NCBI RefSeq assembly: GCF_015209595.1
Contig: NZ_JADEYS010000001.1
Coordinates: 248,001-312,000, forward strand
DNA length: 64,000 nucleotides
Reading direction: 5' to 3'
DNA from: Pontibacterium sinense
GTDB lineage: Bacteria > Pseudomonadota > Gammaproteobacteria > Pseudomonadales > Balneatricaceae
The notes beneath the pieces are model-generated. The model saw nothing but the letters and a program-made list of their open reading frames with translations. It ran no database searches and had not been told where the DNA came from. The position numbers and the translations under genes are program-made. This document shows, in pieces, positions 1-64,000 of the stretch (the first letter of the stretch is position 1; each line of letters begins with the position of its first letter).

Positions 1-124
1 AAATTTGTTCTTCCCCGCCTTCGTGTGTAAAATAGCCGTCCCTTTTTGTCTGCACTGCGCAACTGCAGCATGAGGGCGGATTAAATAACGTCTTGATTAT
101 AAAGAATTTTTTGAGTGAGGGCTT

Positions 125-3100
125 ATGAGCAAGGGTCTTTATCGCCCCGGCGAGTTCAAGGATAACTGTGGCTTTGGCCTGATGGCACACATGCAGGGTC
201 AGCCTAGTCACGATCTGCTGGAAAAAGCGATTGAAGCACTGGCATGCATGACTCACCGTGGCGGTATCGCAGCTGACGGTAAGACAGGTGATGGTTGTGG
301 CCTGTTGATGCAGAAGCCGGATAGCTTCCTTCGTACCGTGGCACAAGAAGAGCTGAATGCTGAGCTGGGTGAGCAGTACGCTATTGGCATGGTATTTCTT
401 CCACGTGACGCCGCTTCCGCTCAGACAGCTCGCGATGCAGTCAATGCAGCGCTAGAAGCTGAAGGTCTGGGTGTAACTGGTTGGCGTGTTGTTCCAACCG
501 ATGATAGTTGTCTGGGACCGATCGCTAAGGATACCTTGCCTCTGATCGAGCAGGTCTTTATCGCAGATGGCGGCAAAACCGCACGCGAATTTGCAATCAG
601 TCTGTACGTATCTCGTCGCAAGACTGAGATCGCAATGTCTACAGAAGAAGATTTCTACATTGCGAGTCTGTCCGACAAAGTTATTTCCTATAAAGGTCTG
701 ACGATGCCGGTTGACCTGCCTGTGTTCTTTAAAGATCTGGCAGATCCTCGTCTGGAAACAGCGGTGTGTACATACCACCAGCGTTTCTCTACAAACACGG
801 CCCCACGCTGGCCGCTGGCGCAGCCATTCCGCTTCCTGGCCCACAACGGTGAAATCAATACCGTTGACGGTAACCGCAATTGGGCGAAGGCGCGTGCCAA
901 AAAGTTCAAGACCGATTTGCTGCCTAATCTCGATGAGCTGCAGCCAATTGTAAACACCACCGGTTCTGACTCCTCTTCCATGGATAACATGTTGGAGTTC
1001 CTGTTGGTTGGTGGTGTGGATATCTACCGTGCTGTGCGCATGATCGTTCCGCCAGCTTGGCAGAATGTAGATACCATGGATTCCGAGCTGCGTGCTTTCT
1101 ACGACTATAACTCCATGCATATGGAACCGTGGGATGGCCCTGCGGGTATGGTAATGACTGATGGTCGTTACGCCGTATGTATGCTGGATCGAAACGGTCT
1201 GCGTCCTTCCCGTTGGGTGATGACTAAGCAGGGTTATATCTGTACCGCATCTGAAATCGGTGTGTTCTCCTACGAGCCTGAAGATATTGTGGCTCAGGGC
1301 CGTGTTGGACCGGGACAGATTCTGGCAATCGACACCGCTAAAGGTGAAGTGCTGCATACCGAAGACGTAGACAATCGCCTGAAAAAGGCGCAGCCGTATA
1401 AAAAATGGCTGAAAGAGAATGCGCTGCGTCTGGAACAGACCATGAACCTGACCGAAGAGTCGCGCTCCTTCCGTGAAATGTCTGCGGATGAAGTGAAGAC
1501 TCACATGAAAATGTTCCAGGTAACATTTGAGGAACGTGATCAGGTCCTGCGTCCACTGGGTGAAACCGGTATGGAAGCCGTGGGCTCCATGGGTGACGAC
1601 AAGCCAATGGCTGTGTTGTCCAGCCGTGTCCGCTCTGTTTATGACTACTTCCGTCAGCAGTTTGCGCAGGTTACCAACCCGCCAATCGATCCGCTGCGTG
1701 AAGCGATTGTTATGTCTCTGGAAACCTGTGTTGGTGCCGAGCGTAATATCTTTGAAGAAACACCAGAGCATGCACGCCGTGTCATTCTGACTACGCCGGT
1801 GCTATCTGCGAGCAAATTCCGTCGCCTGCGTGATAACGAGATCGAGGGTTTTGAAGTTGAGATCATTGATCTGAACTACAACCCGGATGAAATCTCTCTG
1901 GAGCAGGCGATTGTTGCCATTGCGGATAAGGCTGAAGAAGCTGTCCGTAACAGCAAAGTTATTCTGGTGTTGTCCGATGCCGCGATTGCCCGTAACTGCC
2001 TGCCTGTGCATGCAGCGATGGCGACCGGTGCGGTGCATCACCGTCTGGTCGAAAAAGGCCTGCGTTGCGATTCCAACATCGTTGTTGAATCCGGCACGGT
2101 GCGCGATCCGCATCACTTCGCTGTGTTGTTCGGTTTTGGTGCGACGGCCGTATATCCATATATGGCTTACCGTGTGCTGAACGACCTGTGCACCAGCGGT
2201 GAGTTGACGCTGGATCCTCTGGATTCACACGAGAACTACCGTAAAGGCATCAACAAAGGCCTGATGAAGATCCTGTCTAAGATGGGTATCTCCACCGTTG
2301 CGTCTTATCGCGGTGCGCAATTGTTCGAAGCCATTGGCTTGAGCAGTGAAATTGTTGATCTGTGCTTTAAGGGCGTGGCAAGCCGAATTGAAGGTGCTCG
2401 TTTCGAGGACTTCCAGTTTGAACAGAGCCTGCTGGCCAAAGAAGCCTGGACTGCGCGTAAGCCAATTCAGGCAGGTGGTCTGCTGAAGTACAAACACGGT
2501 GGCGAATACCACGCGTATAACCCTGATGTTGTACGCACCATCCATGAAGCGGTTGAATCCGGTAACTACTCTGATTACCAGAAGTATGCAGATCTGGTGA
2601 ATAACCGCGGTGTTGCTACCCTGCGCGACTTGCTCTCCCTGCGTAAAGATGTGAAATCCATCTCGCTGGATGAAGTTGAGCCAGTCGACAATATCTTCAA
2701 GCGTTTTGACTCCGCTGCGATGTCTCTGGGTGCTTTGTCTCCAGAAGCACATGAAGCACTGGCGGTAGCGATGAACGAGCTGGGCGGTCGTTCCAACTCG
2801 GGTGAAGGTGGTGAGGATGAAGCTCGCCACGGCACCATGAAACGCTCCAAGATCAAGCAGGTGGCTTCTGGCCGCTTTGGTGTGACACCAGAATATCTGG
2901 TGAACGCTGAAGTTATGCAGATCAAAGTTGCGCAGGGTGCGAAGCCGGGTGAAGGCGGACAGCTGCCTGGTGGTAAAGTAAATCAGCTGATTGCACGTTT
3001 GCGTTATGCCGTGCCGGGCGTCACGCTGATCTCTCCTCCACCACACCACGATATTTACTCTATCGAAGACTTGGCGCAGCTGATCTTCGATCTGAAGCAG

Positions 3101-4582
3101 GTTAACCCTGAAGGTCTGGTCTCCGTTAAGCTGGTTTCCCGTCCGGGTGTTGGCACCATCGCGTGTGGTGTTGCTAAAGCCTACGCGGATCTGATCACGA
3201 TCTCTGGTTACGACGGCGGTACTGCTGCGTCTCCACTGACCTCTATCCATCATGCCGGTTCTCCTTGGGAACTGGGCTTGTCTGATGCTCACCAGTCTCT
3301 GCGTGGCAACCACTTGCGTGGTAGCGTACGTCTGCAGACAGATGGCGGTCTGAAGACCGGCCTGGATGTGGTTAAAGGCGCAATTCTGGGTGCAGAGAGC
3401 TTTGGTTTCGGCACGATGCCGATGGTCGCGCTGGGTTGTAAATACCTGCGAATCTGTCACCTGAATAACTGTGCGACCGGTGTTGCAACTCAGAACGATA
3501 AACTGCGTGATGATCACTTCCGCGGTACCGTTGAAATGGTTAAGAACTTCTTCCGTTTCGTTGCAGAAGAAGCGCGTCAGTGGATGGCTGATCTGGGTGT
3601 TCGCTCTATGGAAGAGCTGGTCGGTCGAGTTGACCTGCTGGAAATCCTGAGCGGTGAAACCAGCAAGCAGAAAAACCTGGATCTGGGTCCGATCATCAGT
3701 GATGGTGGCGTACCGGCTGAGTATCCTCAGGTTTGTCAGGTTGAACGCAACCTGCCATACGATCCGGCTACGCTGAACCAGCAGATGCAAGAGCTGACTC
3801 AAGTTGCCATCGAAGGCAAGCAGGGCGGTGAATGGTCGTTGAATATCACCAACTGTGACCGTTCTGTCGGTGCCCGTACTTCCGGTGCCATTGCAAAAGT
3901 GCATGGCAACCAGGGTATGGCCGATCAGCCAATTACCTTCAAGTTCAAAGGCCATGCAGGCCAGTCCTTCGGTGTATGGAATGCCGGTGGTCAGAACCTG
4001 TATCTGGAAGGTGATGCTAACGATTATGTTGGTAAAGGCATGGCGGGCGGTAAGGTTGTCCTGCGTCCATTCGACGAGGTGACCTACAACTCGAACGAAA
4101 CCTCCATCATGGGTAACACCTGTCTGTACGGTGCTACTGGCGGCAAGCTGTTCGCAGCAGGCTGTGCCGGTGAGCGTTTTGCAGTACGTAACTCCGGGGT
4201 TCACGCCGTTATCGAAGGTGCTGGCGACCACTGTTGTGAGTACATGACCGGTGGTCTGGTCACTGTACTGGGTGGCACAGGTTACAACTTCGGTGCAGGC
4301 ATGACCGGCGGTTTTGCCTACGTACTGGATCAGGAAAATACCTTTGTGGATAACTACAACCACGAGCTGGTTGAGATCCACCGCATCCATACTGAGCAGA
4401 TGGAAGCGTATAAAAACCACCTGCGCTCTGTGATCACAGAGTTTGTTGCAGAGACAGGCAGCGCCTGGGGTCAGACGATCCTGGATGACTTTGACGACTA
4501 TATCGGTCGTTTCTGGCTGGTGAAACCTAAGGCAGCAAGCCTGGGTGATCTGCTGGATAACATGCGCAGCCGTCCTGAGTAA
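125..4582 (+). CDS. gltB: Glutamate synthase (NADPH) large subunit
   Basis: The 1485-residue alpha subunit of NADPH-dependent glutamate synthase takes ammonia from glutamine and uses it to aminate 2-oxoglutarate, giving two glutamates in the cytoplasm. Residues 15 onward (CGFGL) form the N-terminal Ntn amidotransferase, and Cys15 would be the nucleophile once the short propeptide is removed. The FMN synthase domain lies around residues 830-1210 and carries the 3Fe-4S cysteines C1105, C1111 and C1116 ([12 protein letters not shown]). The C-terminal GXGXG beta-helix follows. The length is normal for the bacterial family. A GAGG ribosome site precedes the ATG. The small subunit gltD follows 77 bases downstream, so the two form the usual operon. 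Confidence 0.98.
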
Positions 4583-4622
4583 TAGCGTCAGGCGTTTTTA
4601 TTAACAGGTAAAAGAGTAACGA

Positions 4623-4642
4623 GCGCCTGCCAGAGCAGGCGC
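4623..4642. other. Perfect hairpin between gltB and gltD
   Basis: GCGCCTGC and GCAGGCGC form an 8-bp stem with a CAGA tetraloop. There is no T-run after it, so it is not an ordinary terminator. It sits 18 bases before the gltD start, close to the gltD ribosome site. It could protect or process the gltBD mRNA or tune the GltB:GltD ratio; that role is inference. Confidence 0.6.
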
Positions 4643-4650
4643 CCAGATGA

Positions 4651-6081
<1,431 letters not shown>

Positions 6082-6095
6082 TCTGAGCTTGTACT

Positions 6096-6124
6096 AAAAA
6101 AGGCCGCTGATTGCGGCCTTTTTT
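6096..6124 (+). terminator. Intrinsic terminator after gltBD
   Basis: AGGCCGC and GCGGCCT form a 7-bp stem with a 5-nt loop. It is preceded by an A-run and followed by six T. The A-run suggests it could also work on the other strand, but no gene on that strand converges on it. Confidence 0.9.
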
Positions 6125-6255
6125 ATAGCGAACAAACAACTGATCGAAGCGTTGATCTGCTTCAGAAACCTATGCTCAAGTTGCAGCGCATTTATGCTGT
6201 GAAGTAAGTAGAATAGGTGCATTCGAATTTCTTAACTCTGTGTATGGCTGACAAA

Positions 6256-7332
6256 ATGGCTGAATTGAAAAACGATCGTTTTTTGCGTGCATTGCTGGGT
6301 GAACCAGTTGATGCAACCCCGGTTTGGATGATGCGTCAGGCTGGGCGCTATCTGCCAGAATATCGCGCAACCCGCGCTCAGGCCGGTGATTTTCTGAGCT
6401 TGTGTAAAAACAGAGAGCTGGCGTGCGAAGTGACCATTCAGCCGCTGGAGCGCTACGAACTGGATGCGGCGATCCTGTTTTCAGACATTCTGACCATTCC
6501 TGATGCGATGGGACTGGGTCTGTATTTTGAAGTCGGTGAAGGTCCGCGCTTTAAGAAAATCATCCGTACGGAACAGGATGTTGCTGACCTGCCGGTGCCG
6601 GATTCCGCATCGGATCTGGATTACGTGATGAACGCGGTGAAAACCATCCGTTCAGAACTGAACGGTCGTGTGCCACTGATCGGCTTCTCTGGCAGCCCCT
6701 GGACGCTGGCAACCTATATGGTTGAAGGTGGTTCCAGCAAAGATTTCCGTCACATCAAGAAGATGATGTATGCAACGCCGGAAATCCTGCATGAACTGCT
6801 GAATAAGCTGGCGCTGTCAGTGACGGACTACCTGAATGAGCAGATTCGTTCTGGTGCTCAGGCCGTTCAGATCTTTGATACCTGGGGTGGTGTGTTGAGC
6901 GGTCCGATGTACCGTGAGTTCTCCCTCAAGTACATGCAGCAGATCGTTTCCGGTTTGATCCGTGAACACGATGGTCGTAAAGTACCGGTAATCATGTTCA
7001 CCAAAAACGGTGGTCAGTGGCTGGAGCATATCGCTGATGCCGGTGCCGACGCGCTGGGTCTGGACTGGACCACTGATATCGGTAACGCGCGTAGTCGTGT
7101 GGGTGATCGTGTCGCCCTGCAAGGCAACATGGATCCAAGTGTTCTGTACGCACCGGAAGCACGTATCCGTGAAGAGGTCGGCAATATTCTGGCTTCATAC
7201 GGTAGCGGCAGTGGCCACGTATTCAACCTGGGTCACGGTATCCACCAGTTTGTGGATCCGGCAGCACCAAAAGTCTTCGTGGATGCAGTCCACGAGCTGA
7301 GCGCCAAGTACCATGAGGCGCAGAACGGCTAA
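6256..7332 (+). CDS. hemE: Uroporphyrinogen decarboxylase
   Basis: HemE removes four carboxyl groups from uroporphyrinogen III to give coproporphyrinogen III in heme synthesis. The family signature [16 protein letters not shown] lies near the N-terminus, followed by the conserved FSDIL segment. The reading frame is open from a GTG at 6217, and ATG codons occur at 6244 and 6256. I chose 6256 because [14 protein letters not shown] lines up with the usual HemE N-terminus, giving 358 residues. No clear ribosome site distinguishes the candidates, so the start is uncertain by a few codons. It is a single gene between two terminators. Confidence 0.96.
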
Positions 7333-7350
7333 ATAACAATAGAAAATAAA

Positions 7351-7372
7351 GGGACTTAATGGTCCCTTTTTT
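7351..7372 (+). terminator. Intrinsic terminator after hemE
   Basis: GGGAC and GTCCC arms around a six-base loop are followed directly by six T. The site lies 19 bases after the hemE stop. Confidence 0.85.
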
Positions 7373-7440
7373 GAAGGCGGAGCATACCGTCTCGGGCGTA
7401 CCAAGCCCTTTAATTTGGATAGAGTTAAGTTTAGAAAGAT

Positions 7441-8181
7441 ATGAAACCACTAACGTCTTTGCTTGAAAGTAATCGCGAATGGGCTGAAAAGATCAGTCAG
7501 AATGACCCACAATTCTTTGAGACGCTGGCGCAGCAGCAAGCTCCAGAATATCTGTGGATAGGCTGTTCTGACAGCCGCGTACCCGCCAACGAAATTGTCG
7601 GCAGGTTGCCGGGTGAGCTGTTCGTGCACCGCAACGTGGCAAACGTCGTGGTGCACACCGATATGAACTGTTTGTCGGTGATTCAGTACGCAGTACAGGT
7701 CCTGAAGGTTAAGCACATTATGGTTGTTGGACACTACGGCTGTGGTGGTGTTCAGGCCTCTATCGATCCTACACCACATGGCATGATCGATAACTGGCTG
7801 CGCAACATCCGTAACGTGTACAACAAGCATAAGGATCTGCTGTCCGCATGGAGTGATTCAGAAAAAGAGCACTTGGATCGCCTGTGTGAGTTAAACGTCA
7901 TTGAGCAGGCATTGAATGTCTGTGAAACCACCATCGTGCAGGAGGCTTGGGCAAACGGTCAGGAACTGAATGTACACGGTTGGGTGTACGGTCTTAATGA
8001 CGGTCTGGTGAATGATCTGGAGTTCAACGCCAGCAGTCCTGTAGAGGTGGAAGAACAATACCGTGTGGCGCTGCGTAAGATCGAGCTGCTGGGCGATATG
8101 ATGAAGAAGGATACAGATGAAGAAACGGACGCCAACAGCGCCCGTTCCCTATGGGGCAAACTTAATCAGCTGTTTCGCTGA
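7441..8181 (+). CDS. can: Beta-class carbonic anhydrase
   Basis: This 246-residue cytosolic zinc enzyme interconverts CO2 and bicarbonate, supplying bicarbonate to carboxylases. The ligands are in place: C42 and D44 in CSDSR, then H98 and C101 in GHYGCGG. These positions match the classic enterobacterial Can. The C-terminal tail of about 25 residues is polar and slightly longer than in E. coli. It is a single gene between the hemE terminator and an inverted repeat downstream. The start is a plain ATG with a weak ribosome site. Confidence 0.96.
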   Translation: MKPLTSLLESNREWAEKISQNDPQFFETLAQQQAPEYLWIGCSDSRVPANEIVGRLPGELFVHRNVANVVVHTDMNCLSVIQYAVQVLKVKHIMVVGHYGCGGVQASIDPTPHGMIDNWLRNIRNVYNKHKDLLSAWSDSEKEHLDRLCELNVIEQALNVCETTIVQEAWANGQELNVHGWVYGLNDGLVNDLEFNASSPVEVEEQYRVALRKIELLGDMMKKDTDEETDANSARSLWGKLNQLFR

Positions 8182-8199
8182 ATAAGGAGTTCTTAGCTG

Positions 8200-8224
8200 C
8201 CGCCCTTTCATTAGATTAGGGCGG
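8200..8224 (+). terminator. Probable terminator after carbonic anhydrase gene
   Basis: CCGCCC and GGGCGG form a 6-bp GC stem around a 13-base AT-rich loop. The tail after it is only moderately T-rich. It is the only terminator-like structure after can. Confidence 0.6.
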
Positions 8225-8260
8225 TTACTGTTTGTCTAGAGGCTGGAGCCTCCCATTGTA

Positions 8261-9367
8261 TTAGTATTGCCGACGAGTATGTATCATTTCAAATGACTTC
8301 GGGTAAGGCTGACTTTTACGAACATTTTTACTCAGCGTAGCTATTGATTTAATAGCATTTTCACGAGAGTCATAGGGGCCGTTTAGAACGATAAAAATAC
8401 GCTCTGAATTGTGTTTACTAGGGTAATAATAGCTTGTGGAATCAAGTCCATTCTTCTCAATAAAACGTATTGCATTTTTTTCGGAGTGAAAGGCTCCCAA
8501 CTGTAGTACATACAGGTTCTTGGGTTGGTTAAAGATCCAATCACGTGTCCGCAGTAATGACGTCGATGACGGGCTTTCCATTCTTCTTCTTATTTCGCGT
8601 TTTAGCTCAGTGCTTTGAGTAATGCCTGATGCAATTGCTTCATCGACGAGCGATAACGCCATGACATAATCTTTTTTAACCTGCTTGCCTGACATGTATA
8701 GGCGGGCCAAATTATGTTTGGCAAAAGGGTTTCCGCGCGATGCTGACTGTTTGTACCAATGGAGAGATTGTCCAGGATTTGATTCTTGTTGTGCAACGCC
8801 AAGCATATACATTGCATCAGTGTTTCCTGCGCGCGCTGCTTTGTGTAGCCACTCCTTAGCCTTTAGGGTTTGTCCATTTTCGAGATAATACTGCGCTAAT
8901 TTAATTTGAGAAGGAGGGTGTCCTTCTTGGGCGGCGTTGCGATAAAAACTTAGTGCATTCTCAGGCGCTTGATTCGTTTGAGACATCATTTCAGCCAGTT
9001 CAAACTGTGCTTGAAGATTTCCTAGCGTCGCGGCCTTTTTATATAGTTCAATGGCACGTTGTTTATCTTTGGAGACGTGAATACCGTGAAAATAAGCATA
9101 GGCCAGATTATAGGTTGCATCTTTATCGCCTAGCTCTGTGCCTTGTTTCAGCCATTGTATGGCGGATTCATTATTGCCTTGCGCTGTGAAAATTGCGGAA
9201 AGTTTAAGTGCTGCTGCGCTATTGCCTCTTTCTGCTTCCAGCTGGCATTGAGAAATAGCGTTGTCATACATTCCAAGATTAAATAAAAGCTCGCAGCTAC
9301 TTGCGTGCAGCTCTTTTTCCGGGATGAAAAGCGTCAATACGAAAATAAAACGAAGATAATGATGCAT
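8261..9367 (-). CDS. Exported Sel1-like repeat protein with C-terminal SPOR domain
   Basis: The product has 368 residues. A hydrophobic N-terminal segment of about 22 residues looks like a signal peptide. About six Sel1/TPR-like helical repeats follow (residues ~30-255; repeating A-x-x-x-L-A-x-x-Y and A-x-x-G patterns). The last ~85 residues match a SPOR domain (VLQLGAF, later FIVLNGPYDSRENA). SPOR domains bind denuded peptidoglycan at septa, and Sel1 repeats mediate protein contacts, so a periplasmic role in envelope or division is likely but unproven. The ATG has no obvious ribosome site. The next gene upstream on this strand is the barrel protein, 147 bases away. Confidence 0.75.
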   Translation of the reverse strand: MHHYLRFIFVLTLFIPEKELHASSCELLFNLGMYDNAISQCQLEAERGNSAAALKLSAIFTAQGNNESAIQWLKQGTELGDKDATYNLAYAYFHGIHVSKDKQRAIELYKKAATLGNLQAQFELAEMMSQTNQAPENALSFYRNAAQEGHPPSQIKLAQYYLENGQTLKAKEWLHKAARAGNTDAMYMLGVAQQESNPGQSLHWYKQSASRGNPFAKHNLARLYMSGKQVKKDYVMALSLVDEAIASGITQSTELKREIRRRMESPSSTSLLRTRDWIFNQPKNLYVLQLGAFHSEKNAIRFIEKNGLDSTSYYYPSKHNSERIFIVLNGPYDSRENAIKSIATLSKNVRKSQPYPKSFEMIHTRRQY

Positions 9368-9514
9368 TCGGTTGTCTGCTAAAAGATGTGGATTTCGTTT
9401 GTAGGTCGATGAGCCTTCGAGGTCGTTGCCCTTAATGTGGGGCGTAAGGGGCTACCGCGAAATATTATTTGGATAGCCCTAAAGGGAAGCGAGAAGTACT
9501 GGGTTTAAGGTGAA

Positions 9515-10723
9515 TTAGAAGGATGATCCCATATTCAATTTAAATCCATTTACTTCACTACGGTCGGTGAATACATAGCTCGCGCCGACTTTAAATTTGA
9601 GGTAAGTCGCTCGTTCTGGTGTGGCAACGGCAAAACCAATTTCATTTGAACGCTCAGAGAACAGTTCGTCACCAAAGTAGCGAGTATCGGTGAAGAAAAC
9701 TTCGGTTTCTAACCAGTTTAGAGGTACTGATTGCCAAGTGATTCCATTGACCATGATGGTGTTATTCAGGTCGGGATTGATGGTGTAATCATCAAAATCC
9801 AGCTCAAGGGTTCGCACGCGTGCAAGCGTATTACCGAAACGCCATTGTTGATTGAAGAGCTCAAAGTCATATCGGGTAGTTAAAGAAATTGATTCCAATG
9901 CAGCAACACTACCCAGATCCACTGAGCCAATCGCACCATAGCTTATGCCGGGTGTAAATGAAAGGTTGTCAGTCACAGGGTAAGTATAGGCGATGCCCGC
10001 ACCCAAACTATAGGTTTCTGCTTTGTCGTTCGTGCGAGAATAAGAAACAGGGAGCTGTATCGATAGTTTGTGGCCGGGTGCAGAATCGAAGTTAAACGTA
10101 TAGGCTAGCGGTAAATGGATTGACTCGACATCTGAGCCGTTTACCTGATAACTCCCAAAACGAACCCCTAGATCGAACTTATTATCTGTATCAAAGGTCT
10201 CTTTATTGGTGCTGGTATTGGTATCAGAGATGGTTCCACTGTGAATATTGGCGACTTGGGTGGCCATCAGGCTGTCTGGGTTGCCGGCAACCGGGTCAGT
10301 TGGAGACACGGCAGCGAGTGCCTTGTTGATTTTATTCAACATGTCGCCGCCTTCACTTTTCAGGTAGTCGCCCAACTGATCAGTACTTTCTTCACGAGTT
10401 GCGCCGTTAAAGGTTTCATCTATATTAATGGAAGGTACGGAAAACCGGACAACAGACGAATCTTTCAAATATTCGAAGCGCATTTCTAGGCCTCGATAAT
10501 TCAAAACGCCTAACGCAGCGTCAGTTATCTCGTTGAAGTTACTTAGATTGGCATCCAAGTTTGAAGTGTCGAAAGAATCAATAGATTCTTCTGCATTTTC
10601 AAAGGATGCTTGATAAGTTTGGCCGTTAGCAGATACGGAAATATCAAATAAGCTGGCGTAACTCATCGTGGATGTAGTAAGTGATGCTGTTATCAGTGCT
10701 GGTAGTAAACTTTTTTTAAACAT
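9515..10723 (-). CDS. Putative outer-membrane beta-barrel protein, unassigned
   Basis: The 402-residue product starts with a clear signal peptide ending near SYA. Residues ~25-165 are an exported, helix-rich acidic region. The last ~220 residues alternate polar and hydrophobic residues in strand-like stretches and end in Phe, as in outer-membrane barrels read by the BAM complex. The shape resembles autotransporter-type barrels, but the N-terminal region shows no passenger repeats I recognise. I cannot assign a family. It is a single gene with AAGG just before the ATG and a 225-base gap to metY. Confidence 0.6.
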   Translation of the reverse strand: MFKKSLLPALITASLTTSTMSYASLFDISVSANGQTYQASFENAEESIDSFDTSNLDANLSNFNEITDAALGVLNYRGLEMRFEYLKDSSVVRFSVPSINIDETFNGATREESTDQLGDYLKSEGGDMLNKINKALAAVSPTDPVAGNPDSLMATQVANIHSGTISDTNTSTNKETFDTDNKFDLGVRFGSYQVNGSDVESIHLPLAYTFNFDSAPGHKLSIQLPVSYSRTNDKAETYSLGAGIAYTYPVTDNLSFTPGISYGAIGSVDLGSVAALESISLTTRYDFELFNQQWRFGNTLARVRTLELDFDDYTINPDLNNTIMVNGITWQSVPLNWLETEVFFTDTRYFGDELFSERSNEIGFAVATPERATYLKFKVGASYVFTDRSEVNGFKLNMGSSF

Positions 10724-10886
10724 GACCTTAAGTCCTCTCCGTGTCAGGTGGTTATCCTGTTGTCCATACTTGCTGTTGGGATAAAAGGATTAGATAGAAA
10801 AGTGCTGAGCATTTTAGCTATAAATTGGCAGTTTGTGCATGAACTATTTGGTCTAAGGCTAAGATGTTAACTTGAAGATTTGTGAC

Positions 10887-10923
10887 AAAGGGCATCATTA
10901 ACTTCTGCTAATGCTACCCTTTG
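10887..10923 (-). terminator. Possible terminator after metY
   Basis: An imperfect inverted repeat (AAAGGG outer arms, ATTA/TAAT inner arms) lies 25 bases beyond the metY stop in the direction of its transcription. It is followed by a short, interrupted T-run. The call is weak. Confidence 0.4.
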
Positions 10924-10947
10924 GGAGCGTTGAGTTCTTATGTCGAG

Positions 10948-12219
10948 TTAAACTGCCGCTAGCGCCTGTTCCAGATCTGCCAGCAGATCATCGATATGTT
11001 CGATGCCCACGGACAGGCGCACCATTTCAGGAGATACGCCCGCGGAAGCCAGCTCTTCATCGTTCAGCTGACGGTGAGTGGTTTCAGCTGGAATAGATGC
11101 CAGTGACTTACAGTCACCGATGTTCACCAAGCGGGTGAAAATCTGCAGAGCATCGTAGAACTGACGGGTTGCTTCACGTCCGCCTTTTAGACCAAAGCTC
11201 AAAATACCGGAAGCGTTTCCGTTCATGTATTTCTGCGCCAGCGCGTAGTCTGGGTGGCTTTCCAATCCTGCGTATTTCACCCAGCTTACCGCATCCTGCT
11301 GTTCCAAATACTGTGCTACTTTCTGTGTGTTCTCATTAATACGTTCCATGCGCAGGGACAGGGTCTCGATACCCTGAATCAGCAGGAACGCGTTCATTGG
11401 TGACAGTGCAGCACCCATGTTACGCAGTGGAACAACACGACAGCGGCCGATGAACGCAGCAGGACCAAAGGCTTCAGTGTAAACCACACCGTGGTAAGAC
11501 ACATCAGGGGTGTTCAGCAGAGGGAAACGATCTGCATTATCTGCCCATGGGAACTTACCGGAATCGACAATTACGCCACCGATAGAGTTGCCGTGACCCC
11601 CAATGTATTTAGTAGCCGCGTGTACAACGATGTCTGCACCTTGTTCGATTGGGCGCCACATTGCCGGACTTGGTACGGTGTTATCCACAATCAATGGCAC
11701 GCCGTGACGGTGTGCAATTTCTGCCAGCTTTTCGATATCCGCGATACCGCCGGAAGGGTTGCCGACTGATTCGCAGTAAACCGCTTTGGTTTTGTCGTTG
11801 ATCTTGCTTTCGATCTCTGCAAAGTCGTCTTTGTTGGCAAAGCGTACTTCGATACCCTGACGTGGCAGTGTGTGAGCGAAGAGGTTGTAGGTGCCACCGT
11901 ATAATTCGGAGGTGGAAACAATGTTGTCACCCACTTCAACAATGGTCTGAATGGTGTAGGTGATGGCTGCCATACCGGATGCAACGGCCAGTGCTGCTAC
12001 GCCGCCTTCCATCTCTGCAACACGTTTTTCCAGCACATCCGTGGTTGGGTTCATGATACGGGTATAGATGTTACCTGCTACTTTCAGGTCAAACAGGTCG
12101 GCACCGTGTTGTGCATCATCAAACGCGTAGGAGGTGGTTTGGTAGACCGGTACAGCCACTGCTTTAGTGGTTGGGTCTGGTTCAAAACCGCCGTGTACGG
12201 CAATGGTTTCCAATTTCAT
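10948..12219 (-). CDS. metY: O-acetylhomoserine sulfhydrylase / aminocarboxypropyltransferase
   Basis: This 423-residue PLP enzyme of the Cys/Met metabolism family condenses O-acetylhomoserine with sulfide (or methanethiol) to give homocysteine (or methionine) by direct sulfhydrylation. The PLP lysine is in VHAATKYIGGHG. The N-terminus (METIAVHGG type) and the YTRIMNPTTDVLE segment are typical of MetY rather than of MetB or MetC. The ATG at 12219 is preferred over the in-frame GTG at 12222 because GAGG lies at the right distance. It diverges from radA. No SAM or SAH riboswitch was recognised in the 157-base gap. Confidence 0.93.
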   Translation of the reverse strand: MKLETIAVHGGFEPDPTTKAVAVPVYQTTSYAFDDAQHGADLFDLKVAGNIYTRIMNPTTDVLEKRVAEMEGGVAALAVASGMAAITYTIQTIVEVGDNIVSTSELYGGTYNLFAHTLPRQGIEVRFANKDDFAEIESKINDKTKAVYCESVGNPSGGIADIEKLAEIAHRHGVPLIVDNTVPSPAMWRPIEQGADIVVHAATKYIGGHGNSIGGVIVDSGKFPWADNADRFPLLNTPDVSYHGVVYTEAFGPAAFIGRCRVVPLRNMGAALSPMNAFLLIQGIETLSLRMERINENTQKVAQYLEQQDAVSWVKYAGLESHPDYALAQKYMNGNASGILSFGLKGGREATRQFYDALQIFTRLVNIGDCKSLASIPAETTHRQLNDEELASAGVSPEMVRLSVGIEHIDDLLADLEQALAAV

Positions 12220-12376
12220 CACTTCTATCCTCAGGCCGGTCTGAAGACCAGCTCATTGTTATATCGTTATGCGGTCCATCGATTGTAATTGCTGCGTTCT
12301 ATAAATAAAGAAGACTTTCCGCCGAAGTCATGCATTTTGTAGAATGTGCGGTTCATCTACCTGATCGGAGAACGGC

Positions 12377-13756
12377 ATGGCCCGGCAAAAAACAGCTTAC
12401 GTATGTAATGACTGCGGCGCGGATTACAGTAAATGGCAGGGCCAGTGTACCGCCTGTAATGCCTGGAATACCTTGACCGAAGTCCGTTTATCCAGTGCCA
12501 GTGGGGGTACGGCGTCGCGCAACGTCCGTTTCGACGGTTATGCCGGTGGTGCGGGGCAGCAGAAGAGAGTGGTCAGTCTGTCTGAGGTAAACCTAGAGGA
12601 GATGCCGCGCTTTTCCACCGCATCGGTTGAATTGGACCGTGTGTTAGGTGGCGGCTTAGTACCGGGCTCCGCCATTTTGATTGGCGGTCATCCAGGCGCT
12701 GGTAAAAGTACCTTGTTGCTGCAAACGATGTGTCATCTGGCGGCACAAATGCCCGCACTCTATGTGACGGGTGAGGAATCCCTGCAGCAGGTTGCGCTGC
12801 GAGCCAATCGTTTGGGGCTACCCACCGACCAGCTGAAGATGTTATCCGAGACTTCGGTTGAGCAGATCTGCACAACGGCGGATCAGATCAAACCTAAGCT
12901 GATGGTGATCGATTCCATTCAGGTTATGCATGTGGCCGATGTCAGTTCCGCGCCGGGCTCTGTCTCTCAGGTGCGAGAAGGTGCTGCGTATCTGACGCGC
13001 TATGCAAAGCAGACAGGCACGGTGTTGTTTCTGGTAGGACACGTCACGAAAGACGGATCGCTGGCGGGACCTAAGGTGCTGGAGCATATGATCGATTGTT
13101 CGCTCCAGCTGGAAGGCTCCTCAGATTCCCGTTTCCGCACACTACGCTCCCATAAAAACCGCTTTGGCGCCGTGAATGAGTTGGGTGTGTTTGCCATGTT
13201 GGAAAACGGCCTGAAAGAGGTGCGCAATCCTAGCTCAATATTCCTGCAGCAATCGGAGAACCCCAGTCCCGGCAGTGTGGTCATGGTTGTATGGGAAGGC
13301 ACGCGCCCGCTATTGGTAGAAATACAGGCGCTGGTGGATGAGTCCCACGTCAACAATCCCCGTCGCGTAGCGGTGGGGCTTGAACAAAACCGTCTGGCGA
13401 TGTTGCTGGCGGTGCTGAACCGTCACGGGGGCTTGATGACCGGAGATCAGGATGTTTTCGTCAATGTGGTGGGGGGCGTTAAGGTGCTCGAAACTGGAGC
13501 CGATCTGGCGTTGTTGCTCGCTGTGGTGTCCAGTTTCCGAGACCGGGCATTGCCGCAGGATTTGATGACATTCGGTGAGGTTGGACTATCGGGAGAGATC
13601 CGCCCAGTGCCTAATGGTCAGGAACGCATTCGCGAAGCGGCAAAACATGGTTTCCGTCGCGCGATTGTGCCTAAAGCGAATGTACCTAAAGATCGTCTGA
13701 ATGGTATGGAAGTGGTTGGCGTAACCTGCCTGTCAGAAGCCTTGGACGCTATCTGA
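12377..13756 (+). CDS. radA: DNA repair protein RadA
   Basis: This 459-residue RecA-like ATPase speeds branch migration during recombinational repair. The domains in order are a zinc finger (C10, C13, C24, C27), a RecA-type core with Walker A GGHPGAGKST, the RadA-specific KNRFG motif, and a C-terminal Lon-protease-like domain (around GEVGLSGEIRPV). Length and motif order are normal. The gene stands alone, divergent from metY and convergent with the PilZ gene. Confidence 0.97.
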   Translation: MARQKTAYVCNDCGADYSKWQGQCTACNAWNTLTEVRLSSASGGTASRNVRFDGYAGGAGQQKRVVSLSEVNLEEMPRFSTASVELDRVLGGGLVPGSAILIGGHPGAGKSTLLLQTMCHLAAQMPALYVTGEESLQQVALRANRLGLPTDQLKMLSETSVEQICTTADQIKPKLMVIDSIQVMHVADVSSAPGSVSQVREGAAYLTRYAKQTGTVLFLVGHVTKDGSLAGPKVLEHMIDCSLQLEGSSDSRFRTLRSHKNRFGAVNELGVFAMLENGLKEVRNPSSIFLQQSENPSPGSVVMVVWEGTRPLLVEIQALVDESHVNNPRRVAVGLEQNRLAMLLAVLNRHGGLMTGDQDVFVNVVGGVKVLETGADLALLLAVVSSFRDRALPQDLMTFGEVGLSGEIRPVPNGQERIREAAKHGFRRAIVPKANVPKDRLNGMEVVGVTCLSEALDAI

Positions 13757-13788
13757 CAGAGGGAGAATACTTAAATAACTAGCTACGG

Positions 13789-14166
13789 CTAATGGCTGTT
13801 TGGGATCAGGTGTTCCAGCTCGCGCTCAAACAGCTTCTCATCACCCAGATTTAATTCAACCAGACGGTGCAGGTGGGTTGCACTGTCGATATCCAGGTTC
13901 TCCATGCGGAACCCGTAGTGATCATTGTGACAGTGTGCCAGCTCGACAGGTATTTTCAGCAGGTTATCACCAAGATGAATCTGTACTTCAGCTGTTTCCC
14001 CTTGTGTAACCGGTAGGGGGGACTCTGACTGGACCAGCATGCCGTTGAATGAAATATCCACGAGCTGTACAGCTCGCTGTTCACCTTGATAACACACCTC
14101 GGTTTGAGCATCAAAATGGATCCGCGTAAAGCGGCGGCGTTCATCGGATGTATCGTTGACAGTCAC
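13789..14166 (-). CDS. PilZ domain protein
   Basis: This 125-residue cytoplasmic protein is built of one PilZ domain. The c-di-GMP-binding signature is complete: RRRFTR near residue 11 and D-x-S-x-x-G (DISFNG) near residue 38. It probably acts as a c-di-GMP receptor; its partner is unknown and no flagellar or polysaccharide gene is adjacent. The start is a GTG at 14166 with AAGGAA upstream. The gene converges on radA, with only 32 bases between the stops and no terminator-like hairpin there. Confidence 0.85.
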   Translation of the reverse strand: MTVNDTSDERRRFTRIHFDAQTEVCYQGEQRAVQLVDISFNGMLVQSESPLPVTQGETAEVQIHLGDNLLKIPVELAHCHNDHYGFRMENLDIDSATHLHRLVELNLGDEKLFERELEHLIPNSH

Positions 14167-14533
14167 AGTCTATTCCTTGTCGTTGTCGGGTTCTCTCATA
14201 TTAGCATCATATTTTATGGCGCAGGTAGTTGGGCGCACACAACAGGGTCCGGAACTTGATGTGGATGTGTAGAGCCGAGTGTTGTAAGCAGTTGCGGTCC
14301 CTTTGAGTAAAGACAAAATCAAACCAGCAAAGTGAGGTTTTAGTGATATTCCGTTTGCAAAATCGCTGGATTGTTTGAGGTTTCTTGTTGTGCTGAATCG
14401 AAATGTAGAATATGCGTGTTTTAGTTTTTTAAACAGTGATTACACCATCTAAATGGTTATTTTTATCCCGTCTTTATAATGTTGAATATACAACGTCAGT
14501 TTAATTTTGGATTTTATTTGTATTTATTTTTGT
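14167..14533. other. Intergenic region without a supported gene
   Basis: This AT-rich stretch lies between the PilZ gene and the first small exported-protein promoter. A TATAAT-like hexamer sits at about 14475-14480, followed by a short inverted repeat (GTTG, six bases, CAAC). No convincing coding sequence, tRNA or terminator was seen. A small RNA cannot be excluded. Confidence 0.5.
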
Positions 14534-14567
14534 TATTCAGTTTCGTTTCAGTAAGTGGGTGTATTAT
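14534..14567 (+). promoter_or_regulatory. PhoP-box-like direct repeat and -10 for small exported protein A
   Basis: TATTCA (14534-14539) and GTTTCA (14545-14550) are spaced with an 11-bp period. After exactly 11 nt comes TATTAT (14562-14567), a good -10. Two hexamers with a 5-bp spacer, placed just upstream of a -10 with no normal -35, is the arrangement bound by PhoP and related OmpR-family regulators. The same geometry recurs before the genes at 15055 and 25244. Confidence 0.65.
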
Positions 14568-14602
14568 TGATCTCAACTTCAACGAGAAACGAGGACATCA
14601 CA

Positions 14603-14842
14603 ATGAAAACTTTAACTTCTGCAATCGCTCTGGGACTGGTTTTGGCATCAAGTGCAGTATCTGCGTCGAGCTACTACGAGTTATCAGCCAAGGAAGCAAA
14701 CTTTGCAGTAGGCACGAGCTTCTCCAGCACTGTAGACCTGTCAAGTAACAATTTTGCTCAGGCATTTGATCAGGCAGATTTAAGTGCGGTGGTTCAAGGC
14801 GGTACTTTTAATTATGACGCTGAATTGTATCGTGGTAATTAA
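14603..14842 (+). CDS. Small exported protein A (paralogue family, unknown function)
   Basis: The 79-residue product begins with a signal peptide (cleavage likely after SAVSA). The mature part is ~58 residues, starts SSYYELS and ends YDAELYRGN. The ATG at 14603 was chosen over an upstream in-frame start because it gives a signal peptide aligned residue by residue with the 79-residue paralogue at 15055. ACGAGG lies upstream. The mature peptide is acidic and has no cysteine. I do not recognise a named family. A third, more distant relative lies at 25244. Confidence 0.8.
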   Translation: MKTLTSAIALGLVLASSAVSASSYYELSAKEANFAVGTSFSSTVDLSSNNFAQAFDQADLSAVVQGGTFNYDAELYRGN

Positions 14843-14978
14843 TTCGAAGTGTAAGATTTATAAATAAAGGCCGTATTGGTTAATGCGGTTTTTAATGGCT
14901 GATAATGGAAAAGTTTAGTTTTTTCTAAATAATGGTTTTGTATGTTTTTAGATCTTAAGAGTATATATGAGTTTTCCA

Positions 14979-15012
14979 GTTTCAGGTTCGTTTCATTCTA
15001 GTTTCATAGTAT
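14979..15012 (+). promoter_or_regulatory. Triple GTTTCA direct repeat and -10 for small exported protein B
   Basis: Three perfect GTTTCA hexamers lie at 14979-14984, 14990-14995 and 15001-15006, each 11 bp apart. Counting 11 nt from the end of the second repeat gives TAGTAT (15007-15012), the same spacing as at the other two promoters. The third repeat would then lie inside the spacer and could allow extra occupancy or repression. Confidence 0.7.
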
Positions 15013-15054
15013 TTAATTCAAGATTAACGACATGTAATACGAGAGGGTATCATC

Positions 15055-15294
15055 ATGAAAGCACTAACAACTGCAATGGCTCTTGGTCTGGTATTGGTTT
15101 CAGGTTCTGCAATGGCTGCAAGCTACTATGAGCTATCTGATACTGAGCGCAATTATGCAAACGGAACGCAGCTACGTGAGGCTACCCACTATCTGGATCG
15201 TAGCGAATTCGTGGACTATGGCCAGAGTGCTAAAGACACCGGTAATACAGCTCAGTCACACATCTACAACACGGATATTTATCAGGGTAACTGA
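15055..15294 (+). CDS. Small exported protein B (paralogue family, unknown function)
   Basis: The product has 79 residues, the same length as the gene at 14603. A signal peptide probably ends at SAMA. The mature part starts ASYYELSDTE and ends IYNTDIYQGN. The signal region and the SYYELS start are close to protein A, while the middle has diverged. A good GAGAGGG ribosome site lies 7-8 bases before the ATG. The pair looks like an old tandem duplication. The function is unknown; a periplasmic or secreted peptide is likely from the signal sequence. Confidence 0.82.
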   Translation: MKALTTAMALGLVLVSGSAMAASYYELSDTERNYANGTQLREATHYLDRSEFVDYGQSAKDTGNTAQSHIYNTDIYQGN

Positions 15295-15384
15295 TCGTAC
15301 CGCTGCTACAGGGCGTAATGGAGTATAAGTGTGGAGTCGTAGCGAGGTAGATACGTGAAGATTAAATACAGTACTAAAGAAAAA

Positions 15385-15412
15385 GGGCGCATCGATAATG
15401 CGCCCTTTTTTC
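15385..15412. terminator. Bidirectional terminator between small protein B and ettA
   Basis: GGGCGCAT and ATGCGCCC form an 8-bp stem with a 5-nt loop. A-rich sequence lies on the left and a T-run on the right, so it can serve both converging genes. Confidence 0.9.
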
Positions 15413-15427
15413 GTTTAATACCCTAAA

Positions 15428-17092
15428 TTAGCGATCAGACATCCGCTTGTACTTGATGCGCTCAGGCTGGTGCTCTTTGCCGTGACGGCGCTTGTAGTCT
15501 TCCTGGAACTCGGTGTAGTTACCTTCGAAGAACTCAACGTTGGAATCACCTTCATACGCCAGCATGTGAGTACAAATGCGGTCCAGGAACCAACGGTCAT
15601 GCGAGATCACAACGGCACAACCCGGGAACGCCAATAGCGCTTCCTCAAGTGCACGCAGGGTTTCGATATCCAAATCGTTGGTTGGCTCATCCAGCAGTAA
15701 TACGTTACCGCCTTCTTTCAGCAGCTTCGCCATGTGCAGGCGGTTGCGTTCACCTCCGGACAGGTCTTTAACAAACTTTTGCTGGTCACCGCCCTTGAAG
15801 TTAAAGCGACCGCAGTAGGCACGGGACGATGTGGTGTAGTTACCCACCACGATGTTGTCCTGACCGTCAGAGAGCTCTTCAAAGACAGTTTTATCGCCGT
15901 TCAGGTCTCGGTTCTGGTTAACGTATGCCAGCTCCACGGTAGAACCCAGCTCGATGGTGCCGGTGTCCGGCGTTTCTTCGCCCGAGATCATCTTGAACAG
16001 TGTAGATTTACCCGCACCGTTACCACCGATGATGCCGACAATTGCGCCCTGAGGAATGGAGAAGCTCAGGTTTTCGAACAGCACTTTATCGCCAAATGCT
16101 TTGGAGATGTTGTTGGCTTCGATAACCTTGTCGCCCAGACGTGGTCCTGGCGGAATGTAGATTTCCTGGGTTTCGTTGCGAGTCTGGAACTCTTTGGACT
16201 GCATCTCTTCGAACTGTTTCAGACGTGCCTTGGATTTAGACTGACGGCCCTTCTGACCCTGCTTAACCCACTCAAGCTCGGAGGCCACAGACTTGCGGTG
16301 TGCTGCTTCCTGTTTTGCTTCCATCTCTAGGCGCTGTTCTTTCTGTTCCAGCCAGGAGGAGTAGTTGCCTTCGTAAGGAATGCCGCGCCCGCGGTCCAGT
16401 TCCAGAATCCAGCCAGCGGCATTATCGAGGAAGTAACGGTCGTGGGTGATGGCTACCACGGTACCCGGATATTCCTGCAGGAAGCGCTCAATCCAGGCCA
16501 CTGATTCGGCATCCAAGTGGTTGGTCGGCTCGTCCAGCAGCAGCATGTCCGGCTTATCCAACAGCAAACGGCAGAGTGCTACACGGCGACGCTCACCGCC
16601 GGAGAGATGCTCAACTTTCGCATCCCATGCTGGCAGGCGCATTGCATCGGCAGCGCGTTCCAGTGCTGTTTCCAGATTGTGGCCGTCTTTTGCCTCAATC
16701 AGGTTTTCAAAGTGCGCCTGCTTCTTAGCCAGCTCGTCAAAGTCAGCGTCAGGTTCAGCATAAGCGGCGTATACCGCGTCGAGGCCTGCCAGTGCTTCTT
16801 TCACATCTGCTACGGATTCTTCAACCACTTCACGGACGGTTTTGCTTTCGTCCAGCTGAGGCTCCTGCTCCAGGTAACCCACATTGATACCCGGCATCGG
16901 GCGAGCTTCGCCGATGTATTCCTGGTCTACGCCGGCCATGATGCGCAGCAGTGTGGATTTACCCGCACCGTTCAGACCCAGTACACCAATTTTGGCGCCC
17001 GGGAAGAAAGAGAGGGAGATGTCTTTAAGGATTTCGCGTTTTGGCGGAACAATTTTGCCAACGCGATCCATGGAATAAACGTACTGTGCCAT
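15428..17092 (-). CDS. ettA: Energy-dependent translational throttle protein EttA (ABC-F)
   Basis: This ribosome-binding ABC-F protein of 554 residues gates the first elongation step according to the ADP/ATP ratio. It has two ATPase cassettes, with Walker A GLNGAGKST and GGNGAGKST and signatures LSGGERRR and LSGGERNR, and the linker between them. The start at 17092 (MAQYVYSMDRVGKIVPPK) matches the EttA N-terminus. A longer open frame upstream to 17173 has no family support. It converges on small protein B and diverges from hsp20. Confidence 0.96.
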   Translation of the reverse strand: MAQYVYSMDRVGKIVPPKREILKDISLSFFPGAKIGVLGLNGAGKSTLLRIMAGVDQEYIGEARPMPGINVGYLEQEPQLDESKTVREVVEESVADVKEALAGLDAVYAAYAEPDADFDELAKKQAHFENLIEAKDGHNLETALERAADAMRLPAWDAKVEHLSGGERRRVALCRLLLDKPDMLLLDEPTNHLDAESVAWIERFLQEYPGTVVAITHDRYFLDNAAGWILELDRGRGIPYEGNYSSWLEQKEQRLEMEAKQEAAHRKSVASELEWVKQGQKGRQSKSKARLKQFEEMQSKEFQTRNETQEIYIPPGPRLGDKVIEANNISKAFGDKVLFENLSFSIPQGAIVGIIGGNGAGKSTLFKMISGEETPDTGTIELGSTVELAYVNQNRDLNGDKTVFEELSDGQDNIVVGNYTTSSRAYCGRFNFKGGDQQKFVKDLSGGERNRLHMAKLLKEGGNVLLLDEPTNDLDIETLRALEEALLAFPGCAVVISHDRWFLDRICTHMLAYEGDSNVEFFEGNYTEFQEDYKRRHGKEHQPERIKYKRMSDR

Positions 17093-17260
17093 GCGCTCAG
17101 AACCTGTCAGTGAATCAAGATGCAGGAATTTTAAACGATTGCAGCTATCAAACGCCAACTTGATACGGGTCAAATCTCCAATCTGACAGTAATAATTTGC
17201 CGGACTAAGCTCAAATTAGGAGTGGTTAAATAATATACAGCTAACTTGGAGGGTAATGAG

Positions 17261-17674
17261 ATGAAAGAGATGACTCCTTTTAACAGCCTGTTTGATGATG
17301 CGTTTTTTAATGACTTCTTCCGACAACGCAGAGGTAGTGGCGACCAGATGCCCGCCATTGATGTGCAGGAGGACAGTGACTGCTACCACATCAAAGCCGA
17401 TCTTCCGGGTGTTGATAAGGATGATATCAAGGTTACTCTGGAGAATGGTGTGTTGAGTGTGACTGCTGAGACACATAACGAAGATTCGGAAGAAAAAGAG
17501 GGGCGAGTTATTCGACGTGAACGTCATATTGGGCGTTACCGTCGTTCGATGTCCGTTGGCAGAGATATTGATGCGGACTCGATCAAGGCCTCGTTCGAAA
17601 ATGGGGTACTGGCGCTGGATCTGCCCAAGCTGGAAACGCGATTGCCAGAAAGTACGCGTATCCGTATCGAATAG
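17261..17674 (+). CDS. Small heat-shock protein, Hsp20/alpha-crystallin family
   Basis: This 137-residue chaperone of the IbpA/Hsp20 family would hold unfolding proteins for the DnaK system. The N-terminal FxxFFND segment is followed by the alpha-crystallin domain (residues ~35-125), including the ENGVLSV and FENGVLALDLPK signatures and a short R-I-R-I-E tail. The ATG at 17261 has GGAGGG seven bases upstream, which decides it over a TTG at 17246. The likely -10 is TAATAT. No convincing heat-shock sigma promoter was seen, unlike grpE and dnaK. Confidence 0.9.
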   Translation: MKEMTPFNSLFDDAFFNDFFRQRRGSGDQMPAIDVQEDSDCYHIKADLPGVDKDDIKVTLENGVLSVTAETHNEDSEEKEGRVIRRERHIGRYRRSMSVGRDIDADSIKASFENGVLALDLPKLETRLPESTRIRIE

Positions 17675-17696
17675 ATCGCAGATAACGTTGCAAAAG

Positions 17697-17719
17697 CCCC
17701 GTCAGAGTACGGGGTTTTT
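17697..17719 (+). terminator. Intrinsic terminator after hsp20
   Basis: CCCCGT and ACGGGG arms with a six-base loop are followed by five T. Confidence 0.85.
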
Positions 17720-17791
17720 GGTATAGGGCTAAATGAATTTGACTGATGAAATTTTGAGCCTGTTTCAAGTGCCGAGGCTGAGATGTTCAGT

Positions 17792-17873
17792 TATAATGCG
17801 CGTTTTCCAAAAAGCTGTATCAGGTTGTCCCGGACCCACCGGTATCCGACACTGCACCGTCGCCGCAACCTGA
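17792..17873 (+). promoter_or_regulatory. glyA promoter and structured leader
   Basis: A TATAAT hexamer at 17792-17797 implies transcription from about 17804 and a leader of ~100 nt. Within the leader, TCAGGTTG (17820-17827) and CAACCTGA (17866-17873) are perfectly complementary and would close a ~54-nt element. Inside it CCGG-ACCCA-CCGG (17830-17842) can form a small hairpin. It does not match the glycine, THF or SAM riboswitch cores I know. Its function is unknown. Confidence 0.5.
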
Positions 17874-17907
17874 CGCTTTCATTCCTAGTCTAGGGGACAG
17901 TCACACC

Positions 17908-19164
17908 ATGTTTAGCAAAGATATGTCGATCGCTGATTTTGACGCTGACCTATGGTCTGCAATGCAGTCAGAAGCTACTCGTCAGGAGGAGCACATCGAG
18001 CTTATCGCTTCAGAGAACTACACCAGTCCACGTGTTATGCAGGCGCAGGGTTCTGTGCTGACTAACAAATACGCGGAAGGCTACCCGAATAAGCGTTACT
18101 ACGGTGGTTGTGAATACGTTGATGTAGTTGAGCAGCTGGCAATCGATCGTGCTTGTGAACTGTTTGGTGCGACTTTCGCGAACGTCCAGCCACATTCTGG
18201 ATCTCAGGCTAACGCGGCTGTATATATGGCGTTGTGTAAGCCGGGTGACACAGTATTGGGCATGAGCCTGGCACACGGTGGTCACCTGACCCACGGTGCG
18301 AGCGTTTCTTTCTCCGGTCGTATCTACAATGCAGTACAGTACGGTTTGAACGCAGAGACTGGCGAGATTGATTACGACGAAGTTGAGCGTCTGGCGGTTG
18401 AACACAAGCCAACCATGATCGTAGCGGGTTTCTCTGCATACTCTCGTGTTGTTGATTGGCAGCGTTTCCGCGATATTGCGGATAAAGTAGGCGCTTACCT
18501 GTTTGTCGATATGGCACACATTGCCGGCCTGGTTGCGGCAGGTGTATACCCGAGCCCAGTTGGCGTTGCTGATGTTGTAACTACAACGACTCATAAAACA
18601 CTGGGCGGTCCACGTGGCGGTCTGATTATCTCTGCCCGTGCGGATGAAGATCTGCAGAAGAAATTGAATTTTGCGGTTTTCCCTGAATCTCAGGGTGGTC
18701 CTTTGATGCACGTGATCGCAGCAAAAGCGGTTTGCTTTAAAGAAGCGCTGGAAGATGAATGGAAAGCGTACCAGGCGCAGGTTGTGAAAAATGCTCAGGC
18801 GATGGCTGAAGCGTTTATCGCACGTGGTATCAACATTGTATCTGGTGGTACTGACGATCACCTGTTCCTGGTTGATCTGATCGACAAGGACATTACCGGT
18901 AAAGATGCAGATGCGGCGTTGGGTCGTGCAAACATCACCGTTAACAAAAACTCAGTACCTAATGATCCACGCTCTCCGTTTGTTACCTCTGGTCTGCGTA
19001 TCGGTTCTCCAGCGATCACCCGTCGTGGTTTCAAAGAAGCGGAAGCGGTTCAGCTGACGAACTGGATCTGCGATGTGCTTGACGACATCAATAGCGAAGA
19101 GACTATCGCAAACGTTAAAGCGCAGGTGAAAGACCTGTGTGCACGCTACCCGGTCTACAAGTAA
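17908..19164 (+). CDS. glyA: Serine hydroxymethyltransferase
   Basis: GlyA is a 418-residue PLP enzyme that converts serine and tetrahydrofolate to glycine and 5,10-methylene-THF, the main source of one-carbon units. The PLP lysine sits in [14 protein letters not shown]. The N-terminal [11 protein letters not shown] segment and the [15 protein letters not shown] segment are family hallmarks. The length is normal. It lies after a structured leader and before an intrinsic terminator, with nrdR next. Its mRNA therefore looks independent of the rib operon. Confidence 0.98.
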
Positions 19165-19188
19165 TACCGGAAAGCCTGTACAATCGCG

Positions 19189-19213
19189 GGGCGGCTAATT
19201 AGCCGCCCTTTTT
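19189..19213 (+). terminator. Intrinsic terminator after glyA
   Basis: A perfect 20-nt palindrome (GGGCGGCTAA and TTAGCCGCCC) is followed by five T. Confidence 0.9.
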
Positions 19214-19264
19214 ATTTGGGTAAAAGGTTCTGCTTACCCTCGCTCTTTTTGACAGGAAACGGCC

Positions 19265-19741
19265 ATGCATTGTCCATTTTGTGCTGCGAACGAAACTAAG
19301 GTTGTAGATTCCCGTTTGGTTGCTGAAGGCCAGCAAGTCCGCCGTCGTCGCGAATGCATCCACTGTCACGAGCGTTTTACCACCTATGAAACTGCTGAGC
19401 TCTTGATGCCGCGTGTGATCAAGGCTGACGGCTCCCGCCAGCCGTTTGATGAAGATAAATTGCGTGCGGGTATCCATCGGGCCCTGGAAAAGCGGCCTGT
19501 CTCTATGGAGGAATTTGAAGCCTCCATCAATCGCATTAAACACTGTCTTCGTGCTGCAGGGGAACGTGAGTTACCGTCCCGTCAGGTGGGTGAAGAGGTG
19601 ATGTCTGAACTGCGTAAACTGGATGAAGTGGCTTACGTACGTTTTGCTTCTGTGTATCGAAGCTTTCAGGATATTAACGAATTTAAAGAAGAGATCGACC
19701 GTCTCTCTGCTGACCATGACGAAGGCACCGGAGAGCAGTAA
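19265..19741 (+). CDS. nrdR: Transcriptional repressor NrdR
   Basis: This 158-residue nucleotide-sensing repressor acts on ribonucleotide reductase genes. A zinc ribbon (C3, C6, C31, C34) precedes the ATP-cone domain, which starts near [16 protein letters not shown]. Length and layout are standard. Its stop overlaps the ribD start by one base (TAATG), so it leads the riboflavin/nusB operon, a common arrangement in gammaproteobacteria. No nrd operon or recognised NrdR box is in this window. Confidence 0.97.
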
Positions 19742-20877
19742 TGGCGTCGTTTTCTGAACAAGATCGCAGCTGGATGGCGCGGGCGATCCAACTGGCGGCC
19801 CAAGGGCGTTATACGACACACCCCAACCCGCGTGTGGGTTGTGTACTCGTGCGTGATGGCCAGATTGTCGGTGAAGGTTTCCACGTCCGTGCAGGTGAAG
19901 GTCATGCTGAAGTGAATGCTTTGCGCATGGCCGGCGATCAGGCCGTGGGCGCGACGGCGTATGTCACGCTGGAACCGTGCAGTCACCATGGCAAAACCCC
20001 GCCCTGCGCTGAAGCGCTTGTTCAGGCGAGAGTTGCGCGTGTTGTGTCCGCGATGGTAGATCCAAACCCTCAGGTTGCTGGGCGTGGTATTAAACGGTTG
20101 CTGAAGGCTGGAATTGAAGCCTCCTCTGGGTTGCTTGAAGCTGAAGCCAAAGCGCTGAATCCGGGTTTTATCAAGCGCATGGAGCAGGGGCTTCCTTACG
20201 TGCGGGTTAAAACCGCCAGCAGCTTGGACGGTCGTACCGCCATGCAAAGCGGTGAGTCCCAGTGGATTACCGGCGCGGCCGCACGCAGCGATGTACAGCG
20301 TTTACGTGCGCAAAGCTCAGTGATTGTGACCGGTGTTGATTCGATTTTGCACGACGATTCTTCCCTGACCGTGCGTGAAAATGAACTGCAGTTGGATAAC
20401 GCTGCTGACATCGTCCAGAAACAACCCCTGCGGGTGGTTCTGGACAGTCAGCTACGGATGCCGTTGAATGCTAAAATTCTGCTGCAACCGGGGCGGACGT
20501 TAATTGCAACTGTCAGTCAGGACGCAGTGAAAACTGGCGCGTTAATACAATCCGGCGCTGAAGTTGTTCAGCTGGCAGCAGAGCAGAATCGTGTATCAAT
20601 TAGAGCATTGCTGGAGCATCTGGTGACGACAGAGCAGTGCAATGAACTGCTGGTGGAAACCGGTGCCAGCCTGGCGGGTGCGTTTATTTCTGCGGGTGTT
20701 GTTGACGAGTTGGTGGTTTATCAGGCGATGACCCTGATGGGGTCCGACGCACGGCCGATGTACAGGTTACCGTATTCGAAGATGGATGAGCAGATCCGTC
20801 TTCAGTTGCTGGATAGCAGAATGCTGGGCGATGATCTGCGATTAAATCTACGCCCTGTTTATACTGAGAAGAACTGA
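19741..20877 (+). CDS. ribD: Bifunctional riboflavin biosynthesis deaminase/reductase
   Basis: The product has 378 residues. The N-terminal half is the zinc deaminase (HAEVNAL; PCSHHGKTPPC), acting on 2,5-diamino-6-ribosylamino-4-pyrimidinone 5'-phosphate. The C-terminal half is the NADPH-dependent reductase that makes the ribitylamino intermediate. It overlaps nrdR and ribE by one base each, indicating translational coupling. Length and motifs are normal. Confidence 0.96.
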   Translation: MASFSEQDRSWMARAIQLAAQGRYTTHPNPRVGCVLVRDGQIVGEGFHVRAGEGHAEVNALRMAGDQAVGATAYVTLEPCSHHGKTPPCAEALVQARVARVVSAMVDPNPQVAGRGIKRLLKAGIEASSGLLEAEAKALNPGFIKRMEQGLPYVRVKTASSLDGRTAMQSGESQWITGAAARSDVQRLRAQSSVIVTGVDSILHDDSSLTVRENELQLDNAADIVQKQPLRVVLDSQLRMPLNAKILLQPGRTLIATVSQDAVKTGALIQSGAEVVQLAAEQNRVSIRALLEHLVTTEQCNELLVETGASLAGAFISAGVVDELVVYQAMTLMGSDARPMYRLPYSKMDEQIRLQLLDSRMLGDDLRLNLRPVYTEKN

Positions 20878-21551
20878 TGTTTACTGGAATTATTGAGGCC
20901 ATCGGCACCGTTGCTGCTATCGAAGAGCAGCAAGGCGATCTGCAATTGTATATTCGCACCGCAGATCTGGATTTAGGTGATGTAAAGCTGGGTGATAGCA
21001 TCGCGGTGAACGGTGTCTGTTTGACGGCGATTGATCTGCCGGGTGACGGCTTTTGGGCTGATGTATCCCGTGAAACGCTGATCCACACACGTTTTCCATC
21101 TCTGTCTGTTGGTGAGAGGGTTAATCTGGAAAAAGCCCTGATGCCCACCAGTCGTCTGGGTGGACATATTGTGACCGGCCATGTGGATGGATTAGGTGAA
21201 GTGGTTGATCGGCGTGATGATGCGCGCTCTGTACGTTTTACAATTAAGGCGCCTGCCGCACTTGGGCGTTACATTGCAGGTAAAGGCTCGATCACAGTAG
21301 ATGGTACCAGTCTGACAGTTAATGCAGTGCAGGGTGATCAGTTTGAGCTCAATATTGTGCCGCATACAGTGCAGGAAACCATCATCGATCATTATGAGCC
21401 GGGCCAGCAGGTGCATCTGGAAGTTGATATTATTGCACGTTATCTGGAACGTATGATCGGTCACCGGGCTATGCCGGAAGAAGAACACAATACGGACAGC
21501 GGCGGGTTAACACTCGATAAGCTGGCTGAATTCGGATTTACGCGCCGCTAA
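20877..21551 (+). CDS. ribE: Riboflavin synthase alpha chain
   Basis: This 224-residue enzyme dismutates two 6,7-dimethyl-8-ribityllumazine molecules to riboflavin. It consists of two similar lumazine-binding halves; the N-terminus MFTGIIEAIGTV is diagnostic, and the second half carries GKGSITVDGTSLTVN. The start overlaps the ribD stop by one base. Its last codons form the first unit of a 26-nt tandem repeat that runs on to the ribBX ribosome site. Some naming schemes call this gene ribC. Confidence 0.96.
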   Translation: MFTGIIEAIGTVAAIEEQQGDLQLYIRTADLDLGDVKLGDSIAVNGVCLTAIDLPGDGFWADVSRETLIHTRFPSLSVGERVNLEKALMPTSRLGGHIVTGHVDGLGEVVDRRDDARSVRFTIKAPAALGRYIAGKGSITVDGTSLTVNAVQGDQFELNIVPHTVQETIIDHYEPGQQVHLEVDIIARYLERMIGHRAMPEEEHNTDSGGLTLDKLAEFGFTRR

Positions 21552-21612
21552 TGCGGACGAGACTTTTAAACCGCTGCGGCGGAAGAGATTTTTAGACCGC
21601 TTAGGCGGAAGA
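21535..21612 (+). repeat. Three 26-nt tandem repeats with hairpins, ribE-ribBX junction
   Basis: Units at 21535-21560, 21561-21586 and 21587-21612 share GA(C/T)TTT at the start and CCGCT...GCGGA-(C/A)-GA at the end. The last two match at most positions; the first is the ribE 3' end and is more diverged. Each can form a small CCGC/GCGG hairpin. The array ends 10 bases before the ribBX ATG, so it forms the ribBX translation initiation region. Confidence 0.75.
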
Positions 21613-21622
21613 GACTAAGGCA

Positions 21623-22738
21623 ATGAAACTGAACAGCACCCAGGAAATTATCGACGATATCCGTCAGGGCAAAATGGTTATCCTGATGGATGATGAAGAC
21701 CGGGAGAACGAAGGTGATCTGGTCATCGCGGCTGAAATGGTGCGTCCTGAAGATATTAACTTCATGGCAACCCATGCACGCGGTCTGATCTGTCTGACTC
21801 TGACCCGTGGACACTGTGAAAAGCTGAACCTGCCGTTGATGGTACAGAGCAACGGTGCACAGTTCTCCACCAACTTCACCATGTCCATCGAGGCGGCAAC
21901 CGGCGTGACCACCGGTATTTCCGCAGCAGATCGTGCGCACACCGTACGCGTAGCGGTTAAAGACAGCGTGAAGCCGGAAGATATCGTACAGCCTGGCCAT
22001 ATTTTTCCACTGATGGCTCAGCCTGGTGGTGTTTTGAGCCGTGCAGGCCACACCGAAGCCGGTTGTGATCTGGCACGCTTGGCGGGTATGACACCTGCTG
22101 CAGCCATTGTCGAAATCATGAATGAAGACGGCACAATGGCGCGTCGTCCTGATCTGGAAAAGTTCGCTGAAAAGCACAACTTGAAGATCGGTACGATTGC
22201 AGATTTGATCCACTATCGTACGACCAACGAGCATACCGTAGAACGCGTCAGTGATGGTGTGTTGCCAACCGAGTTTGGCGATTTCAACTACATCACATAC
22301 CGTGATGAAATTCAGGATTGCACTCACCTGGCATTGACGCTGGGTGATGTTGAGCCGGAAAATCCGACGATGGTGCGTGTACACATCCGTAGCGAAGTTA
22401 TGCGTGATGTTGTGGCTGTTGCACCGGGTGGTGAGTTGAAGTGGACGGTGCGTAAAGCGCTGGAACGTGTTGCTCAGGAAGGTAATGGTGTTGTGCTGTT
22501 GCTGGATACTGGTGCACGCATCGACTTAGGTGATGCGCTGGAAAACGTTCTGGCCGGTAAGAAAAAATCCAAAGTGGATGTGAGTTCTTCGGGGGCTTAC
22601 CTGACGGTAGGTACCGGTTCTCAGATCCTGCGTGATCTGGGTGTGCGCAAGATGCGTCTGCTCAGTTCGCCAATGAAGTTTAATGCGATCTCCGGGTTCG
22701 ATCTGGAGATTGAAGAATACATCCCTTGTGAAGAGTAA
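21623..22738 (+). CDS. ribBX: DHBP synthase with degenerate GTP cyclohydrolase II-like domain (RibBX type)
   Basis: Residues 1-~205 are an intact 3,4-dihydroxy-2-butanone-4-phosphate synthase ([11 protein letters not shown], then [14 protein letters not shown]), which makes the four-carbon donor for riboflavin. The C-terminal ~165 residues align with GTP cyclohydrolase II but lack the zinc motif C-x10-C-x-C and the arginine-rich active-site segment. It should not hydrolyse GTP. A complete ribA at 28172 supplies that activity. This architecture is known in proteobacteria as RibBX. It is the fourth gene of the rib operon. Confidence 0.93.
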
Positions 22739-22752
22739 GCTGGATAAGAATC

Positions 22753-23226
22753 ATGGCAGTTAAAACGTTTGAAGGCGATTTCATCAGCGGTAACGGCAAT
22801 TACGCAATCGTAGTTGGCCGTTTCAACGCATTCGTGGTTGAGAGCCTGCTGGAAGGTGCACTGGATACGCTGAAGCGTCACGGTGTGGACGAAGACAATA
22901 TTCGTGTTATCCGCGTGCCGGGTGCATTTGAGATCCCATTGGCAGTGAAGAAAATTGCTGCTCAGGGTGATGCGGATGCGATTATCGCGCTGGGTGCGGT
23001 TATCCGTGGTGGTACGCCACACTTTGAATACGTTTCCGGTGAAGCGTCTAAAGGTGTTGCTCAGGTATCCCTGGAGTATGACGTACCGGTAGCGAACGGC
23101 ATTCTGACCGTGAACAGCATTGAACAGGCAGTTGAACGTTCTGGCACTAAGATGGGTAACAAAGGCGATGAAGCTGCCCTGTCTGCGCTGGAAATGGTTA
23201 GCCTGCTGCGTAAGCTTGAGGTTTAA
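22753..23226 (+). CDS. ribH: 6,7-dimethyl-8-ribityllumazine synthase
   Basis: The 157-residue lumazine synthase condenses the ribitylaminouracil intermediate with dihydroxybutanone phosphate and usually assembles into large shells. Diagnostic segments are [29 protein letters not shown] and [16 protein letters not shown]. It starts 14 bases after ribBX and 6 bases before nusB, inside the same operon. Confidence 0.97.
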
Positions 23227-23232
23227 GGCTAG

Positions 23233-23709
23233 ATGAGCGACAACACTACGCCTAAATCGAACAAAAAAGCTTCCCTGACCGCTCAGCGCCGTTCTGCACG
23301 CAGCTTCGCGTTGCAGGCGCTGTATCAGTGGCAGTTAGCCGGTCAGCCGGTGAACGAGATTGACGCTCAGTTCCGTGTGGATAATGACATGCGTAACACT
23401 GATGTACGTCTTTTCTCTGAATTGCTGATCGGTGTTGCCAGTCGTAAAAGTGAGCTGGATGAACGGTATAAGCCGTTTCTGGATCGTGAACTGAGCGAAC
23501 TGGATCCGGTAGAACTGACCGTCCTGCGCATTGGTGCATACGAGCTGATGCATCGTCTGGAAGTGCCTTACCGTGTAGCAATCAATGAAAGCGTTGAGCT
23601 GGCGAAGGTTTTCGGTGCAACTGAGAGTCATCGTTACGTAAACGGTATTCTGGATAAGCTTGCACAGCGTGTTCGTATGGCTGAGGTGAAAGCTAAAAGC
23701 TCCCGATGA
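23233..23709 (+). CDS. nusB: Transcription antitermination factor NusB
   Basis: This 158-residue all-helical factor pairs with NusE (S10) on boxA RNA in rRNA antitermination. The family core is clear: [15 protein letters not shown] at the start, then [12 protein letters not shown] and [14 protein letters not shown]. The ribH-nusB-thiL order is conserved widely. It overlaps thiL by four bases (ATGA). Confidence 0.97.
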
Positions 23710-24665
23710 GTACCCCCTCCCTAGGTGAGTTTGAACTGATCCGGCGTTACTTTGCAGAGGCATCAACCGATGCTTCTGTAGCGCTGGGGATCGGTGACGA
23801 CTGCGCACTGCTTATCCCTGCACCTGATGAAGTCATGGCTGTGTCGATTGATACGCTGGTGGAAGGTACGCATTTCTTGCCGGGCACAGCGCCAGAGCAT
23901 CTGGCGTCCCGTCTGTTAGGCGCATCGGTCAGTGATTTGGCTGCGATGGGCGCGAGACCTGCCTGGTTTACCTTGGCTTTGACGCTACCAGAAGCCACTG
24001 AAGCCTGGCTGGAGCCTTTTGCGACAAGCCTTATCGCGATTGCCAATGCGCTGAATATTCGCTTGGTGGGCGGTGATACGACCCGTGGTCCATTGTCTTT
24101 ATCCGCGCAAGTGCATGGTTTTGTGCCTGTGGATAAAGCCTTGCGTCGCCAGGGGGCTGCAGTCGGGGATCTCGTCTGTGTGACCGGAACACTCGGTGAC
24201 AGTCGCGCGGGATTAGAAACCTTGCTGAAACAGGAACCGCAGAGTGCCACGGTCGACTATCTGCAAGCACGTTTTAATGCCCCAACTCCTCGGCTGAAAA
24301 CCGGTCTGGCGTTGCGGGGGATTGCTACGGCCTGTGTGGATATCTCGGATGGGGTTTTGGCTGATCTGGGCCACCTGTTGAATAACAGTGCCTTAGGGGC
24401 AGATCTGAATATCGATACACTGCCGTTATCGCCACAACTGCTGGCATATGCCGGTCTGAAACAAGCTCAGCAATGGGCGCTAACTGGTGGTGAGGACTTT
24501 GAGCTCTGCTTTACGTGTCCAGCCTCCATGCAGGATACGTTGGCTTCACTCCCAGAGCCGGTCGCGGTGATTGGACAGATAAGTCCTGTACCGGGTATCC
24601 GTTTAGATGGTCAGCCGGTAAGTGGTGCCGGTGGGTATGACCACTTTGCCAAGGAATCATCATGA
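23706..24665 (+). CDS. thiL: Thiamine-monophosphate kinase
   Basis: ThiL phosphorylates thiamine monophosphate to the active cofactor thiamine diphosphate. The 319-residue product has the PurM/AIR-synthase-like fold, with GIGDDCALL, then [12 protein letters not shown] and VGGDTTRGP. The start overlaps nusB and the stop overlaps pgpA, each by four bases, so the three are translationally coupled. Confidence 0.96.
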
Positions 24666-25171
24666 ATGTTGTCCCTGCATCGGTCTGGCGTAATCCGGTC
24701 CATTTTCTAGCCTTTGGTTTGGGCAGCGGTGCCGCACCGTTCGCACCGGGTACGTTTGGTACGTTGGCTGCGATCATTCCCTATTTCTGGTTCCAGCAGC
24801 TCTCATTGCCGATGTACGCCTTGATGTTGCTGATCACAACACTGGTGGGTATCTGGCTATGTGACCGCACCTCATCTGATATTGGCGTGCATGATCATGG
24901 TGGTATTGTTTGGGATGAGTTTGTAGGGTTCTGGATTACGATGTTTGCAGCGCCAACCGGGTTGATATGGATATTGGTCGGTTTTCTATGGTTCCGCTTG
25001 TTTGATATTCTCAAGCCCTGGCCAATCCGTTGGGCAGATAAGCAAGTGTCTGGCGGATTAGGAATTATGCTGGACGATATTCTGGCGGGCATCTACGCCT
25101 GGATCGCCTTGCAATTGACGTTCTTCCTTGCAGCTATAACGCTAGGTGGAATGGTTCTAAACAATACCTGA
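24662..25171 (+). CDS. pgpA: Phosphatidylglycerophosphatase A
   Basis: This 169-residue inner-membrane phosphatase dephosphorylates phosphatidylglycerol phosphate. The sequence has the PgpA features: LAFGLGSGAAPFAPGTFGT near the start, the IVWDEFVGFW motif with the acidic catalytic residues, and several membrane helices. It is the last gene of the operon that starts at nrdR. The promoter of the next gene begins almost at its stop codon, with no terminator-like hairpin between. Confidence 0.95.
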   Translation: MNVVPASVWRNPVHFLAFGLGSGAAPFAPGTFGTLAAIIPYFWFQQLSLPMYALMLLITTLVGIWLCDRTSSDIGVHDHGGIVWDEFVGFWITMFAAPTGLIWILVGFLWFRLFDILKPWPIRWADKQVSGGLGIMLDDILAGIYAWIALQLTFFLAAITLGGMVLNNT

Positions 25172-25172
25172 C

Positions 25173-25206
25173 CTTTCAGCTTGGTTTCAGGTGGCCGCGC
25201 TAAATT
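25173..25206 (+). promoter_or_regulatory. PhoP-box-like direct repeat and -10 for small exported protein C
   Basis: CTTTCA (25173-25178) and GTTTCA (25184-25189) have an 11-bp period. Exactly 11 nt later comes TAAATT (25201-25206). The layout matches those at 14534 and 14979. It lies at the head of the gene cluster that also encodes a PhoP/PhoQ-like pair, which suggests autoregulation. Confidence 0.65.
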
Positions 25207-25243
25207 GAACTCCGAGACTACTTAACAATCTTGGAGGGTCACC

Positions 25244-25471
25244 ATGAAAACTTTCTCAAAATATATCGCCGCTGCTGCTATCGGTACTGCCTTGATGACT
25301 TCTCAGGCGTTTGCTGCAACAGGTTCTTTATATCCATTGGACAGCTGGGATCATCCGGTTGAAGGTCATTTGTCAGCAGAAGATACCAATATTAAAGATG
25401 AAGCTCTGCGTAGTGGTTACGGCAGTCCTGTCCGTGATCTTTGGGGCGAAGATGTATATTCCAATCAGTAA
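25244..25471 (+). CDS. Small exported protein C (distant relative of A and B)
   Basis: The 75-residue product has a signal peptide ending near AFA. The mature part begins ATGSLYPLDSW and ends LWGEDVYSNQ. Its size, signal, acidic mature part and the C-terminal acidic-hydrophobic-Tyr pattern recall the proteins at 14603 and 15055, though the middle does not align clearly. GGAGG lies six bases before the ATG. It is followed by a hairpin and then by the PepSY/two-component genes. The function is unknown. Confidence 0.8.
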   Translation: MKTFSKYIAAAAIGTALMTSQAFAATGSLYPLDSWDHPVEGHLSAEDTNIKDEALRSGYGSPVRDLWGEDVYSNQ

Positions 25472-25500
25472 GCGTTTCATTGATTGCTTACGGCCGCACC

Positions 25501-25526
25501 GGTAGGCTCTGTACTCAGAGTCTACC
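25501..25526. other. Strong hairpin between small protein C and PepSY gene
   Basis: GGTAGGCTCTG and CAGAGTCTACC pair over 11 bp (one G-U) with a four-base loop. No T-run follows. It could partly terminate or stabilise the upstream message, so that the small protein is made in excess over the downstream regulator genes; that is inference. Confidence 0.65.
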
Positions 25527-25583
25527 GCTGTATATATTGACTGAATGTGAAGGAACCACCTAGCCTAATTTGGGGGAGGTTTT

Positions 25584-25949
25584 ATGCGAAGCCATGTAAA
25601 GCGCTTGATGTTTGCTACCCTGATTATGCTTGGTGGCACTTTTACTTTATCTGCGCAGGGGGTAAGTAGCCTCCCTGCAGGATATGAAAGCCCGATGTCT
25701 GTTCGTGATAAGGCAATGGAACGGTTAGATGCTGATGAATGTCGTGTGCTGGCGGAATCAGGTGTCATCCTATCGATGATGGAATTGATGGATAAGGTCA
25801 AAATGCTGACCGATGGCCACATGTTAGATACATCATTGATCAAGCAGGGTGAAGAATACATCTATGAGATGGAAGTGGCGGGCAAAGACGGTGTGGTGCG
25901 CATGCTGTTGGTTGATGCCCGTACAGGAGACATGATTAAGGAGAAGTAA
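25584..25949 (+). CDS. Exported PepSY-domain protein
   Basis: This 121-residue product has a signal peptide ending near TLSA. The C-terminal ~45 residues (IKQGEEYIYEMEV...VRMLLVDARTGDMIKEK) fit the PepSY fold. A GGGGGAGG ribosome site precedes the ATG. It lies six bases upstream of the response regulator gene. Exported PepSY proteins often sit beside two-component systems and may modulate the sensor; a periplasmic modulator of the kinase at 26632 is plausible but inferred. Confidence 0.72.
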   Translation: MRSHVKRLMFATLIMLGGTFTLSAQGVSSLPAGYESPMSVRDKAMERLDADECRVLAESGVILSMMELMDKVKMLTDGHMLDTSLIKQGEEYIYEMEVAGKDGVVRMLLVDARTGDMIKEK

Positions 25950-25955
25950 CCCATC

Positions 25956-26621
25956 ATGAGGGTGCTACTGGTAGAGGATGATCCCCATCTGGGGCCTGAC
26001 CTGCGGGCTGAGCTGCTTCGCAGCGGTTATGCGGTAGACCTCGCTGACAATGGTGTTGATGGTGAGGCGATGGGGTATGAAGATATTTACGATCTGGTAG
26101 TGCTTGATCTGGGCTTGCCGCAACGGTCTGGCCTGGAAGTGCTGCGTAACTGGCGTAAACGTCGGAATAATGTACCGGTGCTCATTTTGACGGCGCGTTC
26201 TGCTTGGCAAGAGCGCGTAGACGGCTTCGAGGCGGGTGCTGACGATTATCTTGGTAAACCTTTCCACAATGAAGAACTCTTCGCACGTATGACCGCTTTA
26301 CTAAGGCGTGCTCATCAGCAGATCAGCAGCACGTTGGAAGTCGAAGGCTTAGTTCTGAATGAAAAAACCCAATCTGTAGTGCTTGATGGGAACGAAGAAG
26401 TGTCCCTGACCGGCACAGAATATCGTCTGTTGCGTTACTTTATGCATAACCCCTCTCGCGTATTATCGAAGCTCCAGCTTGTCGAGCATCTGTACGATGA
26501 TGGCGCTGAAAATGACAGCAATGTTATCGAGGCCTACATTAAGATGCTGCGTAAGAAGATTGGTAAAGAGCGTATCCAGACCAAACGGGGTCAGGGTTAC
26601 GTCTTCATTGCGACACTCTGA
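25956..26621 (+). CDS. OmpR-family response regulator, PhoP-like
   Basis: The 221-residue DNA-binding regulator has a receiver domain with the acidic pocket VEDD, phospho-acceptor D51 and conserved K101 (GKPF). A winged-helix output domain follows (TGTEYRLLRYF...; TKRGQGYVF). The segment LTARSAWQERVDGFEAGADD resembles PhoP closely, as does the partner kinase. PhoP-type regulators bind two hexamers 11 bp apart, and such repeats occur before three genes here, including this cluster's first gene. Mg2+ or peptide sensing is not shown by the sequence. Confidence 0.9.
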   Translation: MRVLLVEDDPHLGPDLRAELLRSGYAVDLADNGVDGEAMGYEDIYDLVVLDLGLPQRSGLEVLRNWRKRRNNVPVLILTARSAWQERVDGFEAGADDYLGKPFHNEELFARMTALLRRAHQQISSTLEVEGLVLNEKTQSVVLDGNEEVSLTGTEYRLLRYFMHNPSRVLSKLQLVEHLYDDGAENDSNVIEAYIKMLRKKIGKERIQTKRGQGYVFIATL

Positions 26622-26631
26622 GCGTCTGCCG

Positions 26632-27987
26632 ATGCTGAAATCTATTCAGACCCGCCTGAACAGTGGTTTTATTTTGGTCTCGATGGTGGCCATTGTGGTG
26701 CTTTGGCTGGCTAACAGTTGGTACCTACGTCAGACCGCCTACGAATTTGTTAGTGCACGCCTGTCCAGTGATGCATATACGATTTTGCGTGCCGTTGAAA
26801 TGGATGAAGCGGGGGGCTGGCGAGTCAACAGCGATATGATCGATCCTGTCTATCTTCAGCCGATGTCCGGCCATTATTTTCAAGTACGTGTAGAAGATAA
26901 GTGGCTTTATTCCCGCTCTCTCTGGGATGAGATGATTCCCACCAACGGGGGCGAAGATATCGGTCAGGAATACGTGCGTTTAGTGCATAAGGCTAAACAT
27001 CCCTGGCTGGTATTGGATCAGACCTTTATGAAAGAGGGGTTGAAGGTTCAGCTGGTGTTAGCTGAAGATGTGGATCGGATCGACAAATCGCTGCGTAAGC
27101 AGGGGTGGGCGGTTGCAGCGTCCGGACTGGTGTTCCTGATCATATTGCTTGTGGTGCAGGTAGTGATTATTCGTCGGGGGCTGCGTTCTCTGGTCAGTGT
27201 GCGGGGTGATATCTCTCGTCTTAAGCAGGGAGAGGTGCGTCAATTGTCACCAGTGAATACGACTGAAGTGGATCCTCTTGTTACAGAAATCAATTATCTG
27301 GTTCAGGCAATGGAGCTGCGGCTACAGCGCTCACGTAATGCCGTCGGAAATCTGGCTCATGCCGCTAAAACACCGTTAACAGTATTGGATCGGCAGATTG
27401 AGGCACTTAAGGTGCGAGACCCTGATCATGCGGCGGATATGCAGGAGCAGTCGGTACGCCTGCGGGATTTGATGCATCGAGAGCTCACCCGTGCACGTAT
27501 TGCGGGAGCCGCGTTGCCCGGTCAGCGGATCTATATGCTGCCCGAGATGGATAAACTGCTACGGACACTAAAAGCGATATACCGCGATAAGGCGCTTAAT
27601 ATTCAGCAGAATGTCAGTGACAAGATTTACTTCCCCGGCGAACGTGATGATCTGATGGAGTTGTTGGGCAATTTGATGGATAACGCCTGTAAATGGGCGC
27701 ATTCAGCTGTATCGATTACCGCCGAGACGGATGATGATTGTCTTACAATGATCATCGAAGATGATGGCCCGGGAATCGCAGAAGATCAGATTGAGCGCCT
27801 GCTTACACGGGGTGAACGGTTGGATGAGTCGACCGATGGGCATGGGCTGGGAATGAGTATCGTGACCGATATTGTTCGGCAGTATGCGGGTAAACTGTCT
27901 TTGGGGCGTTCTGAGCGTCTGAATGGACTTAGGGTGATGATCATGTTGCCCCTTCACACCAAGGCCGGGATTCTGGCTTCCGAGTAA
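26632..27987 (+). CDS. Sensor histidine kinase, PhoQ-like
   Basis: The product has 451 residues. TM1 lies near residues 12-28, a periplasmic region near 29-162 and TM2 near 163-183. A HAMP-like linker follows, then the dimerisation domain with H243 in NLAHAAKTPLTVL, similar to PhoQ's H-x-x-K-TPL. The ATPase domain has N-box NLMDNACKW, EDDGPGI and GHGLGMSIV. The ATG at 26632 is 10 bases after the regulator stop. An open frame further upstream overlaps the regulator and is rejected. The ligand is unknown. Confidence 0.9.
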   Translation: MLKSIQTRLNSGFILVSMVAIVVLWLANSWYLRQTAYEFVSARLSSDAYTILRAVEMDEAGGWRVNSDMIDPVYLQPMSGHYFQVRVEDKWLYSRSLWDEMIPTNGGEDIGQEYVRLVHKAKHPWLVLDQTFMKEGLKVQLVLAEDVDRIDKSLRKQGWAVAASGLVFLIILLVVQVVIIRRGLRSLVSVRGDISRLKQGEVRQLSPVNTTEVDPLVTEINYLVQAMELRLQRSRNAVGNLAHAAKTPLTVLDRQIEALKVRDPDHAADMQEQSVRLRDLMHRELTRARIAGAALPGQRIYMLPEMDKLLRTLKAIYRDKALNIQQNVSDKIYFPGERDDLMELLGNLMDNACKWAHSAVSITAETDDDCLTMIIEDDGPGIAEDQIERLLTRGERLDESTDGHGLGMSIVTDIVRQYAGKLSLGRSERLNGLRVMIMLPLHTKAGILASE

Positions 27988-28015
27988 CCGATATTTACTA
28001 GGGCCAGATAAAAAT

Positions 28016-28049
28016 AGCCCGCTTCCTTGCTGAAAGCGGGCTTTTTTTA
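28016..28049 (+). terminator. Intrinsic terminator after the two-component operon
   Basis: AGCCCGCTT and AAGCGGGCT form a 9-bp stem with a nine-base loop, followed by a T-run. Confidence 0.9.
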
Positions 28050-28171
28050 GAAATACGGGTTTTCCATAGGCGACAAAGGTTGTAATTCATTAATTTGCCT
28101 CCATTAATGCAGGATGCGCCCGGAAGGACAAGACTGTAGAATATCGGGCTTCGATTCATGAGGTAAGTTGA

Positions 28172-28783
28172 GTGACTGTTGAGTTTGTGGCCTCCTGCAA
28201 GCTGCCGACCCCTTGGGGTGTGTTTCAGATGGTGGGGTTTGAGGACCGGGAAACGGGTAAAGAGCATGTTGCGCTGGTGTACGGAGAGCCGAGTGGGGAT
28301 GCCCCAGTACTGGCCCGTGTGCATTCGGAATGCCTGACCGGTGATTCACTGTTCAGCTTGCGTTGTGACTGTGGTTTTCAGTTGCAGGAAGCGTTGAAAC
28401 GTATTTCTGAAGCGGGCGAGGGCGTTTTGCTCTATCTGCGACAGGAAGGGCGCGGCATTGGTCTGTTAAACAAGGTCAAGGCATATCATCTGCAGGATGG
28501 TGGTGCGGATACGGTAGAGGCCAATGAGCAATTGGGTTTCGAAGCCGATATGCGTGATTACACAATGTGCCAGCCGATGTTGAATCATATCGGTATCAAG
28601 CAGGTCCGCCTGATGACCAACAATCCACGCAAAGTTAAAGCGCTGGAAAAATACGGTGTTGCCGTTGCAGAACGGGTGCCGTTGCAAGTGGGTAAAAACC
28701 GTCACAATGAAGACTATCTTGCGACGAAGATGGGGAAACTGGGTCATATGATGACCGAGCACCATTTTAAAGACGATGAGTAA
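28172..28783 (+). CDS. ribA: GTP cyclohydrolase II
   Basis: This 203-residue zinc enzyme opens GTP as the first step of riboflavin synthesis. The zinc motif is complete ([20 protein letters not shown]), as is QEGRGIGL. The start is GTG at 28172, with GAGGT upstream, and the translation from [10 protein letters not shown] matches the family N-terminus. It stands alone, away from the rib operon. It supplies the activity that the ribBX C-terminal domain should lack. Confidence 0.97.
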
Positions 28784-28800
28784 TATGCTCGACCAGTAAA

Positions 28801-28826
28801 AAAGCCGCTTATTTAGCGGCTTTTTT
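28801..28826. terminator. Bidirectional terminator between ribA and dxs
   Basis: AGCCGCT and AGCGGCT arms with a five-base loop are flanked by an A-run on the left and a T-run on the right. It serves the two converging genes. Confidence 0.9.
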
Positions 28827-28842
28827 GTGGGCGATGGTTACG

Positions 28843-30624
28843 TTATGGCTCAAGTCGTGACTGGATAGCGTTAACAATACCGGCTGCATCTAATCCGCAC
28901 TCAGCCAGCTGCTCACTGCGAGTGGCATGATCGACCCAATAATCGGGGATACCAAGCTGTAACAATGATGTCTGGATATTGGTTTGATGCAGGTATTCAC
29001 CCACGGCAGATCCGGCACCACCTTGTAAGGCATGATCTTCCAACGTGATCAGCAGATCGTGTTCATCACACAGCGTTTCAATGACAGCCGTATCCAGTGG
29101 TTTTACAAAGCGCATATCGACCAGTGTCAGATCGAGTGTCTCAGCTGCTTGCTGCGCTGCCGGTAGCAGCGTACCAAAGTTAAGTAGAGCTGCTTTATTG
29201 CCCGTACGTAGTGTTTGGCTGCGTCCCAAAGTAAGTTTCCTCGGGCGGCGTTGAATATCTATACCACTGCCGCCGCCACGAGGGTAACGCACGGCGGCCG
29301 GACCTGGATATAGATAGCCCGTGGTGAGCATGTCGTAAAGCTCCTGCTCGTCTGACGGGGTCATGATGATCATCCCCGGTAAGCAGCGCAAGATACTGAT
29401 ATCAAAGATACCGGCATGCGTCGCGCCGTCTTCGCCGACTAAACCGGCCCGGTCTATTGCCAGCAATACATCCAGGTCCTGGATAGCGACATCGTGCACC
29501 AGCTGGTCATACGCACGTTGTAAGAATGTGGAATAGATCGCTACAACGGGTTTCATGTTCCGACACGCCATACCGGCAGCGAGTGTCAGGGCGTGTTGTT
29601 CAGCGATGGCGACATCAAAGTAACGTTCAGGGTATTGCTGTGAGAAGGCGATGAGATCGGACCCTTCGCGCATCGCCGGAGTAATGCCGATCAACTGGGA
29701 CTCATCAGCGGCGGTATCACAAAGCCACTGGCCGAAAACATTACAGTATTTCAGGCGCTTAACTGCGGGTTTCGCCTGGCTCTGGGGTTCGATCTTAGTC
29801 AGTGCATGATAGCCGACCGGATCGGCTTCTGCAGGAGCAAATCCTTTACCCTTGCGAGTGACGACATGCAGAAACTGAGGGCCTGAGCGCTGCAGTGCTG
29901 CGGTCAATTCAGGTAGCAGGGAGTGGAAATTGTGACCATCTACCGGGCCGCTGTAGTGAAAGTCTAATGCTTCAAACAATGCCGAAGTGGTTTCACCTTC
30001 TGCACGGTTTTTTAAATTCTTTGCCAGATACGTCGCCAACCCGCCCACATTGTGGGAGATCGACATCTCATTATCGTTAAGAATGACCAGCATGTTGGCA
30101 TTGGTGTGTGCGGCATGATTGAGCGCTTCAAACGCCATGCCGGCGGTCATCGCACCATCGCCGATGACGGCAACGGTTTTGTGTTCCAGTCCTTGCAGAC
30201 GGTCCGCAATCGCCATGCCTAAGGCTGCACTGATGGAGGTGCTGGAGTGTCCGGTGCCAAAGTCGTCGTATTCACTTTCAGAACGCTTAGGAAAGGGGGA
30301 CAGGCCGCCTTGCTGACGTATGCTGAGCATGCGTTGCCGACGCTCGGTTAGAATTTTGTGTGGATAACTTTGATGGCCCACATCCCAGATCAGGTGATCT
30401 TCCGGTGTTTTCAGAAGATAGTGCAACGCGATGGTCAGCTCTACAACACCTAAACCTGCGCCAAAATGTCCGCCAGTTTTTCCTACGCTGAATAATAGAA
30501 AGGCACGCAGTTCTTCCGCCAACTGTTCAAGACTGTCTGCAGATAGATTATGCAGATCAGGCGGGCTGTCGATGCGGTCCAGCAACGGTGTCGCTGGACG
30601 CTGTTCGGGAATAGTCTGAAACAT
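28843..30624 (-). CDS. dxs: 1-deoxy-D-xylulose-5-phosphate synthase
   Basis: Dxs joins pyruvate and glyceraldehyde-3-phosphate with thiamine diphosphate, the first step of the MEP isoprenoid pathway. The TPP motif GDGAMTAGMAFEALN, the HVVTRKGKGFAPAE segment and the transketolase-like AEQHALTLAAG are all present. At 593 residues it is somewhat shorter than the E. coli enzyme (620). It overlaps ispA by one base, giving the common order xseB-ispA-dxs. Confidence 0.97.
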   Translation of the reverse strand: MFQTIPEQRPATPLLDRIDSPPDLHNLSADSLEQLAEELRAFLLFSVGKTGGHFGAGLGVVELTIALHYLLKTPEDHLIWDVGHQSYPHKILTERRQRMLSIRQQGGLSPFPKRSESEYDDFGTGHSSTSISAALGMAIADRLQGLEHKTVAVIGDGAMTAGMAFEALNHAAHTNANMLVILNDNEMSISHNVGGLATYLAKNLKNRAEGETTSALFEALDFHYSGPVDGHNFHSLLPELTAALQRSGPQFLHVVTRKGKGFAPAEADPVGYHALTKIEPQSQAKPAVKRLKYCNVFGQWLCDTAADESQLIGITPAMREGSDLIAFSQQYPERYFDVAIAEQHALTLAAGMACRNMKPVVAIYSTFLQRAYDQLVHDVAIQDLDVLLAIDRAGLVGEDGATHAGIFDISILRCLPGMIIMTPSDEQELYDMLTTGYLYPGPAAVRYPRGGGSGIDIQRRPRKLTLGRSQTLRTGNKAALLNFGTLLPAAQQAAETLDLTLVDMRFVKPLDTAVIETLCDEHDLLITLEDHALQGGAGSAVGEYLHQTNIQTSLLQLGIPDYWVDHATRSEQLAECGLDAAGIVNAIQSRLEP

Positions 30625-31502
30625 TAATGGTCGCGATAGACAATGAAGTCAGCCAGCTCGACCAAAGGCTGAGCAGCATCACCAAAAGGCTGCAGCGCGG
30701 ATATTGCTTCGCTGTGCAGTTGGCTTAGTTTGTCTTTAGCTCCGGACATGCCAAGCAGTGCCGGATAGGTCGGTTTATTCTGTACCACATCTGAACCCTG
30801 AGGCTTACCAATAGTTTCAGTATCGCCTTCGATATCCAGAATGTCATCTTTCACCTGAAACGCCAGGCCGATGGCATCGCCATAACGACGCAGTTGCGTA
30901 AAGGTTTCGACATCTGTGCAACCGCTGGAGAGCGCACCGAGATCCACGGCGGCATTCAGCAGAGCACCCGTTTTGTGCTTATGCATCGCTTCAAGCTGTT
31001 CGAGTGTCAGCGCTTTGCCGACATGACTAAGATCAAACGCCTGTCCCACGACCATGCCGCTGTCACCCGACGCCTTAGCCAGTACTTTGACCATCGCCAG
31101 GTTGCGGCCGGGTTGAGTCGTGTCCAGAGTCAGTAGCTCGAAACCAGCGCATTGCAGGGCATCACCTGCGAGAATAGCCGCAGCTTCATCAAATGCGATA
31201 TGGCAGGTTGGTTTGCCGCGGCGCAGATCGTCATCATCCATTGCAGGAAGATCATCATGCACCAATGAGTAGCTGTGGACACATTCGATCGCGCCCGCAG
31301 CTGCATCTGCGTCTTCCAGCTTCCCATTCAGCATCTGGTTAACCATATACACCAATATTGGACGCACGCGCTTACCGCCATTAAACAGGGCGTAACGCAT
31401 CGCTTCCTGTAAGCGTGGCTCTATGCTGTCACTGAGTAAGGTGTCGTCCAGATAAGCATCAACGCGTTGCTGATACTTATGGAGGGTGTCTTTTATGGTC
31501 AA
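30624..31502 (-). CDS. ispA: Farnesyl diphosphate synthase
   Basis: IspA condenses isopentenyl diphosphate with dimethylallyl and geranyl diphosphates. The 292-residue all-helical enzyme has the first aspartate-rich motif (DDLPAMDDDD) and the second (DDILDIEGD). The residues before the first motif (SYSLVHDD) fit a farnesyl chain length. It lies between xseB (three bases away) and dxs (one-base overlap). Confidence 0.96.
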   Translation of the reverse strand: MTIKDTLHKYQQRVDAYLDDTLLSDSIEPRLQEAMRYALFNGGKRVRPILVYMVNQMLNGKLEDADAAAGAIECVHSYSLVHDDLPAMDDDDLRRGKPTCHIAFDEAAAILAGDALQCAGFELLTLDTTQPGRNLAMVKVLAKASGDSGMVVGQAFDLSHVGKALTLEQLEAMHKHKTGALLNAAVDLGALSSGCTDVETFTQLRRYGDAIGLAFQVKDDILDIEGDTETIGKPQGSDVVQNKPTYPALLGMSGAKDKLSQLHSEAISALQPFGDAAQPLVELADFIVYRDH

Positions 31503-31505
31503 GAT

Positions 31506-31748
31506 TCAGTCGTCCTCGCCGCTATTAAAAGGCTGACTGTGAAGTTCGCCATTCTTCTCTATCAATACCTGAACTTTCTGTTCAGCCTGATCAAGAATAG
31601 TCTGGCATTCGCGAGTCAGTTTAACCCCTTGTTCAAAGGCACCGAGCGCATCTTCCAGAGAGAGGTCACCCTGCTCGATCTGGTTGACCAGGGTTTCAAG
31701 CTCGTTCAATGACGTCTCGAAATCAGTGGTTTTTTTGCTGCGTGGCAT
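31506..31748 (-). CDS. xseB: Exodeoxyribonuclease VII small subunit
   Basis: This 80-residue helical subunit of ExoVII helps degrade single-stranded DNA. The [26 protein letters not shown] segment spans the whole family core. It is the first gene of xseB-ispA-dxs. The divergent promoter region (178 bases) is shared with pomA. The large subunit gene is not in this window. Confidence 0.95.
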
Positions 31749-31925
31749 GGGGATTACCTGCTAATTAAAGGCGTACACGTTACCGAAGCCGCAGGTATTT
31801 ATCAATTAGCTTAGATTAATCAAAATCATACGTTCGTTTAGGGGGTGATTGCATGAAATTTTTTGCTATGATGGATTGCTTGTAACACCTTGAGAATGCT
31901 GTGGTTGTGATCTGGAGACTATAGA

Positions 31926-32681
31926 GTGGATATAGCAACGCTCGTCGGATTGCTGGGCTCATTTGGCCTGGTTGTCGCTGCGATGGTAATGGGTGGAGAT
32001 GTTGGCGTATTCGTTAACATTCCATCGTTGTTGATCGTAATTGTCGGTACCCTCTTTGTGGTGATGATGAAATACACGCTGGGAACCTTCCTCGGTGTGG
32101 GCAAAGTCATTGGCAAAGCTTTTATGTTCAAGTCTATCAGTCCCGATACGATTATCGCTGAGACTGTTGAGTTGGCGGATGCTGCACGTAAAGGTGGTTT
32201 GTTATCACTGGAAGACAAAACAGTGACCAGCGACTTTATGCAGCGTGGTATTCAGCTGCTGGTCGACGGGCATGATCCCGAGGTCGTGAAAACGCTGCTG
32301 AACAAAGAAGCGAAATTAGGTGCAGATCGACACGACAACAGCATTACGATGCTTGGCGCTATGGGTGATGTTGGCCCGGCAATGGGGATGATCGGTACCT
32401 TGGTTGGTTTGGTACAGATGCTGTCGAACATGTCGGATCCAAAATCGATTGGTCCGGCCATGGCTGTCGCACTGCTGACAACGCTCTATGGTGCGATGTT
32501 GGCAACCATGTTTGCGCTACCTGTGGCTGATAAGCTGGGACAGCGTAAAGATGAAGAGGCCTTGAACCAGTCCTTGATTACCGACGGTCTGTTGGCGATT
32601 CAGGCGGGTCAGAACCCGCGTGTCATTGAACAGATGCTGAAAAACTACCTGCCGGAAGGCAAGCGTGCGACAGACGGCTAA
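31926..32681 (+). CDS. pomA: Flagellar motor stator protein PomA (sodium type)
   Basis: PomA is one half of the membrane stator that drives the flagellum by ion flow. The 251-residue protein has four membrane segments, the cytoplasmic loop between the second and third, and the conserved GPAMGMIGTLVGLV stretch. The N-terminus (MDIATLVGLLG) matches PomA of Vibrio rather than enterobacterial MotA, so sodium use is likely. The start is GTG, with GGAGA eight bases upstream. pomB follows. Confidence 0.93.
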   Translation: MDIATLVGLLGSFGLVVAAMVMGGDVGVFVNIPSLLIVIVGTLFVVMMKYTLGTFLGVGKVIGKAFMFKSISPDTIIAETVELADAARKGGLLSLEDKTVTSDFMQRGIQLLVDGHDPEVVKTLLNKEAKLGADRHDNSITMLGAMGDVGPAMGMIGTLVGLVQMLSNMSDPKSIGPAMAVALLTTLYGAMLATMFALPVADKLGQRKDEEALNQSLITDGLLAIQAGQNPRVIEQMLKNYLPEGKRATDG

Positions 32682-32698
32682 TATCGGGTGGATATGTC

Positions 32699-33631
32699 AT
32701 GAGTGACGAAGAACACGAATGCCCCCCCTGTCCCGCGGGGTTACCAGGCTGGTTAGCAACCTTTGCCGATCTGATGTCGCTGCTGATGTGCTTCTTCGTA
32801 CTGCTGCTCTCGTTTTCAGAGATGGACGTACTGAAGTTTAAACAGTTAGCCGGTTCCATGCGTGAAGCCTTTGGTGTTCAGAACCAGATTAAAGTCGAGG
32901 ATGTGCCAAAAGGTACGTCTATTATCGCGCAGGAATTTAGTCCGGGTCGTCCTGAGCCTACCCCTCTGAACGAAGTTCGCCAGATGACGGTGAACAACGA
33001 TATGAATACGCTGGATATTCGATCGGAAGAAGGTGAAAACGAGATCCAGGATCAGCAGGCGAGCGAAGCCTTTGAGGAGATGCAGAAGGAGCAGGAGCGA
33101 GAGGCGGAAGAGGAAGCCGTTGAGTTTGCTGCTGCATTAGCCAAAGAGATCGGACAGGGCAGTATTGAAGTTGAATCGGAAGGCCGCAAGATCATTATCC
33201 GATTGAAGGAACAAGGTTCTTTTGATTCTGGTCGTGCTGAGCTGAAGTTTGCAGCGATTCCGGTACTGGCTAAAATTCGCGATATGTTGCTAACGGTGCA
33301 GGGCAAAGTTGCCATCGAAGGACATACAGACAACATCCCGTATAAAGGTCGTCGCTTCGAATCCAATTGGGATCTGTCGACAGCCCGTGCGTTGGCGGTT
33401 GCACACGAACTTTTTGGTGACCCGCGTATTAAGCAGGACCGTTTCCGTATTTTAGGATATGCAGCTACCAAACCTCTGACACCTAATGAAACCCGCGCCC
33501 AGCGTGGGCGTAACCGTCGCGTCGAGATCGTGGTACAAAAAGGGGAGGATCAGGAGTTACTGAAGCGTTTGCAGGCATCCGATCCGGAAGACATCAGACG
33601 CGAGAATCAGCCTCCTAAAGAAGTGTTCTGA
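32699..33631 (+). CDS. pomB: Flagellar motor stator protein PomB
   Basis: The 310-residue partner of PomA anchors the stator to peptidoglycan. One membrane helix near residues 20-42 carries the ion-binding aspartate (ATFADLM). A very acidic, helical periplasmic stretch (residues ~95-150) follows. The OmpA-like peptidoglycan-binding domain is near residues 160-280 (EGHTDNIPYKG; RAQRGRNRRVEI). It lies 17 bases after pomA and is closed by a bidirectional terminator. Confidence 0.94.
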   Translation: MSDEEHECPPCPAGLPGWLATFADLMSLLMCFFVLLLSFSEMDVLKFKQLAGSMREAFGVQNQIKVEDVPKGTSIIAQEFSPGRPEPTPLNEVRQMTVNNDMNTLDIRSEEGENEIQDQQASEAFEEMQKEQEREAEEEAVEFAAALAKEIGQGSIEVESEGRKIIIRLKEQGSFDSGRAELKFAAIPVLAKIRDMLLTVQGKVAIEGHTDNIPYKGRRFESNWDLSTARALAVAHELFGDPRIKQDRFRILGYAATKPLTPNETRAQRGRNRRVEIVVQKGEDQELLKRLQASDPEDIRRENQPPKEVF

Positions 33632-33650
33632 TAATTTATCGTTTAAATAA

Positions 33651-33676
33651 AAAACCCGGCAGATGCCGGGTTTTTT
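33651..33676. terminator. Bidirectional terminator between pomB and cytochrome c5
   Basis: CCCGGC and GCCGGG arms with a four-base loop are flanked by an A-run and a T-run. It serves pomB and the converging cytochrome gene. Confidence 0.9.
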
Positions 33677-33695
33677 ATATCTACAGCGTCAGCTC

Positions 33696-33998
33696 TTATT
33701 TAGAGTTGTCCAGCATGTATACGATAGCGCCTTTCAGCTCTGCATCGTTGCAATCCATGCACAGGCCTTTAGGTGGCATAGCACCTTTACCTGATTTAGC
33801 TGTTGCCATCAGTGCGTCGATGCCCAGAGCAGCGCGAGGGCCCCATGCCGCAGCATCACCAAGCTTAGGTGCGTTAGCTGCACCGCTAGCGTGACATACC
33901 GCACATTTGGTGTTGTAAACTTCCTGGCCAGCGCGCTCTGCCATTGCGTTGGTAGACATCAGAACAGCTGCAGCTGCAAAAACAATCGCCTTTTTCAT
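33696..33998 (-). CDS. Cytochrome c5 family protein
   Basis: This 100-residue periplasmic electron carrier has a signal peptide ending at NAMA. The heme-c site is C32-x-x-C35-H36 (CAVCH), and M74 in GAMPPKG is the likely axial ligand. C80 and C83 near the C-terminus form the pair typical of the c5 subgroup. The mature protein is ~80 residues. It is a single gene; its redox partner is not shown by the context. Confidence 0.93.
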   Translation of the reverse strand: MKKAIVFAAAAVLMSTNAMAERAGQEVYNTKCAVCHASGAANAPKLGDAAAWGPRAALGIDALMATAKSGKGAMPPKGLCMDCNDAELKGAIVYMLDNSK

Positions 33999-34203
33999 AG
34001 TGTTAGTACCTCAGTGCTCACTAGGTGGATATTTTAGTTATCTATTAACCCGGAATCTTGAAGGGCGCAGTTTAGTCATAACCCCTTAGTACTGTAAATA
34101 CACAATTGGAGGTTAACTGATACTGAACAAGGGTCTGAGATGAAAAAATGTATAGTGCGGAAGTATGACGAAAGTGTGCGGAAAAGCAGGGCAACGAGAC
34201 GAC

Positions 34204-34413
34204 TTAACGTCCGCTACCCAAGTGCATAGCGTACTCTGCTTGCTGACGCTGAATGTTCATGTTCTGTCGATGGGAGCGATGTTCTTGTTGGTACTCTGCT
34301 ACCACCTGATCGATCAGGTTTTTGGGTGCAGTCAGCATATGCTTCACATCATTGATTGAGTAGCCGCGGCTCATCAGCTGTTTCAGTTGAGCGCTTAGAT
34401 GCATCTTATCCAT
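34204..34413 (-). CDS. Small conserved-looking protein of unknown function
   Basis: The 69-residue product is mostly helical, hydrophilic and cytosolic by appearance, rich in Gln, His and Met at the C-terminal end. AGAGGA lies seven bases before the ATG at 34413, which decides it over a longer frame from 34437. A perfect 8-bp inverted repeat sits 20-45 bases upstream. I recognise no family. Its neighbours are cytochrome c5 and PPK2, on the same strand but with wide gaps. Confidence 0.6.
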   Translation of the reverse strand: MDKMHLSAQLKQLMSRGYSINDVKHMLTAPKNLIDQVVAEYQQEHRSHRQNMNIQRQQAEYAMHLGSGR

Positions 34414-34432
34414 TATTCTGTCCTCTTTATAT

Positions 34433-34458
34433 TTCACCCGGCTATAGTGGCGGGTGAA
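34433..34458. other. 8-bp perfect inverted repeat upstream of the small gene
   Basis: TTCACCCG and CGGGTGAA are separated by 10 bases. No T-run follows on either strand. It could be an operator for the small gene, a leader hairpin, or the end of the PPK2 message, which stops 80 bases away. Confidence 0.5.
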
Positions 34459-34537
34459 TATGTCAGAGATATTGCAGAGACCACATTTATTCTATTGTCC
34501 CGCAGTGTTTCAGTTAGTCGGGAACAGGGTATGCGGG

Positions 34538-35365
34538 CTACGTCTTTGCTTTGATCCCCAGCTTTTGTTCAGCTTCGCGAATAATCGCCGGGTCTAGTGG
34601 TGGTGGCGTCATATCTACACCGTCCGACAACGCATCTGCAATGGTCTTAAGTACTTTAATGCGAGCGTACCATTTGTGGTTCGCCGCGATGAGATGCCAC
34701 GGTGCTGACCTCGTTGAGGTGTAAGACAGCATGTCGTTGATTGCCGTTGAGTATTGAGGCCACTTCTCCCGATTGCGAATATCTTCTGAAGTGAGTTTCC
34801 AGCGTTTATAGGGGTTGTTTAGTCGTTCCTGAAAACGGTGCAGTTGTTCGTTTTGATCGATGTGCAGGAATAGCTTTACGATGCGCACCTCATCGTCCAT
34901 CAGCATACGTTCGAATTCATTGATCTCTTGATAGGCGCGTTGCCAATGAGATTCAGGACACAACGCTTCGACACGTTCGACCAATACGCGTCCATACCAG
35001 GAGCGGTCGAAAATGGCCCAGCTTTGCGGTTTTGGAAGCCGTGCCTGAAAACGATAAAGATAGTGTCTGCCTTGTTCATTGGGACTAGGGGCTCCGATGG
35101 GATGAACATGGAATCCTCTGGGATCAAGGCGTTCGGTCAAACGGCGGATAGCGCCGCCTTTGCCACTGGCATCCCAACCTTCAAACACGATAATGGCCCG
35201 CTTATGTTGGTGATGATATGCCTGTTGGATGGTCAGAATTCGCTTCTGTAAGCGTTTGAGCTTGGTCTCGTAAGTATCCTTGTCATCGATAAAGCTACTG
35301 TCCAATGCGACATCGTTTAAGCACGGAGGTGTTTTCTGAAGGGTGATCTTACTGGGCATATGCAT
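34538..35365 (-). CDS. Polyphosphate kinase 2 family protein
   Basis: The 275-residue PPK2 enzyme transfers phosphate between polyphosphate and nucleotides. The Walker A-like FEGWDASGKGGAI and the FDRSWYGR motif, plus PPK2-specific RGFHVHPIGAP, define the family. One domain only, so it is class I- or III-sized. Whether it prefers AMP, ADP or GDP cannot be read by eye. AGGA precedes the first ATG; another ATG lies two codons inside. It is divergent from the L,D-transpeptidase gene. Confidence 0.9.
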   Translation of the reverse strand: MHMPSKITLQKTPPCLNDVALDSSFIDDKDTYETKLKRLQKRILTIQQAYHHQHKRAIIVFEGWDASGKGGAIRRLTERLDPRGFHVHPIGAPSPNEQGRHYLYRFQARLPKPQSWAIFDRSWYGRVLVERVEALCPESHWQRAYQEINEFERMLMDDEVRIVKLFLHIDQNEQLHRFQERLNNPYKRWKLTSEDIRNREKWPQYSTAINDMLSYTSTRSAPWHLIAANHKWYARIKVLKTIADALSDGVDMTPPPLDPAIIREAEQKLGIKAKT

Positions 35366-35490
35366 CGGTTAACATCCTGTACGGCAACACTCTCAGGTTA
35401 GCGGCATATTGTTCGGTGAACAATCTTGATGATGTGCGACACCTATACTGCACGTAGATCCGAATATCGTATCGATGCCAGAGAGTGCCT

Positions 35491-36444
35491 ATGAGCAGTA
35501 TTTATTTATCAGTACATATGTCAATGGTATGGGCATGGGGACTACTGATTGTCCTAAGTGGGCTGTCGCCTGTTACTCAGGCTGGCAAATGGCCGTTGAT
35601 GGAAGAACAGGATGTTGTAGGGGAAGTTCGCTGGTATAGGGTGTCTGAAGCCGACACCTTGGTGAGTATTGCGCGGCGTTTCGGAATTGGTTACGAGGCG
35701 ATGTTAAGAGCCAATCCAACGTTTGATATCTGGTTGCCAGAGTCAGAACGTTATCTGCGCCTACCCACGCAATTTATTCTTCCCGCTGGGCCCAAGCAAG
35801 GGCTGGTACTGAATCTAGCTGAGATGCGCCTCTATCACTTTCCGAAAGAAGATCCTCATAAGGTATATAGTTTTCCGGTTGGGATTGGTCGAGAAGGCTG
35901 GGAGACTCCTATTACCATCACTCAGGTTGTTAAAAAAGTAGTCGCTCCTGCGTGGTATCCACCAAAATCAATTCGGGAAGAGGCCTTAGCAAAAGGTCAT
36001 CTATTACCCGATGTGGTGCCTGCAGGGCCGGATAACCCGTTGGGGAGTCACGCGTTGCGACTTGGGCTGTCGAGTTATCTGTTGCATGGAACCAATCGTC
36101 CGGCAGGCGTAGGAATGCGTGTCAGTCACGGTTGTATCCGGCTTTATCCAGAAGATATTGTCGCGCTGTTTGATCGGGTTAACGTTGGCGTTGAGCTTCG
36201 CATCGTTGATCAGCCTTACAAGATGGGGTGGCGTGATAACGAGCTGTTTCTTGAGGTGCATCCCGCAGCATATCGCAAGGAAACCTGGGATCAGAGTGAG
36301 CAAACGTTACCCAGCGCCTTACAGGTGTTGATGGGACGTGTAACACAGGACTTGGAGGTGCTTCTGGACTGGAATCAGATATACGACGCGTTGGCAGAAG
36401 CAGATGGTGTGCCCGTTGCCGTTGGTATTCGTCGGGAGTGGTAA
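35491..36444 (+). CDS. L,D-transpeptidase with LysM domain
   Basis: This exported 317-residue enzyme of the ErfK/YbiS/YnhG group forms 3-3 cross-links or attaches proteins to peptidoglycan. A signal-like hydrophobic N-terminus ends near TQAG. A LysM-type domain lies around residues 50-95. The YkuD catalytic domain (residues ~105-235) has H213-G-C215 in SHGCIRL. The C-terminal ~75 residues are extra. ATG at 35491 is preferred over GTG at 35485. The facing gene encodes an alanine-zipper lipoprotein; that linkage is suggestive only. Confidence 0.9.
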   Translation: MSSIYLSVHMSMVWAWGLLIVLSGLSPVTQAGKWPLMEEQDVVGEVRWYRVSEADTLVSIARRFGIGYEAMLRANPTFDIWLPESERYLRLPTQFILPAGPKQGLVLNLAEMRLYHFPKEDPHKVYSFPVGIGREGWETPITITQVVKKVVAPAWYPPKSIREEALAKGHLLPDVVPAGPDNPLGSHALRLGLSSYLLHGTNRPAGVGMRVSHGCIRLYPEDIVALFDRVNVGVELRIVDQPYKMGWRDNELFLEVHPAAYRKETWDQSEQTLPSALQVLMGRVTQDLEVLLDWNQIYDALAEADGVPVAVGIRREW

Positions 36445-36470
36445 CCCTGAAGGTGTCGCAGGGTTACCAC
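36438..36470. terminator. Long hairpin between L,D-transpeptidase and lipoprotein genes
   Basis: GTGGTAACCCTG and CAGGGTTACCAC form a perfect 12-bp stem with a nine-base loop. The stem includes the transpeptidase stop codon. There is no T-run, so it may stop or stabilise the two converging transcripts rather than act as a classic terminator. Confidence 0.6.
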
Positions 36471-36481
36471 GACCTGAACTG

Positions 36482-36763
36482 TTATTTCTGCATGGACTCT
36501 TCAAAGGCGCGATTGATTCGGCGGGTATTTGCCTGACAGCAAGCCTGCGCATCACGTGCCGCTTCCATTGCCGCAGCCGCATTTCGGTCGGCAGCGTCGG
36601 CTTTAGCGGATGCTTGTTTTGCCATCGCCTCAGCGGCAGCTGCACGATCCATCGCTTGTTTAGCCATATCTTGCATGGCCACCATATCTGCTGAGTTGGT
36701 ACTGGCACAGCCGGTCACCAGCGCAGCGACAACTAAAGGTATTAATGCCAAATGGGATTTCAT
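36482..36763 (-). CDS. Lpp/OprI-like alanine-zipper outer-membrane lipoprotein
   Basis: This 93-residue product has a lipoprotein signal (lipobox LVTGC, Cys ~20) and then a long alanine-rich heptad coiled coil. Such helices trimerise and resemble OprI and Lpp, which tether or space the outer membrane from the wall. The C-terminal part has an unusual adjacent Cys pair (DAQACCQAN) and ends in MQK, a Lys that could be a wall-attachment site, as in Lpp. The ATG at 36763 has GGGAG upstream. The facing L,D-transpeptidase is the kind of enzyme that makes such links. Confidence 0.8.
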   Translation of the reverse strand: MKSHLALIPLVVAALVTGCASTNSADMVAMQDMAKQAMDRAAAAEAMAKQASAKADAADRNAAAAMEAARDAQACCQANTRRINRAFEESMQK

Positions 36764-37185
36764 GAGAACTCCCTCAATAGTTGTTATTGGGTTTTTAGTC
36801 ATGAAAAGTATAGGCGATAGAACCGAAATCAGACTGTGATGCGGGATTCATTTTATTGAAAGGGCTCGAATGACCCTTCGTCCCGGTTAAATCGGGTCTG
36901 ATATCGCATGGGATTTTGTGAAAGGGGTGAGTGCAAAATGAAGATGGAGCCAGCCCGGCACTCTTTTTTTTTGGAAAAATAGTCAGGAGTTAGATGAGGG
37001 TATGGCCGTTACTTGAGTGCCAGATCAGACTGTGGCCAGAAGTGACCAAAATCATAGGCGAGTAAGCTGTCCGAAGTGTGCTCTGCTAAGGTTAACGTAA
37101 GTCGCTGGGTGTACGCCGTTCACATCGATTGTCTGTCCGAAAGTTCACACAAGGATAGTCTGGCACTGAATTAAAAGGCCGTTCT
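36764..37185. other. Intergenic region with a possible small RNA
   Basis: There is no supported protein gene here. The left part holds the leader and promoter of the lipoprotein gene. From about 36858 come two short hairpins (AAGGG/CCCTT, CCCG/CGGG) and then a terminator-like structure at 36929-36972. The rest, up to the symporter-like gene, shows nothing clear. Confidence 0.45.
36929..36972 (+). terminator. Orphan terminator-like hairpin, possible sRNA 3' end
   Basis: GAGTGC (36929-36934) and GCACTC (36958-36963) are followed by nine T (36964-36972). No protein gene on the + strand ends just before it; the nearest is the transpeptidase, about 485 bases upstream and already followed by a long hairpin. 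Confidence 0.55.
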
Positions 37186-39390
37186 ATGTTTGCTCCTTCC
37201 GTGGTTCTCGCCGTTATTCTGGGTTATATGGCGCTGTTGTTTGTGGTTGCTCAATGGGCGGAACACCGTGCGACAACAACAGGGCGTAACAACCATCCTT
37301 TGATTTATGCGCTGTCTTATAACGTGTACAGCACATCTTGGGCATTCTATGGGGCAGTGGGATTTGCCGTGGGAGCTGGCTGGATGTTTACCGCATTTGA
37401 TAGCGGTGTAATTTTTGGAATGCTGTTTGCTGCGTTGATCCTGCGCAAAATGGTACGCCTGAAGCAATCCTTCCGACTCACGAGTATTGCTGACTTACTT
37501 TCCACCCGTTACAACCGTTCCCAAAGTATGGCGACAGGGGTCACGTTGGTCCTGTTATTCGGTGTGATTCCCTACATTGCTTTGCAGCTTAAAGCCGTTG
37601 TAGCCACCTTTGCACTGCTCACCGTTGGGCCGCAGGTCGATTCTGATGGGGATTGGAGTGGGGTGTTAGTGGTCGTGCTGATGACGTTATTTACGGTGAT
37701 ATTTGGTGTGCGTCGTCTGGATCCGACAGAGCGGCATCAGGGGATGATGGCCGCTCTGGCATTGGAGTGTGTGGTCAAGCTGTTGGCGCTTATTGTCGTG
37801 GGGGTTTTTGTAACCTTTATCTTGCACGATGGTGTTGGTCACCTGTTTAGTCAGCTGGCAGATGCGGATCGACAGCGATTGCTAAGCTTTAACGCGGAAG
37901 CACCGGTACTGCAGTGGAGCACCAACTTCGTGTTGGGTTTTGTGGTGATCTATCTATTGCCCAGACAATTTCACATCGGCGTTGTAGAGAATGCTAGTGA
38001 ACGTCATCTGATGTGGCTGATCTGTTTACTGCCGCTGTATCTTATCCTGATTAAACTGTTTGTTTTGCCACTTGCCGCCGCGGGGATTGTTCTGGACTTG
38101 CCCCGCTCTCAGGCTGACAGTTTTGTGTTGTTGATTCCGCAGAAGGTCGGGAGCGACTGGTTGGCGTTGCTTGTGTTTATGGGAGGTTTCTCAGCAGCAA
38201 CAGCCATGGTGATGGTCAGTACGATGACGTTATCCACAATGGTCAGCAATCATCTGCTTCTACCGCTGCTTGAGAGCAGTCAGGCATTGAAACGAATGCG
38301 ACGGCACCTGCTGCAGTGTCGATGGGGAATAGTGGCGCTGATTATGGTGGTCAGCTATGGCTTCACATTGATTGTCGGTGAATCCCAGATGCTGATTTCA
38401 CTTGGCAGTTTGTCGTTTGTCGGGCTGATTCAGCTGGCTCCGGCAACGTTAGGAGCCCTCTATTGGCCAAGGGGCAACCGAGTGGGGGCCTTGCTCGGGT
38501 TGAGCGCGGGTGTTTTGATTTGGCTCTATACCATGCTTATCCCACAATTGGTCGATCAGGGGTGGATAGCAACCAAGATCCTGATTGATGGTCCTGCCAA
38601 TATTCACTGGCTTCGGCCAGAAGCGCTGTTTGGTCTCGACGTTCTTCCTCATGTGACGCACAGTTTGTTGTGGTCGATTTCAGTCAACTGCCTGCTCTAT
38701 GTAACAGGTTCTTTTTATTTTCTAACGCCCAAATCCGAACGTGAATTGGCACTGCAGTTTGTAAATGTCAGGGCTGAGCAAGAAAGGTCTGAAGAGGTAC
38801 GCCCAACTGGGTTGAGGGAATATATCTCTCTCGCTCCAAAATTAACCGAGGCGCAGCAGTTATTGAATTGTTATCTGGCCGAAACCAAGACCGCACGACT
38901 GTTACAGCAGATCATCGACGATCTGGCTATTGAGGGAAAAAGTCAGCTGACAATGATGGAGCTTGTTGAGTTTCATTGGCGGATTGAGCAGCAACTGTCA
39001 GGTTCGATTGGTGCGCCAGCGGCTCACCGGGCAATGGAAGCGGGAATCCATTATACAGAGCGTGAAGCGACCGAACTGAAGATTGTACACAATCATATAC
39101 TGGCTGAACTGCAATGCCTTCCAACGCACCCCGAAGCGGGTGCCGTGCATCACGCCGATAGACCTGACATCAATGAAATTGCTGGCCTGCAAGCGGTCAT
39201 TAGCGGGTTAGAACAACAGGTACAGGCGCTAGAAGAGCGATTAGAAAAAGAGCGGGAAAAAGATTTCGATCGGCGCCTTGAGATACAGCGCTTAAAAACA
39301 GAAAAGCGTGATCTTCAACATATGCTTGCCGAAATCGACCGGAAAAAGGAGATCGAAGAGTGGGGGCGAACACCAAAAAAACGGAGTTAG
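37186..39390 (+). CDS. SLC5 transporter-like protein with STAC domain and coiled coil, no kinase
   Basis: The product has 734 residues. Residues 1-~520 form a sodium:solute symporter (SLC5) membrane domain of about 13 helices. Residues ~545-640 resemble the STAC linker found between SLC5 and kinase parts in CbrA-type sensors (YISLAPKLTEAQQLLNCYL). In CbrA a histidine kinase would follow. Here the protein ends instead in a charged coiled coil (residues ~665-725), with no H-box or ATPase motifs. It could be a transporter or a sensor that signals through a partner. Confidence 0.75.
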   Translation: MFAPSVVLAVILGYMALLFVVAQWAEHRATTTGRNNHPLIYALSYNVYSTSWAFYGAVGFAVGAGWMFTAFDSGVIFGMLFAALILRKMVRLKQSFRLTSIADLLSTRYNRSQSMATGVTLVLLFGVIPYIALQLKAVVATFALLTVGPQVDSDGDWSGVLVVVLMTLFTVIFGVRRLDPTERHQGMMAALALECVVKLLALIVVGVFVTFILHDGVGHLFSQLADADRQRLLSFNAEAPVLQWSTNFVLGFVVIYLLPRQFHIGVVENASERHLMWLICLLPLYLILIKLFVLPLAAAGIVLDLPRSQADSFVLLIPQKVGSDWLALLVFMGGFSAATAMVMVSTMTLSTMVSNHLLLPLLESSQALKRMRRHLLQCRWGIVALIMVVSYGFTLIVGESQMLISLGSLSFVGLIQLAPATLGALYWPRGNRVGALLGLSAGVLIWLYTMLIPQLVDQGWIATKILIDGPANIHWLRPEALFGLDVLPHVTHSLLWSISVNCLLYVTGSFYFLTPKSERELALQFVNVRAEQERSEEVRPTGLREYISLAPKLTEAQQLLNCYLAETKTARLLQQIIDDLAIEGKSQLTMMELVEFHWRIEQQLSGSIGAPAAHRAMEAGIHYTEREATELKIVHNHILAELQCLPTHPEAGAVHHADRPDINEIAGLQAVISGLEQQVQALEERLEKEREKDFDRRLEIQRLKTEKRDLQHMLAEIDRKKEIEEWGRTPKKRS

Positions 39391-39542
39391 GATGCAATGC
39401 TTCCCGCGTTATCAAAGATGGTATTTCATATGTTGATTTTTTGAATGTAGCGGCTTCGAAGAACATCATAGAGAGATGAAGGGAGCTATACTCCAAGGTG
39501 AATAATTTCATTTGATTCCTGACGTTCGGAGAAAAATCGGAC

Positions 39543-39932
39543 ATGGCAACTCAGCAGTTTGAAACCCTTAAGGATATGGGGATTGATGACGTACATGACA
39601 TCGAAAAATACACATCACGTATTGAAGGTGACATGGATATCCTCAAGATCTACTTACATCGTCATCAGGGTGAGTGGTTCGCCAAAAGCAAGAAGTTCAA
39701 GTTCAAGCGCGTGCATAAGAATGTACCGGTGAAAGAAGGGCTGCAGCCTTTCCGTGTGATTACTGAGCCTTCTCCTTATTACCTGCGTGCCGTTGCAGAA
39801 CTGGATTTGCTGGTGACTGAAGAGAAGACCACGCAAAACAAGAAAGAAGTGTTGTTGGATGAACTGGAGCACCTAGAGAAAGTGGTTGCTCGTAAGATTG
39901 AAGACATTCGTCGTCAAATTGACGAAATGTGA
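39543..39932 (+). CDS. YaeH/UPF0325 (DUF3461) family protein
   Basis: This 129-residue cytosolic protein resembles E. coli YaeH over its whole length: NDILKIY-like (DMDILKIYLHRHQGEWFAKS), a KFKF segment, and a C-terminal helix pair (LDELEHLEKVVARKIEDI). Its function is unknown. It is a single gene with its own ~150-base upstream region. The left copy of the island-flanking repeat starts nine bases after its stop. Confidence 0.85.
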   Translation: MATQQFETLKDMGIDDVHDIEKYTSRIEGDMDILKIYLHRHQGEWFAKSKKFKFKRVHKNVPVKEGLQPFRVITEPSPYYLRAVAELDLLVTEEKTTQNKKEVLLDELEHLEKVVARKIEDIRRQIDEM

Positions 39933-39940
39933 TTCTGTCT

Positions 39941-39995
39941 TTTGTGGGCTGCAGGTGGCCCCTTTCATTGGAGGGTCTTTGTGAGCCTAAGCGGA
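39941..39995 (+). repeat. Left copy of ~54-bp hairpin-bearing repeat flanking the defence island
   Basis: It aligns with 49038-49091 at roughly three-quarters of positions. Shared blocks are TTTGTGG, CAGGTGG, CCCTTTCATT, TCTTT and CTAAG. The core GGGCTGC-AG-GTGGCCC can form a 7-bp stem; the other copy forms the same stem with different bases, so pairing is preserved. It follows the DUF3461 gene directly. Confidence 0.6.
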
Positions 39996-40047
39996 AAATA
40001 ATTCAATAAACGGGGCTGTAAATTTCAGTTCTTAATGTCTTAGAAAT

Positions 40048-41052
40048 TCATGCTGTTGTTTGTTCTGCGCAGATTGCGTGGTAGCGCTGATCCACTAATT
40101 CTGCATACTTCGGTTTATATTCCTCTGGAATATGGGCGTTCTCTATTAATGCTTTAATTTTTTGCATGGCTTGAGTGATCGCCTTAATCGAATTATCTGC
40201 TGCTTTTGCAGGTAGCCCAATGTTTTCTGCTAGCTTCATGAAATCGGCGCGTGTGTAGAAACCAAAATATTGGTACGCCTCTGAAAAGCCTTGGGATGCG
40301 TCGTTATCGGCATCCAGCAAGGACATTGCCAGACTATTCAGCATTCCTGTTTCGTAGAACTCAGTACAAAGGTTGTCGTAGTGCGGTGTCAGCTTGTCAT
40401 ATATGCGGTCTTTATTATCGGGTAATCGCATGACGCTGATATTCTTCAGGTGAAGATCATCGTTGCCGATCAGGTAAGCCAGCAACACCCGCTTGAAGTA
40501 GTCGTCCAGAACGGCCACCTTGCCACCTGTCGCCTCTGCGAGGATACGACCGGCCGTTTCATAGGTGCTGTTGTACTTATCGTCCTTGAGCTTGTCAGAC
40601 AGTGAGCACAAGTCTTCCTGGTGAAGTTTTCCGTTTATAGTACGGTCAAACCGTTTGGTGATATAGGCCCGTTCTCCATCTGAGAACTCCACCAGTCCGC
40701 ACAACGCGGTTTCAATCTTCAAGGTGCGGCTAATCTCCATGCTCAGGTGTTCCATTTCTGCACAATAAGGCAGGCCGTCCGGAGTCGGTTTGAGAATATA
40801 CTCCCCGTCTTTATCGGTCGGGATCAGCGTGTTCGTGGTCGGGTCGAGTTTAAGGGACAACTTCTGCTGCACGCCTGAGATTGACATACCTTGGGTAAAC
40901 TTCACACCTTGGGCGAACAGCTCCTGGCGGGTGATGTTTAAGCGGGCATTGACCTTGTTATTACCGTACAGTTTGATCGCCGCTGAATCTTTCATCAGCA
41001 GGTTTCTGTTCCGTTCAGATAAGGTATCCAACGTTATATAACACTGTGTCAT
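40048..41052 (-). CDS. hipT: HipT-like toxin kinase (HipA C-terminal type)
   Basis: The 334-residue kinase lacks the N-terminal subdomain of full HipA, which is encoded separately by the next gene. The flexible loop has S57-I58-S59 (GMSISGVQQKLSL), the same S-I-S and numbering reported for HipT of E. coli O127. The catalytic GNDDLHLKN gives D198 and the metal-binding YD gives D225. HipT of E. coli phosphorylates tryptophanyl-tRNA synthetase; this target is only inferred. The start overlaps hipS by four bases (ATGA). It is the last gene of the island. Confidence 0.85.
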   Translation of the reverse strand: MTQCYITLDTLSERNRNLLMKDSAAIKLYGNNKVNARLNITRQELFAQGVKFTQGMSISGVQQKLSLKLDPTTNTLIPTDKDGEYILKPTPDGLPYCAEMEHLSMEISRTLKIETALCGLVEFSDGERAYITKRFDRTINGKLHQEDLCSLSDKLKDDKYNSTYETAGRILAEATGGKVAVLDDYFKRVLLAYLIGNDDLHLKNISVMRLPDNKDRIYDKLTPHYDNLCTEFYETGMLNSLAMSLLDADNDASQGFSEAYQYFGFYTRADFMKLAENIGLPAKAADNSIKAITQAMQKIKALIENAHIPEEYKPKYAELVDQRYHAICAEQTTA

Positions 41053-41369
41053 GCGCTTATTTCCTTCAGGGACACCGCCCCAATTAGGTCATCCCCATTT
41101 CGTATCAACAGACCGAAGGTGTCCTGTTCATCAATCTTCATGCGGGTGGATTGCATTCTTTTCATCCAGCCCTCCGATGCTAAATTCTCAAAGAACGGAA
41201 ACAACACATCTGATTCAAAGGGGACGTCTTGCAACGGTAAGCGGAATGCCAACGGTGCCCCATGAGCCAGATAATCCGGGTGGTATTCAAAGCGGTAACG
41301 CGTGTCATCTGTCTCGGTCAGCGTACCCGCCCGATAACCGTTGTAATACACTTCGGCTATCCGACCCAC
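41049..41369 (-). CDS. hipS: HipS-like antitoxin (HipA N-subdomain 1)
   Basis: This 106-residue protein corresponds to the HipA N-terminal subdomain 1 (VYYNGYRAGTL; LAFRLPLQ; LFPFFENLASEGW). In the E. coli O127 HipBST system this small protein is the antitoxin and inserts a Trp into the kinase; W68 in SEGW is the likely equivalent. The start is GTG at 41369, overlapping hipB by 13 bases, and the stop overlaps hipT. Overlaps at both ends show a genuine gene and not a broken hipA. Confidence 0.82.
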   Translation of the reverse strand: MGRIAEVYYNGYRAGTLTETDDTRYRFEYHPDYLAHGAPLAFRLPLQDVPFESDVLFPFFENLASEGWMKRMQSTRMKIDEQDTFGLLIRNGDDLIGAVSLKEISA

Positions 41370-41665
41370 AGGTCCATACCCAGTGCCTTGAGCACCGCAC
41401 GCAGTTTTTCCGTATTGACGTTAACCTGCCCCTTTTCGATCTTGCCAATTGTGACCTCGGAAACACCGCTGTAACTCGCCAGATTCTCAAGGGTTAGATT
41501 TTGACGTAGACGCGCTTCGCGAATCGTTGAACCGACTTCGTCGAACGGTTTGAGATGACGCTGGCCGCGTAACTGAGCGATCTCTTTAGCCTGAGCATCA
41601 ATATAACTGCCGACTTCGTTCATCAATGACAGAGCATCATCGGCCGTTTCAGGTTTGTCAGTCAT
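41357..41665 (-). CDS. hipB: HipB-like DNA-binding antitoxin/regulator
   Basis: The 102-residue protein has an N-terminal helical stretch (~45 residues) and an HTH_3 (Xre) domain (residues ~48-100: IREARLRQNLTLENLASYSGVSEVTIGKIEKG). HipB proteins bind operators ahead of their own operon and join the Hip complex. The ATG at 41665 is preferred over a TTG at 41677; the ribosome site is poor. The upstream region is AT-rich with short inverted repeats, such as AAAGT-TAA-ACTTT at 41743-41755, a candidate operator. Confidence 0.85.
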   Translation of the reverse strand: MTDKPETADDALSLMNEVGSYIDAQAKEIAQLRGQRHLKPFDEVGSTIREARLRQNLTLENLASYSGVSEVTIGKIEKGQVNVNTEKLRAVLKALGMDLWVG

Positions 41666-41941
41666 ATAAATAACCAAATATTTTTTAATTTTTAAGGGTA
41701 ATTTGTTCGGTTTTGTAAATAAATATTAGCACTCTGTTTCTAAAAGTTAAACTTTCTAAGGGACTCTGTTGTTGGGGGGGCTTTTATTAAAAAATATTTA
41801 TTCTACAGGTGGGGGATATTGAGCATGATGGATGATGCTAACCAACATATGTGGTGTTGGTGTGATGATATTGTTGGTTTTAAGGGGCGGACAGCTAAGG
41901 TGTTCATCAATCTTAGATGCCCGCGTACGAACAAGGTTGGC
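41666..41941. other. AT-rich gap between hipB and the coiled-coil gene
   Basis: This is the likely hipBST promoter/operator region on the - strand. It contains an AAAGT-TAA-ACTTT inverted repeat (41743-41755), several AAATATT stretches and a run of seven G (41774-41780). A short open frame on the + strand (41819-42040) runs into the neighbouring gene and has no support. Confidence 0.5.
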
Positions 41942-42958
41942 TTATTGTGTATCTGTAGCTGCGTCTACATGGGCGTTTGTCCTTGGGCTGATATATTCGG
42001 CCCAGACTGTGTAGGCGTTTTCAAAGTGCTGAGGGGTTAGCTCCACTAAACTCAGCAATGATAGGAGGGAGAGAAGGCTGAGCGCAATGGTAAGGCGTGT
42101 GGCACGTTTATTCAGCTGCTTTTCGCGTTGCTGTTCTTTCACCCAGAGAGCTTTGTCTCGTGCCTTCTCTTCCTTGATCTGTTGTTGTTCCCGTTCACGC
42201 TCATGTTTGAGTGTCTCTTTTTCCCGTTCGATACGTGCCTGATCGCGCTGCTCTTTTAGCATCAGCGAGAATCCAGATAGCTGTTCAGTCATTTCGCGAT
42301 TGGTCGCTTGCAGGCGGAAGTGTCTGGCCAGCAAGTCCCACGCGGTAGATAACTCGTGTCGATCCAGGTGGATAGGATGGCGGAAGTAGTCTGCCGCATT
42401 AAAACGCAGAATCTGTTCGTATAATTTCAGGGTGACTTCGGTGTTATCTGACTTAACGGATTCGGAGAGGTCGGTCATGCACTGGTACATCACCCGTTTG
42501 TAGGCTATTGCGAGTGCTTGTATTAAAATGATGCGGCGGAAATTCCGTTCATTACCTGAAAAGTAAGCGATCGCTTCCCGGTCGGTCACCATACTGCGCG
42601 TTGACGTCAGGGGCTGCACGTTGTCGATGGTCAGCGTGCCTGAATTCCGTACGAACTGGGATGCCGTCACGATTAGGTGCTTGCTAATCGCGCCTTTGTC
42701 TTCAGTATCCAACCAGATCGCTTTTGCCAGAGGGTAACCGCTGACCGGAGTGTCCGAGCTATCAAACTGGATGCGAAAACGCTGCTCGAACGGGGTGTTT
42801 TTAAAAAAACAGACCGTCCAGTGATCACCGCAGGATGATTGCACCATCGAGGTGTTTTTTAGCACCGGGTCGACAAAAAAGCTCACACCTTTGCCATCGA
42901 TTTTGAGGGGATTGCTGTAGCGTGCGTTGTCTTCTCTCAGAAAAATATAGGCTTTCAT
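41942..42958 (-). CDS. Tail-anchored coiled-coil protein of unknown function in the defence island
   Basis: The 338-residue protein has a soluble, mixed N-terminal half (residues 1-~200). A helical region follows, then a strongly charged coiled coil (~235-290, Glu/Arg/Lys/Gln rich). One hydrophobic helix (~291-312, rich in Leu/Ser) comes near the end, with a ~26-residue tail. I recognise no family. The layout (sensor-like N-part, coil, late membrane helix) recalls membrane effectors in anti-phage systems, but that is inference. It lies 134 bases after hsdS on the same strand with no terminator between. The ribosome site is weak. Confidence 0.7.
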   Translation of the reverse strand: MKAYIFLREDNARYSNPLKIDGKGVSFFVDPVLKNTSMVQSSCGDHWTVCFFKNTPFEQRFRIQFDSSDTPVSGYPLAKAIWLDTEDKGAISKHLIVTASQFVRNSGTLTIDNVQPLTSTRSMVTDREAIAYFSGNERNFRRIILIQALAIAYKRVMYQCMTDLSESVKSDNTEVTLKLYEQILRFNAADYFRHPIHLDRHELSTAWDLLARHFRLQATNREMTEQLSGFSLMLKEQRDQARIEREKETLKHEREREQQQIKEEKARDKALWVKEQQREKQLNKRATRLTIALSLLSLLSLLSLVELTPQHFENAYTVWAEYISPRTNAHVDAATDTQ

Positions 42959-43092
42959 TTAACATCCATATCGGGCTGCACATGCCTTGTGCAATGTCTT
43001 TGCTGTTCAAGTTTTAAACGGCTCCGGTAGTCGCGCCACTCGCAGCGTGCCTGTCTTGGGCATGATGGGCATTCCATTGCCGTATGTGGGTG

Positions 43093-44868
43093 TTACTTCA
43101 GCGACTCCTGAATCAGTGTGTCGGTCAGCAGCAGTTGGGTATGCTGGTTCTGTTGCAGACGGTCTTTTAGCTGGTCGCAGAGGGTAAAGAGTTCGTTGAC
43201 CTTCGTGACGATGCGGTGTTGTTCTTCTAGCGGAGGAACTGGGAAAATTAGGGACTTAAGAATGCTTTGATTCAAAAATAACCTAGTTGTACCCGCGCAT
43301 AGTTGCTCCAGTCTTTCTAATACGAAGTCGTTACCTTTAAATATGAAACAAAAATATTCGGGCATTACTATTGAATCTAGTAATGAGACTCTTAGAAGAT
43401 TGGTTGAAATCAGGCCGTTCTCGGTACCAGCTGGTATCGTGCATATTTCATCAATTGTTCCAGATCTGGAAATAATTAGATCCCCGGGAGCAGCGTTAAA
43501 TGCCTTTAGTTCCTTAGCTTTTTCACTTGAAACAAATATTTTATTTCTATGCGTAAATCGACCGTGCTTAATTGACTCAATTCCCCAAACAGGCACCCCG
43601 CTTTCCTGATGCTCGCTCTTCTTTAAGGCAGACCCAAAAGGCCCAGTGATCATTCCTCGTTTTCTAAAGTCTAGGAAGTGCTCAATTCTAAGTAATGACC
43701 ATCCTATTGGAATAGCAGTAGGCCTTTCATCACTATTAATGGGGGGGATTGGCTTTTGCTTTTTGATCTTTTTCTCTTTGATCAGTTGTTCTTTTTCGGT
43801 GGCGATACGTTTCAGCAGTTCGCTGGCGGGTTCGTCGTTGGGGTTTTGTGGCACGAGTTTGCCCATCACGGCCAGTTGCAGGATGGTTTGTTTCAACTGG
43901 TCGATGCTGGCGACGGTGGTGAAGAGGGTGCCGAAGTGCTGGCTCAGGCGTGCCCAGTTTTCGGCTAGTGCGTCGGCGTTCTGGCTTTGGGTTAAGGTAC
44001 CGAGCAGGATATCCACCAGCTGCTGGTGGGCGTCGATCTGCCGTTCGGTCTGCTGCTCCAGCTGGTCGCACAGGGCCATCAGTTCATCGACTTTGGTGAC
44101 GATACGGTGTTGTTCTTGAAGCGGAGGAAATATCACAATGCATTCAGTTATATCTTCACGAGATATACCGGGGATGGCTATACCTGTGCCTTTAGATTGA
44201 AAATAACCATACAAAGAGTCAACGAAGAGTTTGATGTACGACTTGTTAATGAGCAAAGGTTGAATCGACATAAGCTGTCGACTGATGGCGAGCGTACGAT
44301 TTGAAATATTTGTTTTGCCAATGCCTGAACCTTTGCAGGTGATAAGAATATCGCCAGTTTGTGCAAGGGCTCTTTTTTCAATAGTGTATTTTGAGAAGGT
44401 GGGGGATATACAGCCAAATTCGGCTGGTCCAGTTATATATGGAATACCATCTTGAATACATTCGCGACTGTACTCTGTTGGCTTTAAGTGCTGGCCGGAT
44501 ACCAGATTAATCAGCGCTCCAAGCCTCGCATACGCCCACCCCTCTGGCAGCTCAAGCGGCGGTTCCTCGTTTTCGATCTTTGGCAGCTTTTTCGGCTTCT
44601 TAATTTTATTCTCTTTTACCAGCCGGTCTCGTTCTACCGCGACCTGTTCCAGCAAAACACAAGCCGGTTCATCATTTGAATCCTGCGGCACCAGTTTGCC
44701 ACGCACGGCCAGTTCCAGAATCAGCTCACGCAGCTTCTTGATGCCGTGCAGGTGTTTCTTGCCATTGTTGCCACGACCTGCGCTGCTTTTCTGTTCGATG
44801 GTGCCGGTCCAGAGGTCGATATTACCGGTGAGCAGTTGTTGTACTTTATCCACAGCATCCACAGCCAT
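43093..44868 (-). CDS. hsdS: Type I restriction-modification specificity subunit
   Basis: This 591-residue subunit sets the DNA target of the methylase and nuclease. It has two variable target-recognition domains separated and followed by repeated conserved helices: KLVPQDSNDEPA...KIKKPKKLP near residue 60 and KLVPQNPNDEPA...KIKKQKPIP near 340, with PLQEQHRIVTKVDEL and PLEEQHRIVTKVNEL ending each half. Both halves look complete. It overlaps hsdM by one base. The recognition site cannot be predicted by eye. Confidence 0.95.
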   Translation of the reverse strand: MAVDAVDKVQQLLTGNIDLWTGTIEQKSSAGRGNNGKKHLHGIKKLRELILELAVRGKLVPQDSNDEPACVLLEQVAVERDRLVKENKIKKPKKLPKIENEEPPLELPEGWAYARLGALINLVSGQHLKPTEYSRECIQDGIPYITGPAEFGCISPTFSKYTIEKRALAQTGDILITCKGSGIGKTNISNRTLAISRQLMSIQPLLINKSYIKLFVDSLYGYFQSKGTGIAIPGISREDITECIVIFPPLQEQHRIVTKVDELMALCDQLEQQTERQIDAHQQLVDILLGTLTQSQNADALAENWARLSQHFGTLFTTVASIDQLKQTILQLAVMGKLVPQNPNDEPASELLKRIATEKEQLIKEKKIKKQKPIPPINSDERPTAIPIGWSLLRIEHFLDFRKRGMITGPFGSALKKSEHQESGVPVWGIESIKHGRFTHRNKIFVSSEKAKELKAFNAAPGDLIISRSGTIDEICTIPAGTENGLISTNLLRVSLLDSIVMPEYFCFIFKGNDFVLERLEQLCAGTTRLFLNQSILKSLIFPVPPLEEQHRIVTKVNELFTLCDQLKDRLQQNQHTQLLLTDTLIQESLK

Positions 44869-46364
44869 CAGTGATTCTCTCCCTGTTGTGGGGCGAGGGC
44901 GGTGGCGAGGATATCTTTAATCTGGTTACGCAACTGGCCGATCTCGGCTTGCTGCGCCTGATAGTCGGCCAGCAGCTGTTCAGGATCGTGAATGATTACT
45001 TCTTCTTCGTGCGGGTTTTTGATATCGAGGTTGTAGTTTCGCTCGATAATTTCGTCGATATCAACTTTCCACGCCTGCGGGTTGCCTTGGCGGTTCTGGC
45101 GTCTGATCTTCTCGCTGAGCGTATCACCTTCGCCCCACCAGTCGCGGCAGCTGTCCAGATGTTCCAGCTTCATGGGTTTGGTTTTGTTAAAGGCTTTGAC
45201 ACCGTTTGGCAGTGGCAGCTCGTAATACCAGACCTCTTGGGTCGGTTCGCCTTTTTCAAAGAACAGAATGTTGGTTTTGATGCTGGTGTAGGGGGCAAAC
45301 ACAGAGTTGGGCAGCCGTACCACGGTGTGCAGATTGCACTCCTCCAGCAGCAGTTTTTTGATCTTGGTTTTTACACCTTCACCAAACAGAGTGCCGTCGG
45401 GCAGGACCACGGCGGCGCGACCTTTTGTTTTGAGAACCTCGATAATCAGCTGCAAAAACAGGTCGGCGGTTTCGCGGGTCTGGTACTCGGATGGGAAGTT
45501 CTTCTCGATACCGTCTTCTTCGGTGCCACCAAAGGGTGGATTGGTCACGATCACGTCTACCTGATCTTCTGCTTCCCAGCTGGAGAGCGGTTTGTTCAGG
45601 GTGTTGGCGTGGCGCACTTGCACCGGCACTTCGATACCGTGCAGCAGCATATTGGTGGTGCAGAGCAGGTGGGGCAGCTGTTTCTTCTCAACCCCGCGGA
45701 TCTGCTGTTGCAGGGTCTGATGATCGGCGGCGCTATCGACGTAGTGGCCCTTCACATGGTCAAACGAACAGGCCAGAAAGCCCCCGGTGCCACAGGCCGG
45801 GTCAAAGATGCTTTCGCCCAGTTGTGGGTCTATCATCTGCACAATAAAGCGGGTGACGGCGCGCGGGGTGTAAAACTCACCGGCGTTACCGGCGCTTTGC
45901 AGGTCACGCAGAATCTGTTCGTAGATATCACCAAACAGGTGGCGCTCTTTTGAGTCGGTAAAGTCGATCTCGTTCAGCTTGTTGATCACCTGCCGCAGCA
46001 GGGTGCCGTTTTTCATGTAGTTAAAGGCATCGCTGAACGCTTCTTTGGCGACAAAGCCGCGTGGATTCAAGCTGATCGGTGCGGTCAGGTTTTTCAGATC
46101 GGGAAACAGATCGTCATTGATAAATTCCAGCAGCTCTTCGCCGGTTATGCCTTCCGCATCCGCTGCCCAGTGACGCCAGAGGTATTGTTCCGGGATGGGC
46201 GTTTTATAGTTGTCCTGCTCGAACTCCAGCAACTCTTCCTGTGCGTCGAATACCTTCAGGAATAATAGCCATGACAGCTGGCCAAGGCGCTGGGCATCAC
46301 CGTCGACACCGGCGTCTTTGCGCATAATATCCTGAATCGATTTAATCACTGAGCTGATGGACAT
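44868..46364 (-). CDS. hsdM: Type I restriction-modification methyltransferase subunit
   Basis: This 498-residue N6-adenine methyltransferase has an N-terminal helical HsdM_N domain, then AdoMet motif I (DPACGTGGF) near residue 189 and catalytic NPPFGG (motif IV) near residue 275. It is intact. It starts 75 bases after hsdR; an intrinsic terminator on this strand lies in that gap, so hsdM and hsdS may need their own promoter or readthrough. Confidence 0.96.
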   Translation of the reverse strand: MSISSVIKSIQDIMRKDAGVDGDAQRLGQLSWLLFLKVFDAQEELLEFEQDNYKTPIPEQYLWRHWAADAEGITGEELLEFINDDLFPDLKNLTAPISLNPRGFVAKEAFSDAFNYMKNGTLLRQVINKLNEIDFTDSKERHLFGDIYEQILRDLQSAGNAGEFYTPRAVTRFIVQMIDPQLGESIFDPACGTGGFLACSFDHVKGHYVDSAADHQTLQQQIRGVEKKQLPHLLCTTNMLLHGIEVPVQVRHANTLNKPLSSWEAEDQVDVIVTNPPFGGTEEDGIEKNFPSEYQTRETADLFLQLIIEVLKTKGRAAVVLPDGTLFGEGVKTKIKKLLLEECNLHTVVRLPNSVFAPYTSIKTNILFFEKGEPTQEVWYYELPLPNGVKAFNKTKPMKLEHLDSCRDWWGEGDTLSEKIRRQNRQGNPQAWKVDIDEIIERNYNLDIKNPHEEEVIIHDPEQLLADYQAQQAEIGQLRNQIKDILATALAPQQGENH

Positions 46365-46382
46365 GTTGGAGCATTCCTTAAA

Positions 46383-46420
46383 AACGAAAAAACGGGCTGA
46401 TCTTAACTGACCTGCCCGTT
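46383..46420 (-). terminator. Intrinsic terminator between hsdR and hsdM
   Basis: Read on the - strand, AACGGGC and GCCCGTT arms are followed by a T-rich tract (interrupted by CG). It starts 20 bases after the hsdR stop and ends about 20 bases before the hsdM start. Confidence 0.75.
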
Positions 46421-46439
46421 ATAAAAAATGGGTAATGAC

Positions 46440-48878
46440 TCAGGCTGAGCGGGGTTCGTCGCTGTACAGCTCAGCCTCTAGTTCACTGATCGCCTGCTGG
46501 TACTGGGGTTTACCGCCAAAACCCTTTTTGATGATCTGCATGGTGTTTCCCAGCTGATCCAACGGTTTGACCTTGAGCACGTCCATGCTTTCGATCTCAT
46601 GTACTCCGGCATCGGCGTATTTATCCAGCAGGGTGTCCAGTACGGTTTGTGCGGTATCAGAGTATTTAGTGAAATAGTTGCGCTTTTTAACGTTATTGGC
46701 TCGCTCCTGACGGGTGAGCGGTGGCTGGTCAAAAACGACGTGGCAGATCAGATCAAAGGGGTCGAGGTCTTTGCCGACCTCTTCGCTCAGGGCTTCCCAG
46801 ATCACACCGGCTTCGGCCAGCTCGTCAATGATCGCCTGTTTACGTTCGCTGTCCTGCCATTTGCGGGTAAAGGCATCCAGCGAGGTAAACTGCTTCTGCA
46901 CGGTTTTACGGGTGTAATCTTTAAAGGATTCGGTCACCAGTTTGCCGTCACTGTCGTAATACTGCACGCGCTCGGCGAGCTTTTTCACCGTTACGCCGGA
47001 AACGTGGTATTTGATGTAGCGTGACTCATCTGCGTCGTTCCACGCACCTTCGCCTATGGTGTTCGCCGTTGCCGAATCATAAGCACCAGCATCGTCGCTT
47101 AGATTGGAGTCGGGTGTATATTCGTCGGTGTGTTCGGTGTCCGGCTCTACGCCGTTCAGCTCATCGAGAAAGTCCTGATTACCTTCATCGGTGATATCGC
47201 CGGGCTTAGTGACCATGATCTTTTCGGGGATACCGTCGAAACGTTCATCTGCAAACAGCTCAGTGGCTTTTTTGAAATCCAGAATACTAAACCAGAGCTT
47301 GCCATAGCGGTCATCGATACGCGTGCCGCGCCCGATGATCTGCTTGAACTTGGTCATGGATTGGATGTTTTGATCCAGCACCACCAGCTTACAGGTTTTG
47401 GCATCCACGCCGGTGGTCATCAGCTCGGACGTGGTTGCAATAACCGGATAGGCTTTTTTCGGGTTGATGAAGCTATCCAGCTGGGCTTTGCCAAGTTCAT
47501 CATCGCCAGTGATCTTCATGACGTATTTATCGTTTTTGGCGACCTGTTCCGGGTTGAGATTCACCAGTGCACGGCGCATGCGTTCAGCGTGGTTGATGTC
47601 GTTGCAGAAAACGATGGTTTTCGCCATGGGGTCAGTGCGTTTCAAGTAGGCGGTAATGGTTTCTGCTACCACTTGAGTACGCTCATCAATCACCAGTGTG
47701 CGGTCAAAGTCTTTTTGGTTATAGATGCGGTCCTGAATAACTTCGCCGTTATTATCCACTTGTCCTTTGGTAGGGCGCCAGCCCTGAAGATCGACATCCA
47801 GATCAACACGTACCACTTTGTAGGGGGCGAGGAAGCCATCTTCAATGCCCTCTTTCAGGGAGTAGGTGTAAACCGGTTCACCAAAGTAATCGATGTTGGA
47901 TACTTCGTCTGTTTCCTTTGGGGTGGCCGTCAGGCCGATCTGAGTGGCGCTGCCAAAGTATTCCAGAATCTCGCGCCACGCGCTGTCTTCGGCGGCGCTA
48001 CCGCGATGGCACTCGTCGATCACGATCAAATCAAAGAAATCAGGATCAACCTGTTTGTAGGCCTTTTGATGTTCTTCTGGGCCAGTGAGTGCTTGATAGA
48101 GGGCAAGGTGGACTTCGTAGGCCGGATCAACCGTGCGACCGGTGATTTTTGTCATCACTGCACCGAAAGGCTGAAAGTCGTTAATGCGGGTTTGATCGAC
48201 CAGCACGTTACGATCTGCCAGAAATAGGATGCGTTTCTTTTCGCGGGCTTTCCATAAGCGCCAGATAATCTGAAAGGCGGTGTAGGTTTTACCGGTGCCG
48301 GTGGCCATCACCAGCAGAACACGATCCTGTGCGGCGGATATGGCTTCAATCGTTTTGTTGATCGCCTGCAACTGGTAATAACGTGGGGACTTATCACTGC
48401 CGTCGTCGTAGTAATCCTGAGTGATGATCGGCAACTGGGCTTCGGTGTAGCCTTTCCAGAGACAAAACTTCTGCCAGAGCTGTTCAGGTGTGGGGAAGTC
48501 TTCCAGGCGGATTTCGGTTTCAATAGCGGCAGGGTTAGTTTTGTCGTGGAAGATGAAACCGTCCCCATTACTGGCGAAGATAAAAGGCACATCCAGCAGG
48601 CGGGCGTAATCCAGGCCCTGTTGCATCCCTTTGCCGATTTCGTGCTTGTTGGCTTTCGCTTCGATTACGGCCAGAGGAATGTTTGGCTTGTGGTAAAGAA
48701 CGATGTCAGCAGACTTTACGGTTTTGCGTACGCCCATCTGGCCACGCACGATCACCTTACCGTCTCGTAACTTCACCTCCTGGCGGATCTGGGTCATCGA
48801 ATCCCAGCCCGATGAGCCTAGTGCGGGCAGAATAAACTTGGTGATGATGTCCGTTTCGGTGAGATGCTTCTTGTCCAT
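46440..48878 (-). CDS. hsdR: Type I restriction enzyme R subunit
   Basis: The 812-residue subunit translocates and cuts unmethylated DNA. The N-terminal nuclease has a PD-(E/D)xK core ([23 protein letters not shown]). The helicase core has Walker [16 protein letters not shown] (DEAD-box) and GLTATP, then a second RecA domain (GRGTRIDD). The C-terminal helical region binds HsdM. Size and motif order fit the EcoEI-type branch. It is the first gene of the island on the - strand, with the repeat and the ssrA 3' region upstream. Confidence 0.95.
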
Positions 48879-49012
48879 GCTGAACGTCCTGTTTGTAATT
48901 CCGCCTTTTCCAAGGAATCCAATATAGCACTGGAGGGAAAGAGCGTCATTTTAACTAAGAGGCATAGAGGTGTAGCAGGTGGGTGTTTATCTTAAGCCTA
49001 AAAAGCAGACAC

Positions 49013-49034
49013 AAAAAAACCGGCCTAAGCCGGT
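49013..49034 (-). terminator. Intrinsic terminator downstream of ssrA
   Basis: Read on the - strand, ACCGGC and GCCGGT arms with a four-base loop are followed by seven T. It lies ~70 bases after the mature 3' end of ssrA, leaving a trailer that contains the right-hand hairpin repeat. Confidence 0.85.
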
Positions 49035-49037
49035 CTC

Positions 49038-49091
49038 TTTGTGGACCACAGGTGGTCCCTTTCATTTGGGTTCTTTATATGTCTAAGACCT
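49038..49091 (+). repeat. Right copy of ~54-bp hairpin-bearing repeat, in the ssrA trailer
   Basis: It matches 39941-39995 (see that entry). The core GGACCAC-AG-GTGGTCC is a perfect 7-bp stem with a two-base loop; changes relative to the left copy keep pairing. It lies between the ssrA terminator and the ssrA 3' end, just upstream of the hsdR side of the island. Confidence 0.6.
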
Positions 49092-49104
49092 ATAAAGAGA
49101 AAGG

Positions 49105-49462
49105 TGGTGGAGGTGGCGGGTTTCGAACCCGCGTCCGCCAATCCTCTGCCCCCGGATCTACATGTTTAGACACCTTTATTAAGTTAACCCATCACGGCCC
49201 AAGGGTCAGGGCGTTTAGGGCGAGCCTCTTTAAGTTTTAACCGTTCAGCTTGAGACAAAGCTTCCGGGCGATTCTGTCTCGAATGACACCACGAACCTCT
49301 TAGTTACAGACACCTGAGAGTGTGGCGTAGCAGACTTATGCTGCTAGTGCGTAGTTATCGTCGTTAGCAACTATAACTGTGTAGTAATTTATTTACGTGA
49401 TTCACTACACTCACGACATGCACCTGAGGTTTCGCAATCAGCGTCGAAGCCAAGTCACCCCC
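49105..49462 (-). ncRNA. ssrA: Transfer-messenger RNA
   Basis: This one-piece tmRNA rescues stalled ribosomes. The 5' end begins GGGGGTGACTTGGC and the 3' end has the T-arm GGGTTCGAAACCCGC-like segment and finishes CCACCA. The tag frame at 49336-49368 reads ANDDNYALAA then TAA, starting at a GCT resume codon. A TATAAT -10 lies at 49476-49481. smpB lies directly upstream, and the defence island directly downstream, on the 3' side used by many integrating elements. Confidence 0.97.
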
Positions 49463-49475
49463 AAAATGTGCGGCC

Positions 49476-49481
49476 ATTATA
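49476..49481 (-). promoter_or_regulatory. -10 hexamer of the ssrA promoter
   Basis: TATAAT read on the - strand, 14 bases before the mature 5' end of tmRNA. This leaves room for a short 5' leader removed by processing. The -35 is weak (CTTCCT at the 17-bp spacing). Confidence 0.65.
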
Positions 49482-49506
49482 GCCTAAGACAATAAAGAAG
49501 GAAGAA

Positions 49507-49983
49507 TTACTTCGCTGCCATGAGACGTTGTTTCTGTCTTGCCCAGTCCTTATCTTTGTCATCAGCGCGTTTATCGTGCTGTTTCTTACCTTTTGCCAGA
49601 GCAATCTCGCATTTTACACGATCATTTTTCCAGTAAAGGGCAAGTGCCACGCAGGTATAACCTTTGGCATGAATAGCGCCCGCAAGGTTATCGATTTCGC
49701 GACGGTGCAACAGCAGCTTACGCTCACGTCTAGGATCTGCGACAACGTGTGTGCAGGCGGTTTTTAGCGGTGTGAAATGTGCACCCATGAGCCAAGCTTC
49801 GCCATTCTTCAGAATGACGTAGGAGTCGACGAGTTGAGCACGTCCTTCACGCAGGCTTTTAACTTCCCATCCGGCCAGAGACAGACCCGCCTCGAATTTA
49901 TCATCAATATGATATTCGTGACGTGCCTTCTTATTTTGACAGATGGTGCTGCCACCACTTTTTGCTTTCTTCTTTTTTGCCAT
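49507..49983 (-). CDS. smpB: SsrA-binding protein SmpB
   Basis: This 158-residue protein binds tmRNA and brings it to stalled ribosomes. The beta-barrel core ([20 protein letters not shown], then [14 protein letters not shown]) and the basic C-terminal tail ([14 protein letters not shown]) are as expected. The ATG at 49983 gives [11 protein letters not shown], a usual SmpB start; an open frame runs further upstream to 50157 without family support. ssrA follows on the same strand within 45 bases. Confidence 0.97.
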
Positions 49984-50173
49984 GGCGGCGATTATATCGG
50001 GGTGCAGGGTGCAAGGAAAGCCGCAGGAAACTATGTTTCTTACAGGGCGTTGTTGATTTATGACTAAATAATCGATTTTTCGTGTAGTTTTCGTTGCAAG
50101 ATCGATCAGGATATGAACAATGTCGAAACTTTGTACACTATACGAAACTCTCGACACTAAATTAGAGACCGCA

Positions 50174-51541
50174 ATGCAAGAGAAACAATCAATTCATGGT
50201 TCCTGGGCGAACCGCTGGATCTTTATTTTGGCAGCAACTGGATCCGCTGTTGGTTTAGGTAACATCTGGAAGTTCCCGTACATTACAGGTGAGAACGGCG
50301 GTGGCGCTTTCGTTCTGGTTTATCTGGTCTGCATCCTATTAGTTGGTGTTCCGATCATGATGGGCGAAGTGCTGGTGGGTCGTCGTGCCCGGCAGAGCCC
50401 AATTAATGCCATGCGTGAGGTTGCTAAGGAGTCTGGCCACAGTGGTAAGTGGTCGCTCGTGGGCCTGATGGGTGTCATGTCCGGCTTCATGATCTTTTCC
50501 TTCTATTCTGTTGTCGCTGGCTGGGTACTGTATTACGTCGCCGGTATGGGTAAAGGTGACTTTGTTGGTGTTGGCAGTGAACAGGCGGGTGCGATCTTTA
50601 ATAACCTGCTGGGTGACTGGCAGAGCCTGATGATCTGGCACACCGTGTTTGTGGTTATGGTCATGGCGGTTGTAGCAGGCGGGGTGAACAAAGGCCTGGA
50701 GCGGGCAACGCGTGTCATGATGCCTGCGCTGTTTGTGCTGCTGCTGTTATTGCTGGGTTATTCGATGAACACCGGTCATTTCGCAGAAGGCTGGAACTTC
50801 CTGTTCAAGTTTGACGTCAGTAAGTTGACTTGGGATGCCGTGCTGGTAGCACTGGGCCATTCCTTCTTTACCCTGTCTCTGGGTATGGGCGCGATCATGG
50901 CATACGGTTCATACATGCCTAAAAAAGCGTCCATTGGCGGTACGGTGATGACCATCGCTGCGATGGATACGCTGGTAGCTTTGGTGGCTGGCCTGGCGAT
51001 TTTTCCTATCGTATTTGCGAACCAGCTGGACCCAGGTGCAGGCCCTGGTCTGATGTTTGTTACCTTGCCGGTAGCGTTCGGTCAGATGGCAGGCGGTCAG
51101 TTGTTTGGTTTCCTATTCTTCGTACTGATCGGCGTGGCGGCATGGACGTCTGCAATCTCTCTAATGGAGCCTGCAGCGGCTTGGTTGGTTGAGAACTTCA
51201 ATATGTCGCGTAAGGTGGCTTGTGTGTTGCTGGCACTCACCGTGTGGGGGCTGGGCATTCTGGCGTTGGGGTCATTCAACTTCCTGTCTGACTTCACCAT
51301 TTTTGGGATGAACACCTTCGACTTCCTCGACTTTGCGACAGCAAACATCATGCTGCCATTGGGTGGAATCTTTATCTCATTGTTTGCGGGTTGGTTTGTT
51401 AAGAAGAAAGTCAGTCTGGATGAATTGGCGATGGAAGAAAATAACCTGTTTTACCTGTGGTATATCTCCATCCGTTTTATCGCACCGGTTGCGGTATCGA
51501 TTATCTTCGCGATCAATCTGTACCAGAAACTAGTCGGTTAA
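50174..51541 (+). CDS. Sodium-dependent transporter, NSS/SNF family
   Basis: This inner-membrane LeuT-fold symporter of ~455 residues is likely to import an amino acid or related amine with sodium. The N-terminal signature [24 protein letters not shown] is diagnostic, with AFGQMAG-type and other helices to follow. I placed the start at ATG 50174, which gives the short N-terminus usual in this family; an in-frame ATG at 50120 (AGGA upstream) would add 18 residues. The substrate cannot be told. It diverges from smpB. Confidence 0.9.
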
Positions 51542-51651
51542 GTAGTTCGATCGGCGGTTATCATCAGGTAACCGCCTTCTGCCTTAGTCGCCCGTGAAAA
51601 AGCGGCCGAATCACGTATAATCAGCCGCGAATTATTTTCAGAGGTCGTGAG

Positions 51652-52080
51652 ATGACACAGGTTGATCGCAGCGCTTTGGTTCTGCACACAGCAGAACAGA
51701 TGTTTGATCTGGTGAATGATGTTGAAAATTATCCCCAGTTCTTACCTTGGTGTGCGTCGGTGGATCTCATCAGCCGGACAGAAACCGAGCTGGTTGCGAC
51801 ACTGTATGTGTCGAAAGGTGGTTTGAAATATAGTTTTACCACCCGCAATCGTCTGACCCGCCCACAAGAGATGACGATGGAACTCGTGGATGGGCCATTC
51901 TCATCACTATCCGGTGTGTGGACATTTACCCCGTTAAGTGATGAAGCCTCAAAGGTTGAACTGAATCTGTCGTTCGACTTTTCCGGTAAACTGACGTCTC
52001 TGGCGATGGGGCGTGTGTTTAATCAGGCAGCAACCACAATGGTTGAAGCGTTTGTGACCCGTTCTGACGAGATCTACTAA
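51652..52080 (+). CDS. ratA: RatA/COQ10-like START-domain protein
   Basis: The 142-residue protein fits the polyketide cyclase/START family (FDLVNDVENYPQFLPWCASV; LVDGPFSSLSGVWTF). In E. coli RatA was reported to block 70S assembly, while relatives bind ubiquinone (COQ10). Either role could apply. It precedes rnfH/ratB by 15 bases, and bamE and fur lie close by. This order is common in gammaproteobacteria near smpB and ssrA. Confidence 0.9.
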   Translation: MTQVDRSALVLHTAEQMFDLVNDVENYPQFLPWCASVDLISRTETELVATLYVSKGGLKYSFTTRNRLTRPQEMTMELVDGPFSSLSGVWTFTPLSDEASKVELNLSFDFSGKLTSLAMGRVFNQAATTMVEAFVTRSDEIY

Positions 52081-52095
52081 CCGACAGGTATTTTC

Positions 52096-52395
52096 ATGAT
52101 CCGAGTAGAAGTAGCTTATGCATTGCCGCATGATCAGAAGATCATTGCGTTGCAGGTCGAGGAAGACTGTTCTGCGTATGATGTGGTGATACGTTCCGGT
52201 ATCGTGGAAACATACCCGGAGATCGATCCCGAAACGATTCCTATGGGAATCTTTGGTAAAGCGATTCGTAATCCAAAGGATACGATAATGAAGGAAGGTC
52301 AGCGAGTAGAGTTGTACCGACCATTGATTGCCGATCCGAAGGAGGCAAGAGCAAAACGCGCAGCTAAAATGAAAGCGAAGAAAGACGCTGAATAA
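52096..52395 (+). CDS. RnfH family (RatB) protein
   Basis: This 99-residue small beta-grasp protein (RnfH/RatB family) starts MIRVEVAYALPHDQKI and contains GIFGKAIRNPKD and VELYRPLIADPKEARAKRA, the family hallmarks. The C-terminal end is very basic. The function is unclear; it always travels with ratA. It is the second gene of this pair. Confidence 0.92.
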   Translation: MIRVEVAYALPHDQKIIALQVEEDCSAYDVVIRSGIVETYPEIDPETIPMGIFGKAIRNPKDTIMKEGQRVELYRPLIADPKEARAKRAAKMKAKKDAE

Positions 52396-52430
52396 GCTGC
52401 ACGTTGCAGAAAAACTGAAGAAGGTCGTTC

Positions 52431-52760
52431 TTAGTTGGTGGTATCAGGGCGGTAGTCACCGCGAATTGCAGCGAGTGTGTCATTTTCAAACACAACGGTC
52501 AGGTTTTTGCGGCTATAGTCGCCTTTGCCTTCCTGCATGGTGTAGATATAGTCCCAACGATCTTCATGGAAGGTGTCAGTTAGCAACGGTGTCCCCATAA
52601 CATAGCGGACCTGGCTGCGGGTCATTCCAGGGCGTAGCTGGTCAACCATTTTTTGGGTGACAACATTACCTTGCTGAACATCAATCTTGTAAACACCCGG
52701 AAATCCGGAACAGCCTGACAACAAAGCTATAAAAGCAACGCTAACAAGAATTTTTTGCAT
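52431..52760 (-). CDS. bamE: Outer-membrane assembly lipoprotein BamE
   Basis: This 109-residue lipoprotein of the BAM complex helps insert outer-membrane barrels. The signal has lipobox LLSGC with Cys 17. The SmpA/OmlA domain follows (VDQLRPGMTRSQVRYVMGTPLLTDTFHEDRWDYIY pattern, residues ~40-75). The ATG at 52760 was chosen because it starts the lipoprotein signal; the open frame upstream to 52835 has no support. It is divergent from fur. Confidence 0.95.
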   Translation of the reverse strand: MQKILVSVAFIALLSGCSGFPGVYKIDVQQGNVVTQKMVDQLRPGMTRSQVRYVMGTPLLTDTFHEDRWDYIYTMQEGKGDYSRKNLTVVFENDTLAAIRGDYRPDTTN

Positions 52761-52846
52761 TTCTTTCTGTCTTCCACTTTCGTCATTAAATGCGGATAAT
52801 GGAGCGAGTGTATCATTCCGTGTCAGGAACAGCATAGAGAATTATT

Positions 52847-53272
52847 ATGGCAATCGAAAACCAGGAACTGCGTAAGGCCGGACTAAAAGTAACGCTTCCA
52901 CGCGTTAAAATTTACCAGATCCTCGAGCAAGCGGATGCCGGTGAGCACTTCAGCGCGGAAGATATCTACAAGCTGTTGATGAACTCAGGTGAAGATGTAG
53001 GTTTAGCCACGGTTTATCGTGTGTTAACCCAGTTTGAGGCGGCGGGTTTGGTGTCTCGTCACCACTTTGAAGGTGGTCACTCAGTATTTGAGTTGGCGCG
53101 TGATGATCAGCATGACCATGTAGTCTGTGTGAAATGTGGCAAGGTTGCTGAATTTTCGGATGCAGAGCTGACACGGCGTCAGCACGAGATTGCAGAAAGC
53201 CTTGGCTTTACCGTAACCGATCGCACATTGTATCTGTACGGTGTTTGTACTGCAGGCTGCGAAGATAAGTAA
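52847..53272 (+). CDS. fur: Ferric uptake regulator Fur
   Basis: This 141-residue iron-sensing repressor has an N-terminal winged helix (LRKAGLKVTLPRVKIYQIL) and a C-terminal metal-binding dimer domain (DDQHDHVVCVKCGK; a last CTAGC pair). All expected His/Cys ligands are seen. It is a single gene, divergent from bamE (86-base gap) and convergent with recN over a bidirectional terminator. Confidence 0.97.
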   Translation: MAIENQELRKAGLKVTLPRVKIYQILEQADAGEHFSAEDIYKLLMNSGEDVGLATVYRVLTQFEAAGLVSRHHFEGGHSVFELARDDQHDHVVCVKCGKVAEFSDAELTRRQHEIAESLGFTVTDRTLYLYGVCTAGCEDK

Positions 53273-53298
53273 TCTTCTAAGCAACGATTAAAATTGAA

Positions 53299-53326
53299 AA
53301 GCCGACCTCAGGGTCGGCTTTTTTGT
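53299..53326. terminator. Bidirectional terminator between fur and recN
   Basis: AAGCCGACC and GGTCGGCTT form a 9-bp stem with a four-base loop. T-rich on the right, A-rich on the left. Confidence 0.9.
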
Positions 53327-53340
53327 GCCTGAGGTTTCGA

Positions 53341-55008
53341 TTAAGCGCCAAAACCGAGCATTTCACGAGCGTGCTCAACAGAACGTTCAGTAATATCAAT
53401 GCCCCCTAGCATCCGGGCGACCTCTTGTACGCGCTCATCACGTCTAAGGCGGTTTATGCGGGTAAAGGTTTGTTGTTTGCGTGCTTTCTTACTAACAAAT
53501 AAGTGTTGATGGCCTTGAGAGGCCACTTGAGGCTGGTGGGTGACGCATAGAATCTGAGCTTGTTCACCCAGTTGGCGCATCAGACGCCCTACCACCTCCG
53601 CGACGGCGCCGCCAATACCCACATCCACTTCGTCAAATATAAGGGTAGGGGTGCTGGAGGTTTGGGCGGTAATCACTTGTATGGCCAAACTGATCCGTGA
53701 CAACTCGCCGCCTGATGCGATTTTGGCCAGTGGTCGTGCTTGTTGGCCTTTATTGGTACTGATGAGGAATTCAACCTCTTCCAGTCCTTGTGCGTTTGGC
53801 TGGCTTGTCTCGTTGGTCGTGAGTTGCACCTGGAAGTTTGCAGCCAGCATCCCCAGATTATGCAGTTGCTCATCGACGGCCTTATTCAGTTTGCGCGCTG
53901 CTTTGGTGCGGCTGGCACTGAGTTTTTCTGCTTCTTTTAGAAAGAGCGCATAGTGTTTATCTACACTCTGTTCTAGTTGTTCCAGAGCCTCATCGCTGTG
54001 ATTCAGGGTCTGGAGCTCGGCTGTCAGTGTTTGATGCAGTTTTGGCAGCTCTTCGGGCAGTACTTTATGCTTGCGTGCTATGTCATACAGCGTTGATAAA
54101 CGTTCTTCGACTTCCTGCTGGCGTTCAGGGTTTAGTGCTACCCCGTCCAGGTAGTGACGGAGCTCGCCACCCGCTTCTTCGATCTGAATATGTGCACTGT
54201 TGAGCATTTCCGACACTTGCTGAATGCCTTGCTGATCGGACATATCGCTTAATAAATGTAGGCACTGATTCAGCAGTGTCAGACAGTTATTGCCATCTCC
54301 TTCGGTGGTCAGATTCATCAGTTGATGGCCGTTGTGCAAAATGTCAGCGGCGTTGGCGAGCTGTTTTTGCTCTTGTTCCAGAGCCTGTAATTCACCGTCG
54401 GAAGGGTTTAGCTGGTCCAGCTCTTCGATTTGATAGCTGAGCAGTTGAATGCGAGCGATTTGCTCGTCGCTGACTTCAGTGAGCTGGCGGAGTTGTTTGT
54501 CGAGTTTGCGCCACTGGTTATAAGCGCGCTGGGTTTTTCCGGCCAGTAAAGTGGCACCGGCGTATTGGTCGAGCAATAGGCGATGATGATCTTTATTCAA
54601 CAGACGTTGATGTTCGTGCTGTCCGTGGATATCAATCAGATGTTCGCTGAGTTCTCGCACAGCGGTAATCGGGCTCGGACGATTATTGATGTAGCAACGT
54701 GAGCGGCCTTCACGGGTGATGACCCGACGCAAAATACAGTCACCTTCCTGATCAAGTTCTTGCTGTTGCAGCCACCGGGTTGCTTCAGGAATTTGTGATA
54801 CATCAAAACTGGCAGTAATCTCCGCACGTTCTGCATCATGACGAACGGTAGCGCTATCCGCGCGGTCGCCCAAGGTCAGTCCCAGCGCATCCAGCATGAT
54901 TGATTTACCTGCGCCAGTTTCGCCGCTAACAACGGTCATTCCGTTCTGCAGTTCCAGATCGAGTTCGTCAACAATTGCGTAGTCACGGATGGTTATCTGA
55001 TTCAGCAT
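53341..55008 (-). CDS. recN: DNA repair protein RecN
   Basis: This 555-residue SMC-like ATPase helps repair double-strand breaks. It has Walker A GETGAGKSIM near residue 30, long coiled-coil arms (residues ~160-380), a signature ASGGELSRISLAI, and Walker B LIFDEVDVGIGG. A good LexA box lies 24 bases upstream of its start, so SOS control is likely. Confidence 0.97.
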   Translation of the reverse strand: MLNQITIRDYAIVDELDLELQNGMTVVSGETGAGKSIMLDALGLTLGDRADSATVRHDAERAEITASFDVSQIPEATRWLQQQELDQEGDCILRRVITREGRSRCYINNRPSPITAVRELSEHLIDIHGQHEHQRLLNKDHHRLLLDQYAGATLLAGKTQRAYNQWRKLDKQLRQLTEVSDEQIARIQLLSYQIEELDQLNPSDGELQALEQEQKQLANAADILHNGHQLMNLTTEGDGNNCLTLLNQCLHLLSDMSDQQGIQQVSEMLNSAHIQIEEAGGELRHYLDGVALNPERQQEVEERLSTLYDIARKHKVLPEELPKLHQTLTAELQTLNHSDEALEQLEQSVDKHYALFLKEAEKLSASRTKAARKLNKAVDEQLHNLGMLAANFQVQLTTNETSQPNAQGLEEVEFLISTNKGQQARPLAKIASGGELSRISLAIQVITAQTSSTPTLIFDEVDVGIGGAVAEVVGRLMRQLGEQAQILCVTHQPQVASQGHQHLFVSKKARKQQTFTRINRLRRDERVQEVARMLGGIDITERSVEHAREMLGFGA

Positions 55009-55031
55009 CGTCAGTTGCCTGTCTTTGTTTG

Positions 55032-55047
55032 CTGTGTATTTATACAG
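55032..55047 (-). promoter_or_regulatory. LexA (SOS) box upstream of recN
   Basis: CTGT-N8-ACAG with an AT-rich centre (GTATTTAT) lies 24 bases before the recN start. A further CTGT half-site at 55057-55060 lacks its partner. Confidence 0.8.
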
Positions 55048-55127
55048 TGTTTTGTACTGTATAAGCGATAATCAGCGAGAGTGCAAACAGAAACGCTATT
55101 CGTGACAAAAAATTGTGGTTTTTACCG

Positions 55128-55152
55128 TTGAAAACTATTTGTCGGTCCCCAT
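55128..55152 (+). promoter_or_regulatory. Heat-shock (sigma-32) promoter of grpE
   Basis: TTGAAA (55128-55133), 13 bases, then CCCCAT (55147-55152) followed by ATA: a close match to the sigma-32 consensus. It lies 62 bases upstream of the grpE ATG. Confidence 0.85.
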
Positions 55153-55213
55153 ATACAGCGACAGGTATAAATAACTGTGTGCACCGAAGTGCGGTAAGCG
55201 TTGGAGATTCCAG

Positions 55214-55819
55214 ATGGCGAACGAAGATAAAGCCCCTGAAACTGAAGCAACTGAACAAGCTGAACAAACCGTTGCGGAAGAAGTAACCGTAGAAGAACAG
55301 GCAGCGACCGAGTCTGATCCTCTAGCGGAAGAGGCAACGCCAGAGCTGTTGAGCATTGCGGAATTGATGAGCCAGCTGGAAGTCGCGCAGGCGGACGTGG
55401 CGGCGTTAAAAGACCAGATTCTGCGAGGTCAGGCTGAGACTCAGAATATTCGACGTCGCGCAGAGCAGGATGTCGAGAAAGCGCATAAGTTTGGCGTTGA
55501 AAAGTTCGCGACGGAAATGCTGGGTGTTGTTGATAATCTGGAGCGTGCAATTGAAGCTGCGGGTGATGACGAAGCGGTGAAGCCGATGCGTGAAGGTGTT
55601 GAGATGACACTGGATATGCTGATTGGTGGACTGGCGAAATTTAACGTTGAGCAGCTTAATCCGGAAGGTGAAGCGTTTAACCCAGAGCTGCATCAGGCGA
55701 TGTCCATGGTGCCTGCAGAGGGCGTTGCGCCAAACACTGTTGTTGCGGTTATGCAAAAGGGTTACAGCCTGAACGGTCGTCTGGTTCGTCCAGCGATGGT
55801 GATGGTGTCAAAAGCCTGA
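55214..55819 (+). CDS. grpE: Nucleotide exchange factor GrpE
   Basis: The 201-residue co-chaperone releases ADP from DnaK. A very acidic N-terminal tail (first ~50 residues, rich in Glu and Ala) leads to the long helix (LLSIAELMSQLEVAQADVAALKDQ-like region) and the C-terminal beta domain (NPELHQAMSMVP; GYSLNGRLVRPAMVMV). dnaK follows after 129 bases with its own heat-shock promoter. Confidence 0.97.
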   Translation: MANEDKAPETEATEQAEQTVAEEVTVEEQAATESDPLAEEATPELLSIAELMSQLEVAQADVAALKDQILRGQAETQNIRRRAEQDVEKAHKFGVEKFATEMLGVVDNLERAIEAAGDDEAVKPMREGVEMTLDMLIGGLAKFNVEQLNPEGEAFNPELHQAMSMVPAEGVAPNTVVAVMQKGYSLNGRLVRPAMVMVSKA

Positions 55820-55848
55820 AACTGACTGAATAAAAATTGGTCGCGGCC

Positions 55849-55876
55849 CTTGAAACTGGTTCAGCTGCACCAATAT
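55849..55876 (+). promoter_or_regulatory. Probable heat-shock promoter of dnaK
   Basis: CTTGAA (55849-55854), 13 bases, then CACCAATAT (55868-55876), a fair match to the sigma-32 -10 (CCCCATnT). It lies 72 bases before the dnaK ATG. It is weaker than the grpE promoter. Confidence 0.65.
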
Positions 55877-55948
55877 AGATTGCAAAGCATATTTTAAAGA
55901 TTTGATCGCTGACCCGTCTTAACGGGCAGAAACTTGGAGTGAATTCGA

Positions 55949-57871
55949 ATGGGTAAAATCATCGGTATCGACCTGGGTACTACCAACTCATGCGTAGCTA
56001 TCCTGGATGGTGAAAAGAGCAAGGTTATCGAAAACGCAGAGGGTGATCGTACCACCCCGTCTATCGTTGCATATGTTGACGATGGTGAAACACTGGTAGG
56101 TCAGCCTGCAAAGCGTCAGGCGGTAACTAACCCGGACAACACTCTGTTCGCGATCAAACGTCTGATCGGCCGTCGTTTTAAAGATGATGTTGTACAGAAA
56201 GACATCAAAATGGTGCCGTACAAAATCGTAGAAGCCGATAACGGTGATGCGTGGGTACAGGTGCGTGACGACAAACTGGCTGCACCTCAGATCTCTGCTG
56301 AAATCTTGAAGAAGATGAAGAAAACAGCTGAAGATTATCTGGGCGAAGGTGTGACAGAAGCGGTTGTAACCGTACCTGCATATTTCAACGATGCACAGCG
56401 ACAGGCAACTAAAGATGCTGGCCGTATCGCGGGTCTGGAAGTAAAACGTATCATCAACGAGCCAACCGCAGCAGCGCTGGCTTACGGCATGGACAAGTCC
56501 AAAGGCGACAAAACCATTGCTGTATTTGACCTGGGTGGCGGTACCTTCGATATCTCTGTTATCGAGATTGCGGATGTTGATGGCGAGCACCAGTTCGAAG
56601 TACTGGCCACCAACGGTGACACATTCCTGGGTGGTGAAGATTTCGACTTGCGCCTGATCGAGTATTTGGCAGCAGAATTCAAGAAAGAGTCCGGTATCGA
56701 TCTGCACAATGATCCACTGGCACTGCAGCGTTTGAAAGAAGCGGCTGAAAAAGCGAAGTGTGAACTGTCTTCTGCACAGCAGACTGACGTTAACCTGCCG
56801 TACATCACCGCTGATGCAACCGGTCCTAAGCACCTGAACGTAAAAGTGACCCGCGCGAAGCTGGAGTCTCTGGTGGAAGAGCTGGTGAAACGTTCCATCG
56901 ATCCTTGCCGCATTGCGCTGCAGGATGCAGACCTGTCTGCTTCTGAAATCGACGAAGTTATTCTGGTTGGTGGCCAGACGCGTATGCCGATGGTGCAGGC
57001 TGCCGTTGCAGAGTTCTTTGGTAAAGAGCCTCGTAAAGATGTAAACCCGGATGAAGCTGTAGCTATGGGTGCATCTATTCAGGGTGCGGTTCTGGCCGGT
57101 GACGTAAAAGACGTCCTGCTGCTGGACGTAACACCTCTGACGCTGGGTATCGAAACCATGGGTGGCGTGGCAACGCCTCTGATCGAGAAGAACACCACGA
57201 TCCCAACGAAGAAATCTCAGACGTTCTCTACTGCAGACGACAACCAGACAGCGGTAACGATCCACGTTGTACAGGGTGAGCGTAAGCAGGCTGCACAGAA
57301 CAAATCTCTGGGTCGTTTCGACCTGGCAGACATTCCGCCAGCACCACGTGGAATGCCTCAGATCGAAGTAACCTTCGATTTGGATGCCAACGGTATTCTG
57401 AACGTACACGCGAAAGATAATGCGACGGGCAAAGAACAGTCTATCGTTATCAAAGCCTCTTCCGGTCTGAGCGATGACGAAATCGAACAGATGGTACGTG
57501 ACGCAGAAGCGAACGCTGAAGAAGATAAGAAGTTTGAAGAATTGACTCAGGCGCGTAACCAGGGCGATGCAATGGTTCATTCTGCGAAGAAGACCATGGA
57601 AGAAGCTGGCGACAAAGCGACTGACGAAGAGAAAGCAAACATTGAAAGCGCAACCGCTGAACTGGAAGAAGTCCTGAAAGGCGACGACAAAGAAGCGATT
57701 GATACAAAAACTGCTGCACTGACTGAAGCGATCTCTGGCGTAGCCCAGAAGATGTACGCGGACGCAGCTCAGCAGGCTGAAGCAGAGCAAGCGGCAGGTG
57801 GCGAAGAAGCTAAACCGGGCGACGATGCTGTGGATGCTGAGTTTGAAGAGGTTAAGGACGACAAGAAGTAA
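55949..57871 (+). CDS. dnaK: Chaperone protein DnaK (Hsp70)
   Basis: The 640-residue ATP-driven chaperone has an N-terminal ATPase domain ([26 protein letters not shown]-type [12 protein letters not shown]), the interdomain linker ([15 protein letters not shown]), a substrate-binding beta domain and a helical lid, and it ends in an acidic EEVKDDKK tail. Length and motifs are normal. dnaJ follows after 164 bases that hold two GC-rich hairpins. Confidence 0.98.
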
Positions 57872-57951
57872 TTTCTACGTCTGACTTCTGAACAGGGAGT
57901 TATTCGGTATGGATCATCATGAATCTGCCGGGTAACTTCTATTCAAGGCAT

Positions 57952-58012
57952 CGCGGGATTCGGGGCTCAACAGCTTCGGCCCGCGTTGTCGTATCCGGCC
58001 GGTGCCGCCGGC
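57952..58012 (+). other. GC-rich hairpins between dnaK and dnaJ
   Basis: CGCGGG (57952-57957) and CCCGCG (57980-57985) can form one stem, and GCCGG-TGCCG-CCGGC (57998-58012) a second. No T-run follows. They could lower DnaJ output relative to DnaK or shield the mRNA; that is inference. The dnaJ ribosome site after them is weak. Confidence 0.55.
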
Positions 58013-58035
58013 AACAGTGATAGCCAGAACCGACT

Positions 58036-59166
58036 ATGTCAAAACAAGACTACTACGAAGTACTCGGCGTTGATAAAAACGCCTCTGACCGCGACATCAA
58101 AAAAGCCTTCCGCCGCATGGCGATGAAGTATCACCCGGACCGCAATCCGGATGATAAAGAGTCCGAAGAAAACTTCAAAGAAGTTAACGAAGCTTATGAA
58201 GTGCTGTCTGACGCCCAGAAGAAAGCGGCGTATGACCAGTACGGCCACGCGGGTGTGAACCCTAATATGGGTGGTGGTCAGGGCGGTGGCTTTGAAGGCG
58301 GTTTTGGTGACATCTTTGGTGATGTCTTCGGAGATATCTTCGGTGGCGGTGGTGGTGGCCGTCGTAGCTCTGTGCAGCGCGGTGCTGATCTGCGTTACAA
58401 CATGGATCTTTCGCTGGAAGATGCGGTCCGTGGCGTAGAGAAGACCATCAACATTCCAACGTTGGTGAACTGCGATACCTGTCATGGTAGTGGTGCGAAA
58501 CCGGGTACACAGCCTAAAACATGTGGTACCTGTGGCGGTATGGGGCAGGTGCGTATGCAGCAGGGATTTTTCTCTGTTCAGCAAACCTGTCCAACCTGTC
58601 GCGGTGAAGGCCATGTGATTTCTGATCCATGTGGTGACTGTCGTGGTCAGGGGCGTATCGAAAAAACCAAAACCTTGTCCGTGAAGATTCCACCGGGTGT
58701 GGATACGGGTGATCGTATTCGTCTGGCAGGCGAAGGTGAAGCGGGGACGCATGGCGGACCTGCCGGTGATCTTTACGTTCAGGTGAATGTCGTTGCGCAT
58801 CCTATCTTCGAGCGTGATGGTAAGCATCTATACTGCGAAGTGCCTATTAGCTTTATCGATGCTGCATTGGGCGGCGAGCTGGAAGTGCCAACGCTGGATG
58901 GTCGCGTGAAACTGAAGGTGCCGGCCGAAACTCAGACCGGAAAACTGTTCCGATTGCGCGGCAAAGGTGTGAAACCTGTGCGCGGTGGTTCGGTTGGTGA
59001 CTTGCTGGTACGTGCGGTTGTTGAAACACCAGTGAATCTGAGCAGTCGTCAGAAATCCTTGCTGAAAGAGTTTCAGGAAGAGATGGAGCAGGGCAACAGC
59101 AAGCATTCACCGAAAAAACACGGCTTCTTTGATTCCGTGAAAAAGTTTTTTGAAGATATGACCTAA
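58036..59166 (+). CDS. dnaJ: Chaperone protein DnaJ (Hsp40)
   Basis: The 376-residue partner of DnaK has a J domain with HPD (KYHPDRNP), a Gly/Phe-rich linker, four zinc motifs C-x-x-C-x-G-x-G ([32 protein letters not shown]) and the C-terminal substrate domains. All are complete. No strong Shine-Dalgarno sequence is seen before the ATG. Confidence 0.98.
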
Positions 59167-59169
59167 GTG

Positions 59170-59199
59170 ATGGGCCGCTGCGGTGGCCCATGCTGTTTT
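59170..59199 (+). terminator. Possible terminator between dnaJ and cysE
   Basis: ATGGGCC and GGCCCAT form a 7-bp stem with an eight-base loop, followed by GCTGTTTT. The T-run is short, so it may be partial. Confidence 0.5.
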
Positions 59200-59222
59200 C
59201 TGGTCACACCATTGAGGGCGTC

Positions 59223-60023
59223 ATGACCTCCATACCGCTAGAACCCAAAGCGCTTTGGGCAATAATTCAGGAAGAAGCACGCCTCGAAGCGGAAAACGAA
59301 CCGTTTCTGGCTAGTTTCTTCCACGCAACCATTATAGGTCATCGTGATCTGGCATCGGCCCTTTCCTACCTTCTGGCAGGAAAGTTGGCTGATGAAGTGA
59401 TGCCAGCCGTTACCTTGCGCGAGCTGATCGAGCAGGCGTACGAATCTGAGCCACAGATTATTATGTCGGTCTGCCACGATCTGAGCGCTGTGCGGACGCG
59501 AGATCCCGCCATTGGCAAACTTTCTACGGTACTGCTCTATCTGAAAGGCTTTCATGCTATTCAGGCTCACCGCATCGCAAATTGGATGTGGAAACAGGGG
59601 CGTACTTCGATGGCTCTGTATATCCAGAGCCGTGTCAGCTCCACCTTGCAGGTTGATATTCATCCAGCGGCTTGTATTGGTCGTGGTGTGATGTTTGATC
59701 ACGCAACCGGTATTGTTGTGGGTGAAACCTGTGTGATCGAAAACGATGTATCGATTTTGCAGAACGTGACTCTGGGCGGGACCGGGAAAGAATCCGGTGA
59801 CCGCCATCCTAAGATCCGTGAAGGCGTGTTAATTGCCGCTGGTGCGAAGATCTTTGGCAATATTGAAGTAGGTGCTGGCGCTAAGGTCGGCGGTGGCTCA
59901 GTGGTACTGGAAGATGTGCCACCACACACAACCGTCGTAGGTGTGCCTGCGAAGATTGTGGGCAGTGCTGGGTGCGAAAAACCCGCACTGGATATGGACC
60001 AGAATATTCCGAACGAAGAATAA
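59223..60023 (+). CDS. cysE: Serine O-acetyltransferase
   Basis: This 266-residue enzyme acetylates L-serine in cysteine synthesis. The N-terminal helical domain is followed by a left-handed hexapeptide-repeat helix (MFDHATGIVVGET; NVTLGGTGKESGDRHPKI; GAGAKVGGGSVVLEDVPP). It is the long, CysE-type form. ATG at 59223 has GAGGG upstream and lies inside an open frame from 59190. It stands between dnaJ and dapB, which are neighbours in many relatives. Confidence 0.94.
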   Translation: MTSIPLEPKALWAIIQEEARLEAENEPFLASFFHATIIGHRDLASALSYLLAGKLADEVMPAVTLRELIEQAYESEPQIIMSVCHDLSAVRTRDPAIGKLSTVLLYLKGFHAIQAHRIANWMWKQGRTSMALYIQSRVSSTLQVDIHPAACIGRGVMFDHATGIVVGETCVIENDVSILQNVTLGGTGKESGDRHPKIREGVLIAAGAKIFGNIEVGAGAKVGGGSVVLEDVPPHTTVVGVPAKIVGSAGCEKPALDMDQNIPNEE

Positions 60024-60863
<840 letters not shown>

Positions 60864-60918
60864 TCCAAATTGATGTGTTTAACTGATCGTTGAGCATTGA
60901 AACGGTCGACGTCCTCCC

Positions 60919-60947
60919 AGGCCCCTATTCAGGGGCCTGTTTGTTTT
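60919..60947 (+). terminator. Intrinsic terminator after dapB
   Basis: AGGCCCCT and AGGGGCCT form an 8-bp stem with a four-base loop, followed by a T-rich tract. Confidence 0.85.
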
Positions 60948-61141
60948 TATCTCCTAATACTTACTTTTTAAGTAAACGTTTGTTTGAATTTTTGGTGCTC
61001 GGGCAGGAAAAGGAAATCAAACAAAAGTTAAACTGATCTCGTCAGCGTTATTTAGACTTTGTTGAATATTTTCTTTTAAAACAGTGGTCTTGTGCTACGT
61101 TTAAGTGCGCTTTCTGTTTTGTGGTGGAAAATTAAAACAAA

Positions 61142-63730
61142 ATGCAATCTAAACGCAGTACTATCAAAACCTATCTCCTGAGATGGATCCTGCTATTTTC
61201 GGCACTTGGATTTCTGGTGATTTTTCTAATTGCCAGCCATGCCTTTACCAGCAGTATTCGTGACAATGCTAACGAGATAGCAGAACGTGTCGCTCGGCAA
61301 ACGTTCAATTCTATGTATCTGGTGATGAGCCAGGGCTGGAGTCGTCAGCAGCTCGAGCAATTTCTCGGTCAGATGGAACAGGATAATGCCCAGTCAGATC
61401 TGAAAGTGACGCTCTATCGGGCACCCGTTGTGGATCAGCTATTCGGCCGTATAGAACAACCTGTGATGGATGACAGCCTGAAAGAGGCGATCCGTACAGG
61501 CGAAGCCCGTTCCCAAGAAGTGGGTGATTCCAGCCGTTACCTTTACCCGTTAACTGCGAAAGAAACCTGTCTGGCGTGCCATACCAATGCCATATTGGGG
61601 CAATCGTTGGGATTGATCGAAGTTCAACAAGAGTTGTCGGCGACGGTTGCTCAAGCTAAAACCAATCTAATTTATAACCTCTTGCTCATCGCACCCTTGC
61701 CGTTGTTGCTGGGTTTTCTGGCGGTACGTTCGCTCACCCGCCGGGTCGATGAGTCAATTAATCAGCTGACGACCAGTGTGGCGACGGTTGAATCGATAGC
61801 GGATCTGGAGAAGTTAGAACGGGAGCGTTCCAAACTTGCCTTCCATGAACTGGCGCGGATTTACGATGAGGTGGGCACGCTGGCAACCAAACTGCGTCAT
61901 GTGGCGGTGGATAAAGAGTTGCTGGAATTTGAGATCCGGTTGCTGGAAAAATTTGTGATCACCTCTGAAGTGGTTCGGGACTGGCGAGAGTACGTCAGTG
62001 ACCTGCTACTTGAGATCAACAAGGTGATTGATGCGCACACGATGTTCTCCATCTTTAAGGTGGATGATGAACTCTTTGACCTGGAGATCTTCTGGTTACG
62101 CCCGGCGAGTCAGGAAACCCAGGACAATATGGAAAAAGCGGTGATCCGCCGCTTGAAAGAGAGTGACTCGCAGTTGTACTCCGCCGGCTTGAATGTACGT
62201 CACAACATTGCCAGCCGAGAGGGTGACTTGATCGAGTTGGATCAGGACAGCATTGAATTGCAGTGTAAATCCCTACTCGTGGATACGCCGAAAATTGGCG
62301 GCATCGTCGGGATTGGCGTGCAAGCCGAAATCATCCGGGATCAGACCAAATTGCTGGTACTGGAAAGCGTGTTATCAACCCTGTTAAACGTCGTGGGCTC
62401 GGTGCGAGCGATCTACAAGTACACCAACGATCTGGAATATTACGCAACGCGGGATCCGCTGACCAATCTATACAACCAGCGGATGTTCTGGGAATTGCTG
62501 GAATATGAGCTGGATCGTTGTGCTCGTCACGACTACAAAGTGGCTGTGCTGATGATCGATCTGGATAACTTCAAATCGATCAATGACGGTTATGGTCACA
62601 GCTGGGGCGATAAGCTGTTAGAAATGTTCGCCGAATGTTTGCAAAAGACCTTTGAGCAGGGTGCTGTCGTGGCCCGCTATGGCGGTGACGAGTTTGTTGT
62701 GATGTTGTCAGAAGCTTCGCTGGAAAGTGCTGAGGAGGCGGGGCGGATGTTGCTGGATCGTATCCGTTGCTTCTCGGTTGAGCATAGTTCCGGGGCGGAG
62801 CTAAAGATCACGGCATCAATCGGTATCGGTATTTATCCTGATCATGCGCAGAGTAAGAAAGATCTCTTCATGTTTGTGGATAACCTGATGTACCGGGCCA
62901 AGCAGGACGGTAAGGACCGTTTGTGTGTACCGGACGAGCATGACCTTGTAAATATCTTTAAAGATATGAGCGAGAAAACACTGCTGGTGAAACATGCTAT
63001 TGAACATCGCAAACTGATACCGGTCTTCCAGCCTATCCAACGCACTGATAATGGGAACGTTACCGCAGTGGAAGTGCTGAGTCGTATCGAACTGCCGGAT
63101 GATAGTTTGATGAAAGCGGCTGAATTCATCGAGATCGCAGAGTCGATGGATAAAATTCACGCGCTGGATTATATCGTCATGGAGAAGGCGTTTGCGGCGG
63201 CGCGTGAGATCAATTACCGGGGACTACTGTTTATCAATATGTCGCCCCGTGCTGTTGTCGTGAGTGATTTTATCCAGCAGGTTAAACGCTTAACCCGGCA
63301 GTACGAAATCAATACCGGTAACATCGTATTTGAGATTACTGAACGCGATACGGTGAAAAGTATCTCGATGCTGGAACAGTTTGTGGCCAACCTTAAAGAT
63401 GAAGGCTTTAAGCTGGCGATTGATGACTTCGGCTCAGGTTTCTCCTCTTTCCATTACCTCAAGCACCTGCCCATTGATTACGTCAAAATCGAAGGTGAAT
63501 TTATCGCCAATATGGCCAGTGATAAGCGTGATATGGCGTTTGTGAATAGCATCGCCAAGTTATCCAGGGAGCTGAATCTGGAAACAATTGCTGAATTTGT
63601 AGAGAGCGAAGAGGTACTGGAATTGGTTGAAGCCGCCAACATTACTTATGCACAGGGTTATCATATTGGCCGCCCGACGCCGGATCTCGCCAGCATTGTC
63701 GTTCAGACATACGAGCCAGCAGAAGTTTAA
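61142..63730 (+). CDS. Membrane GGDEF/EAL protein with heme-c (CxxCH) sensor region
   Basis: This 862-residue c-di-GMP protein has TM1 near residues 11-32, a periplasmic region with C143-L-A-C146-H147 (a heme-c site), and TM2 near 176-196. A HAMP-like/helical linker and a GAF-like region follow. The GGDEF domain has an intact GGDEF at 514-518 (RYGGDEF). The EAL domain has EVL at 644-646 in place of EAL, but keeps ELTE-like FEITE, DDFGSGFSSF and VKIEG. Both synthesis and hydrolysis are possible. It has its own promoter region after the dapB terminator. Confidence 0.9.
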   Translation: MQSKRSTIKTYLLRWILLFSALGFLVIFLIASHAFTSSIRDNANEIAERVARQTFNSMYLVMSQGWSRQQLEQFLGQMEQDNAQSDLKVTLYRAPVVDQLFGRIEQPVMDDSLKEAIRTGEARSQEVGDSSRYLYPLTAKETCLACHTNAILGQSLGLIEVQQELSATVAQAKTNLIYNLLLIAPLPLLLGFLAVRSLTRRVDESINQLTTSVATVESIADLEKLERERSKLAFHELARIYDEVGTLATKLRHVAVDKELLEFEIRLLEKFVITSEVVRDWREYVSDLLLEINKVIDAHTMFSIFKVDDELFDLEIFWLRPASQETQDNMEKAVIRRLKESDSQLYSAGLNVRHNIASREGDLIELDQDSIELQCKSLLVDTPKIGGIVGIGVQAEIIRDQTKLLVLESVLSTLLNVVGSVRAIYKYTNDLEYYATRDPLTNLYNQRMFWELLEYELDRCARHDYKVAVLMIDLDNFKSINDGYGHSWGDKLLEMFAECLQKTFEQGAVVARYGGDEFVVMLSEASLESAEEAGRMLLDRIRCFSVEHSSGAELKITASIGIGIYPDHAQSKKDLFMFVDNLMYRAKQDGKDRLCVPDEHDLVNIFKDMSEKTLLVKHAIEHRKLIPVFQPIQRTDNGNVTAVEVLSRIELPDDSLMKAAEFIEIAESMDKIHALDYIVMEKAFAAAREINYRGLLFINMSPRAVVVSDFIQQVKRLTRQYEINTGNIVFEITERDTVKSISMLEQFVANLKDEGFKLAIDDFGSGFSSFHYLKHLPIDYVKIEGEFIANMASDKRDMAFVNSIAKLSRELNLETIAEFVESEEVLELVEAANITYAQGYHIGRPTPDLASIVVQTYEPAEV

Positions 63731-63734
63731 CCTC

Positions 63735-63772
63735 GGTGGCAGCGTCGGTTATGGACGACCTCAGCTGCCACC
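63735..63772. other. Long inverted repeat after the GGDEF/EAL gene
   Basis: GGTGGCAGC and GCTGCCACC form a perfect 9-bp stem. Inside it, GTCG and CGAC extend the pairing. It lies five bases after the stop codon and lacks a clear T-run, so it is a possible terminator. Confidence 0.5.
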
Positions 63773-63913
63773 ACCCCTGCCTTGCCTTTTGGTCGTATTT
63801 TGATCATAGCTGCACTCAATAGAGCAGATAAATATTCTCTATTTAGACTCCTTTGGCATGCCTATCTATCATTAAATTGAGCTGTCTTGATTCACTGATA
63901 GAGGAGAGTGACT

Positions 63914-64000
63914 ATGTCTCTCAAAGGTAGCAGGACGGAGCAAAATCTGAAGGATGCATTCGCGGGCGAATCTCAGGCCAATCGTCGTTATCTTTACTTT
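63914..64000 (+). CDS. Rubrerythrin (start only, cut by window end)
   Basis: Only 29 codons are in the window: MSLKGSRTEQNLKDAFAGES and then QANRRYLYF. The KGS-T-NL--AFAGES-AN-RY pattern is typical of rubrerythrin, a di-iron/FeS protein that reduces peroxide. GGAGAG lies just before the ATG. The rest of the gene is outside the window. Confidence 0.85.
   Translation, partial: MSLKGSRTEQNLKDAFAGESQANRRYLYF

Follow-up and report, generated by a model that had tools for sequence, protein, structure and literature searches.

A DbfQRS-like operon of Pontibacterium sinense, its composite promoter and a predicted regulon of tiny exported proteins

A 64,000-nucleotide stretch of the Pontibacterium sinense genome (the window) contains an operon for a small exported protein (C), a PepSY protein, a response regulator and a sensor kinase. 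Its composite promoter also stands before two remote genes for small exported proteins, A and B. The first-pass annotation had placed the operon and the remote genes under one switch, and this appears to hold, judging from the promoter that they have in common and that tracks the module across the family. The operon probably encodes a self-activating, DbfQRS-like envelope system directed against periplasmic copper or oxidant damage, to which lineage-specific tiny exported proteins have been added.

The operon between pgpA and ribA

The features of the operon are as follows.

25174..25206, forward strand: composite promoter, TTTCAG-N5-TTTCAG with TAAATT 10 nt downstream (sequence, comparison across genomes)
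25244..25471, forward strand: C, exported, 75 aa (open reading frame; signal-peptide-like N-terminus ending AFA)
25501..25526, forward strand: RNA hairpin (11-bp stem) in the gap that separates C from the PepSY gene (RNA folding)
25584..25949, forward strand: DbfQ-like exported PepSY protein, 121 aa (profile search, predicted fold)
25956..26621, forward strand: OmpR/PhoB-type response regulator, DbfR-like (profile searches, alignment)
26632..27987, forward strand: sensor histidine kinase, DbfS-like (profile and structure searches, orthologue alignment)
28016..28042, no strand assigned: terminator-like inverted repeat 3' of the operon (inverted-repeat scan)

The run of small exported gene, hairpin, PepSY gene, regulator and kinase is present as claimed, on the same strand and with short gaps, between pgpA and ribA. 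The gene order is also conserved: C, the PepSY gene and the regulator follow one another in all five genomes of the genus, with C heading the operon in each, and the kinase comes next in four of them. In the fifth (G107), the contig stops after the regulator. In 11 of the 19 genomes whose operons were compared, the site is followed by the PepSY gene with no leader gene in between, and C is therefore regarded as an add-on. Relatives of C were found in 6 of 116 family genomes, P. sinense itself counted, and a tandem pair of PepSY genes occurs in G004 and G016.

The mature part of C, about 51 aa, has a net charge of -7 and lacks Cys. The PepSY protein scores 14.8 bits against the Pfam PepSY model, under the cut-off of 24; its structure model is confident, the top matches among solved structures are PepSY-type proteins, and profile comparison matches a PepSY propeptide protein. 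In the kinase, an N-terminal stretch of some 130 residues, flanked by two hydrophobic segments, is taken as a periplasmic sensor. PMSGHY and SRSLWD in this region are kept in 18/18 aligned orthologues, and Met78 and His81 are invariant in all 18; Met78 is absent from both outgroups and His81 from one.

Folding of the region between C and the PepSY gene gave z = -3.0. A hairpin was predicted at the same interval in the four other genus genomes, in one of these with a fold no better than that of shuffled sequences, and its sequence is only partially conserved across the genus. It is possible that the hairpin serves as a partial terminator or a stabiliser of the mRNA. A single terminator had been proposed to end the run, and a terminator-like stem does lie at 28016-28042; the scan yielded 2 sites where shuffles gave an expectation of 3.0, and taken alone it is no evidence for a terminator.

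The composite promoter and its co-occurrence with the module

The operon promoter consists of a TTTCAG direct repeat with an 11-bp period (25174-25190) and a -10-like TAAATT (25201-25206). The element had been described as PhoP-box-like. The PhoP box is TGTTTA-N5-TGTTTA, and the operon element, which reads TTTCAG-N5-TTTCAG, is no PhoP box. A search of the window for a PhoP-type box (GGTTTA-N5-GTTTA, up to 3 mismatches) gave 169 matches, whereas 100 shuffles averaged 129 and never reached 169; this search was dropped as too loose. Its matches pointed to TTTCA repeats.

The bare repeat TTTCAG-N5-TTTCAG, with at most 1 mismatch, occurs 77 times in the P. sinense genome, the reversed pattern 19 times. 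Many of the 77 matches fall within long reading frames, and the composite pattern TTTCAG-N5-TTTCAG-N10-TANNNT was therefore used, with its reversal as control. In genome G105, bare TTTCAG repeats show no excess of the 5-base spacer (6/67), spacers of 3, 6, 13 and 15 being commoner; specificity of the site thus rests on the composite.

The composite lies ahead of 21 operon genes in 19 genomes, in each case as the best upstream match and with at most 1 mismatch. TTCAG in the first half, TTCA in the second half and TA...T are invariant at all 21 places. Within the genus, a search allowing 2 mismatches found 18, 13, 13, 15 and 15 sites in the five genomes, against 2, 0, 1, 1 and 0 with the reversed pattern. 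Across 116 family genomes, 326 composite matches with at most 1 mismatch were found, against 3 with the reversed pattern.

The abundance of the site follows the module. At this stringency, at least 2 sites are present in 38 of the 39 genomes with a kinase orthologue (52% identity or more), with a median of 9, whereas only 4 of the 77 others have at least 2 and 22 have at least 1, with a median of 0 (U test, p = 1.9e-19, genomes being treated as independent despite their kinship). In one genome of the genus Neptunomonas (G075), pgpA and ribA are separated by 99 bases, without the module; neither a kinase nor a PepSY match was obtained in this genome at the limits used, nor any composite site. 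Its seven Neptunomonas sister genomes carry 5-15 sites each. One genome (G029) has the module, yet no site with at most 1 mismatch. In 17/17 aligned regulators from site-bearing genomes, the presumed recognition helix is identical save one I/V exchange. It differs in both outgroups, whose genomes carry 0 and 1 sites.

Predicted targets and tiny exported proteins

In the P. sinense genome, 8 of the 9 sites with at most 1 mismatch stand before a gene whose product looks exported by reading of translations. Two promoter targets belong to the bufferin and HvfA families by NCBIfam: BufA2 scored 122.8 bits (cut-off 60), BufB 385.4 (310), the HvfA domain 137.4 (19.5) and HvfB 442.8 (360). MsrP-, MsrAB-, DsbC- and FrnE-like targets were assigned by reading of translations; the BufA1-like and FrnE-like readings have no NCBIfam match. 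None of the three matches to MNIO maturases in P. sinense shares a contig with A, B and C. Only 5 of 10 MNIO (HvfB/BufB) operons in 6 genomes have a site, and G075 retains a bufferin-type operon that is site-less. Taken from the sequence, the genes headed by the site appear to comprise the operon itself, operons for copper-binding RiPPs, Msr-/Dsb-like enzymes and arrays of tiny exported proteins that are acidic and free of Cys.

The remote tiny-protein genes of the window and their promoters are as follows.

14535..14567, forward strand: composite promoter before A, matching the search pattern without mismatch (pattern search)
14603..14842, forward strand: A, exported, 79 aa, paralogue of B (sequence comparison)
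14980..15012, forward strand: composite promoter before B, 1 mismatch (pattern search)
15055..15294, forward strand: B, exported, 79 aa, paralogue of A (sequence comparison)

The first-pass annotation had mentioned two remote paralogues, here taken as A and B. These are indeed paralogous to each other (E 5e-6); homology to C was not detectable in comparisons, and C was rejected as their paralogue. A motif, E-[AG]-[HN]-[LM], seemed common to C, A/B and the Neptunomonas-type proteins; with probabilities of only 0.7% and 3.3% from hhalign, homology was not accepted. A weak third relative of A/B is encoded in the P. sinense genome (E 0.008), with no site within the neighbouring stretch examined. 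In G035, an exported protein of 314 aa contains seven D-x-WG-x-S-V-[YF]-[DE]-YQ repeats that look like the C-protein's end, a likeness that is suggestive only (E 0.005, single comparison).

Among the tiny proteins assigned to groups (n = 56, including A, B and C), all are acidic and all lack Cys. The families vary by genus in kind and copy number. Tandem copies occur, each behind its own site, with up to ten copies in one genome. A single switch seems to govern amplified sets of tiny exported proteins, most of which have no family model. These proteins may, tentatively, represent a new and fast-evolving effector class of DbfQRS-type systems, in which families with no detectable kinship have been repeatedly recruited to one promoter, acting as sacrificial periplasmic buffers (for copper, oxidants or cationic peptides) beside the RiPP metallophores or competing for the kinase with the PepSY protein; this proposal is rather doubtful.

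It is highly improbable that the tiny reading frames are not genes, or are leader peptides without further function behind coincidental sites: A, B and C have no Pfam match and B and C no NCBIfam match over cut-off, and the mature part of B has no confident fold (pLDDT 56, pTM 0.15), but the sequence families persist across genera with signal-like starts, tandem copies each follow a site, and the reversed pattern is nearly absent.

The proposed switch and its relation to known systems

In the proposed switch, the exported PepSY protein would probably bind the periplasmic domain of the kinase and hold it in the phosphatase state, as may be supposed from DbfQ of Vibrio cholerae. Periplasmic damage, most likely by copper or oxidants, would relieve this restraint. 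The phosphorylated regulator could then bind TTTCAG-N5-TTTCAG at the -35 position, 10 nt before the TANNNT -10, and the fixed spacing suggests that the bound regulator activates transcription. The targets would be its own operon, the copper-binding RiPP operons (HvfA, bufferins), the Msr-/Dsb-like enzymes and the tiny acidic proteins A, B and C, the last as effectors, perhaps sacrificial periplasmic buffers. Since the operon is among its own predicted targets, C and the PepSY protein would rise together with the PepSY-restrained kinase. The conserved activator-type promoter speaks for positive autoregulation, and feedback of the PepSY protein on the kinase, for which V. cholerae offers a precedent, may occur.

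A plain DbfQRS sensor of outer-membrane damage, with the copper peptides and the Msr/Dsb enzymes as general envelope-repair targets and copper not the signal, is possible, though less likely than not. The V. cholerae system is activated by LPS defects, polymyxin B and thymol, that is, by outer-membrane damage, and added Fe is inactive (PMC12714742); copper as the signal is for this reason only a guess from the targets. The acidity of all 56 grouped tiny proteins would also fit trapping of cationic peptides. Against this reading, the targets that can be named are mostly concerned with metal or redox chemistry (HvfA/HvfB and BufA2/BufB, and by reading the MsrP-, MsrAB-, DsbC- and FrnE-like proteins).

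A role of C, A and B as alternative kinase ligands that compete with the PepSY protein for the sensor and tune the switch, in line with the feedback suggested in the first-pass annotation, is unlikely. The three are predicted to be co-expressed and exported, C is the first operon gene throughout the genus, and in V. cholerae the kinase is bound by the PepSY protein encoded at the corresponding place (PMC12714742). However, C shows no relation to A/B, most of the 19 genomes compared lack a leader gene, and the tiny proteins vary between genera, unlike the PMSGHY and SRSLWD stretches of the kinase sensor, which are kept.

A further reading, in which another OmpR-family regulator binds the promoter and the operon is merely a target, is distinctly improbable. 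The candidate is CreB, whose site, TTCAC-N6-TTCAC, has the identical 11-bp period and a close half-site. The abundance of sites nevertheless tracks the module across the 116 genomes, both are absent from one of the eight Neptunomonas genomes, and the presumed recognition helix is conserved among site-bearing genomes.

The preferred reading, a self-activating DbfQRS-like system of Pontibacterium and its relatives, departs from the earlier statement that no system of this composition was known. The trio of PepSY protein, regulator and kinase belongs to the DbfQRS kind, on which a paper appeared in December 2025 (PMC12714742), and an exported PepSY gene was found within four genes of a regulator and kinase by gene order, fold and profile. 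Such modules are widespread and include tandem PepSY pairs (PMC12714742). As in V. cholerae, a small exported PepSY gene lies directly upstream of the regulator and kinase. Autoregulation is positive in V. cholerae (PMC12714742), and the P. sinense operon is apparently self-controlled, judging from its promoter. The defined TTTCAG promoter, the leader C and the pgpA-ribA seat distinguish P. sinense, the systems being likened by layout and description and not by V. cholerae sequence.

The suggested PhoP/PhoQ-like pair stands at the level of the family only. The regulator is of the OmpR family, and among PDB structures the kinase is matched best by the catalytic domain of PhoQ (residues 303-438). 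Both scores are far under the family cut-offs (regulator against PhoP, 167 bits, cut-off 336; kinase against PhoQ, 174 bits, cut-off 497), the PhoQ match covers residues 166-439 and so begins past the presumed sensor, and the PhoP box is absent.

In Pseudomonas aeruginosa, PepSY genes lie upstream of the regulator and kinase of BqsPQRS/CarRS (PMC12714742). In the DbfQRS-type literature covered, an operator is given for one relative only, BqsR, and none was found for DbfR. The activating BqsR operator, TTAAG-N6-TTAAG, has two pentamers and a 6-bp spacer (PMC4682146), and at the bqs promoter the downstream pentamer overlaps the -35 (PMC4682146, PMC12666569). The P. sinense element differs from it by one base per half-site and, read as TTCAG-N6-TTCAG, has the identical layout. 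The ExxE of BqsS, after the first membrane helix, is linked to Fe2+ binding (PMC4682146, PMC12666569); the corresponding EMDE occurs in only 2 of 18 aligned kinase orthologues, P. sinense and G028, and is not conserved.

Bufferins are tied to copper stress (PMC12452194). They and HvfA have Cys-containing precursors, unlike A, B, C and the tiny proteins of the Neptunomonas type, which have no Cys. Over cut-off, A, B and C match no Pfam model, and B and C no NCBIfam model. The literature on bufferin regulation yielded no regulator of the DbfQRS type for copper-binding RiPPs (one query also matched "buffering"), and that on HvfA and copper, on PepSY, copper and response regulators and on TTTCAG and response regulators no description of this regulon. 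In V. cholerae, DbfR mainly shifts biofilm, metabolism and motility (PMC12714742), whereas the regulon predicted here takes in copper peptides and redox repair besides tiny exported proteins and would tie a DbfQRS-type switch to copper-binding RiPPs. Comparative genomics offers a sharply defined promoter, a predicted regulon and, as candidate class of input, periplasmic copper or oxidant, testable in cultured marine bacteria.

Operon layout and composite promoter

In the 4.64 Mb genome of Pontibacterium sinense, of which the window covers 64 kb, the operon is located between pgpA and ribA, with a terminator-like repeat after the kinase gene. It consists of the following genes:

25244-25471: C, the 75-aa exported protein heading the operon
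25584-25949: PepSY-type exported protein
25956-26621: OmpR/PhoB-type regulator
26632-27987: sensor kinase

C and the PepSY gene are separated by an interval containing a hairpin (11-bp stem), and the corresponding interval is predicted to form a hairpin in each of the 4 other genus genomes. Folding z-scores were -3.0, -2.8, -2.6, -0.5 and -2.0 for the five intervals, one of which is no better than shuffles. C-like proteins were found in 6 of the 116 family genomes, with two copies each in G105 and G108. In G108, a stem and T run lie 3' of copy one, and copy two has its own promoter. In G035, a 314-aa exported protein with its own promoter copy sits between C and the PepSY gene (L045:5695-6639); its seven repeats, ending D-x-WG-x-S-V-[YF]-[DE]-YQ, resemble the end of C.

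The observation of the first-pass annotation is confirmed in part: the genes and the hairpin hold. The two remote paralogues that it mentions, taken to be the 79-aa exported proteins A (14603-14842) and B (15055-15294), are paralogues of each other (E 5e-6), but sequence comparison of C with A and B gave no relation.

The operon upstream regions of 19 genomes share one element, WTTCAG-N5-TTTCAG-N10-TANNNT. The best match per region was taken, which gave 21 places; among them are the promoter of the second C copy in G108 and a site before the inserted G035 gene. All 21 share TTCAG in the first half-site, TTCA in the second and TA...T in the -10 element, a uniformity that is partly by choice, since best matches were picked by pattern with at most one mismatch. 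The search pattern, TTCAG-N-TT-NN-TTTCAG-N10-TANNNT, was trained on operon promoters, and all other sites are tests of it. With up to two mismatches, the five genus genomes contained 18, 13, 13, 15 and 15 sites, where the reversed pattern gave 2, 0, 1, 1 and 0; with up to one mismatch, the 116 family genomes contained 326 matches, against 3 reversed. In G105, the bare TTTCAG repeat showed no enrichment at a 5-base spacer, which accounts for 6 of 67 pairs when spacers of 0-16 bases are tallied; thus, specificity comes from the composite. The window holds three sites, preceding A, B and C.

Spread of the module and its link to the site

A PepSY protein match was found in 62 of the 116 family genomes (E up to 1e-3) and a kinase match in 47 (E up to 1e-60). 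Identity of the best kinase match is at least 52% in 39 of these 47 and 34-37% in the other 8. Among the named relatives that a PepSY alignment retrieved are Pontibacterium granulatum, Marinobacterium, Amphritea and Neptunomonas. The module (or as much of it as the contig contains) comes after pgpA in 18 of 20 stretches. The PepSY domain has a confidently predicted fold (pLDDT 90 or more at 63 of 121 residues). Its structure comparison gave a best E of 0.043, with none passing 0.001; the solved matches ranked 1-3 and sixth (4exr, YpmB twice, YpeB) are PepSY proteins, and a profile search against PDB sequences retrieved a PepSY propeptide protein (E 1.7e-4).

Two or more sites are present in 38 of the 39 genomes with an orthologous kinase (median 9, range 0-15); G029 has the kinase and no site. 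The 77 genomes lacking it have a median of 0 sites and a maximum of 4, with at least one site in 22 and two or more in 4. The maximum belongs to G036, a 71% complete genome whose PepSY match lies 28 bases from a contig end. A U test on site number gave p = 1.9e-19, uncorrected for relatedness. The cleanest case is G075, in which the pgpA-ribA gap is 99 bases, the module is absent there and no site was found. Each of the seven sister genomes in its genus carries the module together with 5-15 sites. In the pgpA region of 10 of the 13 genomes without a kinase orthologue that were searched, G075 included, neither module parts nor sites (up to two mismatches) were detected (0/10 each).

All 17 aligned site-bearing regulators have an identical presumed recognition helix save one I/V exchange; the helix differs in both outgroup regulators. 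In the kinase sensor, PMSGHY and SRSLWD are kept in 18 of 18 aligned orthologues, and Met78 is absent from both outgroup kinases, a candidate metal site at most.

Predicted regulon and tiny exported proteins

Nine sites with up to one mismatch occur in the window's genome. Three stand before A, B and the C operon, and two before operons for BufA2-BufB and for HvfA-HvfB, with HvfA starting about 410 nt downstream of its site. The other four precede genes for an MsrP-like enzyme, a DUF302 protein, an exported protein of 125 aa and a 106-aa protein that lacks a signal-like start. Exported proteins of 53 and 54 aa follow another two sites in this genome, each with two mismatches. Family models back BufA2, BufB, HvfA, HvfB and DUF302; the MsrP, MsrAB, DsbC, FrnE, YHS, P460, BufA1 and BufC/HvfC identities were read from translations. 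NCBIfam gave no match for the BufA1-like protein of G072 or the FrnE-like protein of G105; the gene following the former has a BufB match over cut-off. A BufA2-type gene lies downstream of a site in 4 of 5 genus genomes (G000, which is the window's genome, G105, G107 and G108). In two Amphritea genomes, 19 of 23 sites were inspected; these precede BufA1-, BufA2- and HvfA-like precursors, a BufB-like maturase, and MsrAB-, DsbC-, YHS- and P460-like proteins, while for several no target is clear. Among ten MNIO operons of six genomes, five have a site and five do not, the latter including one in the window's genome and the sole one of G075. The theme of the predicted regulon is periplasmic copper and oxidative damage, but copper peptides are not obligatory in it.

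The window's genome has a second operon of bufferin type (L376, G000:C12:20754), which lacks the promoter and whose next gene reads like an ECF sigma factor; the bufferins of this genome may thus answer to two regulators.

An ORF filter (40-130 aa, ribosome-site-like sequence and signal-like start, after sites with up to two mismatches) yielded 73 ORFs in 80 stretches; it favours exported proteins, takes in PepSY and larger proteins, and is blind to site-less copies. Simple sequence rules grouped 56 of them, leaving out 17 rows: 7 of C type, 21 of A/B type, 23 of Neptunomonas type and 5 others of up to 60 aa. Cysteine is absent from all 56, and their mature parts, with cleavage predicted by a simple rule, are acidic (net -2 to -10). 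Cysteine is present in other site-driven leaders, the different 99-105 aa exported proteins, not flagged C-like, that fill the operon leader slot in G074 (L057:4285-4584) and G070 (L058:4448-4765).

G074 has ten copies that each follow their own site, G072 has eight, G106 and G071 have four each, and G037 and G107 three each, mostly in arrays. The ten G074 genes (three stretches, L307-L309) encode exported proteins of 97 and 98 aa that fall into two nearly uniform types, arranged as alternating pairs; each gene has its own promoter copy, and the pattern looks like recent amplification. In G106 (L161), five promoter copies stand in a row at 5921, 5582, 5090, 4590 and 4166; four head A/B-type genes, and no small ORF is assigned to the copy at 5921. 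No model passed the cut-off in Pfam for A, B and C or in NCBIfam for B and C. The predicted model of B is of low confidence (pLDDT 56, pTM 0.15), which fits disorder without proving it.

Proposed mechanism and known systems

Around the observed module, predicted fold, promoter, co-occurrence and some target identities, we infer a circuit, in its binding, signal, sign and tiny-protein action alike. The PepSY protein would hold the kinase back by binding, until the kinase is set free by copper or oxidant damage in the periplasm or by damage to the outer membrane. Once phosphorylated, the regulator would occupy the -35 position of its promoters and switch on the operon together with genes for metal-binding peptides, repair enzymes and the tiny exported proteins.

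A self-controlled, PhoP/PhoQ-like module with small exported proteins had been proposed from the first reading. The shared promoter and the predicted small exported targets support this proposal in part, but the core is already known: according to PMC12714742, DbfQRS of Vibrio cholerae has the same PepSY-regulator-kinase gene set, DbfQ binds the DbfS sensor (Kd 30 nM) and shifts DbfS to phosphatase activity, the operon is positively autoregulated, and such modules are said to be widespread. The core of the finding thus belongs to a known kind of module; what is added is a promoter defined here for the first time, and a regulon predicted to include amplified families of tiny exported proteins. 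In G016 (L048:4555-5279) and G004 (L055:4647-5397), a tandem pair of PepSY genes precedes the regulator, the same arrangement as reported for P. aeruginosa. The layout of the site also has a published counterpart: the operator of the relative BqsR, TTAAG-N6-TTAAG (PMC4682146), is arranged in the same way.
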